64,000 nucleotides of DNA from Amyelois transitella (lineage: Eukaryota; Arthropoda; Insecta; Lepidoptera; Pyralidae), in contig NC_083509.1 in NCBI RefSeq assembly GCF_032362555.1, positions 3,309,001 through 3,373,000 of the forward strand. Direction: 5' to 3'. Made by a program: the position numbers and the translations under genes. Below are positions 1 through 64,000 of this stretch, piece after piece (within the stretch, counting starts at the first letter, position 1; every line of letters starts with the position of its first letter). The notes under the pieces were generated by a model. That model was given only the letters and a program-made list of their open reading frames with translations, was not told the DNA's origin and made no database searches.

Positions 1-180
1 AAGTCGCTATCGTTTGTCGTTCGACAATCAATAAGACTTCTATGATTTTGAAAGCATTTTTACCCTCAGTTAATAAGTTGTTGGTCGTTTCGTATTCATG
101 CTTGAAGACGTTTCGTTGTGTTTTGTTCATTTGTATTTAAAATATATTGGTTAGTAAAAAATACGTGTCAGTTGCGGAAA

Positions 181-300
181 GCGGGATGGCACTAAATAGG
201 ATGGGATGGGACAGGATAGGAGGACTGGATGGAGCCGGACGGGACACAACAGGTTGTGACGGGACGGAACAGAACGAGAAGAGACGGGAGAAGCCATATG
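181..300. repeat. G/A-rich degenerate minisatellite
   Basis: A purine-rich stretch made of loose repeats of GGGA(C/T)GG(A/G)A-like units, lying in the intron upstream of the coiled-coil gene exons. No open frame here looks like a protein. It reads as a cryptic simple repeat. Confidence 0.6.
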
Positions 301-365
301 AATTTAAATCAAATATAAACTTAAAACAGTCCCGCACGATACGGGATTAAAACATGGGTGAAATT

Positions 366-695
366 TTATGTCGTATCCTTATAATCTAAAATACATTTGC
401 GCGGGCGAAGCCGCGGGCAAAAGCTAGTACCCCCATAATCTGTACTAATATTATAAAGCTGAAGAGTTTGTTTGAACGCGATAATTTCAGGAACTGCTGG
501 TTCGAATTGAAAAATTATTTTTGTGTTGAATAGACCATTTATCGAGGAAGGCTTTAGGCTATATAACATCACGCTGCAACTTTTAGGAGCGAAGAAATAA
601 AGTAAAATACCTGGAAAATTATTCATCGTTGAGCGCTTCAATGATGCCCAAAATAAGTATTTCACGCGGACGAAGTCGCGGGCACAGCACTAGCT
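366..695. repeat. Interspersed repeat with 'gaagtcgcgggc' end
   Basis: The stretch holds two copies of the end motif common in Lepidoptera repeats: 'gcgggcgaagccgcgggc' near 400 and 'gcggacgaagtcgcgggc' near 667. The DNA between them (from 'tactaatattataaagct' on) matches my memory of a very abundant lepidopteran interspersed repeat. I cannot assign it to a class with certainty (non-LTR tail or Helitron-like). Open frames inside are not genes. Confidence 0.6.
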
Positions 696-807
696 GTCGC
701 CCCGTGATGAGACTAACAAAAGTGGTTGTATTGTAATAGTTTTATATTATTAATAATATAAAACTATTACAATACAACCACTTTTGTTAGTCTCATCACG
801 GGGCGAC
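696..807. repeat. Perfect 112-bp palindrome, no spacer
   Basis: Bases 696-751 are the exact reverse complement of 752-807, with no mismatch and no loop (centre 'attatt/aataat'). It starts directly after the 'actagct' end of the preceding interspersed repeat. It lies in an intron of the coiled-coil gene. It may be a foldback element, a hairpin-repair product or an assembly artefact; no target-site duplication is clear. Confidence 0.9.
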
Positions 808-1207
808 CCTAAAATAGGGGGTAGCCACGCCATGGTAGAGTAACGCACACACTAGTAAGATATTGTAGGGAGTTTAAGAAAGGGTGCGCTGTTAGAGAGG
901 AAACGCGAGAGCAGCGCACTCCGAACAAGATTCGACGACGGTAACCGGAAGATTGGGAGATCCATGGGTGGTTCTTTCATTTTTGTTAAATAATATTTAA
1001 ATAAAATAATATTATTATTAAATAATATTTTTATTAAAAGTACATAAAACCAAAAATGAAATGTTGCCTGCTCCTACATAGTAGCGGAAAATTCACTCAG
1101 CGGGTTCCATTAGGCTCAATAATTAGACTTCTGCGCAGGTACATCGGTTATAACTAACAAAACTAGTAATACTGTATACCATTGTAAAATTATGCTTTTC
1201 ATTTCAG

Positions 1208-2041
1208 ATTTACTGAGTTATCAAGTAGAGCGCGACGACAGCCGGCATTCGGAACAAACGCAACGGGAATTGAAACGTCTTAAATTGGTTAGTTATTTGC
1301 AAATTTTAATATTATAATCAAACGCATGCCTAGTTAGGTACCTTACAAGACAGACGTTCATAGAAGCATGGTGAGCTATTGTATTACTGCACTTTTTTGC
1401 TGCCTTGTGGTTTTGCTTCTCTCCCATGGATGTCGAAAAAGGCGAATAAGAGATAGAGACGTGATTATATTGTTTGTATTTTTCAATCGCCATATTCCTT
1501 ATACATGAATTATTTGTCATTTGTTTACAGATTATAGAAAAGCTTTCCCAGCAGAAAACAGCGCTGGAACATCAACTGTTGACGATATCAGCAAGCCATC
1601 CCATGTACGTCGCTACCGGAAGCGCTATCGTACAGGTAACATAATTATAAAAATAAGTAGGATCACTTCAAATCACCTAGGTTTAGAAGCGGTGTCCGCA
1701 TTTTGAATCGACACTGTATAAGGATGCATCAGAGCCTAAATTCAGATGAAATTTCTATTTTGTCGCAACAAAACTAACTTGACAGTAAGCTGTCAAGTTT
1801 TAATTCAGACTAATAGGTATATCCTGTAGAAAAGACACAAAAATTTGACACACGTTGAAACAGAAAACTGCCGCTTTCCGTGTTTCAATTTTTTTCTCAT
1901 GTTCAATTCCAGAATCAGCAGTTGACCGACGTTATGAAGGAGAATCAGAAACTTAAGAAAATCAACGCAAAGCTGGTCCAGATTTGTAAGAAACGAGGGA
2001 AAGATAACCGGGAGAATGAGGATACCGAACAACAGGGTTGA
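1208..2041 (+). CDS. Coiled-coil protein, last three coding exons (5' part outside window)
   Basis: Three exons join in frame: 1208-1287 (entered in phase 1), 1531-1635 and 1913-2041, each with an AG acceptor and, for the first two, a GT donor; the stop is TGA at 2039-2041. The encoded tail begins DLLSYQVERDDS and ends NRENEDTEQQG. It is heptad-like and rich in K, E, Q and L, so it is the C-terminus of a coiled-coil protein; a segment KLKKINAKLVQICKKRGK is strongly basic. I do not recognise the family; a centrosomal or Golgi coiled-coil protein is a guess. A poly(A) signal AATAAA lies at 2825-2830, so the 3' UTR is probably about 800 bp. Earlier exons lie left of the window. Confidence 0.75.
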
Positions 2042-3569
2042 AACAAGAACACTGGCATGGGATAAATTGAATGTGTATCTGAAACAGGCTGAAATTTAGT
2101 TCATTATTTACTAAAACACTCGTGATTTATATTTTCATCAAATTCGCTTTTTCGAAAACTTGTAACAATAGATCTGTATAAGACAAAAGATTGTCCTTCA
2201 CTAATATTTTAAAAAATAATTATATTTTTACTGAAGATTTCAATTTCAATGAGTTATCTTTGATTTGAAATACTTCGAATCACCAAGGCGTTATCTACTG
2301 AACACACCATATAACTTAGCTTATCTTTATATCTTAGCTAAGGGGGTAAACGGAGCCTATACCTATAAAAAAGAATTTCGAATTGAATTTCACCCTGCAA
2401 AGCTGTTGATTAAGCTGGACTTAATTTTACATGAAAATGAAACCTTTTTAAACTTATAATCAAACATGTTGATCAATTTATCAAAGTCCAAAATTAAGAC
2501 TGAATGCTTATTACATTCCTGAAGCATTTATAAGATTCAAATTTGTAAGGTTTGTGATACCTGCTGAACAAATTGTTGTGATTGGTGCCATAATCGTTTT
2601 TGTGAGCGTGTGTTTAGTATTATTAGATTATAATTATTAGTACTTAACAAAATGGTGCCGAAAACAATAACTTTAATTATTAGTGCAAATGAGAGATATA
2701 ATTTTTCTGTAAATGTAAAATAACGCACAATTATTCTTCTATTTCAAATGACAAACACAATAATAATTTCATTTGATATTTCTAAGTGCCTATTACGAGT
2801 ATGGTCATAATATGGTGTCTATGGAATAAAAATTGATTTGTTTTAAATGTTTTGTTTTTTTTTACCTTAAAACTTTGAGGATGATTATAGTGGTCATGTT
2901 CAATAGTACATGGTCATATACCTAGGTAGTTATAACCATTAAAATTGAGTTGATACTCTTAAGGACATAATTAAATAAGATTCTCAACGAACAACTTTAT
3001 TAAAAATGAAACAGAACTTAAAAATATTAATCCATGTGGGATATCTTGCGAACACGTTATTAGAAAAGGAACATAAATTGTGAATGTAGACAACACAGTA
3101 ATTGCAAAATGTTTGCGTCAGAAAAAATATAACAAAAATTTAACAACAATGTACGACCGGGAGACTACAGACAAACAAAAAAATTAAAACTGCTAACCTA
3201 ACCAATCACACGGCTCGGGCTTATGCCCGATTTAATTAATTAAATCATATTGTAAATGTATCTGTAATCATAAAAAAAAGATTATCACAACACTATCAAA
3301 GTGTTAACAAATAACTAATCAGTACAGTATAATATCGAATGAACGACACTTAACAAGATTGGGCCGGATTTTAGGTCTACAGAAATAGCACCTGAATAAT
3401 CGAAATTTTTCAAACAAAAGGTACAATATGAATTTATTAGTTGTTTACATTCTAGACCAACATTACTGTATTAGTGCATTTGAGTCATATACAAAAAATA
3501 CGATTTAGGAATACAAAAAGAAACAATGCTGACCATCCGGCCCTGTAACATTACAAAACTTATGACTAA
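2042..3569. other. Convergent 3' UTRs of coiled-coil gene and Gemin5
   Basis: AT-rich non-coding DNA between two convergent stop codons. AATAAA at 2825-2830 fits the end of the plus-strand gene, and TTTATT at 2997-3002 is AATAAA on the minus strand for Gemin5. I see no gene in it. Confidence 0.55.
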
Positions 3570-6500
3570 TTAATTACCATTCACAGCCTCATGATTACCA
3601 TTTAAAACCTCCACTTTTTCATTACAGTTTTCTTTAACATGAATCACACTACCTTCTTTCGTACCACTTTCCACAACACTATCGACAGTAGATACAACAT
3701 CTTTAACGTCACCTTGTCCGGATTCTTTCATAACAATATTTTTTTCGCTTTCTTCAGTTACATTAGCGCTGTTTTCAATTATATCCTTTATATCTTGCGC
3801 GTCACCTTGTCCTCCATCTTTATTCGCAATTTCTTTCATTAGTAGCTCTACCCTCGAAGGTAGTTTTTCGATTTCTTCTTCTAAAGATTCCACAACACTG
3901 TTTTTAATCTGCTCTTGTTTCTGTGATATGTGATCAGCGAATGTTGTTTGGCCGACAATTTTCGCCATCTCCGCGGCCAAACTCAACCAGTTCTCGTCTT
4001 TGGACTTGCTAAGAATGTTGGCCGCTTCTGACAAGTTGCCGAGGGCGACGTGACTGTAAGATGTGAAAGATAATTTTAATAAATGTGTAAATTATTTATA
4101 TCGAACACCCTGAACTGAGTCTAATTGAATATTCTTTTTGTTTGAATGAGGATAGAAACCTGCTTTGTGCGTTACATGTTGAAAAATGAAGAATTGTCTT
4201 GATTCAAGGTTGATCCGATATGGACATGTGAAGCCATGTTGGTTGTGATCACAAACTTACCAAACAGCAGCAGTTATGAACTGTCCCGATCTGGAGCAAT
4301 CTTCAGCCCACAAGCGCAACACTTGTTGGGCAATACTGTCCATATACCTGGAAGAATATAATCATTTTGCTCATTCCATTACAATGACAAACTTTGAAAT
4401 GCAATCATTTTATCTGTTCTTTAATACACTAACATAAAGTTAATAATATTTTTTATAAGAATAACTCTCTCTCATCTCTGCGTGTTCCCGGTTGCACCCT
4501 CCATCCTGTTTCGGGGCCAGGGGTCCGGTTCCGTCCGATAAATCATAAGACTAATCTGAGAAAATAATAATGTCTATACATATTCTTTTTAATTGAATGT
4601 AACAATAATATGAATAGCCCAAAACACGACAAATTATTATAATTAAATCCTAAAGGCTATACACACCTAGTTCTGCACAGAATGTAGGCCTCCTTGTAAA
4701 GCCCGCCGCCGGCGAGCGCGCCCACGGCCGCCTTCACGTCGTGCACGGCCAGCAGCGTGGCCGCCTTGCGGAACGTCGCGCCGCCGTAGCTGCGGTTCTC
4801 TGCATTAGACACAATTTATGATAAACACAATAGCCGCTGAATCATACTAAACCATCGTCCTTTCTGAGAAAAAGAGTTAAAAATCAAAAGCAAAAACTCA
4901 CCAAACAACTTATGCTCTTCCCCTTTAGCTACCAATCTATCAATTTGTGCCAAATACAACTGCGATGCATCTTTCCAATACCTGAAAATCATAATAATTC
5001 ATATTACAACTAAACTCATCAAGAGACATACTGTAAAATAATTAAGACAGTTTTCTCCATCATCGTTACGTATTCACTTGTTATTATTTCATATTCATAT
5101 ATTTGCCGACTAAGTTTACTCACGAAATATCAGAGCATTGTTATGCTTGCCTTTGGAACGTGAGTACCAGTATCTACCAGGAAAACTAAACTTTACTCAG
5201 CGCCACGTTAAAGTTATGCTTTCTGCCTGGCGTTAGACAAGGTAATATGCTCACCCCTCTGAAGAGAGAGCCCAGGGTGCGCCTTTGAACATGATCCTGG
5301 TTGAATGACTATATAATGTCCAAAGCTACTCCTACCTGACCACCGCAATCTTTGCAGGGGAACCTTACCTAAGTTTTATCCTTACTGCAAAGACTATCTG
5401 AAGTGTGCTATCTAAGGTTCAAAGTTAAATCTATTTGATTTTATCTTAGTGATGAGGTGGCCGTATGCCTTGTTATTTTAAATTATATAATAATGTGGTC
5501 AATAATTTGACTGTATTGTAAATAATTCTTACTTTAGCGATACACAGGCCGCCATGCTAATCAGGAATGGACAAAGTATATCGCGTTGGCTCGCGAATTG
5601 TATCATGGCGTCGATGTGACCCCGGAATATGGAGAGCATTATCCAAGAATCCGTGTGACCGGTATCTTCGTGACGTTCCACTGAAAATACATTTGTAATT
5701 AATCATATTGAAACTTTATAATCATCGTTACACGTTAAATAACCAGCCCTAAGTATTTATTCCGCCCTTAGTCTGCTTTATCTGTAAATTGTAATTTTTT
5801 TAAACTTAATCTCTACAAGGAAACTATTGTCCGTTCTAAACCTTTAGATTAATGTCAAACTAATTCAATTTATTTAAGAATGCCACTGGTTCCATAACCA
5901 AATTTTCATGCCAAAACTTATTTTTACATAAAAACAACTGAGAATAATACTTACATTCCTCATCGAGCAGTTCATTGACCTCCTTTACACTGCCGAATAT
6001 TTTGATATAATTCACATTGTAGCTCTGTTCCATATCTTCTTCCACCGCACTAGGGATTTCACCGTTATTCTTTTCTATATATTTCTTCAACATCTTTTTA
6101 AAACCTTGTATGCTGCAGGGAGACATTTGTTTAGTCAATACTGGTAATAAGAACTTTTTGCATGCCTTAATTTTGGAGTCCTGCGTGGCTGCAACTGAAC
6201 TTTCGTCTTGTTCGATTTCTTCAGTTTTGGTTACCGTTTTCTTGTCTCGCTTCTTCTTTTTATTCGTTTCGTTTGAAGCTTCTGAAATGGAAGTAAATTG
6301 CTGTTGTTAAATGCTAAATACATGGTCGATATCACCACCCTTTACACCTTGAGATTCGATTTTAAGGCAAGAGTGAAAAGGCAATATACTTAATTTTTTT
6401 AATTGCAATTTGTATCTCTTTAAAATAATAGACCTTTAGAAACAACTAGCTGGTATATTGAGTTGATCTGATTAAAAATTATGGACAAAACTTATACTGC

Positions 6501-9500
6501 CAACTCCAATTTGAAACCATACCACACACCCTGTTACAAGAGAAATGCTTATATTGCCATAGAACCTGAGTTCACTGAATATAAGTCTAATATCTTTATC
6601 AGCTCAATAAAACAGTATGACCTTACCAACATAAGCCTCAGCCGGATATTTCCTAGCGTCCCACATCCGCAGACAGCCATCGCTGCCTCCAGACAGCACC
6701 GTGTGCGATAGTTGTGGGTACGGACTCCAGCAAGCACCGATGGAGCCACAGAACCCATGGCCGGGGAAAATGTGAGTGTTCACACCCGACACCACATCCC
6801 ATACCTATGGAAATTACATTCTATTAGAAAGTATAAGTACTTAAAGAATTTGAAGATTTTGCCAACTGGTAAATTTTATCGCGCGAAACACTATCGCCGT
6901 CCCGTTTAACGTCATAATAAAAAGCTTATTCATACTAGTCGTTCACTTTTTTAACAGTGAAATGATTTAATTCAACACTGCAGGGGTACAAGTTGGCTAC
7001 TGAAGAACCGATCTGTATGTCATATTTCGTGAATAATATAAAATATACGTATATAAAATATAATCGTATAATGTTACCGTCATTATTGTTTTGTATGTTT
7101 AGATAGTGTAGGAAATATTATAACAAAAATTACAACGACAAATTATGTGTATGTGCATACACATATCTAGCTTAATTTTTTATTACTCTTATTTTACTTT
7201 GAACGGGTTGAAAATAGTTGTCTTTCAATACTTTACCCTGACGGTGGTGTCCTGTGATGTGGACAGCAACAATTCGTCGATATGTGGACTCCAGCACACT
7301 TGGTACACGACACCTTTGTGTCCCGACAAAGTCTTCCAGTTATTCAACAGCTTTACACCATCTGAAATGTTAAATGAATGAGGAGACTGAACATTTTCAC
7401 AAGCATTCGTAATAGGTTTTTATAGAATCCATTATATAGGCTATAAGTTATCCATTCATTTATTTTGTTTTTTATAACTGTAGCGCTACAGTTACGTTTT
7501 ATGTAAATATTTGATGTTTAGTGGTATTTTTTTTAATATGTAGTTATAAAATATTCAAAATGAATAATCACATTTATCTTCCGCCACTGTTACCCATTAA
7601 ATGTGTGTAAACTGTTTTATTTTTTTACTACCAGTGATAACAAACAATATGTAGGTACTTAAATAAAAACCGATGTCTATCAAGCATGACTGTAAACTTG
7701 GTTTATCAATGTAAACTTAATCTATCAATCGTTAATATTAATCATATAAAAATTTACCTTCATTTTCAACATATTCCAATATCACAATAGTGTTCTGCTT
7801 ATCTAGAGAGCACACAGCTATGAGATTCTTCAGAGGGGAGTCGTCGGAGGAACTCGACGTTTGCAGCGGGTGCCAGTCTATCGTGTGTATCATTTTGCTG
7901 AAAACAAACACACAATCATCTCACTGCCATAAAAACCACTCCAATTTTATACAAAGAAACATAACAACAAATAATAAAAAACCTATCCTAGACCATGTTA
8001 TAGTCTAGCGGCTAGACTATAACATGGCCTAGGATAGACTCTAGCCATTAGGTTCTTGAGGTCTGTCGACAGTTACTTTAAATAAAAATCGATCGACGGC
8101 CTCTGTGACGCTAGTGACTGGCCCGGGTTTTTCTTATTGGCACGGGTTTTTGTTATTATAATCTATATAAGTATTCATTATAAAATATAGTATTGTCGAG
8201 TTAGTATCTCGTAAGTCTCGAAGTTATTACAAAAGATTCTGTGTTATTTATCCCATACATAATTATATATATGTATATATACATATATATATAAGGCAAA
8301 GCTCGATGTGTCAAATTTTACTTGGTTCTTGTTATTTTTCAATGACATACCCATCAAGAATCTCACTGAGGCCAATGTGACACTAATACTACTCTAGAGT
8401 TTCACACATTTTACATTTTAAATACCTGAAAACAAAAGTAGCAGCAAGCACTGTATGCGGTTGTTCAGGCGACAGTAAGGCCACAGCGCCGCTCAGAGAG
8501 CCGCAGAGCACGCCGCCCGGCCGCCACACGACCGCGCTCAGTTCCCATTTCTGACCCTCCCATTCCACTGAGATTGGGGTCGGAGCTGTGATAAATATTA
8601 ATTTGTGTAAGAAATTTCAAATAATTATTTATTATAATCTACTGAATGAATCTTCTTGAAATAGCATGTGTATATAATAAATCTTCTTGAAATAGCATGT
8701 ATATATAATTAAGAGTCTGGAGAAGGTCATATGATACCTTGAAATAGAAAATAGTGTAGATACACATCACTAGATTGGAAATTGTGGATTTTGAAATGTT
8801 GTAAAGAGGGATTTCTAAGGAAGGTATATATATCTTTAAAATGCTACCCGTGGAAAGGGGCGTTAGTGTATAGTATACGGGGGTTGTGACAAGTGGAAAG
8901 ATGAAGTCTCTGTATTTGTGGGAAGAGGTAAGACTTATTTGTATATCTACATATATACAAACAAACCCTCTTTCTAATGAGAGTACTCACCCTCGTCCAC
9001 TCTTTTCGCGTTGTAAACGACGAGGTTGCCTCCTCCGCACGCGTACAGATCGTTTTCGTTGCCCCAACATAGAGAGTAAATACCTCCGTTGAGAGCGGAT
9101 TGCAGATTGCGGGTGGACTTGTCCGATTTGGAGTTTGTATCGATTAGACCAACCTGGAATGGAGTTACATTTTAAAATTGCTCTTGTTTTAAACAATTAC
9201 AAATTTAAAGTAGCATATTTTTTAAACCAATCAAAGTCAAGTCAAGTCAAGTGCCAAGGGGAATGTAAAATTTGCATATTTTTTAAGGAATACAGTTTAT
9301 ACACTATATATTAATCAATTTTCTTGATTATTAAGTCATCTTGTTAAACATGGCTTCGGAGCATTTTCTGGACTGTTGGCTCCGTCTATTCCGGAATGAA
9401 TAAAGACGTAATACATACAATATATACGATATATATTCATTCTATTGGCGTTAGCTTCTTCCAGCCGGGTTCTGCTTATGAAAATATATTTTTTTATAAT

Positions 9501-12500
9501 TACCGAAATGAGTAATTAATAATACGATCTTACTCGAGATTCAGCAGTGGAGAAGGCCAAGAGGTTCTCAGTGCGCGGATGCCAGGCCACACACAACACT
9601 TTGCCCTGTACGTTCTGCCAGTACATGGTAACTTTCCCCGGGGCCAGCTTGCACTCGTCCTCAGCGGTTTCAGTTTCCCAAACGCGAACCGCGCCGTCGC
9701 CGACGCTCACTGCTATCCTGCAAAATTTTATATACATAGTTACTATTTCAACTTTTTTAAATATCTTATTGGCGTCTCAGAGGCAGAGAGAATTTTGCCT
9801 CTGAAAGAATTCGCCTTTTTAACTCTTTTTTTTTATTTATCATATTATAAAGGCGTAGGACAACCATGATATCTTCCTATAATTGACGAGACACCCCTAA
9901 GATTATTTTTGCCAAAGAGCAAATTAGAATAGAATAGAATTCAAGTCGATCAACCAAAATTTTAATTTTTTCATACATACTTATTTTATTACCTTCAGGG
10001 GCAAATTTCAAAAAACTCTTCTTATCTCAGTACTATGTGGTAATATAAAGCTTATGTCCAAATTTCAAGTTTGTAGTTTCTATGGTTTAGGACGGGCATT
10101 ACTGAGCCTTGTACTTTATATAATAGAAGAAGATCTATGAGGCGATTTAAGGACAAAGGCTATATAGCTAATAGCTTTCACAGAAGTTCCCAACAATATA
10201 ATTTGTCATAAATGTACATAGCTTCTTTCTCAGATGGGTAGCCAGGGACTACATCTTTCCATCGAACATGATTCCTACACATTTCGGTTGCTGCACCTAA
10301 ATCATCTGAAATCTGAAAACCTTTTGCAAACGTTAACACTCACTTTCCAGCATCATAGGGACACGCCTCGACACTATAAACAAATCCCCCGCAACTGGCT
10401 ATAGACGCTAGCTTCTGTTTCTTCTCCAAGGAATAGCAGACAATATTGCGGTCCTGCGCCGCCGTCCACACGACGGACCGGTCGTCCGACTGGTCGAGCG
10501 ATTGATCGGCCGACTGCACGCGCGGCGCATTGGTCGCTATGCAGAACAAACCTCGCCTGTGGAACGTGTGGACCACATGCCAAGCTAGTTTGTTCCGACT
10601 GTAATAAAAGGTGTTACTTTTTATTGTATCTCTTTTATAACTCTAGTAGGTGTATGTCAGAAAATAAAATATTTTAAAAATAAAAACTTCTTGTATGCAA
10701 ACGGGAATTAACACAAACATACCGGGAATTAACATTAACATTGTATAAGTTTTAAATATTGTTCCTTAGAAGTTTAGTTCATCAACCTGTCATTAGATGG
10801 CGTTGTTCGTTATTAGTTTTATTTAGATTGCGCTATGGTTTCTCTTTAATTATTTACTATACTTAAGTGTTTTTTCATGCAATATATTCTCGATCCAATA
10901 TCACTGGTTGTTTTATTTCGACATCAGAGGGACTAGCGTCTCAAAGCTAAGTATTGGATTGTACATTTGGTCCATTCGAGACGGACGAAGTGATCTTCAG
11001 TGGATACCAAGCCGGTGAAGAAAAAACCCAGTAGGGGCAGTGGATCGCTGCTCGGGTATTCATCAGGGTGCTGCTGATCCTCAAGGAGTGAGCGAGATAG
11101 CAGACCTGAAGACGGAACTGAAACGAGAATCCAGTGACGTCAGGAGTGCAGGCAAAGAGTGTGCAGGTGGAATACCTGTCATCTGTGTCTTCAAGTGTTG
11201 TGTAAAGCGGTGTGAGTGAATCCGCGGTTTACTGTGAGTACATTTATTCATACTATTATTCAAGCAAATTTAAATCTTATGTTCAAGGAAAAAGAAACTT
11301 GGAAAATTGCTAGACATTCAAGCTAATTTGAACATTATTATATGGACTCTATTAACTTGTAATTTTTCCTTAATAATATTAACTTAGAATAATTTATCAT
11401 ATCTTACACTTTGAATAATTTGTTGAAAAAGGTTGAGACGGGGAACCTATGCCCAAATTTTAAAAAGTTCGTTAGAACTCAAACACTTGTAAAAATTTTA
11501 AATATTTTTAATGAGTTAAATTTGTACCTATAGAACAGAAAGATGGATGGTTTAATTAACTATCAAAGAGATATATTTACTAGAATTAACAAAGCTTATA
11601 TTAACTTTAAGAAATCGCCAAAGGAACGAATAATTGAACCATATTTAGAAACTAGACTTGATAACATTGAGCAACTATGGGTTGAATTTATGAACACCCA
11701 TCAACAATTGATTAAGGGTTTTAAGTGGGAAGATATTCAGAACAGTGTTTACGGTCAAGAAAATATTTATGATAGTACGGAAGAAATATATATTGAGTAC
11801 AAATGTTTACTTAAACGGTATTTAAATTCACTTAATGAAATTAAGGCTACTAAAAATGAAAAAGGTTCAACCTCTTCATGTTCTTCAGGTCATGCTTCTT
11901 CTTCTTCAGTCAAGTTGCCAAAAATTACCATCCCCACGTTTTCAGGTAATTATAATGACTGGATGTCTTTTCGTGATTTATACGTGTCTTTAATTCATTC
12001 CAATAACAATCTTGATGACGTCCAAAAGATGCATTACTTGAAGGGACACTTGACTGGTGAAGCGGAGCTTCTTATAAGGCAAATACCGGTTACGGCGGCT
12101 AACTATATGCAATGTTGGCAGCAATTAGAAAATAGATTTAACAACAAAAAGTATATTGCTAATTGTATACTAAAAAGGTTATTTAGCCAGAAAGGTAGTA
12201 ATATTGAATCTGCATCAGCTTTAAAGGATTTGTTGAGCACAACTACTGATTGTATTAATGGTTTAAAAAATCTTGACATAGATGTGAGTTCATGGGATAT
12301 CATAATAATACATATTGTTAATTATAAACTTGATGTTGAAACCCGTAAGCAGTGGGAGTTAAGTGTATCTGCTGATGAGTCTAATGAGCTTCCTACTTAT
12401 AAGCAATTTACAAGGTTTTTGCAAAGTAGATTTCTAGCTCTTGAATGTATTGAACCCAAGCAGAGAAACTCAAATCCCAATGTAGCAAATAAAACGAAAA

Positions 12501-15500
12501 CATGCGAATGTGATTTGTGAGTTGTGTTCTGAGAACCACAAAATATGTTTTTGCAAGAAATTTGCACAGATGAATTATAATAATCGTCATAATTTCGTTG
12601 CCAATAATCGTCTGTGCTATAATTGTTTGGGTAGCAATCACACTGTCAAGGCATGCCAGAGTCCTGTCACTTGTAGAATATGTAAAAGGAAACATCATTC
12701 TTTATTACATCCATCTGGTAGCTCAGAGGGTCCAGGTTCTGGTGGGTCTGAAACGGCAAACGCAGCAACATTTGTAAATTGTGAAGATGTTGAGACACAG
12801 GAGGTAGATGAATCAAATAATGCTACAGAAAACGATCCAATTATTTCATGTCATTCATCTGATCATGTCTCAGTCCATAACCATATTTTGCTTGCGACAG
12901 CGCTCGTGGATGCAGAAACAACTAGTAATAGTCGGTTTACAATCAGAGCACTTTTAGATCAAGGATCTCAGGCATCATTTGTCACCGAAGCAACAGCACA
13001 GAATCTAGGAGTTAAAAAGATTGCTGTGAAGGGTATAATTTCAGGTCTAGAAGGTAACAAAAACGTGACTGCAAAGTACATGGTCGAATTTAAAATTCAT
13101 TCAAGGATTAAGCCAAATGTAATTATTAAAGTGCAAGCTTATGTACTGAAGAATATTACCACATTTCTTCCAAGCAAAAGAATTCTTCCGGTGGATTGGG
13201 TAGGCTCAAACCAAATAGAGTTAGCAGATCCTCATTATAACATACCGAATAAAATAGATGTATTATTAGGAGCAGACGTTTATGGGCAAATTATTGAGAC
13301 CGGAGTAAAAAGAGGACCATCTGGGACTCTAGTAGCTCAAGCTACATCTTTAGGATGGATTCTTTCAGGTACAGTTAATAACTTACCAGTGAAAAGCAGA
13401 AATGTGGTGACAATGCATGTGTGTGCTAATGATAATGATCTTCTCAAAAAGTTTTGGGAAATAGAAACTGATCCTAAACCCACAAAAAAAATATTATCAG
13501 CAGAAGAATTGTTATGTGAGAATTTTTATAAGGAAACTACTTACCGCGATGATACGGGAAGATATGTAGTCAAACTTCCTTTTAAAGACGAACAACCTAA
13601 ATGTGCCGAAGGAAACTCAAGGGATATAGCTGTAAGAAGATTGAAAAGATTACTAATAAAATTAAAAAGAGATGAAAATTTAAAACAAAAATATACAGAA
13701 GTTATTCAAGAATATTTACAATTAGATCACATGGAAATAGTACCTAAGGAGGAAATAGATAATAAAATAAATTGTTACTTACCTCATCACGCAGTTGTAA
13801 AAAATGATAGAAAGACAACGCAAGTTCGTGTTGTATTTGATGCTTCTGCAAAAAATGAACATGGAGTGTCTTTGAACGATTCTTTAATGATTGGTCCAAC
13901 AATTCAATCAGATTTAAGACATTTGTTAATGCGATGGAGAGTATCTAAAATATGTTTAGCTGCTGACATCGTAAAAATGTATCGCCAGGTTAAAGTAACG
14001 GAACAAGATGCTGATTTCCAACGTCTGGTTTGGTTAGACAGTTCAAGTAATGAGATACAAGATTATAGATTAAAGAGACTTACCTTTGGAACTGCCGCTG
14101 CCCCATATCTAGCGGTGAAGACATTGCAACAGGTTTCTATTGATGAAGGGAAAAATTTTCCTATAGCAGCTGAAATTGTAAAAAAAGACTTCTACATGGA
14201 TGATTTGTTGACGTCTTGTGACTCTGTAGAAGAAGGAATTATTATATACAAGGAAATGAATGAACTGTTAAAACGTGGAGGTTTTCAGTTGCAGAAATGG
14301 ATGAGTAATAGCAAAGAGTTATTAAGCAGAATCAAGGAAGAAGTTAAAGAAGAATTATACTTAAGATTAGATGAAGTAGTAAAGTTGTTAGGACTTACTT
14401 GGATTCGTTCCATGGATGTTTTCCGTTACACGGTAGCTCTGCCGCTGGAATCTGGACCTGTAACAAAAAGAAAAATTATTTCCGAAATAGCAAAATTATA
14501 TGACCCCTTAGGCTGGCTAGCCCCAAGTGTAATTATATCAAAGGGATTAATTCAAAAGCTTTGGATATCAGGTGTAGGATGGGATGACGATGTACCAAGC
14601 AATTTAATAATAGAATGGAACACTTACCGAAGAAACTTGCCGAAACTAGCTGACATAAATATACCTAGGTGGTTTGGTATGAACATGAAAGTATGTAATG
14701 CAGAATTACACGGATTTTCAGATGCATCAAAAACTGCATACGCAGCAGCAGTTTATATTCGTTTGATAGATAGTAATGGCAATATATGCGTCACACTCGT
14801 CACTGCCAAAACTAAAGTGGCACCAATTAAACAAGTCTCCATACCAAGGCTGGAGCTGTGTGGTGCTGTACTTGTTACTCGGCTTTTAGTAGAAGTGGCA
14901 GAGGTGTTAGGTATTTCCAAAACTAATATAAGAGCGTGGACCGATTCAATGGTAGTTTTAGCTTGGCTGAACCAACACCCAAGTAAATGGCAAACTTTCG
15001 TGGCTAACAGAGTCTCGGAAATTCTTACGACTTTAGAGGCTGATCAATGGTCACACGTAGCATCCGCTCAAAATCCAGCAGATTGTGCATCACGGGGGGT
15101 AGATCCTTCCGAATTAATAAAACATCAGATGTGGTTTAACGGGCCACCATTTTTACATGAACCCTTAATTCAAATTAAAAGACCTAAAGATTTACATACA
15201 CATTTAGAAGAAAGTAAGGTGCATATGTCAGTACAGGAAGATATTATTTATGATAGATATTCTTCTTTGAATAAAGTAATTAGAGTAACGGCGTACTGTA
15301 GACGTTTCCTTTCACTGAAACATGATCATCAAAGAGCTACCACGTTGCATCTCTCAGTCAAAGAATTGTCAGAAGCCTTGAATACATGTATTAAACTTTG
15401 TCAGAGTTTTCATTTTAAAGAGGAAATCAACCATATTAAGAAGTTTAGTAACTACACTTCATTAAAGAGTCCATTAAAATCTTTAAATCCATTTTTTGAC

Positions 15501-18500
15501 CATTCGGGCATCTTAAGAGTGGGTGGACGACTTGAAAAATCACAATTGAGCGATAATGCAAAGCACCCTATATTATTGCCTAAAGACTCAAAGTTAACAG
15601 AACTAATTATTGCTGATGCTCACTGCAGGACTCTTCATGGTGGTCCTCAGTTGATGCTGGTTTTCCTTAGTTCTAAGTATTATATTATACGATGCAAATC
15701 TTTAGTTAAGTCCTTTGTACGGAAATGTGTTAAATGTATTCGCTATTCAGCATCTAATTCTACACAACTGATGGGACAACTCCCTTCAGTAAGAGTTTCG
15801 CCAGGAAAACCATTTCAGTGCAGTGGAGTTGATTATGCTGGCCCCATAAGTGTAAGAACCACAAAGGGCCGTGGACATCACTCAACAAAGGGGTACATTT
15901 GCCTGTTTATATGCATGGCAACAAGAGCTGTCCACTTGGAAGTGGTTAGTGATCTTACCACTAGCGGATTTTTAGCCTCATTTAGAAGATTTGTGGCACG
16001 TCGAGGTTTGTGCACAGATCTTTGGAGTGATAATGGCACAAATTTTGTCGGCGCATCTCGTGAATTAAAGAATCTTTTAATAGCACAGAACTCTAACTTT
16101 TCAAAAGAAATCGCGGAATGTTTAGCTAATAATGGGACAACTTGGCATTTTATTCCGCCTCATTCTCCCAATTTTGGAGGTCTATGGGAGTCGGGCATCA
16201 AATCAACAAAATTTCATTTGAAACGTGTTATCGGTGAGTCGACTTTAACCTATGAGGAATTGACAACTGTGTTGGCTCAAATAGAAGCGTGCCTTAACTC
16301 TCGCCCCTTATCAAGAATAGATTCAGATGGAGATGCAATTGATGTATTAACACCAGGCCATTTTTTAGTCGGTGGACCTTTGCTAGCTGTTCCAGACTTT
16401 AATTTTGAACAGTCAAATATAAATTGTCTTCGAAGATGGCAGCTTACACAAAGGCTGACACAAAATTTTTGGAGACGTTGGTCTCAAGAATATTTGACGC
16501 GCTTCCTTCATCGATATCGGTGGTCATATCAGACTCCGGAACCTGAAATTGGCACTATAGTTTTAATAAAAGAAGATGACTTACCTCCGTGTCGATGGCT
16601 GTTAGGACGTGTGGTTGCTAAACATCCGGGCGACGATAGAATTACTCGAGTCGTAACAGTTAAAACGCAATATTCGCAAATTAAACGACCAACTTCCAAA
16701 TTGTGCATACTGCCTATTGGTGAAAAGTGTGGCTAACTAATAGGACAAACTTGTTTACTGTTTTAAATAGATTAGTCGTATAGTTTATAAATTAATCAAA
16801 CCATTCACCATACAATTGAAATGTTATGTCATGGTGGGCGGCGTTGAGTAAAAAGGACAAATATTGTCCTTGGTGGGCGGAATGTATAAGTTTTGAATAT
16901 TGTTCCTTAGAAGTTTAGTTCATCAACCTGTCATTAGATGGCGTTGTTCGTTATTAGTTTTATTTAGATTGCGCTATGGTTTCTCTTTAATTATTTACTA
17001 TACTTAAGTGTTTTTTCATGCAATATATTCTCGATCCAATATCACTGGTTGTTTTATTTCGACATCAGAGGGACTAGCGTCTCAAAGCTAAGTATTGGAT
17101 TGTACAAACATACTGGGAATTAAAACGAACATACCATTTCCAAACATAAATAATTATGTATCTTCGACAGCCAGCCATAATGATTTAAGAAAATATCTCC
17201 TTTACAGTTTCAAGTACAAGTGTCCAATAGTCTTACAACTATAAAATAGATTCTCTTACTTGCCTTCTCTAATAACTTACCAATCAATTTGAAGCGGATT
17301 GCATTCAAGCAACTGGCTCTTTCCATCGGCGATGAGCAAGCAATCCGGCTTGTACCACAAGACGGTCGCCCACGCGGGGCATTTCGACCTAGCATTCCTG
17401 TTGTACGTAGAAGACTGAACTGCACAGGAACCGACCAATTTTCCTGACTTTGACCAGATCCTGACACTCCTGAAAAAAGAAAGTAGGTACTTTGTAAAGC
17501 ATTCTAATATAAAATTACAAATTTAATAGACTAATACAAATTAATACAACATTTCAAAAAATGCTTTGCGCTTAACACTTACCCAAATTTACTGACAGTG
17601 GCTAGCAAATGTTTATGCACATGAACACTACAATCCACCCTTCCCTCACTATCCTTAACAATTTGTGTATCAATTTCCACTTTATCAGCTTCCACAGACT
17701 GTGCCTGATCTTCAGAAACTTGACTGTCACTGGTTGAAGCCTCATGTTTTTCATTATTTATATGAGCATCGTCTAAAGCTTGGACAAGAGACTCCAACGT
17801 CTGCTCTTGTTGATTCTTCCTCATCAAAATCTCTTCCTTCAACTTCAAACATTCAGATAAGTAATCGGTAGGTAATTTTTCCTCTTTAACTTTAACATAA
17901 ATATCTTCTGGTTGATACTTCTTGTGGCCAAACTCATCAGCTTCATGGTCCTTGTAAATATCAAACATATCATCTTCAGGGACCACTGAGTCATCGAAAC
18001 TGTCTTCAGGAAGACTTTTGATGATTCCAGATTCTTCTAGCTTTGCTTTGTCTTCTGTCTTCCCATTTGCTCTTTTAACATCCTCATTTTTAACACTTTC
18101 AATTTTTGTATCTTTTACCTCATTTTCAATTGTTTCCACATTTCTTTCTCCTTCAGATAACTGTTGTTTTTCTTCATCAGTTAAATGTCTGATCTTCATC
18201 ATTCTCTGTGTTGCAACTGAGATTTTTTCCTTTTTGTCAGATTCACTGAGTGATTTCTTGACTAGAACTTCAAACTGAGGACACCAGCTTATGTGAGTTA
18301 TCTCATCATCTTGTCCCCTTACTTTGTACAGTGTTTTACCAGCACCTATACAAAAAACATACACTTGTAAAAATTATGCTAATATCAACCTAAAAGAACA
18401 ATTTGTAAGTGATCTAAGAACATATAACATATCTTGGATCATTTAAAAAATGGTATTATAAAAGTTTAAGTTACAACTTGTTCTCAATACAATCACATTC

Positions 18501-19856
18501 CAATACTAATATTATAAATTAGTATTGGAATGTGATTGTATTAGAGTAGTATAGAATCTGCGGATAGAAACTAGTTACTTATTATTAGAAAACCAACATT
18601 TTAAACCTGTTTGAAACAAAAACAAAAATAACAAATTTCTAATAAAACTAATATCCCTCACCAGTTAAATCTACAACAAAGATAACTCCTTGCTTTGTTC
18701 CAACAGCAGCATGTAGAGCAATATGCGGAGAACACGCCAAGCAAGTAGGTTTGAAGCCCTTTAGATTTTTGAATGTCTTCACCACATTGGATTTGATGTC
18801 CCACTTCACAAGGTTGCCAAAAGATCCCACAGTAATGGCGTACGAATCATGGGAATATGCTACTCCTGCCACCTCCTGTAGAATAAAAAAAATGGTATTA
18901 ATTTCTTTTAATATTTAAAATTTGTGCATGTAAAATGTGCAACAGATGGACTTAATGCCATATGGCATGGGTAAACCAGGGCCCATGAACAGAAAAGCAA
19001 GGTCAACTACTATTTAATCAATAGTGGTTCTTAAAGAGAGCAAACTCCATCGCCCATAGTTATTTTATAAATTTAATCAATAATTAAATGTCATTTTCCT
19101 TTTCCTGTTAATAGTAGTTACATCCTAACCTCTGGAGCCCTGGGTACTGGACCTTTAAACCATGATCCTGGATTGGGTAAGTCATGTTCTTACACAAAGG
19201 GACTTCTGTCCGACTTCTGTGACCTTGACAGAGGAATCTAACTTATATTAGATCATGGTACAAGCTGCACTAGATGCGTTTATTCCATTGGCAAAGATCA
19301 CGGAAAGATATGGCTTGTTTAGTAGTTTTTAGCAATATTGTTACCTCTTTATCATGGTGATGTTTATCATGACTTTGAGTTGGTTTCAGTTTCCACTTAG
19401 AATCAACTTGCTCCAAGGACCACTGTTTGACCAAACCATCGGAACTGCCTGCCAGAAAATCTCTCTTTTCTGGCCATTCAGGAGATATGTCAACACAGCA
19501 AATTCTAAAAAACATCACAGTGCAAACAATAATCCTTAAAATTTAATGATATATGTGATGTGTTTATTTTAACTGAGAAGTGTGGTGTGGGTAGCTACTT
19601 AAAACAGTAGAGCACCTTACCTAACCTACGATCTACGTATTCATCTAAGTACTTACTTATCATTATGTGCTCTGTTCAGTACATGTGCTCTAAAATTGTG
19701 GTTTCCAAGTAAAACACCATCCCGATCTGCCGGTAGGGGCTCCAAAACACAAAGGCTTTTACTTGGACCGCCGTATATAAGCCATCCATCCTGAGCGACT
19801 GCCAAAGAACTTGCTTGATACCAATTAGGTGATGGAAATAAAATGGTTTCTTCCAT
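3570..19856 (-). CDS. Gemin5: Gemin5, WD40/TPR snRNA-binding subunit of the SMN complex (18 exons)
   Basis: Gemin5 (rigor mortis in Drosophila) recognises the cap and Sm site of pre-snRNAs and delivers them to the SMN complex for snRNP assembly in the cytoplasm. Coding exons, in gene order: 19657-19856, 19345-19504, 18662-18875, 17583-18345, 17281-17469, 10344-10598, 9534-9717, 8991-9153, 8426-8585, 7758-7897, 7237-7361, 6627-6804, 5955-6281, 5533-5680, 4902-4981, 4667-4799, 4261-4347, 3570-4053. All phases match, giving 3990 nt (1329 aa; human 1508). The N-terminus PNWYQAS matches human PNWYCAR. WD40 repeats fill roughly residues 1-910 (for example VVWTAAQDRNIVCYS, DGAVRVWETE, DGCLRMWDAR). 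An alpha-helical/TPR part follows (SWIMLSIFRGHIDAMIQFA, LGNLSEAANILSK). Exon 4 carries an acidic, lysine-rich insertion; the human C-terminal RNA-binding part looks reduced. Intron 5 holds an LTR element. Confidence 0.93.
4462..5370. repeat. Gemin5: Fragments of an interspersed repeat in Gemin5 introns
   Basis: Two diverged pieces (about 4462-4545 and 5210-5365) flank Gemin5 exons 15 and 16. They share motifs such as 'cctggcgttag', 'tgatcctgg' and 'caatctttgcaggggaacct' with other copies near 19125-19225, 29240-29365, 30005-30120, 47670-47720, 48900-49060, 53565-53630 and 57475-57545. This is a short retroposon-like family, here only remnants. Confidence 0.5.
7983..8037. repeat. Hairpin with about 27-nt arms
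   Basis: The arms 7983-8009 and 8011-8037 are reverse complements with one internal mismatch and a one-base loop (core 'gtctagc g gctagac'). It lies in Gemin5 intron 9, between exons 10 and 9 in map order. It may be a small foldback element. Confidence 0.8.
8093..8225 (+). repeat. tRNA-derived SINE, degenerate copy
   Basis: It begins 'cgacggcctctgtgacgc', a decayed tRNA-like head. Its body 'tctatataagtattcattat' and 'gagttagtatctcgtaa' match the copies at 35225-35450 and 53690-53910. The internal promoter boxes are lost. It is intronic in Gemin5. Confidence 0.65.
8265..8295. repeat. (TA)n-rich microsatellite
   Basis: An alternating AT run with interspersed G/C ('atatatatgtatatatac'), in a Gemin5 intron. 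Confidence 0.7.
8645..8708. repeat. Short tandem duplication, period about 36 bp
   Basis: The unit 'atcttcttgaaatagcatgt' followed by a TATATAAT tail occurs twice in a row in a Gemin5 intron. Confidence 0.75.
10742..10965 (+). repeat. 5' LTR of BEL/Pao element
   Basis: This 224-bp repeat begins TGTATAAG and ends GGATTGTACA. It matches 16883-17106 with one difference noted by eye. The left flank carries the AACAT target duplication. Confidence 0.95.
11543..16736 (+). other. BEL/Pao coding region (gag-like and pol parts)
   Basis: The order of parts fits the BEL/Pao family. A gag-like part at about 11.5-12.5 kb carries the motif FSGNYNDWMSFRDLY. CCHC-like knuckles (CYNCLGSNH, CRICKRKHH) follow at about 12.6-12.7 kb. 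An aspartic protease LLDQGSQASF lies near 12.95 kb. Reverse transcriptase with FYMDDLLTS spans about 13.7-14.4 kb, and RNase H with GFSDASK about 14.7-15.1 kb. The integrase spans about 15.6-16.4 kb and has SDNGTNFVGA. A C-terminal integrase-associated domain ends at about 16.7 kb. BEL/Pao elements make these as a gag-pol polyprotein. The element's base composition resembles its surroundings. Confidence 0.93.
16883..17106 (+). repeat. 3' LTR of BEL/Pao element
   Basis: A near-identical partner of the LTR at 10742-10965, followed by AACAT, the target duplication. A G-rich tract 'tggtgggcgg' lies just upstream and is the likely polypurine tract. Confidence 0.95.
18486..18542. repeat. Perfect hairpin, 25-nt arms, 7-nt loop
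   Basis: The arms 18486-18510 and 18518-18542 are exact reverse complements around the loop 'attataa'. It lies in Gemin5 intron 3. Confidence 0.9.
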
Positions 19857-20712
19857 GGTTACAGTACTTATCTTTTTTTCTGAAATAACAAATTTAACCT
19901 AAACCGACACCGGTCTTTACAACTTTATTTTTTTTTGACAACCAGCGCAGTGATCAAACAAAACAAAAAAATTCGAGTCAAGAAGCGCGCAAATGTTCAC
20001 TCATTCACTTTCATTTCCTTTTCCTTTCTCCTTTCGATTTATAATGTTGGCATAACAGCTGTAGTGATGACAGAATAAACGAATAGTATTGGTTGTCGAC
20101 TTAGTTTTATTCATTTATTTATTTATAGTAATATAACAAACAATATTAATAACAAACTTTATAGTAAAACATGTAAATTGAACAACAGGTGGACTCTGCC
20201 AGTTTTAATGATTAACAGTGCATTTGATCTTCAAATTCATCAAGTTTTTGCATTTATTTCAAAACGGATATTGCACTTTTGAGGCCATTATGCTTGAATT
20301 TTAAAAATTTTAACTTATTGCGTCGCATCCTACACACATATATTACAATCACAAGTAGGTATTTCACTCAGTCCTAACCCAGTACTCATTAAAAAAAGAT
20401 ATATGTCAAAGTCATTATAAGTATCCTTTATGTTCATTTCAGTTCAGTTTGTTGATTGAATTTGTGTTGATGTTACTTTTCTGGAAGATTGTAAAATATC
20501 ATTTTAACTTTTTTAAAATACAATCAAAGAACTTCATTGTATCCATGTGTATTTTTCATCAGAATTTTTAATTATCCTAGCGTGTGTGTGTACTATTGTG
20601 TATATTATATATTATAAATATATAAACGTTGTGATTGGAACTTGATTCATCCTTGCAAATCTATATAAATTATCTATTGTTTGTAATTTTGTTATTAGTA
20701 TTTCAAATAAAA
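19857..20712. promoter_or_regulatory. Divergent upstream region of Gemin5 and FAM50
   Basis: The start codons of two oppositely oriented genes are 856 bp apart. The DNA holds AT-rich stretches and a (TG)n/(TA)n run near 20580-20625, with no other gene. A shared promoter is inferred from the geometry only; I see no defined core element. Confidence 0.45.
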
Positions 20713-23279
20713 ATGGCACACTACAAGGGTGCTGCCTCAGAGGCAGGCAGAGCAATGCACCTTATGAAGAAGAGAGAAAAAGCACAACAAGAAATAGAAC
20801 TGAGGAAGAAAAAGATTGAAGAAGATCTAAAGATAGACAACATAGAAAACAAGTTTGCTACACATTATGATGCTGTGGAGCAGCAGTTGAAGAGTTCTAC
20901 TATAGGCCTGGTGACTCTTGATGAGATGAAAGCTAAACAAGAACACATAGTACGGGAAAGGGAAAAAAAGTTGGCACAAAAGAAAGCAGAAAAAGAGAAA
21001 GAGAGACAGAAAGAAATTGAAGCGAAACAAGCTCAGAAGAACAAACAGAAACGCCAGGTAGGTATTCAATAATTTAATCAGCATCATACAATATGTATAT
21101 TTTATTAACTATGTTTCATTTATTGTTAGAAAATATGTTCTGCATCTCTATGCTTATCAACATTTAACTTGTTACAGATACAAGCATTATCATTTGATCC
21201 TGACGAAGATGCAGAAGATGATGATGATGATTCTGATAATGAAAAAGAAAAGCCAGAGGAAAAGTCTTGGAGGGACAAAGAGGAACCCGTAAGTATAAGA
21301 GAAAAATGGAGCTTGTTTATACTGGTCAGGTCGAAAAATGTCCTGTGAAGAGTGTAAAGTCAATCGAAAAAAAGGCTTATTTTAGATGGTGGCCTTGCAA
21401 CCTACATACATACAGACATATAATCACATCTTCACCTCTTAGGGGGTAGACATAGCCAACAGGCTTTATGCTGGAATTTAGATTCAAATAGTTACAAGCT
21501 GCTAGCTCATTGCTTACAAGAGGAATTCCTAGTTTATAAGCCTATCCATGTCACCTTTTACACCAGCCATGGAGTGGTTCTATTCCAAAGTGCCAGAAAC
21601 CACATGGCACAAGGGAAGGTATTGCTTAGAGATGGTAATAATGAAATATGGATTACATTTACAGACATTAAAAAAAGTAAGAAAGAATCCAGATGTGGAC
21701 ACGTCATTTCTACCGGATCGGGAACGTGAGGAAGCTGATCTGAAATTACGGGAACAACTGCGTTTGGAGTGGGTGATGACGCAGGCCAGTTTGAAGGATG
21801 AGCCTATCACAGTCACATTCAGTTACTGGGATGGTTCAGGTCATAGGAGGAATGTAACATTGAAGAAAGGTATGTAGTCTTCAATAGCAATTGAAATTGA
21901 TAGACAAACATAGGGCTGGAAATATCTTAGGTTAAATATAAGTATTGCCCATTCAATGTGATAATTGATCACTTACGTGAGAAATGTCCTTTGGAATAAA
22001 GAAGCTTAACTCTCTTATGTTGACCATTTGTAATATTCTTAGGTAGTGTACAAGAGACCTTTGCCAAGAAATAACACTCAGATTATGTAGGTATTTAAAA
22101 AAATGGATTTATGTCAACTCCCGCCGCAACAACAATTATTGAGCTTTTTCATTAAATGCATTGTGGTTCTTGGCACAAATAGAAATAAAGAGTAGTACCA
22201 CTCCATCTCCTATCCATCACCTCCATAGTAATGGATAGTCTTTTAAACTTGGGATTCTTCTCTGAAGTGATGGGCTAGCAACCTGTAACTATTTTAATCT
22301 CATACTATCATTAAGCCAAACGGAAGCTGAAAGTGGGCAATTAGTCTTTTTTAAAACTTGGCTCTTTCTACCCCGCATGGGATATATACATATATTATAT
22401 CCCATAAACACATACATATGTGCATCCACTATTATATAATATTTCATAGCAAGTTTCTAAAATTATACTTGGACTTGCAGGTGTACTGTACCTATGCAAA
22501 TCTATTTTTTGTTTCAGGAAATTCTATCTACCAGTTTCTTCAACGATGCCTGGACACACTGAGGCCGGAATTCAGTGAATTGAAGACAGTCTCAGCAGAT
22601 CAGCTGATGTACGTCAAAGAAGATCTGATACTTCCCCACCACTACACTTTTTATGACTTCATTGTTACAAAGGTATTTATTCATCAAATATTTCCGACTT
22701 TAATCCTGTCCAATAAAAAATTCCAAAAATTATAAACTTTCTAATGAAGTTTTTTATAAGCAAGCAAAGGCTTTAAATAGCAATAATATATTTCAGGCTC
22801 GTGGCAAAAGTGGTCCTCTGTTTCAATTCGATGCATCAGATGACGTCAGATTGGTGAATGACGCGACACAAGAAAAGCAAGACTCGCACGCAGGAAAAGT
22901 GTTACTAAGGTGTCTTATCAATTTTTATTTAATGACTTTTTCTATTGAATGAAAGATACAAATATTTTTTATTAAAAATAGCGTGTTTCTGCATATTTCT
23001 ACATTATCACATAACTGTTAAGGTGGTCCAACAATGTGAATGCCTCATTCAAGCTGCAAGATTTTCCAATAATAAATTAATTGAAATTTTGTGTAGTGCA
23101 CAATAAGTCATTGTCCATTCCCAATATTAGGAACAATTTGTTTTTTGTTTATTTTTATTTTATCATATTTCTTTTTCAGATCTTGGTATGAACGGAATAA
23201 ACATATCTTCCCTGCGTCAAGATGGGAGCCCTACGATCCCACCAAGACATATTCCAAATATACCATCAAAGGTAAATAA
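20713..23279 (+). CDS. FAM50: FAM50 / XAP5 family nuclear protein
   Basis: FAM50 proteins are nuclear and associate with the spliceosome; human FAM50A loss causes a syndromic spliceosome disorder. Exons: 20713-21057, 21178-21288, 21665-21869, 22518-22672, 22797-22909, 23180-23279. Phases match and give 342 aa (human FAM50A 339). The N-terminus [15 protein letters not shown] is the family signature. It is followed by a long charged K/E coiled coil and an acidic patch (about residues 120-140), then the XAP5 domain with [47 protein letters not shown] and [11 protein letters not shown]. The stop chosen gives the end KYTIKGK; the same bases also form a donor-like AAAG/GTAAAT, so an alternative last exon cannot be excluded. 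Intron 2 holds an old SINE-like copy. It lies head-to-head with Gemin5 and converges on DHDDS. Confidence 0.95.
21407..21612 (-). repeat. SINE-like retroposon (TATG-tailed family), old copy
   Basis: A reverse-orientation copy with a CATA-rich start, then 'ggggtagacatagccaac', 'gctgctagctcattgc' and the end 'aaaccacatggca'. It is in FAM50 intron 2 and reaches to about 50 bp before exon 3. Confidence 0.75.
22155..22400 (+). repeat. SINE-like retroposon (TATG-tailed family), diverged copy
   Basis: Sense copy in FAM50 intron 3: 'accactccatctcctatcc', 'aaacttgggattcttctc', 'gatgggctagcaacctgt' and 'ctaccccgcatgggatata'. Confidence 0.75.
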
Positions 23280-23562
23280 AATGTGACAATACAATCATGA
23301 TTACTTTTATAAAGCAATCTTATGGCTATAAAATAATAGGCAATAATAGTAAATAAATAATTTATTAAATAAGAAACACCTTGTATTATTGCTATCAGAT
23401 TTACCTTCTTTCAATAATAGGACACAATATAAGTTTAGCATACTCCCCTACGTACTTCATACAAGTTTGGAATGTGATTATCCATACCATAAAATCCCTA
23501 TTTTTACACAACAAAATTAACTTATCCTACTTTCAGCTTCAACAAATTAATAACATAAAATG

Positions 23563-26220
23563 TCAGCAGTTTACGTATTTTTGTAACTCCTGAAGCCTTC
23601 GGCTTTCTAATTGTCTTAAAAACTGTTGTTTTCTGTCACTAGTAGTGTTTTCCCCTGCCTTTGGTAAAGCAGCATGCCTTTGAAAGTGTATAATGGCAGC
23701 TAACAAGTTCCATATTGTGAAATCAGGCCACAAAACATCAGTGAAATAAACAACTGAATTGGATACCTGAAAAAAAATTCTAGTGGGTAAAAAAAAAACA
23801 GAAACCAAATTTAAAAGTTTGCAAAGAGCAAATACATACATAAAATCACGCCTCTTTCTTGGAGGGGTAGGCAGAGATTTTTTAGATCTTTTTATTTGTT
23901 ACAACCCAAGCATTCTTTTTTCGCTTCATACACATTCATGACTGTCTTCATGCAAGCTCGTTTGTTTCGGGTACTCTTGACTTGACCTTTTGCCAGAACG
24001 CCGCCGATATTTTTTTGTAAACTAAATTTATTCAAAATTATACTCAATTCTATCATTGAGCCAAATAGCTGAACATGGCCTACCACCAGTCTTTTCAAGA
24101 CTGCTGGCTCTATCTGCCTCACACGGGACAGACCTCATTATATGTATGTATGTAATTACAGTCAAACCATTAAGGTGCCTGCCATAATAAACCACTGAGC
24201 TGCACCTCAAGAAGTATTCCTGAACAGTATTTATTTATTTTCTTGACACACCAACAGTATAAACATGTCACCAGTATAACCACCAAAGATTAAAATACAA
24301 GTTTTTAGCTTTAGTTAGTAGTTGTTAATTCAAACTAAAAGATATAAATAAGAAGAAAAATTTCATAACTCAATATCTCATATACTACCTCTATTCCAGC
24401 CTAAAACACTTGTTTTATCTTCATGGAAATATACTTCTTTGATATGAATGGCTCAAATTAAAAAGTCCTACTAACCTGCCATAGCATGAAATCGGACAGT
24501 CTCACTTCTCCGGAAGTTCTGACTAGTAAATCTGGCTCACTGAGTTCTAGCGTCTGTGAAACTAGTTCTTCATCAATATCTTCTGGGGCCAGTTCGTTAT
24601 TTCTAACACCATCAACTATGTGTGATGCCGCCCGACTGATTTCATCTCTACCTGTATGTTTAAAAAAAAAGAGCACATCCATCACATTTAGAGCTTTACT
24701 TTAAAAATTTTGGCTTTTAGGCACTTGTGAGGCTTGCCGTGTGGTTCCCGGCACCAATACAAAAAGAATACGACCACTCCATCTCTTTGTAATGGATGTC
24801 GTAAAAGACGACTAAGGGATAGGCTTACAAACTTGGGATTCTTAGTTAGGCGATGGGCTAGCAACCTGTCACTATTTGAATTTCAATTCCATCATTAAGC
24901 AAAATAGCTGAACGTGGCCATTCAGTCTTTTCAAGCCTGTTGGCTCTGTCTACCCCGCAAGGGATATAGACGTGACCATATGTATGTATGTATGTGAGGC
25001 TTGCACATGTTACCAAAAAAATTCTTCCACATGCAATCTGGAGAAGCAAAGGAAATCTGATAGGATAAATAGTGGTTTTCAGTCTTCCAAAGTCTTTATG
25101 GTAACATTAATCAAAGAGTGGGCCTAATGAGAAATGGTTTGGTATTCTACACAGTAATAACACCTTACCAGTATATGCATAAGCTATATTCAACCTAAGC
25201 TTATTGTTGTCTTTGGTCGCTAACATGGCTTCGGAGACAAGGCTTCTCAAATCATCAGGCAGTAAAGACAGCCTACCAGCAACATGGACTCTCATTCCCC
25301 ATTCATTCAATTGGTCCCTGCAAATAAAAAAATAATAATTTGAACTGGTAATTTTGTTAAGGCATGTGAGTAGACTATCCTGTATTTTTACATACTACAC
25401 ACACAAAAAATAAAATTTGGAAAATTTCAGTGTCCTAACAAAGAAACATACTTTCGCATTTATAATTATGCCAAAACAAAGTATTCCTTATTTTAAGTCA
25501 CAAAGTTGTTACAGTAGAAAAATATTGAGAAAGCAGTACTTCAATAAAAAATGTGCAAAAGGCAAGCAACATACATTTCGTCCAAGAGTCTCTTGAATTT
25601 ATCCCGGGCTAAATTCATAAGAGCAGAAACTTCTTCTTCCTTTCTCTTGAAGTTCTCTATACTGAATGCGTAAACTGTCACCTCTGGAACTCCAATGTCT
25701 AGACACCACTGGAAGTAAATATGGAATTTGATGATACTTTTATCAAGTTATGTTTAAGTCAGCCATACAGCCATTATGAGTATATTTTCCAGTGTTCACA
25801 CTGAACAACACTGAACTTTGAACAATTTTAAAGATTTATTTCATCACACAGAAGGCTTTTGGTATATTTTGCAATTACATAGTGATACTTAAAAGTAAGT
25901 TATAGTTTATTATTTATTCAAGACTGTTGGCTCTGTTTACCTCGCAAGGGATATGGACGTGATATAACATCAAATCGCAGAATTGTATGTACTGCAAGTC
26001 GTTGGTAATAAAGCATGTATATAAAACTAACCTTTAAAGTCTCTGAAAGCTTATCAAATCCTTTGTAATGTCCCTCGGAACTATTTACGCTATGTTTCTT
26101 TGCATAGCGACGGTTACCGTCCATTATAAATGCTATATGTTGTGGTATACGACCTGTATTAACCACTTTTATGCAAAGGAGCTGGAAGAAAGAAACACAA
26201 TTCTCCTTCACCCACGACAT
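23563..26220 (-). CDS. DHDDS: Dehydrodolichyl diphosphate synthase catalytic subunit (cis-prenyltransferase)
   Basis: DHDDS extends farnesyl diphosphate with isopentenyl diphosphate in the cis configuration to make dehydrodolichyl diphosphate at the ER, for dolichol and N-glycosylation; it works with NUS1/NgBR. Exons: 26032-26220, 25575-25708, 25169-25317, 24476-24651, 23563-23766; phases match, 283 aa (human 333). Motifs: [14 protein letters not shown] with the catalytic Asp at residue 34, [20 protein letters not shown], and [19 protein letters not shown] at about 198-216 (diphosphate-binding Arg202, Arg208, Ser210), then [11 protein letters not shown]. The C-terminal tail is shorter than in human. 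Its 3' end faces FAM50 with under 300 bp between stops, and TTTATT at 23361-23366 supplies a minus-strand poly(A) signal, so the UTRs may overlap. The start is shared head-to-head with RTRAF. Confidence 0.96.
23836..24160 (+). repeat. Two retroposon fragments in the first DHDDS intron from the 3' end
   Basis: At 23836-24000 is a copy of a second SINE-like family ('aaaatcacgcctctttc', 'ggaggggtaggcagag', 'actcttgacttgacctttt'). At 24046-24160 is the 3' half of the TATG-tailed family, ending in 'tatatgtatgtatgta'. They are adjacent, one possibly inserted beside the other. Confidence 0.7.
24726..25003 (+). repeat. SINE-like retroposon (TATG-tailed family), near-complete, with 11-bp target duplication
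   Basis: The copy starts at about 24736 (gCCGTGTGGTTCCCGGCAC) and ends in (TATG)n near 24992. An 11-bp direct repeat TGTGAGGCTTG flanks it at 24726-24736 and 24993-25003. The duplication and simple tail are what target-primed retroposition leaves. I recognise the family as very common in Lepidoptera, but I cannot see a clear tRNA or 5S head. It is intronic in DHDDS, on the opposite strand to the gene. Confidence 0.85.
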
Positions 26221-26717
26221 TTTCTAAAATTGTTTTAATAAGACTCCAGCCAATGTCTTGAAAGATTTTTATTTCGCTGCTGCTGTTATTTATAATATTT
26301 GCATTAATTTACTGAAGACACGATAACGATATAAACAGAATAGCTTAAGACATAACAGCAGCTGATAACTTTTATTCTGACTTGGCATTGGCATTGACAC
26401 TTGACGATCACGATCTTTGACAAGACCTATGTATTTCCTTCTCTCTTGTTCGATTCGGTTTACCACAAAGCTAGAAAGCGAGATAAAAGCCATCTAGGCT
26501 AAGAGAGATAGCTTCCAGCGGACTTTCGGTGATATGAAAGCCCCCTAAGTATGTTTTGTTTGCCTGCTATGAAATTGCTCTCATTTGTCAATCTGACATT
26601 GACAGTCATTAATCTGCCTGTACGGGCATCCGCTCCGCTGCTCACTGCTGTTGCTTTGCTGTTTACTGCATTACACTTGCGGTATTTTTTTGGGATTGAG
26701 ACTTAGTTTTACTAAAA
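26221..26717. promoter_or_regulatory. Divergent upstream region of DHDDS and RTRAF
   Basis: About 500 bp separate the two start codons. No repeat or other gene was recognised apart from short shadow frames. A bidirectional promoter is inferred from geometry. Confidence 0.45.
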
Positions 26718-27792
26718 ATGAATACTATGTTCAAACTAAAGTTAACAGCCCTTGGACATCCGAACCCAGAAAGTTTCAATTGCGAAGGTAATGTAGCCAA
26801 TATTTTTTTTTTCTTTAGATATAAATCAGTAATTTCCAAATTTTGTTTCAAAGCTTTTCGTATGTAATGCATTCTTTTTATTCTTGATAGATGAAAAGGA
26901 GTATAGAAGTGTAGTTCTCTGGTTGGAGGATCAAAAAATAAGGCATTATAAGATCGAAGAGCGAGAAGGGCTTAGAAATATTGACTCGGATAGTTGGAAT
27001 GAGGCATATGATGTATATCAAAGAGATCTGGTGAGCCCTACTGTAGATGGGCAGCCAAATGAACAACTAAACTGGCTGCTCTCATATGCTGTTAGATTAG
27101 AATATGCAGACAATGGTGAGCAAAACATCTTGGTTAATATTAAACAACTATAGATCTTATTCTGTCTACATATTATTATAATCACACTAATTTTAATGAT
27201 TAAAATTTTATTTCAGTGGAAAAATACAAGGATGCAAAGGTGGAAGAAACAAAGCAGGCAACTCCAAATGTGGTTTCATCAAATCCATTGGACAATCTTG
27301 ATTGTAAGTAAAGACTTTTATCTACTAAATCTAAACATTTAAAACTGACTAATGATAGTGTCTTAAATAGAACTAGCTTTGAAATTGTTTTTTATGACTC
27401 CATTCCACATTTCATAAAAATCAGGTTTAGTTTTTCATTACTTCAATGGTATTACAAAGTTTATAAAGTATCTAACCTATTTAATTGTTCCAGTTTCAAG
27501 CCCAGCATTCAAAACAGGAGTGGACAGAGTTGCTACTCTTACTGGTGTAGGACCACATCCAGACCCTAAGTTTAGATTATCAGCAATTGCTAAAATTCTC
27601 AAGTCATCTCCGCATCCAGATCCACCTAAAACTGAGGGCAACATTGTCCAACAACCATCTGATGTATTGAAACTTCTATTCGTTCAAGACCTTCGGGAGT
27701 TGCAGACTAAAATTAATGAAGCTTTAGTGGCAGTTCAAACTGTCACAGCAGATCCACGCACTGACACTAAGCTTGGCAGAGTAGGCAGATAA
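26718..27792 (+). CDS. RTRAF: RTRAF / C14orf166 (hCLE) homologue
   Basis: RTRAF (hCLE) shuttles between nucleus and cytoplasm, binds RNA polymerase II, and is a subunit of the tRNA ligase complex and of cytosolic RNA granules. Exons: 26718-26787, 26891-27115, 27217-27303, 27494-27792; phases match, 226 aa (human 244). Matches to the human protein are clear: FKLKLTALGHPNPESFNC at the start, VVLWLEDQKIRHYKIEER, NWLLSYAVRLEYADN, and the end RELQTKINEALVAVQ...DTKLGRVGR. The start at 26718 gives MNTMFKL; the second ATG at 26727 gives MFKL, closer to human MFRRKL, so the true start could be either. It is head-to-head with DHDDS and converges on Tim8. Confidence 0.95.
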
Positions 27793-29001
27793 TTGTTTCT
27801 ATGGGTTATTATTACAATATTGTTATCAAAGGGGGTCTTTATTTACAAACTTATGTCTGTCTTAACATTGCCATCTACGGAGTTAAAAAATATTTTAAAA
27901 TTGCACTTCACCTGTATAAATTAATTGTTGAGAGATTTCAAGTCCTTTAGGTTAATATGGCTGGGTATAATAATGGCTGTTCCTTGATTGATGTGGCATG
28001 ACAAGTTTCTCATCTCTTGATAGATGATTTGACCCTTATTGGTAACAATACTGTAATAAATCTGTGTAAATTCTAACATAAAAACCTCTATTGCAACTAT
28101 TGGTTTAGGTTTTAATATGAATCAAAAAGCTGCATTAGTGTTTTTATTATATAAGTAACTGATATTTATTTTATAAATATAATTATTAAGTACCAAAATC
28201 TCTCTTTTAATTTTATTTTACTATTGAACTTTGTTTTTAGTAAAGCTGTACTACTAATTAACAAGAGGATGAAATATCCCATTAGTTACCCAGGGGAATT
28301 TTGGGAAATTCTCTTAGTGCCACACAAAGAACCTGAACATGAAATTTCAAGTGTTATGATTTTGCCTGTGCATTATCTCTGGGCTTCCCAGTCATTAGGC
28401 CACTCGAAGAGTCCTCAGGACCAAAAATCCTACTAATACTGTAAATGAGAAAGTTTGTAAAGATGTGTTTTTGTTACACTTTCACACAAAATCCACTGGA
28501 CTGGTTTTGATGTGATTTTGTATACAAATGGAATATAACATGGAATTACATAACAAGTTCATACTTCTCATCTGGAAATTCCACAGAAGTGAAACCCCAG
28601 GAATGTCTACTAATTATATGTATATAATATTATGGATACATGAATATCTCTGAAGATTATTCATGTATCCACAGAATAATTTAATGATCCTTCATTGCAC
28701 ACATTTATTTCACCACATGATAAATAAAGTGTTATAAGGGATAAAAATATTTTAAAAAAATCTGTGGTAAAACATTTATTGAAATAATATGGAATATCAC
28801 TTTTTAAATACAGTCATATATAGTTCTAAAACTACATAATGTATAATTTATACATAACTAAACAAAAATGCTCTTATAAGCTACCTACTGCTGCGTTAAT
28901 TATGAATTATTTCCATTCAAATCATAGAACTTGCAATAGGTGAATGAAAGTAAATGAACTTAACCTCCGCTTTTAATCTTAAGAAATAGTTGCATAAAAA
29001 G
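27793..29001. other. Intergenic region between convergent RTRAF and Tim8
   Basis: It contains the RTRAF 3' UTR and probably the Tim8 3' UTR, several AATAAA signals, and a small hairpin with 13-nt arms at 28633-28645 and 28669-28681 ('tggatacatgaat'). A weak interspersed-repeat remnant lies near 28440-28580 ('ggactggttttgatgtgatt'). I see no gene. Confidence 0.5.
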
Positions 29002-29610
29002 TCAGTGCATGCCACCTCCTTTTTCAAGCATTTGAGCAAATCTGTTTGTGATGAGAAGAGAGACATCTATAAATCTTTCTACACAGTTAGTGATACAGGT
29101 CTCCGTGCGAGAATCAAGCTTAGCCCCTGGTTTATCCACACACTTGTCCCAACAGAAATCATTGAATTCATGGATCTGAAAAAGAAGTTTTATTTAGTCA
29201 TACATTTGACTTATATTGCTTTTAATAAATCATCAATATCCTCTTGGCGTAAGTTGCGATTGCATCCTCATACCCTGTTTGGAATGGAGCTTTGGTTTGA
29301 TATTTGACCATGATCTTGGAAGTCAGCATTTTACACGGAGGGACTCCCCTCTGTAACCTTGCTACAAAGCAATCATCAAATGGTGTTGTATCATAGTTAC
29401 ATATTACATACATGTTTTCCCTCACAGCTAGAGCTTTAGATTTTTAGATGGATACTGTGTTTATAAAATCATTACGAATGTAGTATTTAGATGATGTAAA
29501 ACTTTTATTACTTGCGCATGAAATTGGGCTTTTTGCTTTTCGGCCATCAAAAAGTCTTGCAATTCTGAGTCTGAAGCTTTTGGACTTGAAAAATCTGATA
29601 AATCACTCAT
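29002..29610 (-). CDS. Tim8: Mitochondrial import inner membrane translocase subunit Tim8
   Basis: Tim8 pairs with Tim13 as a chaperone hexamer in the mitochondrial intermembrane space, carrying hydrophobic precursors such as Tim23 to the inner membrane. Two exons: 29512-29610 and 29002-29175, 90 aa, typical for the family. The twin CX3C motif is present: Cys41-X3-Cys45 and Cys60-X3-Cys64. Flanking residues [18 protein letters not shown] and [16 protein letters not shown] match human TIMM8A closely. There is no cleavable presequence, as expected for a protein imported by the MIA pathway. The single intron holds a retroposon-like remnant at about 29240-29365. Confidence 0.95.
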
Positions 29611-30167
29611 ATTGTCGTTTAATTCACTATTTCTCACAATATTTTATCAATCTTCTACTGGTTTTAGGTTAGGTATTTCTGTTCTGCTGCTGTTCTTTTT
29701 TCGTTTCACTTGACTTTGACAGTTCACGAAATGTCGATTGCAAAATGTCACTGTTGATTTAAAGGCACCTTTAGACTAGTTACTAAACAAGGTTTAGTTA
29801 ACATGGGTTTATTACTTTTAGTTGATTTAGTTACTAAGAATAAAATGTTTTGTAGACATTCTTGGCCCAAGACTCACCATTTATAAGTACTCATTTTCAC
29901 AAATAATTGTTTGACGTTCAAACAGTTTACTTACTGAGTCGACCTATTTAATTTATTGAACATTATCATTATCATGAGATATTGAAGACAGTTTTAATAA
30001 AATATCATCATCTGCCTGGCGTCAGTCTTGGTTGATAGGGTTACTTAATCATATTTTTATATGAAGCAAATACAGTTTGACCTACCTACCGCAACCTTGC
30101 ACAGGGACCTAATCTATATTACACTATCTCTTTTAGCAATCAGACTAAGCTTGAATAAAACAATGAA

Positions 30168-33100
30168 TTATAAACATAAACCATGTTTATTAACAAATTC
30201 TAATACTTTAGATTTTACAGTGTCACGAGATTTTACGTCAAAAACATGCTGACATGCACCCACTGCTAAACGAGCTAGCTGCGTTTTATCCAATTGGAAA
30301 GTTTCCGCACATAACATGTATTCTTGAGAAAGTGATGTTGCAAAAACGCCTTTATCATCAGTCTGAAAAAAAGTACAAACTTTTTGGGTTTAGTTCATTA
30401 ATTGAGACCTATAACTGTTGAGTGATGCCAAGTTAAAAAACTTTACTAAGTACATAAAATTGTAATGGAACCTTAAACTTACATTAATGATAATAGGTAT
30501 ACCAGCCTCATAAAATTCTTTAAAGTGATGCAAATCATACCCTGGTACACTTTTTGTATTAACATTACTAGTCAAGCAAAGTTCTGAAACAAATGTTTTG
30601 ATAGTTAATAAAAAAAAAGTTGTATACACAAAATAAAAGTGGCATACATACAATAACATCTTTATCTCTTATGGAGTAGACAGAGCCTTCAATCTCGAAA
30701 CGACTGGTAGGCCACATTATTCAGATTCAGAAACCACAGATTCAGCATTCTTATCGCTTAATGACAGAACATACATACATACATAAAATCACGCCTCTTT
30801 CCCGGAGGGGTAGGCAGAGACTACCTCTTTCCACTTGCCATGATCTCTGCATACTTCCTGAATACTTTCTCCATACTTTATGACAGAACAGATATATCAC
30901 TACATAGTATAAAACAAAGTCGCTATTTTAGTCTGTTTGTCTGTATGCTTAAATCTTTAAAATTACGCAACGGATTTTGATGCGGTTTTTTGTAAAAGGT
31001 AGAGTGATTCAAGAGGAAGGTTTTTATGTATAATAACATTTATAATTTTGGACCCGTGCGAAGCCAGGGCGGGTCGCTAGTTTATTTAATATAATTCATA
31101 TTTCCTCTTTGTAGCAATATGACAATGGTTTCTATTAAATTTTTTGGTTGATTTAATAAAAAGGATGAATGATATCTATGTAATGACACTGATTTTACAA
31201 GATAATAAGCTTACCAACTGGTATCAATGATCTACATAAAGCTTGCCATGTTTCTTCTGTGCCACCGGATTTGGGATGGATACATATACCATGACCCAGT
31301 CTATCTGGTTTGAAATTGATCATTTCTAGTATTTCTCCAGGATTACATATTTCACCACAGTGCAAGGCTATCTGGAAAAAAGATTCATATTGACTGTTAT
31401 ACACATAAATAAAACATACAGTTAAAGTCCAATTAAGTGTATCAGAATCAACAGTAAATTAAATGAAAAATGTTTTATACCTTTAATCCAGCATCTCTTG
31501 CTCTAGTTAATGCGGGTACAAAACTTTGAAAATCTCCAACTGTTGGGTTGCCACTAAGTTCTACTCCAACAACTAGCTCTGGATGCTTTTGGAAATACTC
31601 TATTGCTAGATCTGCTATTTCATCAGACTCCTTTTGTAACATATTTCTGTTTATTGAAATAATTAATCTTGATATAATATTAGATGCATCATGATTTCTA
31701 AAAATAAGAAAATAAATATACCACATTATTGAATACTTCAAAATATTTCGTTTATAATATTGCTCATGTTGTTGTTCACTGTAATACTTACATACCTTAT
31801 ACCTTCAAGGATTGCATCAATATACTGTCTCTTGTTCATATATGGAGTATCTCGGGGTGTGCTTCTCAATTCAATGTAACAACAACCATCGTCTTGGAAC
31901 TCTTGCAGGGTAAGAATTGTGGCTATTTGCAATGCTTGCGGCGTAATTGTCAAAGCGTGTGCAATGCTAAATATTTGAAAACAACTGAAACCAAATAAAA
32001 TGGAGGTTTATTTCATGGGTTATTTAATTGAGGTATATTAAATGCATTCTTAATTTAAATAAAATGGTAGAATGTTACAAAGTTTTCTTGAGATACATAC
32101 TCTGCAAGATTTCTGGTATCACCTGCGCCCATAACAAATTCATCCATAAAGGTATTAGTTTCATCTTTAACACCAGAATCTGCATTTAGTCTTTTAAGTT
32201 GAAGCATAGTAGACTTGCTTAAAGAGCCATTTAAATGGGCGTGAAGCTCCTGTAAACAAAAGTTCAGTCAGATATGTTCATTATATAAGTAAGAGTCTCT
32301 CGAGTATCAGTCTGTAATAACATATAAGACCCGTCAAGTTACTTACAACTTTGGGCAGTTCTCGGCAGAAGTTGAAAAGTTCCATAATTCTTCTTTTCAC
32401 ATCAACGTGTCTACTAAGAGAATAGCTTATTGTAAAAGTAACATGAAAAATATTAAATTTTTAGTCGTCTTTTTTTATTTTTATTTCCGTATATTCCGTT
32501 TTCCCGTTTTGTTTGTTTTGATAAATTTATTGAGTGACATTTTCTGACATTGAATCTAGAGGTTTGTTTTTTTTTGGCGTGGGTCTAGAATAGAGTTCCC
32601 CAAACTTTTTTGTGTCATAAACCCCTAGGGGTCGATATAGACCACTTTGGGAATCACTGGTCTAGAACATTAAAATCTCTAGTGTAATCAAGTTTTCTAT
32701 AACATTGTACAATATTTCCCCTAAAACCCAGATATATCTGTGACCCAGAACATGATAAATTATTTAAAATGGCCTTGTGGTGTCAACTCAGATGAATTAT
32801 TACAGTCAACCTCGATAATCAACATTTGAACTAAACACCGCTAAACAGGAAATGTCGCTATTTTAATTATTTTTTTACACACTTACACACTAAAGCCCCT
32901 TCTTATTTCTATTATTCGTTTTTCAGCACGGGATATTGTGACTGTCTGAAAGTCTAACGAAACTGGCTGCTCTTACACAAGCCTGAAAAACGAAAGCTTA
33001 CTCGGTCGCACGCAATATTTCGCCGTAGGCGGTTGTATGCCACCTGTACTTTCGAAGCCAAAAAAATTGTCGTAGCACCCGTACCACTTGCTGCAATGAG

Positions 33101-33859
33101 TTTGACTAATAATAATAGGATCAGAACCATAAGATTTATGGAACTACCTGTGAATAGAAGCTGATGACCTCGATTTCATCTTAAATTTATTCAATATTAA
33201 AAAGATAAGTTGTATTAGAAAACTGTTATCCCGTGCTATCTCATTTCTTAATTATGCTTATGCCGTGTGGTCTCAGCACACTAGAATAGGGCCACTCCAT
33301 CTCTTTCGCACGAATGTCTTTAGAGGCGACTAATGGATAAGCAAATAGACTTGAGATTATTTCAGGCGATAGGCTAGGAATCTGTCAATATTTGAATCTC
33401 AATCATTAAGCCATACAGTACGTACAGCTGAACGAGCGCAGACCTAACGGTCTGTCTAATTCTTATTACACTATTCGTTTTATGACTGAGACAGTCTATA
33501 AATTGAATAGTCTAATAGAGGCATAAGCCATATTGACATTTCATTTGAAAAAAAAAGAAACAAACAAAACTGAGTTGAAAATTAAAGTTGCGTTTGTGTT
33601 ATAAATAAAATTATGAATTTGAATGTTATTGGTTTCAGTGGTTTTTACTATACCCATGCATAGCTGGTAACTTCAATTATTGTAAAAACATAGTGAAATT
33701 TAAACATCTGCTTTCAAAACCCAGATTATGATTTTTACAGTATTTAAACTTCTACTGAGAATCGCTAATCAGTTCTGAGCCTTGAATTAAGTTTGAAGCA
33801 GCTCGATAACGGTTTACTTACCCACTATCTATTTTGATAAAGTACTTGAGTTTTGCCAT
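30168..33859 (-). CDS. ADAL: ADAL / MAPDA-type N6-methyl-AMP deaminase
   Basis: This metal-dependent deaminase converts N6-methyl-AMP to IMP, clearing modified nucleotides in the cytosol. Exons: 33822-33859 (candidate), 32347-32410, 32101-32249, 31796-31984, 31481-31697, 31215-31371, 30483-30583, 30168-30362. They join in frame to 369 aa (human ADAL 355). Zinc and catalytic motifs: ELHAHLNGSL (His37, His39 in this model), ALHCGE (His223, Glu226), DRLGHGI, and TDDKGVF (Asp307, Asp308). The first exon encodes only MAKLKYFIKIDS and is the least certain; translation could start at the internal ATG at 32383-32385 (MELFNFCRELPKV), which fits the family better. Introns hold a TATG-tailed retroposon (33262-33470) and other repeats. 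Confidence 0.92.
30662..31085. repeat. Cluster of three interspersed-repeat fragments in an ADAL intron
   Basis: 30662-30730 is a reverse TATG-family piece ('ggagtagacagagcc'). 30771-30885 is the second SINE-like family after (CATA)n ('aaatcacgcctctttcc'). About 30905-31085 ends in 'gtgcgaagccagggcggg' then 'tcgctagt', a common lepidopteran repeat end, with 'acgcaacggattttgatgcg' upstream. Confidence 0.7.
32411..33821. other. ADAL first intron or 5' flank
   Basis: Non-coding DNA between the candidate first ADAL exon and the exon with HAHLNG. It holds a TATG-family retroposon copy at about 33262-33470 ('tgccgtgtggtctcagcac', 'ccactccatctctttcgca', 'caggcgataggctagg'). The rest shows no gene. 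Confidence 0.55.
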
Positions 33860-33927
33860 GCTAGAACAATAAAAATAAATATATCTAGGTACCATCTTTT
33901 TGTTCACGCTTGTGGGCTAGGTACAAG

Positions 33928-36900
33928 ATGAAGAAATTATATTTGTTTTTATTAATTTCTTTTAATTCATTAAATGCCAGTAGAAATATTCCTATAGTGA
34001 TAACAACTTGGAGGTTCACCAATTCTACAGCTGCTGGTAATTTATTTTTACATATTGCTTACTTCCAGTAATTTTAACTGAAATAACAAAAAAACATATG
34101 ATGATTGCATCTTGTTTATTTGTATTTTGAATTTTAGGAAAAAGATCACATTGTTATGAAAATTATAAATTGCTCCACCCTTGTTATGTACACTTAATAC
34201 TTCTTTACAGTTTACATATTTTTGAAAAAAATTATACTATACTTATTTAACATTTTTAGCATGGGATGTGCTAAAACAAGGTGGGGTTTCATTGAATGCC
34301 GTTGAGAAAGGAGCCTCAGTATGTGAAGAAATGCAATGTGACCTTACAGTAGGCTATGGGGGTAGCCCAGATGAAAATGGTGAAACTACACTTGATGCAA
34401 TGATTATGGATGGGTAAGCAGTATTAAATATTATTTATTTGCAAATCAATAAATATGTATGAATAGGTCTAATAACACAGATTGTGCTAACCACAATTTA
34501 AGTGCAAGACATATTATAGGTTTATTATAGGATAATAACTCAAAGATAAACTATTATATACAAGGATAAGGGTAAGGATGACTATCCAGGAAGCCAGTCA
34601 GAAAAACTGTATTTTATCTTACTTGGGCAGGGGTTCGAAACCAGGACCATGAGTTTTAGAGCAAATACACTACCACAGCCCTAAAAAATATCAAATCCTA
34701 AAATGGAACCCTTATACCATTTACTTGGGTCTGCATGTCCCAGAAAATTGCTTTGAATGTACTATTTTTAAAATTGCCAAAAGTAATTATTTACAACCTT
34801 TTCTTTTTATCTGTATGAATAAATTACTCATAAGTTTAAAAAAATTCTACTTCAGAAAAACCATGAATGTTGGTTCAGTTGGTGCACTGCGTAGGATAAA
34901 AAATGTGATATCTGTAGCCCGACATGTTCTAGAACACTCCAAGCACTCTATTCTAGTTGGAGAACTGGCAACACAGTTCGCATTACAAATGGGGTTTACA
35001 GAAGAGAGTTTGACCACACCAGTATCTAAACAAATGTGGATGAAATGGAGAAATGAACATAATTGTCAACCTAATTTCTGGATGGTAATTTTTGACTTTA
35101 CTAGAAATAAAATAAAGGTTGTATTCCTTGTGTTATTATTTTAAGACAGTGATAACATACAAACATTCTTTCTTATCATGAAATTGTTTGCACCAACTAT
35201 GTAGAAATAAGTAAATATATACAGTTACACAGATTGAGTCAGCCTCAAAGTAAGCTCAAAACTTGTTGCTAGATACTAACCCAACGATGCTATATTTCAT
35301 AATAAATACTTATATAGATAAACATCCAAGACCCAAGCCAGTCAGAGAAAGAATGTTTCTCATAATGCCCTGGCCGGGATTCGCACCCGGGAGCCACGGT
35401 GTCACAAACAAGCGTACTGCCTCTGCGCCACAAAGGCAGTTAAAGAGGAAAGTCATGAGATATGTGATTGTCTGCCTATGTAAAATTGGCATCATGTCAT
35501 TGTAGCACCAAATAAATGTACTCTACATGTTTGTTTCAATAGTAATTTTCAATAATAATGATAATTATTTTTTCAGAACGTGCAACCCGATCCAACAAAG
35601 TACTGTGGTCCATACAGCGAGTTTAAAACTAACAAACATAAAAATTATATGAGAAGAAGAAAGGAACATAGAATGATAGACGAGAATAATCATGATACAA
35701 TTGGGATTGTGGCTATTGATCAGACTGGCAACATAGCTGCAGGCACTTCAACCAATGGGGCAAAGTTCAAAATGCCAGGGTATATTTTTTAATTGCAACA
35801 ATATTACTTTAAAACTGACCCTGATTTCATACTGGTATGGCCTAGAGTGGTCAACTTATGTGAGGAGTGTAAGGGTCACACCAAATGAAAATTAAATAAA
35901 TCTCCAGTTATGGGCTAAACTGATTGGTTTTTCCTTGCTTTTGCCCATATCTTCATTTTCCATGACGTGATTATGTGTATGTAGGTATGACGTGACATGA
36001 CACCCTTGCGGTGAAGACAGAGCCAACAGTAGAATAATAGGCGATGTTATGGTGTAGGTATGGCTTAATGATCACAACATCAGTAGATTTAATAAAAAGT
36101 TAAAAACCGCGCGCTTGACCGTTGGAACGCTGGGAAACGAGTAATTTGTTACAATGTACGCGCTTTGAATTGGGTTACAATGAAAGGGTGGCCGGCGCTG
36201 ATCAAACGCGTGACTCTGAAACTAGCCTCAGTTGTGTTGACGTCATTAGTAAAAGTATACTTAGTATCATATTTTGACATTCTGTTTCTATCATCTGATG
36301 ATGGAGTCCGTATGTTTTCAGAAGAATTGGAGATTCTCCTATCCCGGGCGCCGGGGCATACGCTGATAATAACGTGGGTGGCGCCGCTGCTACTGGTGAT
36401 GGAGACGTGATGCTGCGATTCTTACCTAGGTGGATATACTTTCGTGTCGTATGGTTCCCGGCACTTAAGAATATGACCACTCCCTTTCTTTCCCATGGAT
36501 GTCGTAAAAGACGACTAAGAAATAGTTAATAAACTTGGTATTATTCTTTTATATTTAGGCCAGCACTATTTGAATCTCAATACCATCATTTACCTAAGTG
36601 GTTTTCAGTCTTTGCAAGACTGATAGCTCTGCCTACCCCGTAAGGGATAAAGATGTAAATATGTATGTATGTCTTATATACTTTTTAAATTAGTTACTTA
36701 AATAGGTCGAGAGTCCTCTTAACGGCCGAAATTGCATGCAGAGAGTTATGCATGTAGATGAAACGAAAGAAGTATGCAGTATCCTAATAGTTATGTGGTT
36801 CCCAATTGCTAAAGGTGTTTTTTTCGCCTATGGACTTTCTGGCGGTCGACGTGATGTAGTTAGAGGTGGACATAGAATATATACCTTCAGATAAACACAA

Positions 36901-37182
36901 ATCAAAATAACAGTTTTACATACACAAATTTGTTTAATGAATTGCACATTTTTTAGTTTTCTAGCTGTAGAGGAAATGCGTCGTGGTTCGTCACCCCGCG
37001 ACGCAGCACTTACCGCTATCAAAAGGATAGCTGAACACTATCCTTCATTCATGGGCGCTGTCATAGCCGTCTCGAAAAATGGGGACTACGCCGCTGCCTG
37101 TAACGGAATACCAGAATTTCCTTTTGTTGTTCAAGATGGATCGCATGAGACATATAAAGTGAACGTTATTGATTGTTTATAA
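33928..37182 (+). CDS. AGA: N4-(beta-N-acetylglucosaminyl)-L-asparaginase (aspartylglucosaminidase)
   Basis: AGA is a lysosomal N-terminal nucleophile hydrolase that cleaves the GlcNAc-Asn bond in glycoprotein breakdown; the precursor cuts itself into two subunits. Exons: 33928-34036, 34260-34413, 34856-35084, 35577-35779, 36322-36429, 36957-37182; phases match, 342 aa (human 346). The first 17 residues ([17 protein letters not shown]) are a signal peptide. The nucleophile and autoprocessing site is Thr205 in HDTIGIVA (human Thr206). Substrate residues Arg233 and Asp236 lie in [37 protein letters not shown] is the family N-terminal signature. Introns hold a tRNA-derived SINE (35225-35450), a retroposon remnant near 35960-36060 and a TATG-family copy (36452-36672). 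The start lies 68 bp from the candidate ADAL start on the other strand. Confidence 0.96.
35225..35450 (-). repeat. tRNA-derived SINE in AGA intron 3
   Basis: On the minus strand it reads as a tRNA-like head with a box A-like 'tggcgcagaggcagt' and box B-like 'gggtgcgaatcccggcc', followed by a body shared with 53690-53910 ('catccaagacccaagcca', 'aataaatacttatatagata', both in plus orientation). The head is not a working tRNA; it is a SINE. Confidence 0.8.
36452..36672 (+). repeat. SINE-like retroposon (TATG-tailed family) in AGA intron 5
   Basis: Sense copy: 'gtatggttcccggcactta', 'cccatggatgtcgtaaaag', 'ctgcctaccccgtaaggga' and the tail 'atatgtatgtatgt'. It starts about 22 bp after exon 5. 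Confidence 0.85.
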
Positions 37183-38035
37183 TTTGTTACTGTTTAAATA
37201 TTTAAATATGTACTTATAAATTATTAATCGTAGACGGTTTTTTTTTTATTTAAAAAGGGTTCGAATCTATCCCGGCCGTATACCAATGACTATTTCGAAG
37301 TTATGAACATTAGTTTGAATACTAACTGATGCTCTTACCGCGAGGGAAACATCGTGAGGAAACCTGTACAATAAGGCAACTGGCTGGAGGGTAGCAATTA
37401 GCTTTTGCACGCGACATCTTACGCGTGGTTTTTTTTCGCAATATAATCTAAAACTGGATATGCTATGTTCTTCATTAGGGTCAACTCTATCACTGTACCA
37501 AATTACGTGACACCTATATCAAGAAGATTAATTTAGTAGATAATCCATGAACGAACATGTAACAAATAAAATCACTGACGCCCTTTGACACGTTTAACGC
37601 AAATCCTACCTAAACAGTCTTCTTTTTTTCTTGGATGAAAGGTACCTATAAGATACATCAGTTCTTCTCATCACTCCTAGAGGCATAGGCGTGTTTTGGA
37701 TAATTCCCGAAATAATTTAGGCCAGCGAATTCGTACGTACAATGGCCGGTATTTTCGCTTCCGTGGGAATTTCGGGAAAAAGAAACAAACATGCCAAAAT
37801 AAAATATTTTAAATAAATTGTATTTCCCGCGGTTTTGTTCGGCCGGAACATTGTCATCCATAGACAGTCCCGCGGGCACATGCATTTCTTTTTTAGGGCC
37901 GAGGAGAAGTTTTATCACAATATTTTTTATCTATAAAAAGTCTTCTTTTAAAAATCACCTGTAAAAATTAAAATTTTTTTCATTGGAGGTACATATCCAT
38001 ACAGAAATAAAAAGATTCAAAAATAGATCTTCTCT
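37183..38035. other. Intergenic region with SINE tail
   Basis: After AGA comes a SINE 3' body at about 37254-37410 ('ggttcgaatctatcccgg', 'catcgtgaggaaacctgta', 'aaggcaactggctgg'). I recognise it as the tail of a lepidopteran tRNA-derived SINE; a related copy is at 50600-50790. The rest shows no gene. Confidence 0.55.
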
Positions 38036-38578
38036 TTATTAATAATAGTGAGCATCCACGTTCGCCATATATGTTCATTTCATACGTGGCACATCCCTAT
38101 GACAGAATCGCCAACAAAAGAAACATTTTAATCGACATTTTTGTTGTAATTCTTTGTCATTGTAATCTTTTACTTCATTCCATATTTCACTTCATTCATT
38201 CGCCTAATATTCGGTTCAGCTTCGGTCATTTTGTGTTTGACTTTCGTCGTCGCAACTGTTCAACGTGAGTAATTTGATAATTTTTACTTAACGTAATAAT
38301 CCATTAACGTTTAAGCAAAGAAAAAAATACAAATTAAATCTATTGCTCTAAATTTTTTAAAATAATTTTTATAATCCATCTTTACTTCAAGTTTGTTGGA
38401 GTTTCTCCCGTTTGGTAACCTATGTCCACGTGGTACTATTTCAATTCAAATGATGAGACTTAATTAAATTCATTTGTGGTATCCTCCATAGTATGTATGT
38501 ATACAATGATGGCCTTAATGCGTCTGATATTTAATTGTTTAGTTCTACATTAAATATGTAAGTTGCGTTAACTAATAT

Positions 38579-38645
38579 GTTTCCCTCTTGAAATATTTAT
38601 GTTTCCCTCTTGAAATATTTATGTTTCCCTCTTGAAATATTTTCA
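38579..38645 (+). repeat. 22-bp repeat, three copies, at the pseudogene acceptor
   Basis: 'atgtttccctcttgaaatat' with a short tail is repeated three times directly upstream of the TTTTCAG acceptor. The intact RpS2 gene has a single version at 44048-44073. The repeat lengthens the pyrimidine-containing region before the acceptor. Confidence 0.9.
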
Positions 38646-39029
38646 GAATGGCAGACGGTGCTTCAACCATTGCTGTTTTTGCGGTGGTTATGGTTCGTCT
38701 GGGGGCGATACAGGCCATGGTGCCTCAACGTGGCCGTGGACGCGGTCATGAACGAGGCCGTGGTCGCGGGAAGGCAGATCAGAAAGATTGTGATCTAGAT
38801 ATCTGACAAAACCGCCCGGCTCTAAAAGTCAAAAACGATAAACTCGAGAGCATTAACTTGTTTTCTCTGCCCGTCAAAGAGTTTGAATGACGAGGTTTTG
38901 AAGTTCGGGCCTGTACAGAAATAGACGCCTTTGTAGCTATTGGTGACAACAATGGTCACATTGGATTCAGTTACAGTGCAGAAAATAAGTTTTTTCTATC
39001 CGTGGAGCTATTATTCCGGCGGCTAAACC

Positions 39030-40852
39030 GTCCGTATTGCGTATGCGCAGATGCTACCAAGTAACAAGATTGGCAAGCCCCATACAGTACCTGCAAGGTG
39101 AGATTACTGATTTTATTTATGTTTTATTTCTAGCCTACCTAATTCATGATGAAAACTGATAACATTTCATTTGTGGTATCTTGAGGTAAATCCAGTGATA
39201 CTCTTAACACGTCTGATTTTACAAACCTTACATATTCATAAATATTAGGAGGCCCAATGTTCATTAATTACTTTTCGAATTTCAGGTTACTGGCAAGTGC
39301 GGTTCTGTCACCGTGATGCTTAATCATGCACGAGTCCGTATTGCGTATGCGCAGATGCTACCAAGTAACAAGATTGGCAAGCCCCATACAGTACCTGCAA
39401 GGTGAGATACTGATTTTATTTATGTTTTATTTCTAGCCTACCTAATTCATGATGAAAACTGATAACATTTCATTTGTGGTATCTTGAGGTAAATCCAGTG
39501 ATACTCTTAACACGTCTGATTTTACAAACCTTACATATTCATAAATATTAGGAGGCCCAATGTTCATTAATTACTTTTCGAATTTCAGGTTACTGGCAAG
39601 TGCGGTTCTGTCACCGTGATGCTTAATCATGCACGAGTCCGTATTGCGTATGCGCAGATGCTACCAAGTAACAAGATTGGCAAGCCCCATACAGTACCTG
39701 CAAGGTGAGATTACTGATTTTATTTATGTTTTATTTCTAGCCTACCTAATTCATGATGAAAACTGATAACATTTCATTTGTGGTATCTTGAGGTAAATCC
39801 AGTGATACTCTTAACACGTCTGATTTTACAAACCTTACATATTCATAAATATTAGGAGGCCCAATGTTCATTAATTACTTTTCGAATTTCAGGTTACTGG
39901 CAAGTGCGGTTCTGTCACCGTGATGCTTAATCAGGCACAAGTCCGTATTGCGTATGCGCAGATGCTACCAAGTAACAAGATTGGCAAGCCCCATACAGTA
40001 CCTGCAAGGTGAGATTACTGATTTTATTTATGTTTTATTTCTAGCCTACCTAATTCATGATGAAAACTGATAACATTTCATTTGTGGTATCTTGAGGTAA
40101 ATCCAGTGATACTCTTAACACGTCTGATTTTACAAACCTTACATATTCATAAATATTAGGAGGCCCAATGTTCATTAATTACTTTTCGAATTTCAGGTTA
40201 CTGGCAAGTGCGGTTCTGTCACCGTGATGCTTAATCATGCACGAGTCCGTATTGCGTATGCGCAGATGCTACCAAGTAACAAGATTGGCAAGCCCCATAC
40301 AGTACCTGCAAGGTGAGATACTGATTTTATTTATGTTTTATTTCTAGCCTACCTAATTCATGATGAAAACTGATAACATTTCATTTGTGGTATCTTGAGG
40401 TAAATCCAGTGATACTCTTAACACGTCTGATTTTACAAACCTTACATATTCATAAATATTAGGAGGCCCAATGTTCATTAATTACTTTTCGAATTTCAGG
40501 TTACTGGCAAGTGCGGTTCTGTCACCGTGATGCTTAATCATGCACGAGTCCGTATTGTGTATGCGCAGATGCTACCAAGTAACAAGATTGGCAAGCCCCA
40601 TACAGTACCTGCAAGGTGAGATACTGATTTTATTTATGTTTTATTTCTAGCCTTACCTAATTCATGATGAAAACTGATAACATTTCATTTGTGGTATCTT
40701 GAGGTAAATCCAGTGATACTCTTTACACGTCTGATTTTACAAACCTTACATATTCATAAATATTAGGAGGCCCAATTTTCATTAATTACTTTTCGAATTT
40801 CAGGTTACTGCAAGTGCGGTTCTGTCACCGTGATGCTTAATCATGCATGATT
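39030..40852 (+). repeat. Six tandem copies of a 304-bp unit: exon edge, intron, exon edge
   Basis: Units begin with GTCCGTATTG at 39030, 39334, 39637, 39941, 40245 and 40548, a period of 303-304 bp. Each unit has the last about 68 nt of RpS2 exon 2, a GT donor, an intron of about 188 bp, the TTTCAG acceptor and the first about 48 nt of exon 3. The head-to-tail joints fuse exon 3 start to exon 2 end, making five internal 116-nt mini-exons (for example 39286-39401) with splice sites on both sides. Copies are nearly identical (single-base differences, such as one T missing in 'gagattactg'), so amplification or homogenisation was recent compared with the decay of the pseudogene. Confidence 0.95.
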
Positions 40853-41372
40853 CTACATGATTAGCAGCATTAGCTAGCAGATAGCTAGTGTCCAGAATTG
40901 CTACACATCTACCCGTGGTTCCACTGGCATGCTCGGCAACTCCGCCAATGCTATTGCCAAGATGTGCCTGCCTAACTGCGGACCTGTGGCTTGATATCCC
41001 TTTGACATAGAGTAGGGGGACTTACTCTGAGTTCAAGGTTTAAGTCTTTCTGAATAACTGAAATAAAACAATTCTATTTAGTTTTTGTTTTTCTTTTTTC
41101 GTTTCTATTCATACCATGGTCTCAATTTAATAAATTAAGCGAAGGTAAATCTACCTAAAAAAAAAGATTCAAGCTGACAATAACCTGGTAAGTTTCTAAG
41201 AAGTTTTATCATTTGTGTTACATATAAATTTCATTGTTTTCGAGTCCCATTACTTTTTCACCCTAGCGTTAATTCCGATGTTACCCAAACCTTAGAAAAA
41301 GTCAGCATTTTTTTACATATAAGTCAGCGTTTTTTCACATAAAGCGACTCCAATCTGAATAAAGAAAAGCAT

Positions 41373-42190
41373 TTAACCTTTTAACCGCGCGAGTCGCATA
41401 TATGCGACAAATATTGCCGTGCCCCTACCGCCCGTGTCGTATTTCTGCGACAGAGAATATCCATGATTTTTTCGTTCTATTATCGTTCTATTAACTTCGT
41501 GGTATAACTAAAACTATTATTGAATAGAGCTATTTATTACAACAATTACTTAAAATTATGTTTCATAGCTCTAAGCATTGAAAAAACTTAAACAAAAATA
41601 AGTAATTGGCAGCTCGGACTTTTCTTCGGTGTCTATCGCGCGTGTCGCATAAATATGACCATAGGGATGGGATACAATGCAATGCGCATTTTAAAAACAA
41701 AATAACAAACAGTTAAATAATCAGGTATAATGCATCATTCAGCATGAAATAAACAGTGTCATACGAAATAAAGTTAAATTTAACATATTGTCTTGTGTTA
41801 CTATTTTTTTCCCTTATTATTCATAAGAAAAGTATCCCTCAGAATCTTTGTATAACGCCAACATTTGACGTTAGTTCCCATCCCTAGACGGCTATGCTTG
41901 CAACACATTTCTCTAGTTAGTCCAGCGCGGCTGTCACAAAGAATTAGTCAAAATAAGTTAGATTTCGGAAATTTTACTAATTTTCACTTAGAGATAAGCT
42001 TTCACCTTAAAGATGAATGATTGTGATACAAGAAGGCTGATTTTAAATAAAAACATAAAAAACTTTTTGACTTTTTTTTATCGATACAACGATTACTCCT
42101 CCTTATTTATTGTAGGTATTATTTTATCAATTTGTAGCGGCGCGCTAGGGGCACGACAATTGATATTTAGCCAAGCGCTTAAAAGGTTAA
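41373..42190. mobile_element. TTAA-flanked MITE, piggyBac-like
   Basis: The element is bounded by TTAA at 41373-41376 and 42187-42190. Its ends are inverted: left CCTTTTAACCGCGCG, right reverse complement CCTTTTAAGCGC. Sub-terminal inverted motifs 'cgtgcccctaccgcc' and 'gtgcccctagcgcgc' add symmetry. About 810 bp, with no transposase frame. TTAA target duplication and short inverted ends fit a non-autonomous piggyBac-type element. It lies between the RpS2 duplicate and the intact gene. Confidence 0.75.
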
Positions 42191-42228
42191 TAATAGCGCG
42201 GATTGAAATTGGGATATATCTTTATACT

Positions 42229-42500
42229 GTAACATACATACATACATATGGTTACGTCTATACCCCTTGCGGGGTAGACAGAGCCAACAGTTTTAAAAAG
42301 ACTGAATGGCTACGTTCAGCTATTGGCTTAATGATAGAATTGAGATTCAAATAGTTACAGGTTGCTAGCCCATCGCCTAAAAGAATCCCAAGTTTGTAAG
42401 CCTATCCCTTAGTCGCCTTTTACGACATCCATTGGAAAGAGATGGAGTGGTCCTATTATTTTTGTATTACCTAGATCCGGGAATCACACGGCCTATATTT
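42229..42500 (-). repeat. SINE-like retroposon (TATG-tailed family), near full length
   Basis: A reverse copy starting with (CATA)n at 42232, then 'ccccttgcggggtagacag', 'aggttgctagcccatcgcc', 'ttttacgacatccattgga' and the end 'gggaatcacacggc'. It sits about 40 bp beyond the TTAA element. Confidence 0.88.
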
Positions 42501-42964
42501 AATATATTTTTTTTATAATTTGGTTGAATATTTTGATCACTGCACAAATTAAGCATAAAAACTTAGCAATATTCTATGTATGTAATGTTATGTTTCAATA
42601 TTTTCTTATTTTTGTATTATATTTATATGCGTTAGTATTTTCAAGATATAAAAATACTGCATGTCTGAAGAGGCAAACTGTTGATACTGTTGACCATCTA
42701 CATGTCTACACAGTTATGCAATAAATATATTGAGTAGATCGTAAATCGATTATGATTAAAAAAGAACTCAATTTTTTTAAATCATAATCGATCTACGTTC
42801 GTCATATGTTCATTTCATACATGGCACATCCCTATGACAGAATAGCCAATAAAAGAAACATAATGAACGAGATTTTTGTTGTAACTTTTTGTAATTGTAA
42901 TCATTCACCACATCATTCCACACCTCACTTCATTCATTCACTTAATTCGGTTCGGCCTCGTTCG

Positions 42965-43687
42965 TAGAGGTGTAAAAGTAACGAGAAAAAGCAAACCCGT
43001 ATGTATTCGTTACTTTTAAAATGAGTACTCGTTACTATCGTATCGTTACGTTACTCGTTACTTTTGATACCTCAGTATAACCCAACAAAACGAATCGATT
43101 CGTATTTTGTATAGTTTGATACGGGTGTCGAACTGCAAATGAAGTATTGAGTAAATAGTATTGACAGAATCTCTAAATTATAATGAAAAAGCAACACTGT
43201 CAAACTTATTTAATGACAAAAACATTTCGAGAACAAAAATCTTTTATTTTTAAACTGAAATTAGACATATTTAACAAAAACATATTCTAAACAACAGAAT
43301 CATTTGTTCTTAAACTGAATTTAAACATATTAAATAAAACCATATTTTAAACAACAGAATCTTTTGTTCTTGAACTAAAATTTGACGTATTAAATAAAAA
43401 CATAACGTTAAACAAATCAAAAACTATTTTTTAAGCTTCATCCCTTATTATAATATCGTTCCCTTTCATTAACAGTCATTGTTCTTTTGTATTTTGTTAT
43501 TGTAACGTACGGTTTTGAATAAACGTGCGTAATGTGCGCATGCGTGAAATGAACCCATTATACAATAAATGCGAGTAACGAAATCGTGCGATTAACGAAA
43601 TACATTCGAGAGTAACGTTTCGTTACTCGGTACCAGAGCGCATACCCGTTACTCAGTACCGAATACATACAGTTTGTTACAGCTCTA
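42965..43687. mobile_element. Non-autonomous hAT-type element in the RpS2 upstream region
   Basis: A 723-bp insertion with terminal inverted repeats TAGAGGTGTAA / TTACAGCTCTA (one mismatch), flanked by an 8-bp target duplication CTCGTTCG at 42957-42964 and 43688-43695. Eight-base duplications and TAGAG..-type ends fit hAT. Many sub-terminal 'cgttac' and 'gtaacg' motifs lie near both ends, as hAT transposases use. Inside (about 43215-43410) is an A/T-rich unit of about 61 bp repeated three times ('aacaacagaatcttttgtt'). No transposase frame remains. The duplicated RpS2 segment lacks the insertion. Confidence 0.9.
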
Positions 43688-44074
43688 CTCGTTCGGCCAT
43701 TTTGTGTTTGACTTTCGTCGTTGCCACTGTTCAACGTAAGTAGTTTGATAATTTTTACTTGAAGTAATAATTCATTTATTTAAAAGCAAAGAAAAAAATA
43801 CAAATTAAATCTATTGCTTCTAATTTTTTGAATAATCATTATGAACTTGTCTTTACATCAAGTTTCTTGGAGTTTCTCCCGTTTGGTAACCTATGTCCAC
43901 GTGGTTCTATTTCAATTTAAATGATGAGACTTAATTAAATTCATTTGTGGTATCCTCCATAGTATGTATACAATGATGGCCTTAATGCGTCTGATATTTA
44001 TGTAATTGATTAGTTCTATAAATAAATATTTTAGCTGTGTAACTTACATGTTTCCCTCTTAACATATTTTCAGA
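43688..44074 (+). promoter_or_regulatory. RpS2: RpS2 transcription start region, TOP-like exon 1 and first intron
   Basis: The sequence 'ttgactttcgtcgttgcc' contains a likely 5' TOP start (CTTTC) at about 43712; exon 1 would run to 43735 (TTCAAC) followed by GTAAGT. The first intron reaches the TTTTCAG acceptor at 44067-44073, one base before the ATG. Ribosomal protein mRNAs commonly begin with a TOP tract, and the duplicate copy conserves the same exon 1 (about 38241-38264). Confidence 0.65.
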
Positions 44075-45096
44075 ATGGCGGACGCTGCTCCAGCCGGTGG
44101 ACGTGGTGGTTTTCGCGGTGGTTTTGGTTCTCGTGGGGGCGATAGAGGCCGTGGTGGCCCACGAGGCCGTGGACGCGGTCGTGGACGCGGCCGTGGTCGC
44201 GGGAAAGAAGATCAGAAAGAATGGGTTCCAGTAACTAAACTGGGCCGCCTGGTTCGCGAAGGCAAAATCGACAAACTCGAGAGCATTTACTTGTTTTCTC
44301 TGCCCATCAAAGAGTTTGAGATCATTGATTTCTTCCTTGGGCCATCTTTGAATGATGAGGTTTTGAAGATCATGCCTGTGCAGAAACAGACGCGTGCCGG
44401 TCAGCGTACGCGTTTCAAGGCGTTTGTAGCTATCGGAGACAACAATGGTCACATTGGGCTTGGTGTTAAGTGCAGTAAAGAAGTTGCTACTGCTATCCGT
44501 GGAGCTATTATCCTGGCTAAACTGTCCGTATTGCCTGTGCGCAGAGGCTACTGGGGTAACAAGATTGGCAAACCCCATACTGTACCATGCAAGGTGAGAC
44601 TGATTTTATTTATATGTGTTGTAGTAAACATGTTTTGTACACTTATCTTTTACTTAATTCATGATAAATAATATTTGTTTCTTTCATGATGAAAACTGAT
44701 AACAATTCATTTGTGGTATCCTCTTGAGGTAAATCCAGTGAAACTCTTTAACGCGTCTGATTTTACAAACCCTACAGCTTCATTAATATTAGTAGGCCCA
44801 ATGTTTATTAATTTCTTTTTGAATTTCAGGTCACTGGCAAGTGCGGTTCTGTCACCGTGAGGCTGATTCCTGCACCTCGTGGTACTGGTATTGTGTCTGC
44901 ACCAGTCCCCAAAAAGCTGCTACAGATGGCTGGTGTCCAGGATTGCTACACATCTGCCCGTGGTTCCACTGGCACACTCGGCAACTTTGCCAAGGCTACT
45001 TATGCTGCTATTGCCAAAACGTATGCCTACCTGACTCCGGACTTGTGGCGTGATATCCCTCTGACGAAGTCCCCTTACTCTGAGTTCAAGGTTTAA
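44075..45096 (+). CDS. RpS2: 40S ribosomal protein S2 (uS5)
   Basis: RpS2 (uS5) sits near the mRNA entry channel of the small ribosomal subunit and acts in decoding accuracy. Coding exons 44075-44593 and 44830-45096 join in phase 0 to 261 aa, preceded by a short non-coding exon. The N-terminus is a glycine/arginine-rich tail ([17 protein letters not shown], about residues 8-43), a usual site of arginine methylation. The double-stranded RNA-binding-like S5 domain follows ([38 protein letters not shown]), then the C-terminal part [20 protein letters not shown], ending SPYSEFKV. No defect is seen. AATAAA at 45114-45119 lies about 20 bp after the stop. A decayed duplicate lies 3-4 kb upstream. 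Confidence 0.98.
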
Positions 45097-45229
45097 GTGT
45101 TTTAAGACAACTTAAATAAAACATCTTTGCAAATTATTTTTTGTTTTTTATGTTCCTTTTCATACCATGGTCTCAATCTTATAAATTAAGCCAAGCTCTG
45201 TAGGTAAAAGTTTCAAGCTGACAATAAAC

Positions 45230-46289
45230 CTTGTGAATGTGAAGTGAATTTATGCACTTTTGCATTCAGGCAACGTCACGATTCAAGATGCTCAAATTGT
45301 TAATGCACTATGTACATATAACATTTTATTTTTCAAAATGCCTAAGCACTTTCAATGTACATGATCTCTTTTCCGGTGGGGTAGGCAGAAACTTGATTTG
45401 ATTGAATAAATTAATAGATTACTACAATAATGCCACATTTACTTTATTTTCTCATTCTATTTATAAGCCTACCACCTAGGATGTTTAAGCCCCTACACTT
45501 AGAGATCTACGCAAACTCATGTTTTTTATTAAATAAGGCAGGTACTTAATAAGTACGTACTATAGATACATTGGATATTTTACATGTAAATGAAGGGAAG
45601 AAAAAAGGTCAACGTGAAGTGAACTTTTTTCAGACTGGCTTATTGTATCTATGTATTTCTACGCTATATTATGTAGTCATGTTGCTGTTAAGTGACACAT
45701 ACATCCACACTAATAATTCATATCATACATACATAAATCCCGCCTCTTTCCAGGAAGGGTAGGCATATACTACTGCTTTCCACTTGTCATGTTCCCTGCA
45801 AATATCACTTGCTGAAAAACGAAAAGTGTAATAGGGGCAATAGGTCGCTTGCTTCCGTAAACACGTCGATAATTTTTGTGAGGAAAATAGTCAATGAATT
45901 GCAACAATCAATTAAATTTCACAGTGTATCCTGATATTTTTTATCATTGACACTTTGACTTCTTTAGCTTCATCCACATTCAAACTATGTGTGAGCTCGT
46001 CGGTTTTGGATACTCTTGACCTGACCTTTTGCCTGACTAATAACTAAAGAGTTGTGTTTATAACAAATAAACTCAAAAGTACTCAACAAATTTGGACGAA
46101 ATTTGGCACATAGAATGCTTTATGAGTTACATAGGCAACTTTTTCCCCTGCACAAAAGCTAGCCTACTATTAAAAGTACCTACCTACATTAATTCACTTG
46201 TGCTTGGGGTTGTGCTTCTTTATAATATCCTGTTAGACCCTAGCTTTATAAACAAAAGATCATCAATAGGCTAAAATAAAAACTCAGTA
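45230..46289. other. Intergenic region with retroposon remnants
   Basis: It holds a copy of the second SINE-like family from about 45724 ((CATA)n then 'cgcctctttccaggaaggg') to about 46050 ('actcttgacctgacctttt'), interrupted by about 130 bp of other sequence. No gene is recognised between the convergent RpS2 and RPAC2. Confidence 0.55.
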
Positions 46290-47149
46290 TTAACTTTTAT
46301 GAAACTCTTTTACTTTATTTTCAAACAAGTCTATAGTATGTGTGCACAGTTTCTCAAGGTCTTTTAGTCCTCGTTTCAATATCTCTAATGCTGGTGTGTT
46401 TTTTGACTGTATCCTAAAGTGCATCTTGGCTTCTGCAGGGTGAGGGACTGTGTATCCGCAGAACTGGACATCTTCACTGAAAAAGTGTATATAAAAATAC
46501 ATTTTTAACAAAAGGCCGAGAGTCTCTTATGGGGATAGACAGAGTCAAGGGCTAAGCACTAAGTTGGCCTATTATGCTGTACAAATTGTTAATGTTACAA
46601 TTAAGTATAAATAAACATTGTTGTATATAATGCAAATGCCAATCTCCTGTTTGGTTTCCTTCCACCCAAAGGTTGACTGGAAGAGATTGGATTAGTGATA
46701 AGTCCACCTTTTTCTCTGCCTGCTTTGTGCTGTTTTGTATGTTTTATTCATATTGTGCAATAAAGTTTTATCTATGTACTTACTATCTTGAAATTATACA
46801 TTTTAATGCATTGCCTAAAGTGTGACTTTCATTTTGGAAAACATATGTGCGGCATGTTAGACCGGAGTCTTCATCTCCTGGTAACTGAAAAATAAAATAA
46901 GAAATTTTGAGAAATAAGAGATTAGATAATAAGGAAGTTGTTTATGAGATCATCGCTAGAAAATAACCAATTTATACTACCATACTAGAGAATGAAGGGA
47001 AGGAAGTATGCAGAGATCGTGGCAAGTGGAAAGAGGTAGTCTCTGCCTACCCCTCCGGAAAAGAGGCGTAATTTTGTGTATGTATGTACTAGAGAAGTTG
47101 TATAGGTAATTGTAATAATTTTTGTAAAACTTACCTCTGAAATTTTCAT
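46290..47149 (-). CDS. POLR1D: RNA polymerases I and III subunit RPAC2 (AC19, POLR1D)
   Basis: RPAC2 pairs with RPAC1 (AC40) as the alpha-like platform on which RNA polymerases I and III assemble. Exons: 47135-47149, 46784-46884, 46290-46476; phases match, 100 aa (about the Drosophila size, shorter than human 133). The alpha-like L-domain is clear: RTYVFQNESHTLGNALKCII, then FCGYTVPHPAEAKMHFRIQ and TPALEILKRGLKDL; human has the same EGHTLGNALR and HPSETKINLRIQ pattern. The first coding exon is only 15 nt (MKISE), so the start is somewhat uncertain, but its phase and GT donor fit. Its 3' end converges with RpS2. Confidence 0.92.
46978..47092 (-). repeat. Second SINE-like family, reverse copy in RPAC2 intron 1
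   Basis: 'gaaggaagtatgcagagat', 'cgtggcaagtggaaagagg', 'ctctgcctacccctccgga' and the end 'tgtatgtatgta'. It is the reverse of the copy at 30771-30885. Confidence 0.8.
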
Positions 47150-50100
47150 ATTTGTTTTGTTTCTGAAATAGATTTTAACCTAGTACACCGTAAAAAACTT
47201 ATGAGTTATTGTATATCAATACTACTTATGTACACACATAAAAATAGATGAACAAATCTTTTTCAAGTGTACACAAGGTAGATAGAGGTTATGTTTACGA
47301 ATAAGTTTATCGAGTTGGGTCACAAATCACAACTAAATAGAGATCAGTAACTGTCATTCACAATAATAATGACAATATTGACAGTGACAATTTGGCAGTT
47401 CTACACAGGTGACAATGAAGGATACATTTTTTAAATTATTACCAAGAATTCTGTCAAAGAACATAATGTCAACATGTCTTTTAAGATAGTCGTGTTTCTA
47501 CTTCTTGTAGGTAGTTTTATTTTAATGAATGAAGATTATTGAACAAATATTTATTTTCATAGACGTCTTCTCACGAGTTTCAAGCTATCAAAAGCACGTT
47601 CATCCTTACTTCTCTGGGCCCGGTGTGCGTTTTTTTTTATTTTGCATTATAATTGGGTTATTCAGTTTTTAAATGACGGGACTCCAGACTGGCCTCCGCA
47701 ACCTTTGCAGGGGAACTTTGCTTTGGATCCCGGTAAAAGCTGCATTAGATGTGCCTCCCATAGTCGTCGTCGTAAAGAGTGGAGTACCTTTACAATTAAA
47801 GTGCCGAGACTGTTTTGCTTTTCTAGATGCAATTTCTGAAGCAGGTCTCATAAATCCCAACGGGAGGTTGAAATAACGAACGAAAAAAGAAACGCGAATA
47901 AGTATAATTGCGGGATGGAATCTTATTAGTTTCATAACCCATTAAATAGATAACACTTATGCAGGTTAATTGTTTTATTAATCCACATTATTATTGACTG
48001 CAAAGGTGCCGACCGCAATATGTCGTTAACTTTTAATGAAATGCTTCAGCCAAAGTGATTCTCTTTGTATCCCTTGTCTCGAGCAGGAATTTATCTCATC
48101 ATTGTGTTCCCAGCAGCTTCGGAGTGATGTGTATTCGCATAAATTAAACTTTGTGGGCGGCACAGCCTGATGAGAGCACTCTTATGACAATTTATGCCAG
48201 CTCCGATACGAGTATTATACCTGCTTAAGATACTGACTAGAATTTAGGGTAACAGGTATAGAATTATATTGACAAATATTCGTCATAAGTACTTTGCCAG
48301 ACTTGACGTAAACTAGTTTTATTACAAACAAACTTTTCACATCGGAAATTATGTAATGTGAAAAAATTTTGTAATGCATAAAGGCTTACGTTATCAAAGA
48401 GCATATTAAGAAGCTTCCTGATGCAAACTCGGTTTTCAAACACAAGCCGTTTTATATCACAGTTGATTTCATTGCTTTTTCATTCATTGCCGCAACAGGA
48501 TTGGCACAAAGAGACTTACCGCCTTTGTTGATTTTTTTCTTTTTTAAGCTTTGTTCGTGATAGCTAGCGCTGGCACGGGATTAACTCGCAGTGTCTCATA
48601 GCGCTGTAGTGATGTCGAATTATCGATGTCAAATTATTGGTAGTTGCCCGTAGAAAACCAGCAATAAAAACTGTAAAAGGAATACTTAGTAGCTGATTTT
48701 CTGTTCATCTCTTGATTTATTAAATATTTGTGTTGCACCCTCTGCTTTGACGCTCTTCGGGATGGGGTCAGCTTTCTAAGATGTTTTTCTTAAACTTAAC
48801 TTCATCCGCTGTACAGTATCTTTAGTTATAAGTCCCGATTCGGATATATTTTCGACTTGTTATCGACCTAGGATTCAGCTAAGCCGACAAAGGCAATTCG
48901 TTCCCTAGAACCTGCTGGCTTCTACAAGACGTGACCTTGATATGACCGGACTTGTCCTATCCAGGATTATAGTCAAAGGCATACCAACTACGGGTTGCTC
49001 TTTAGAGAGGTGATGATGTGACCGGGACAGCCGGGGACTAACACCAAGGAAGGAAGAAGAAGTACTAATATTTTTATGGAAATTTTCAAAGGGGCAATAC
49101 GCCTGGCATCGGCATATTCTTATCGACATTTCCACTAGGTTATCACGCATCACTACTCACAGCTCGCAGCAATGCCATGTCATTAGCTAAGTAAACAACT
49201 AGAGCGGATTTGCAAATGTGTTTGCTTTATTCAAGTAAACTTTGTTTGTTAGCGACTGGCAGACAAAAGTAACAAATCGTTCGTTATTATATATAGTCAT
49301 AGGCACTATTGCTTGCCTGACGTACTTTTGATAAGTACTTTGCACGTAGTAGGAGCACAGTGTTCTTTTTTCATATCCATACTTTTATTTTTTCTCATGG
49401 CTATAAACTATCGACCCTCAAGTTCGTAAATTGCTCCACTGGTTCTTAAAAACTTGCCTAATGGTTTTTCCTTTTTACAACTGCATTATCCCAGTATTTA
49501 GCCGCTTTTTGCTTTTAGACAAATGCTTTGTAAAGAACACGACGGATAAGAACTAAAGCGTATTCGTAATACTGCACGTTGGGAGCAAATACCTAGTGAC
49601 TTCAAAGGGCTTTTTTTACTGCCTTTAAATTGGCAACCATCTTTGATAATAGTTTTGCAAAGATGCAAGATTTCATGTTTGCCTTGTAACGTAGAAAAAC
49701 ATAGTGTGTGCCACCAGCTTCTCTTCCCAAGCAGATAGTAAAAGTCGGTCAAGGGAAAGCCTAATAAACTTGGGATTTTAATAGGTGATGGGCTAGCAAC
49801 TAGTTACCTAATATTTGAAACTGAGTTCCATCATTAAGTTATATATAGCTAAATGTGGCCTTTAAACGTAAAAAATTTTAAAATTAATTAATAAAAATAT
49901 ACTTATATAAAGGAGTTTATGTTAATAAAAACACAGCTGTGTCCGGGATTTTTATTATATTTTAGTGCCTGGGTCTGCTACACTCGATTAAACTTTGAAG
50001 CTTTGAGCTGAAAACAGAATCTCTAATAACATTCGCCATGTGTGTTCAAGAGCTTTCTCATTAGTTATGAAAATTAGATATTTATGCAATATTATTTTCG

Positions 50101-50279
50101 TTCATGGATATTGGAACACTGAAATTTTCCTAAAAATAAGTTAATTCTAAAATAACCTAAGTATAAGTCTTTAGTAAATGCATTCGCATGTGGCGCGGTG
50201 GCAAAAAAGTCAAATTAATGTACCTAATGTAGAGAAATCACAGTATGAGATAGGTAGTTTAAAAATTAAAGGGTAAAAA
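47150..50279. other. Gene-poor DNA upstream of RPAC2
   Basis: No gene is recognised. Repeat remnants include 47670-47720 ('ctccgcaacctttgcaggg'), 48900-49060, and a TATG-family piece at about 49700-49870 ('aataaacttgggattttaa', 'gatgggctagcaac'). A short frame at 47673-47876 is discussed under rejected items. Confidence 0.5.
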
Positions 50280-50490
50280 TCTTTTATATTATATTCTCGT
50301 GTCACAATGTTCGTTCCTGTACTCCTCGGCTCGGCCGAAACGGCTTGACATAATATTGAGTAGGTTTGAGAATCGGCCAACACCTATTTTTCATACCCCT
50401 TAATGATAGGGTTGTCCACCCTTAACATTTTTTTTTAACTAGAAATTACTTAAGAATTATTTATATAGCAAAACAACGTTTGCCGGGACA
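50280..50490 (-). repeat. Interspersed repeat, reverse partner of 60733-60958
   Basis: 'ttctcgtgtcacaatgttcg' to 'aaacaacgtttgccgggaca' followed by 'gctag' is the reverse complement of the copy at 60733-60958. Both contain 'agggttgtccacccttaac' in their respective orientation. A known abundant insect repeat type, class not assigned here. Confidence 0.75.
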
Positions 50491-50599
50491 GCTAGAAAAA
50501 TATAAAATATCAATGGTTGAATTTACTAAACTATGCCAGGCGAAGTATGGTAATACTACGAAATAGGTAATGTGCGTATAATTTGGAAAAAATAGTTAA

Positions 50600-50790
50600 A
50601 ATTCAATTCGAGAGCATTGGTGGTCAATTAGGTAAGATGCCTGACCATAATGCGCAAGTAATGCGCGAGGAGGCACAGGTTCAAAACCTACCTCGGCCAT
50701 GTAAAAGCTTGTTGGCCAAAACCTTTTTTCAGAGTTATGTAAATTAGTTTGAGTGCTAACCCATATTGTGATGTGAATGATTTAAGGTAA
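50600..50790 (+). repeat. tRNA-derived SINE, second type
   Basis: The head has a box A-like 'tggtcaattaggtaagatgc' and a box B-like 'ggttcaaaacct' with 'ctcggccatgta'. The body 'gtttgagtgctaacc' matches the tail at 37254-37410. Confidence 0.7.
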
Positions 50791-51681
50791 ATTTCTTAGT
50801 TTAAATATTATGTTTTAGAAGGGAAGGCAATCGAGCCAATCAAAACAAAACGAAAACAAATTAACCGACATTGTGTTGGATCGCTACCATAAACCAGGCC
50901 TGATTCTCAAGGGAAATGGGTGAAAATGAATCCAGCCAGTTAGAAGTTATTAGGGTCCAGTGGGATTAATTAAAGTTTCACTAAACACAGTATTTAAAGC
51001 CTGATAAACTTAAGCCGTTGAAGAATCAAGTGGCTAATTGATAGGCATGAATGAAGTTAGGTTAGTAATACATGTGGGGTAACCAAACGCTAGCCTTTAT
51101 TCCATCGTGAAGTTATGGTAATTTTATAATGTAAATAATTTTTAAGTAATCTCAATACCTACTTATAAAAGTATGCCTTCCTATAACAATGTATACTTAC
51201 TTATTAATGGAACATAATTATTGATAGTATTTCATTATTTTAGGTTTCTTTTTCCTCATTAAGAGTTGTAAATTAATATGCTTCATTTCAGGATCAGGCA
51301 GTATTAAATATACTTCATAATCCCTACCAGGGATCTTCTAATTAATGTGTGTTATACTGACCAGTCGGAATTTGTTTGAAACAATGCGTTGTATTTAGAC
51401 GCTTACCTGAACTGGGATAAAAGGTCGCCTTTATTAAACTTATTTGGAAGGAAGAGAAAACATCTAATTGCGCTGTCCTACATAAAATAACAATAAGCCC
51501 CCGGGCTATGCCGTACCGACCATACTTTAGTGAGGATTTACTTAGTTCATGAATTAAATTTTATTCATTCCAAAGGTAAGGGTCGTTGCTGAATTGAGCT
51601 TGTCATTAAAACAGAGGATTCGATTAACATTCTAAATCGGATTAAATCGACTCCAGTGTTATTGAACGAATTTAGTCTAAC

Positions 51682-51734
51682 CTTATTTCATCTGTTCTTT
51701 ACACCAAAAGGGTGTAAAGAACAGATGGAATAAA
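51682..51734. repeat. Hairpin with 24-nt arms (22 of 24 paired)
   Basis: The arms 51682-51705 and 51711-51734 ('ctgttctttacacc' and 'ggtgtaaagaacag') surround a 5-nt loop. No gene is nearby. Confidence 0.85.
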
Positions 51735-52429
51735 TGTAAGTTTCACGTAGCGTCAAAGAAATTATTATTTTTTAATATATACTTAATTATTATACACATA
51801 AAAACCTATTTCATTCAATCCAGTCACCAGATTCAGAAATAGCAACCCTGAATTTTTCGGCACAATGAATTTCTCCGGAATTATGGAAATTTCATTCGCC
51901 AAGGAAAATATGTCCGTCTGTTGTCCCTGTTCACGCGTGGCTGGCCAAAAGATTTGGCGTTGTAATATACGAGCTAAAATCTACCTGGGGTGAGTATAGT
52001 TAGGATCTTCCGTAGGAGTCTACGAAATTAAGGTATGTTTGTTGTTTGTTTTGCAATTGGTGAAACCAATATTCACGTTTGCAAGTTAGGGTTAACATTT
52101 AGAGCTATATGAATTTCTCATTTGGAAACAGCATAATATTTACCTACAAAGTTTTGGGGCTGCAGGTGTAATATGAAATAGTAATTACTGTGCACTGCTT
52201 TAGTGAAAGAACATGTTATAGACATCTGTCTATAAGCGTTTAGTAGGTTCGTGTAATATTTTTTAGTAGGTTATTCAAATAGCATTCGGGAGTACTTACC
52301 ACGGGATTTTTCCGTATTTTTGCAATCTACACGGGCAGAAAAACAGGTTGTTTGCCAGCTGCTCTGCATCATTCTCATCATCAGCAAGTTCTGTAACGAT
52401 GGAAATTATATAAAATATACATGTACATT

Positions 52430-53175
52430 CGTATCATGACGTCATAACTACTTACAGGGTAGACAGAGCCAACAGTCCCGAAATTGTAAGGCTACGTTCA
52501 GCTGGCCATAGTTTAGTGATGGAATTGAAATTCAATATAATAGTGATAGGTTGACTGGTTGCTAGCCCAACGCCTAAAAGAAGAATCGCAAATTTATGAG
52601 CATATCCCTTAGCCGTCTTTTAACGCACTATCGAAAAGAGATGGAGTGGTCCTATTCTAAAAATGCCGGGAACCACACGGTCACAAAAAAATGAAGAAAA
52701 CATTTACATTTCCGTTGAATAAACCAGCTGGGACCCAATAAGTGGAGCAAGCAGTTGCTTCTGCAGCCCGCGTGGAGTATGACAGTGATATATCACCGCA
52801 TACAAATTGCTGCACTTTTAAACTTACAGGTAGGGTCACCAAATAAACAAGAGTTTATTGGAAATATCTCCCACGATACAGCTTTTTCGTATTATACACA
52901 CATATAATCACGTTTTTCTCTTACAGGGTAGATTGGTTAATGATAGAACTGAGATTTAAATAGTGACAAATCGCTAGTCCATCGCCCAAAGAAAAGTAAT
53001 CCCAAGTTTATTAGCCTTTACAGAAGTAGCTGGTACACACTATGTTTTCCCTCGCTACTAGGCCAGCATGAAACCTTGCACTAGATGATGTGCGCCTTCC
53101 CTTTGTTGCCTTTTACAACATCCATGAGAAATAGATGGAGTGATCTTATTACAAAGTGCCGAAAACCACACGGCA
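52430..53175 (-). repeat. Two reverse copies of the TATG-tailed retroposon
   Basis: About 52430-52690 and 52905-53175. Both read 'cagggtagac' or 'cagggtagattgg' on the left and 'ggagtggtcctatt' or 'ggagtgatcttatt' on the right, ending in 'accacacgg'. The second copy carries about 85 bp of extra sequence ('gtagctggtacacactatg'). Confidence 0.8.
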
Positions 53176-53689
53176 TCCGGAAACGGTAAGGTCACCAAAC
53201 AAATAAGCGATAATTGAAAAAGTCGACCTAGTCCGAAAAGGCTGCCTTTTGTTAAAAGTTGTTTGCTTTTGAAACGTCAAACGATAAGGCTTCTGTTTTG
53301 TTTATGTTAAGAGGTAACATCAAAAGAATAATCATAAATTGAAACTAGTTATAAATTAAAATAAGTATTATTATAATTGGATTGTAAAGATCGTTTGACA
53401 CCTGAGATAGAACAAATAACGATGACTGTTTTCTATATATTTTTTTATATTTCTTATCTTTTTTATAACAAACAAACGACGATCTTCAAAATCTGATAAC
53501 GTGCGCCAAATGCTGGAGTAATATGTAAGAACTATCTTATTAGTACGAGTAATATATTATCTTTCATCACCCTCTTTATGTAAGTCGTGATTGCATCCTT
53601 ACCTCTTTGGGGAGGAGTCCTGGTTCAGTTAATATTTTTAATATTTAATAATTTTAATAATATTAATATTTTAATATATACGGGACAAA

Positions 53690-53910
53690 TTACACAGATT
53701 GAGTTAGCCTCGAAGTAAGTTCGAGACTTGTGTTACGAGATACTAACTCAACGATACTATATTTTATAATAAATACTTATATAGATAAACATCCAAGACC
53801 CAGGCCAATCAGAAAAAGTTCTTTTCTCATCATGCCCTGGCCGGGATTCGAACCCGGGACCCCCGGTGTCACAGACAAGCGTATTACCGCTGCGCCACAG
53901 AGGCCGTCAA
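53690..53910 (-). repeat. tRNA-derived SINE, well preserved
   Basis: On the minus strand it begins 'ggcctctgtggcgcagcggt', a clear box A region, and has 'gggttcgaatcccggcc' as box B. The body follows ('tatctatataagtatttatt', 'gttagtatctcgtaacac'). It resembles a tRNA only in the head, with no matching acceptor stem, so it is a SINE and not a tRNA gene. Confidence 0.88.
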
Positions 53911-54400
53911 AAGTTAAGTAAGTTAATGAAAGTCAGATTGAAAAACAATCTTTGTTTTTAATTCTATCAAATTTTAAGCAACCGATTTAGGAAATCGGTG
54001 CTTTTAATTATGGTTACGGCAGGTTTCTAAATCGGGACGTGTGGTCGCTGGATATAAGATCCCAGTCTGAATAATTGATAGTCCGGTGAGACTGTGTTTT
54101 ATTTATAAAGCACATTGACCAGCAAGGTCACAATACAAATTATTTTTTTTATTAATTAATTTTTTTTTATTTGCATAATACGATAACGATAAGACTTAAT
54201 TAAGGTTTTTAGTCTTTTAGAGACTATCTGTCACATTTTAGAAATGTTTGGTTTCAATTCGACATTTTAAAGGCAACATGTGAAAGGCAAAGAATTCTGA
54301 TCCCAACTTCCCAACTGATATCATAAATGCGAAAGTAAGTTTATTTGTTATCTGTGCACGCGTTATCTATTGAACCAATCTTCTTAATGCTTTATGTATA

Positions 54401-54670
54401 TACTAGCTTTCCGCCCGCGGCTTCGCCCACGTGTAATTCGGTTATATATAGCGTTTTTTAATGATCTCGACAGGGCTTTGTCTTCCACAGGCTGAAATCT
54501 TGTTACAACTGGAATTAAATATAGCCTGTGTTACTCAGGGATGATGTAGCTTTCTAATGGTGAATGTTTGAAATCGATTCAGTAGTTTCGGAGTTTATCG
54601 ATTACATGTGTAAACAAACAAACATATAAAAAAATAGATTGTTCCTCTTTATAATATTAGTATACATACA
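54401..54670 (-). repeat. Interspersed repeat, 'ccgcccgcggcttcgcccac' end
   Basis: It begins 'ctagctttccgcccgcggct' and ends 'ctttataatattagtata', with 'cagtagtttcggagttt' inside. It is a common lepidopteran non-LTR-like tail family, in reverse orientation. Confidence 0.75.
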
Positions 54671-55119
54671 AATCTATATAGAAAAAGTAAAGCGAGACAA
54701 AATCATCGTCTCAAAAGAAAAAAAAAACAGGATTTATAGGACGAAGAGGCCTTACAGGATTTCCTTCTGTTTAAGTATTTGCGTCTGATAGTCATCATCC
54801 CATGTGAATGAGCTGATGATGGAAGGTACAACTCCTCAACGGTTAGGAGTTGAAAGAAAATTCTTACGAAGTTATACGTACATGTGAGGCTATTAGGTTG
54901 ACCTAATAATAAAAAGTAAATCTCATTAACGTTAAGAATTTAAGTGAAAATGGATGCGGACAAATTTCGTCTCTTCACTTGTTTCCTTTTAGCTGTTTGT
55001 ATGGGTAGTGTTAACACAAAATAGGGATTTAAAGGCGTGATGTTATTAATGTTATGCATGTATGTACATAATTATGTATGTTATTATGTATGTTAAAGAG
55101 ACGACTGAAAGTTGTCATA

Positions 55120-55745
55120 CAAAGTCTTTTTTTTAAGGATGGGAAATCATCAAATGACCTCTCCCGCTCTGGGTGGAACGGAAGGGAGTGTCAGACTTTT
55201 ACTGACTAAAACCCACCTCGTTCCTTCAGTTGCCCTTTGCGTTCCGGGGCCACGGTATTTCGTTAGAACTTTCCCGCAGCCCCGGCTCAGTTTATCCCGT
55301 TTCCCCCCCTGGGGGGTTGACATTTCAAAAATCCCTTCTTAGTGCTCACTTATGTTACTAAAGGAACCTCTGTTCAAAATCTCAGACTCCTATACCGAGC
55401 GGTTTCGGCTGTGCGTTAATAAATCAGTCACCCAATCGCACCCCCTAAATCACGATTGGAGGGTAGTTTGAAAAAACTTATAATGTCAAACATATTTACT
55501 TGCCTATGTACGTGTTCATGCCAAGTTTCAAGTTTATAAACCCAAGGAATAAGATTTTTCATAGAAACGTTGTTACCCCTTTTCCCCCCCTTGGGGGTTG
55601 AATTTCCAAAAATCCTTTCTTAGTGCTCCCCTACATATCCCAAGGAACCTACATTCCAAATTTCAGCTGTCTACGACCAGTAGTTTCGACTGTGCGTTGT
55701 CTGTCAGTCAGTCACTCAGTAACGGAAGAGTTTTATATATATAGA
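55120..55745 (+). repeat. Interspersed repeat complex with a doubled G/C-rich unit
   Basis: 55130-55280 resembles a common lepidopteran retroposon ('gaaatcatcaaatgacctct', 'gggagtgtcagacttttact'). It is followed by two diverged copies of a unit at about 55290-55420 and 55580-55720 ('ttccccccttgggggttga', 'aatcctttcttagtgctc', 'gtttcgactgtgcgtt'). The short frames here are shadows. Confidence 0.65.
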
Positions 55746-57634
55746 TTAATTAAGAGTCTGGAGAAAGACTTGGGTACTTTTCATCCCGATAAAAAATTTA
55801 GTTCTCGTGAGATTAGCGCAAATCCTGTATTTTCCTGTAGGTGGCGCTAAATTCGCGTAAGCAAAACTGCGGGTGAAAACTAGTAATGTTATTAATAAGG
55901 TTTTTAATCACTAACATGTTTATATTAAGTTACCTGCGATAGAATGATTTCTGTTTATCTCATCAGAATGAGCCTTGGGGAAGCTTTTAGAGCCTAATCC
56001 TGTAATGTCAAGGATATGTATATCGTAGATTCTAATGTAGGTGATGTGAGAGCTTTGGGAAATGTAAGGGAATACTCGTTGATTTCGTTTACTTAGTATC
56101 TATATCAAAATATTTGCATACATTTTCATTACAAATTTGATTGTAGGGTAATGTAGTTTAGTTGATACATGGAAAGCAAATTTTAATGTTAAATATGAGT
56201 TTTTGCCACTATATTGGAAACAAAAGTTATAAAGAAATATTTACCGCGATTGACTTATATTTTTCCGCCATTTATTTTTATCAAAGACGAGCTCTTAAAT
56301 AAACAACAAAACGCCTATAAAACTTTTCAATTCATTTAGTAGGAACAAAAGAAAATAAAAGAATAAAAAACAGGACGTATTGGCCATGAATTTCATTGTT
56401 CACTTTATTTAATTTCTTACACTTCAGTGGAGCGTGTATCGGCTGTCGTTTGGAGCGGCCGGGAAATGGCGGCGACTTTGATATTTTTAACAAAATATAC
56501 CTATTTTCCTTATTAAAGATGTTGTGAACCGTGGTATTAAGATAGAAACGTTTATTTTTATTTATTCTCCTACGGGGTAGACAGAGCCTACAGTAAAAAA
56601 AGAAAGTCCATGTTCAGCTGTATTGAGATTTGAATGGTGAATTCACGACGTATTGCTATTTGATAAGTTTTCATTGACAAAAAAAATATTTTCTTCCTAT
56701 TTTTATGTTGCTTACAGTACCTACAATTGATTATAGGTAGAATGCATAGGATACCTGCCGTAACATTGTTGAGTGCCTTCAGACCGAACATAAAGCGACT
56801 TAAGTCTTGTTTTACACAACACGTCTTATTGTCTAGCCGTCTGCTACACGACACGGTATTTACCTTTGAATTGCTCCAAGTTTATGCGCTGGTAAAACTG
56901 GTAATGCGGCTACATGAAACGACAAATTACGCCCTTTTAATACATACATACATTAAAAAAAAGTTGCATTTATTCACTATACCGCTGGGTTTTGTTTTTT
57001 TAAAATTGGGATGCAGGGTTCCTTATTTGTTCCAGGCGTGCACTAAAAGATACGAGTAATTTGCCGACATTTCCGCAGAAACGGAGATTAACGGAATTTA
57101 TCTTTTAACGCGATTGGACCCGCGGGCGTAATCTAGTCTCTTTCATTTACTCGGGTAATATAGCCTACATGAACGTATACAAAAAGCCGTTACGCAAAAC
57201 ATATGCACGAGTTTAAAATATGAAATTTTGTAGCAACTGTGTGAATCCGTAACTAACTTTTGACCTTAATAAAACTCCCGTTAGTCAGGGATAACATTAA
57301 AATATCTCCCCGAATTTCATAACAACTCAAACTTTTGGGATAGGTAGGCTTTATTGTGAAAATTTTGTTCTCGTGCAGTAATAATAAAGTAGTGTTGCGA
57401 CCGGCGTTATAGTTGTCATCTGTTTATAGCTCTTAAGCATTAATTAATATGATCCTGTCATAGAAAATGGAATAATAGACCTCGGCTTCTCTCCAGAGAG
57501 GTGAGGACGCAACCGGGACTAACGCCAGAAGGACGATGATTCCAGAACAACATTGTTCCATTCTCTTTGGAATCTACGCATAAATTATGCCCAATTACTT
57601 CAAATAAAAAATAATAATGAAAATTGACTTTTAC
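55746..57634. other. Gene-poor DNA with small remnants
   Basis: It contains a repeat end near 55850-55880 ('aactgcgggtgaaaactag'), a TATG-family piece at about 56568-56640 ('ctacggggtagacagagcc'), a repeat end near 57115-57140 ('gacccgcgggcgtaatctag') and a fragment at 57475-57545. No gene is recognised. Confidence 0.5.
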
Positions 57635-57872
57635 AATGCTGTGTGGTTTCTGGCAATTTAAAATAGAATCACTGCTTATCTTTCCCATGGATGTCGTAAA
57701 AGGCGACTAAGGGGTAGGCTTATAAACTTGGGATTCTGGCTAGCAACCTGGCACTGTTTGAATCTCAATTCCATCATGAAATCATACAGCTGAATGTGGC
57801 CTTTCAGTCTTTTTTAAACTGTTGGCTTTATCTACCCCGCAAGGGTTATAGACGTGACTATGTATGTATACC
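57635..57872 (+). repeat. SINE-like retroposon (TATG-tailed family)
   Basis: Sense copy: 'gctgtgtggtttctggcaat', 'cccatggatgtcgtaaaagg', 'ctaccccgcaagggttatag' and the tail 'tatgtatgta'. The middle has a small deletion relative to the 24736 copy. Confidence 0.85.
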
Positions 57873-58084
57873 CAATCACTTCTAATACAAAATAATAATG
57901 AAAATTAACTTTTACCTTCTTGTCACCTGAATCTATTCACTAAGCCATCCAGTTGAACGTGGCCTTGCCTTACCGCGACAGTTGGTTCTCTGCAATGCAT
58001 ACAAACATGATACAAGTACTTTATCAATAAACTCTTAATAATATCCTACACTTAAATAACAGCGGAATTTGAATGCTCCCTCAG

Positions 58085-58168
58085 AATTTCAGGCATCTTG
58101 CGTGTGGCGTAGTTAAGTGAAAGAAATTTCAGGAATGCCGCCTGTGGCGTAGTTAAGTGAAAGTCACG
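58085..58168 (+). repeat. Tandem duplication, period about 43 bp
   Basis: 'aatttcaggcatcttgcgtg' plus 'tggcgtagttaagtgaaag' is followed by a second, slightly diverged copy. Confidence 0.8.
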
Positions 58169-58884
58169 TTGAAATGGTTGTCTTAATAAAGGCTTTCCCC
58201 CCATTATCCAGTTTACGTGTCACCCGTTAAGGTTTACGACTTAGGAGGTATGTGTGTGTAAGCATGAATCAGATGTACTATAATTAAGGCTTTGTATGTA
58301 GATTAAAACTGTCGGAACTGAATTTTATGTTGCGAGTGAATCCATTATGTAAGTCAAGTAATGTTTAATATAATGTTGTTAAGTTTATTTTAATAAAAAG
58401 TAAGAATAATAGAAAATATTTATATGACATACAACAGCGAATCGCTGGTCTGGTTTTGATGTAATTTTGAAGACGTATAGGATTTATTAATAGAATTTCT
58501 ATTTTTATTAATAGAAGTTTGTGGGGCATTAAAATCGGTTAAGTCGTTATAGAGACACATGCATACTTATACATATAATCACGTCTATTCTCTTGCTTCT
58601 TTTGGAGATAAGTATTCACAAATTTGTGCAAAGGTAAAAGTTTTCGAGCGGTCTAAGTTTGCGGTGAACAACTAGTTATAAAAGAATCATTATTATCTCC
58701 CAAACCTGAGTTTCACCGCTGGACCTAGGGACGTAAAGTTGACTTCGTGCACGCGGCACTCACTTTTTCTGCCATTAGGTAACTTGTTAAAAAAATGTAC
58801 AGCTTCATTCACCTCTGTTTTTACGTTTGGTATAGTCTCACTAGATATAATTGTTAACTGCGTTCGCCTGAAATAAAATGTTAC

Positions 58885-59712
58885 ATACCTACATAACGTC
58901 ACGTGAATATCCCTTGCGGGGTAGACAGAGCCAACAGTCTTCAAAAAACTGCAAGGTCACGCTGTATGGCTTACGTTATAATATGTTAGTGTCTTTTATT
59001 TTAAGTAAGCGATATACTTATACAACCAAGTTATACTAAAATTAAAAACTTTTTTCATAACATAGGGTAGGTATTAAAAAGACGAACAAGGCAAAGACAA
59101 AAAGAGTTTATGACAACCAGTCATAAAAAAAGTCTAAGTAATTAAATTAACAAATCATCCTTAGGTTTTAGAAACTGCCACGGGCGATCAAAAGTTTGGA
59201 AGTTCATCCCTAGACATTAATTTAATTTACAATTTCACGTAATACTTTATTCGTCTATCGCCGTTTAACGTGTACGTGTAAAAATATTTTGATCATCCTT
59301 TTGTAATGGAACGGTATATTTAATTAATTTGTAGGGATACGATAGCTATGATATGATAAATAGAGGGATGATGTTAAACAAGTCATTATTGTTTGTATTA
59401 TTTATCATAAATTTAATTAAAATGAACCAAGAGTAGGTAGTTTACCACATTCTTAAGTACTACCACTACCTAATATATGACATACATTGATATATTGACG
59501 TTTATATCCCATGCGGGGTAGATAGAACCAACAACTTTGTAAATGTCTTTGCAAGGCCACATTCAACTGTATACCTACTACTGTATTAAAGGGTTTATCA
59601 CTTTTGTATTACCAAATAGCTGATCGTGGCCTATCAGTCTTTTCGAAACTGTTGGCTCTGTCTGCCCCGCAAGGGATATAGACGTATAATCGTATGTATG
59701 TATGTACATTTG
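58885..59712. repeat. Three fragments of the TATG-tailed retroposon
   Basis: 58885-58975 (reverse, 'cccttgcggggtagacagag'), 59490-59570 (reverse, 'cccatgcggggtagataga') and 59620-59712 (sense, 'ctgttggctctgtctgcccc', tail 'tatgtatgtatgta'). All are partial; the DNA between them shows no gene. Confidence 0.75.
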
Positions 59713-60573
59713 AGTTATTCAAATTGATTACTAATTCAAACTTGGGCAGGTTAAATCCCGGATGATGTTTCAGTAAATGTAGCTATCAGAGAGTTAACTG
59801 ATGTCACGGTGGCCGACAGGATCTCGACAAACTTTGATTGGTTCGTGGCTACACGCTCAAGTACACGGACGCAAACTTGCCAACTAATTTATATATAATT
59901 GGAACATGTGACCTATTCACATATCCTCGGAGAGTTACATTGCGCGTGCGAGATTCAAACATGCAAAGTTATGGGATTTCGGTTCACAAGATTTGGTAAA
60001 ATTACATTTAAAAGTTTTTTTTTTATAAATTCGTTACTAATTGAACCATCAAATGTTATTTGGTTATCTGAACAAAAAAATAAAATTTTATAAAGGCTTT
60101 GATGAAAGCAAAAGTGATCTTTTCTTCGTTATATTTCATAATCCAACTAAACTATTTATTTATATATTGAAACTTTGTTGTACAAAATAAAACATAAAAG
60201 GCGGACTAATGGTAAAAGTTTTATCTACCAGACAAGAATTGGGTCTGACAGAGAACTTAAAAGTAAACGACGCCTAACAAATAAATTTAAATTAAATAAA
60301 AAGTAAAAGAATGAAAAATATGAGTGTTTTATAAAAAATATTTTTTAACTATTTTCCTCTCCAATTGCAGACTCTTATTCAAATGGTGTGGAAGGATAAT
60401 CTGGTCCGAGGAAATCTGGATTAGAAGTTCGGCTTAATTTCACTTATTCGGATTACGGTCCGATAAATATTTACATTTTAATCCGAATGGATTGGATAAC
60501 AATGAACAAAAGCATTTTGTTAGTAACCGTTCTCAGTTTATAACTGTTTGCGATACCTATAGTAACTTTTAAG

Positions 60574-60705
60574 CCTAATCCTTTTGGATTATTATTCTCA
60601 TGCTTGTGCCCCTCTGTTCGTTGAGTATTGAAGAAAGATAATCAACGAACAGACATACAGGTACAAGCATGTGAATAATAACACAAAAGAATAAGACTAA
60701 AAAAC
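60574..60705. repeat. Imperfect foldback of about 50-bp arms
   Basis: The left part ('ttattattctcatgcttgtg', 'ctctgttcgttgagtatt') and right part ('gataatcaacgaacagacat', 'acaagcatgtgaataataac') are inverted partners with a few mismatches and small gaps. The middle is about 15 nt. Confidence 0.7.
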
Positions 60706-60732
60706 TTTTTAATCCTATTATTATATAGTACC

Positions 60733-60958
60733 TACTAGCTGTCCCAGCAAACGTTGTATTGCCATATAAATAATTTTTAGTTAAAATAAAGTGTTAAGGG
60801 TGGACAACCCTTATCACTAAGGGGTATGAAAAAAGATGTTTGCCGATTCTAAGACCTACTCAATATGCTCACAAAATTTCATGAAAATCGGTCAAGCCGT
60901 TTCGGAGGAGTACGGGAGCGAACATTGTGATACGAGAATTTTATAAAGTGATATTAGG
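60733..60958 (+). repeat. Interspersed repeat, 'ctagctgtcccagcaaacgt' type
   Basis: It starts 'ctagctgtcccagcaaacg' and ends 'gaacattgtgatacgagaat'. It is the inverted partner of 50280-50490. Confidence 0.75.
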
Positions 60959-61149
60959 AAGCTGTCTTAATATCTGAATCTCACTAACAGCCTCCAGCTG
61001 TTAACATGTCCTTCGAGTTTTGTTATTGGCTCTATCTAACCCGTCAAATCGTTAACGGGGTAGATAGACGTAAAGACGAGAATCTTATAAATCGCTTCGT
61101 ACACATCGATATCTACTTTATTATATGTATTGATATTAATTATTCTAGG

Positions 61150-64000
61150 TTGTAATGAAATAGTTACCCAATTAATGCGTGGGTACCGCAATCTCGTTGA
61201 ATATTCACCAGGTGGTTGGACCGATATGTCCCATCTTTTAATTTTTATTTTTATTTACCCATATCTTTAGGTTTTTCATTCAAGGCTAGCACCATCTAGG
61301 TAGTGGCGAGGTACCTCCTTCTAAAACCTAATGCGGAAGGCCTCTTTGGTTAGCGCCTGACTGGCCACATGAGCGACAGTGTGTTGTTTTTCTTTTTAAA
61401 AAACATTATGTCAAAATCTCTAATGTCGGAATCTTCCGAATTTTTCTCTTCTCCGTTTTTTTAATTGATCTTCGACTGGAACTGTTAATTTATGAGTTTT
61501 ATTTAGTCGTTAGTCATTATACTACTTCGATTTGTGAAGTGAACATACAGACTTTTGGTGTAATCAGTGTTATTCAAGGACTTAAAATAGCCGGCCGGCA
61601 GAAACCTAGAAGCCTCCCAGAGCCCTGGTCAGCCTCACTGCGAGGATTTCTTCTGCACGGTGGATGTTGGTGAGTACTTTTAAACTGCCTAGGTTACGGT
61701 CGTCTAGCCTTGGATAATATCATATTTTTCCATTTCCTTTTTCTCATACTTTTCTTTTCGGTTACGCTCCCCGCAGGATAGGCCCTATTTACACGGGCTA
61801 TCCATTACTTTATTTGGTCCATTCGAGTACGGATACGAACTGGTTTAGGTCAATCTTTTGAAATATAGTGCGTAACTATAATTGGCACGTAAATTCCTTA
61901 GGGCGACCGCCATTTTGTTTTCCAAAGAAAGTGCATAATTATTAGCATTTTCTCATTTTAATACTATTCCATCTTTACTTAATATTATTCTCATTAGGAT
62001 AATTTATGCGTATTAGGTAGGAAATACCTAGTTGAGTATTCGTACGTAATTATTGGTACGGAAATTCGACAAAGGGATTTCACCTGTCGCCATATTATAA
62101 AATTTGTCATAATTGCATAATTTTTAGCATTTCCCTTTTACGTTATTTTCGGTTTTCTGATATTATTTCATACCGAAATAATCAATAATTATTATTTATT
62201 GGTTTTGTGAAATACCGCAAGACTTCATTTATTTCTATATAATGGCTTCATCCGACGAAATGGAGATTAATCCCGAAATTTCCCTTTTGAATTCTAAAAA
62301 ACAAATGCTTTTTTCCCGTATTAGTGATATATTTGAACTTTCAAAGAAGGTTACTAGTTACACATTAAAATCCTGTGAAAGTTTCATGGCCACGTCAGAG
62401 ACAATTGACGATATGCGTAGTGATTTTGAAAAAATAATCGATAGACTCAATTTGCTAATGCTTGAAGAGAACCCTAAATTTGTTCCTAATTATCAAGAGT
62501 TGGCCGTCTTTGACGATTTGTACTGTCGTATTAAACGTGTTCGTAATAACGTAAATGACGAAGTCAAGGTTAAGGAGCCCACGGTATCAAAATGTAACTA
62601 TAAAACTCATATAAAACTTCCTGCCGTTGAGATCCCTAGTTTCGATGGACGTACTGAGAACTGGCCTATTTTTTATGAGTCATTCAAATCTAACATACAT
62701 AATAATACTCAATTGTCAGATTCTCAGCGGGTGCAATATTTAATAGGTAAATTAACGCACAACGCCCTCAAGATCACGGCCGGAATCGTACCTACTGGCG
62801 AAACCTATAGAATAATATGGGATAGCTTAGTTAAACGATACCAAGATAAACGCACGCTAGGTGCACATTATTTGTCTAATATTTTTGATTTGAAAAATAC
62901 TTCTTATACTGCACAGAGCTTAGAGATATTCATTGAGAAATACTCTGCTTCTATTTTAGCATTAAAACAGTTAGGGATTTCGGAATTGTCTGATTTTATT
63001 TTCCTTAATTGTGCATTACGTAATTTAGACACACAATCTGTACAAGCTTTCGAGTTATCGGTACGTGAGAAAGAAATACCGTCCTCTGACGACTTAATTA
63101 CATTTATTCGTGATCAAGTTAAAATATTACAACGTTCAAATAATTTAAGCTCTAAAAATTCGAACGTCAATAAACCTCTTTCTCAGTCTTCTAATAACTC
63201 GCGTAAGAAGAATACGTACACGTTGTTGTCTCATAGTGACAACACTGTTGATTCCGTGTCACTTGAGAAATGCCCTTGTTGTCATGGCAATAAGCATGCG
63301 TTGTATCACTGTTCATCTTTCCGCAACTTAGATTCACCTAAAAGTAGATATGATTTTATTAAATCTAAGAACGGTTGTGTTAACTGTTGTGGATTAAACC
63401 ACACTGTTTCCAATTGTAATTCGTCAGCTGTTTGCGGATTATGTAACAAGCGACACCATACTTTGTTGCATTTCGATAGAGTACATAATTCTAAGCAAAA
63501 TGCTATTAAAAGCAAAACTCATTTCCAAACTTCGCAAGTCGGTAAAACTGATTCTTCATCTCGAGTCGAGTGCGCGTGTACTAGTCAGCGGCCCGCTTGT
63601 CAGGTCGTAGAGAATGTTTCGAACCTGAGTATGAACTCCGCCAGTGGCGCGCAGAACCCGCCGTATCAACCCGCCCCTGTGACGTCATCTTTGTTTACCG
63701 ATGCCGCCTCGATGTCTTTTAATGCTAAAGTGCATTCGAGCGCTATTTTGCTAGCTACGGCACAGGTCTACGCCAAGGGTAGGGATGCGAGTAAGATGTT
63801 GATTCGTTGCTTGATTGATAATGCTTCAATGAATAACCTTATAACAATCGACACTTGCAAATTATTAAACTTACCAATAATTCCATTAAGTAATTCTTTT
63901 GTTAAGGGAATTGGTATGTCAACACGTCCTATTCATGGGCATGTTGTTTTAAATATAGAGTCTCGTGTAGACAGCAAACAGTCATACCGAATTAGTGCAT
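61150..64000 (+). mobile_element. Second BEL/Pao LTR element, left part only
   Basis: The element runs off the right edge. The left boundary is uncertain, somewhere between about 61085 and 61570; a full LTR cannot be outlined without the right end. A primer-binding-like site TTTGGTCCATTCGAG at 61813-61827 is identical to the one in the 10.7-kb element. From 62242 to the window edge, one gag-pol-like frame is open: FDGRTENWPIFYESF (gag), CCHC-like knuckles CPCCHGNKHALYHC, CVNCCGLNHTVSNC and CGLCNKRHHTLLH, and the start of the protease (CLIDNASMNN). The visible part shows no break. It differs in sequence from the other BEL/Pao element, so it is a different lineage of the same family; its age cannot be judged here. 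Confidence 0.9.

Follow-up and report, generated by a model that had tools for sequence, protein, structure and literature searches.

A candidate noncoding snoRNA host gene with a tandemly repeated intron, bearing a U14-like element, in an RpS2 pseudogene of Amyelois transitella

Introduction

The origin of noncoding snoRNA host genes and of tandem intronic snoRNA arrays is a long-standing question. Large tandem arrays of intronic box C/D snoRNAs have been described for eutherians (SNORD113/114 and SNORD115/116), together with Bsr in the rat, and the same account suggests that understudied genomes might hold more of them (PMC11028025). The mammalian arrays occupy introns of a noncoding transcript, and their copies are described as being gained, lost, and homogenised (PMC11028025, PMC8162545, PMC4063771). 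They are classed as novelties of the eutherian lineage that lie at imprinted loci and contain orphan snoRNAs (PMC11028025). Noncoding snoRNA host genes, among them UHG, gas5, U17HG, U19HG, and U50HG, are reported from mammals and fruit flies, and several intronic copies of U14 can share one host, as in introns 5, 6, and 8 of HSPA8 in chicken (PMC2653536). U14 is given as essential in yeast, where its essential region binds helix 6 of the 18S rRNA (PMC9196750). Among the cytoplasmic ribosomal protein genes of the fly, the introns of 27 are reported to host snoRNAs, and sop/RpS2 is placed at 30E1 (PMC2246290).

Here we describe a locus of the moth Amyelois transitella, found in a window of 64,000 nucleotides (the whole stretch of DNA that was analysed). 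As in SNORD115/SNORD116, SNORD113/SNORD114, and rat Bsr, tandem units carry box C/D elements in introns, the elements here being snoRNA-like and predicted. The array differs from the mammalian ones in belonging to an insect, in consisting of six units with a U14-like body, and in lying within a ribosomal protein pseudogene, and it is known from sequence alone. Hosts of the UHG and gas5 type produce a transcript without protein-coding potential and carry snoRNAs in its introns; by sequence the pseudogene is alike, but it can still be recognised as a descendant of a ribosomal protein gene, and its transcription is putative. With U14/SNORD14 the elements share a box C, a stretch that can pair with 18S rRNA, and a box D, whereas their Rfam score is weak, the methylation guide near box D has no recognised match, and the host is RpS2. 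Fly U14 genes have been mapped to 30E, where sop/RpS2 lies. New splice junctions are also known to arise from a copied exon-intron-exon segment, in tandem exon duplication or intron gain by internal gene duplication; in contrast to such cases, the repeated intron described here carries a putative RNA gene, the exons are noncoding, and there are six units. Among the matches listed in the literature, none was a published insect snoRNA array, and none was an RpS2 pseudogene or other ribosomal protein pseudogene serving as a snoRNA host.

Results

A broken copy of RpS2 lies beside its intact parent

The array is embedded in a broken, intron-bearing copy of RpS2 with a destroyed reading frame, as a first-pass annotation of this DNA had recognised when it placed the repeats in a ribosomal protein pseudogene. 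BLAST and global alignment match this copy, at about 38014-41217, to 42754-45262 in the same window and the same orientation, and the two genes stand side by side, about 1.5 kb apart. Stops occur in all three frames of the pseudogene coding sequence. The parent protein matches Pfam Ribosomal_S5 (1.7e-28) and Ribosomal_S5_C (4.8e-24), and its best PDB match is 4v6w_AC, 40S ribosomal protein S2. The features of the two genes are as follows.

38014-41217, plus strand: unprocessed RpS2 duplicate (pseudogene), with upstream region, two ancestral introns, 3′ flank, and broken coding sequence
38265-38646, plus strand: pseudogene intron 1, with donor GTGAGT and acceptor TTTCAG
41062-41067, plus strand: AATAAA hexamer resembling a poly(A) signal, 3′ of the last pseudogene exon (parent equivalent at 45115-45120)
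44075-45096, plus strand: coding part of the intact parent RpS2, in exons 44075-44593 and 44830-45096, stop included (261 aa)

Other sequence features surround the intact gene. A 723-bp insert (42965-43687) lies just upstream of the likely first exon of RpS2, is flanked by an 8-bp repeat, CTCGTTCG, at 42957-42964 and 43688-43695, and ends in imperfect terminal inverted repeats (TAGAGGTGTAA / TAGAGCTGTAA). It looks like a hAT-type transposon, and the region of the pseudogene that matches the insertion site is uninterrupted. A dispersed repeat at 42232-42492 has diverged copies elsewhere in the window, for example at 24736-24995 and 57609-57869.

Six tandem units each contain a complete intron

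Tandem Repeats Finder reports a period of 304 bp with 6.0 copies, 99% matches, and a score of 3564 over 39030-40847, in agreement with the earlier description of six near-identical 304-bp units. The array is real: there are six tandem units in the assembly, each with a donor, an intron, and an acceptor, the number being that of one assembly. By anatomy alone, all six are arranged head to tail and hold an exon piece, an intron, and a snoRNA-like body.

39030-40853, plus strand: six tandem units, U1 to U6, starting at 39030, 39334, 39637, 39941, 40245, and 40548
39098-39285, 39402-39588, 39705-39892, 40009-40196, 40313-40499, and 40616-40803, plus strand: unit introns
39286-39401, 39589-39704, 39893-40008, 40197-40312, and 40500-40615, plus strand: mini-exons of 116 nt each

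The units measure 304, 303, 304, 304, 303, and 306 bp from U1 to U6, the last value depending on the end that we set at 40853. Each has a GTGAGA donor and a TTTCAG acceptor, as had been described, although the length of 188 bp given for all the introns applies to four of them and the other two have 187 nt. The five mini-exons are each 116 nt long and open in the first frame, again as described, and in no other frame. The single base reported missing from the exon 2 edge is in fact two: the alignment has 68 nt in the unit against 70 nt in the parent, with two separate single-base gaps. When the mini-exons are joined in series the frame changes at each step and stops appear in all three frames, so that the array cannot be translated into a long protein, and coding use of the mini-exons was discarded on these grounds. 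They look like a by-product of splicing, a reading that follows from the lack of a sustained frame and from exon pieces that are no better conserved than other sequence. A plain satellite was likewise rejected as the sole explanation, because the unit contains an entire intron, splice sites at both ends included, and lies within a gene copy.

An alignment of the six units has 0-3 differing columns among U1-U5 and 9-12 for U6, three of which come from the chosen end. The units are thus far more alike than the pseudogene is to its parent (264 differences in 1440 sites, see below), as the first-pass annotation had noted, and its view that the array grew recently agrees with how few these differences are beside the 18% divergence of the two genes. 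By this comparison, the gene duplication is old and the array is much younger than the pseudogene. U1 and U2 together are identical to U4 and U5 over 607 bp, which suggests that the array grew by multi-unit blocks. U6, at the right-hand edge, is the most divergent unit, a pattern that fits renewal of the inner units by unequal exchange. U3 has two private substitutions at its joint, U6 has several private changes, and a single T distinguishes the U1 from the U2 type; judged from these differences, three unit types are clearly distinct and a fourth rests on a one-base indel.

The introns of both genes carry box C/D snoRNA-like bodies

When pseudogene and parent are aligned, each of the two introns has one conspicuous stretch. 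Each intron of the parent and of the pseudogene, including every intron of the array, contains a short body bounded by recognisable boxes, and these bodies look like U14-type box C/D snoRNA genes.

43921-43994, plus strand: U14-like box C/D element in parent intron 1, with 79 nt between it and the intron end
44686-44760, plus strand: U14-like box C/D element in parent intron 2, with 69 nt between it and the intron end
38450-38527, plus strand: U14-like box C/D element in pseudogene intron 1, with 0 substitutions relative to the parent body and one 4-nt insertion
39146-39216, plus strand: snoRNA-like body of unit 1, bounded by boxes C and D, with 69 nt between it and the intron end
39449-39519, plus strand: snoRNA-like body of unit 2, identical to unit 1
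39753-39823, plus strand: snoRNA-like body of unit 3, identical to unit 1
40057-40127, plus strand: snoRNA-like body of unit 4, identical to unit 1
40360-40430, plus strand: snoRNA-like body of unit 5, identical to unit 1
40664-40734, plus strand: snoRNA-like body of unit 6, with a single substitution relative to unit 1

All nine bodies begin with ATGATGA (box C), end with CTGA (box D), and span 71-78 nt, although they share ancestry and do not amount to nine independent tests. Those of U1-U5 are identical over 71 nt. The array body differs from that of parent intron 2 by 3 substitutions and is 4 bases shorter, having lost 3 nt beside the stretch that pairs with 18S rRNA and one T before box D. 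The bodies of the two parent introns have TTCATTTGTGGTATCCTC in common, and the 15-mer TTCATTTGTGGTATC occurs exactly nine times in the window: the parent has two of these copies, pseudogene intron 1 has one, and each of the six units has one. Four further matches to the 15-mer in the window have three mismatches each, and shuffles average 3.4 such matches. Local alignment of parent introns 1 and 2 scores 48; the best of 1000 dinucleotide-shuffled pairs scored 40. By this similarity, the two predicted elements of RpS2 are shown to be paralogous.

The distance from the end of box D to the end of the intron is 69 nt in parent intron 2 and in all six units, and this spacing is unchanged although 45 bases have been deleted from the rest of the array intron. 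Vertebrate intronic C/D snoRNAs favour a distance to the intron end of roughly 69 nt. In pseudogene intron 1, a perfect 22-bp triplication (38576-38642) directly 5′ of the acceptor has lengthened the distance from box D to the intron end to 119 nt. The body of parent intron 1 folds with pairing of the flanking TCAATT and AATTGA, while parent intron 2 and unit 1 have no such clear stem.

The elements resemble U14

At gathering level, an Rfam scan of the window returned no snoRNA; its sole match was a borderline tRNA family hit on the minus strand (53833-53904, 29.6 bits against a gathering threshold of 29), possibly a tRNA-derived repeat. With matches admitted up to E 10, there were six in the parent region, of which four belong to C/D snoRNA families, and the best E-value of the six is that of SNORD14 on intron 1 (43916-43998, 17.9 bits against a gathering threshold of 64, E 2.4). 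In the pseudogene region, both of the Rfam matches listed are C/D snoRNA families on the intron-1 body, and SNORD14 matches 38445-38501 (16.7 bits against 64, E 9.9), stopping before box D. The SNORD14 match in intron 1 is in register with box C and the 18S-pairing stretch in both copies, and in the parent with box D as well. In intron 2 there was no SNORD14 match up to E 10, and the only C/D match, SNORD73 (E 7.5), does not line up with the boxes.

Between the UCAUUUGUGGU of the bodies and the 18S string ACCGCGAAUGG, an uninterrupted duplex of 11 pairs can form, of which three are G-U. The letters of ACCGCGAAUGG are not those of this species; they occur as a string in at least 12 papers, and we presume that they represent the helix-6 region of 18S rRNA. 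Counting both strands of the window, nine sites are able to pair in this way with ACCGCGAAUGG, and they are exclusively the nine bodies; with the universal 18S variant ACUGCGAAUGG, one further site in the window can pair. The duplex with ACCGCGAAUGG has an energy of -14.3 kcal/mol in all five bodies tested, and 1.0-1.7% of shuffles are as good, while the duplex with ACUGCGAAUGG is weaker, at -11.4 kcal/mol, with 8-12% of shuffles as good. As a looser control we used arbitrary 81-mers from the window, of which 55 of 1598 reach -14.3 with ACCGCGAAUGG and 228 of 1598 reach -11.4 with ACUGCGAAUGG. Searches of other sequence collections for an 18S sequence gave one match, which looks like a chance match and has no Rfam match.

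In U14, a guide upstream of box D directs methylation of 18S rRNA (C414 in yeast). Comparison by eye of the sequence next to box D with this target gave no clear match. Because the 18S letters are not those of this species and their assignment to helix 6 is presumed, we label the elements U14-like and not U14; their identity as U14 is putative.

SnoRNA-like intervals diverge less than the surrounding gene

Outside the snoRNA intervals, 264 of 1440 aligned sites differ between pseudogene and parent (18.3%), with one array unit used at a time for these counts (U1 as the main comparison and U6 as a check). Divergence amounts to 17.5% in exon 2, 19.0% in exon 3, 16.8% in the rest of intron 1, and 17.1% in the rest of intron 2, with 14.9% in the 5′ flank and 27.9% in the 3′ flank. 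The interval of snoRNA 1 (43915-44000), which is wider than the body, has 1 substitution in 84 sites together with 2 deleted and 4 inserted bases, and that of snoRNA 2 (44681-44766) has 3 in 80 with unit 1, where 6 bases are also deleted (4 of them in the body), or 5 in 82 with unit 6. The snoRNA intervals differ from the rest by Fisher tests at p = 1.9e-9 with unit 1 and 4.6e-8 with unit 6. Within the introns, snoRNA 1 differs from the rest of intron 1 at p = 4e-5 and snoRNA 2 from the rest of intron 2 at p = 0.0045 (0.015 with unit 6). Under a model in which the parent alone is constrained, so that half of the neutral divergence is expected, P = 0.003 for snoRNA 1, 0.057 for snoRNA 2, and 0.0006 for both together.

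We also scanned the duplication in 1702 windows of 80 parent positions, a procedure that is independent of the choice of intervals. The lowest window, 43919-43998, has 0 differences and coincides with the intron-1 body, the scan counting parent positions alone and leaving the 4-nt insertion of the pseudogene outside this zero. The window of the intron-2 body has 7 differences, and 44779-44858, just downstream, has 6. The 1253 windows that lie away from the conserved stretches of both introns have a median of 19 differences and a minimum of 7, and 1 of them is as low as the intron-2 body. The amplified intron-2 body is less well conserved than the intron-1 body, and constraint on it by itself is no more than suggestive (P = 0.057).

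Two other stretches are well kept between parent and pseudogene. About 60 nt upstream of the intron-1 body (43860-43919) are also strongly conserved; either a functional element may extend beyond the body, or a conversion tract may have its edge here. The best-conserved stretch upstream of the genes, 42782-42861, has 7 differences in 80 positions and is possibly a promoter element.

Discussion

We favour the reading, to which we give a probability of about 0.6, that a dead RpS2 copy survives as a noncoding snoRNA host gene and that its second intron was recently amplified. Each of the two introns of RpS2 itself would harbour a U14-type box C/D snoRNA gene, the two being paralogous. The duplicate of the gene would have lost the ability to code for protein while retaining its upstream region and splice sites, the signal resembling a poly(A) signal, and the snoRNA bodies, and because these have been kept, the pseudogene most likely persists as a host gene. 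The pseudogene combines the absence of a sustained reading frame with snoRNA-like elements in its introns, as is expected of such a host. Later, a 304-bp segment comprising the end of exon 2, the snoRNA-bearing intron 2, and the beginning of exon 3 would have been duplicated in tandem to give six units. Since every unit holds a donor, a snoRNA-like body, and an acceptor, the number of excisable introns rises by one with each copy, and that of U14-like snoRNAs could rise likewise.

In this process, the pseudogene could be transcribed from the retained upstream region, and splicing would remove intron 1 and the six copies of intron 2. The debranched introns could then be trimmed to the C/D core, releasing up to seven snoRNAs per transcript without any RpS2 being made, and an effect on U14 dosage might follow. 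Upstream similarity, splice sites, and AATAAA are seen at the locus; the steps beyond them are modelled on how intronic snoRNAs are generally made. More tentatively, at a little under even odds, the RpS2 duplicate may have become a dedicated noncoding factory for U14-type snoRNA, in which a module of splice sites and snoRNA-bearing intron multiplies by tandem duplication.

The main rival to the host-gene reading combines gene conversion with neutral repeat growth. Here the pseudogene would be dead and untranscribed, its intron-1 body would look young through conversion by the parent or by chance, and the array would be an ordinary recent tandem duplication that happened to span a snoRNA-bearing intron. 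We consider this less likely than the host-gene reading. A gene-conversion tract is possible because the conserved part of intron 1 extends about 60 nt upstream of the body. With one copy constrained, the conservation of the intron-2 body exceeds expectation only weakly (P = 0.057), the body has two indels, and the neighbouring window 44779-44858 is as well kept. The identical blocks U1+U2 and U4+U5 fit unequal exchange without selection, and the pseudogene contains another short tandem triplication, that in intron 1. Against neutral growth, the least diverged window of the whole duplication coincides with the C/D body of intron 1, and among the 1253 windows away from the two conserved intron stretches a single one is as low as the intron-2 body.

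It is improbable that the unit number is an artefact in which the assembler expanded fewer units. The units are nearly identical, U1+U2 equals U4+U5 exactly over 607 bp, and the U1 and U2 types are separated by a single T, all of which speaks for such an expansion. However, the private substitutions at the joint of U3 and the private changes of U6 give at least three unit types, or four with the one-base indel, and because of these private changes at least three separate units are needed.

The earlier view, in which the array deserves notice for its splicing units themselves and the mini-exons are used, is very improbable: although the junctions are intact in six of six units and the mini-exons are open in one frame, 116-nt exons shift the frame at every step and all frames contain stops, and what stands out for conservation is the snoRNA body, with the exons diverging by 17.5% and 19.0%. 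Its statement that the units carry splicing machinery holds for the junctions, while the U14-like box C/D element in each intron had been overlooked.

At this locus parent and offspring are neighbours: the coding exons have decayed, the intron-1 body is free of substitutions, and the module of intron 2 has multiplied very recently. This makes it possible to test directly how a host gene is born and whether selection acts on the number of copies of a U14-like element. If the reading is correct, the locus would be a young, non-mammalian counterpart of the SNORD115/116-type arrays, whose sequence still records how a coding gene gave rise to a snoRNA host gene.
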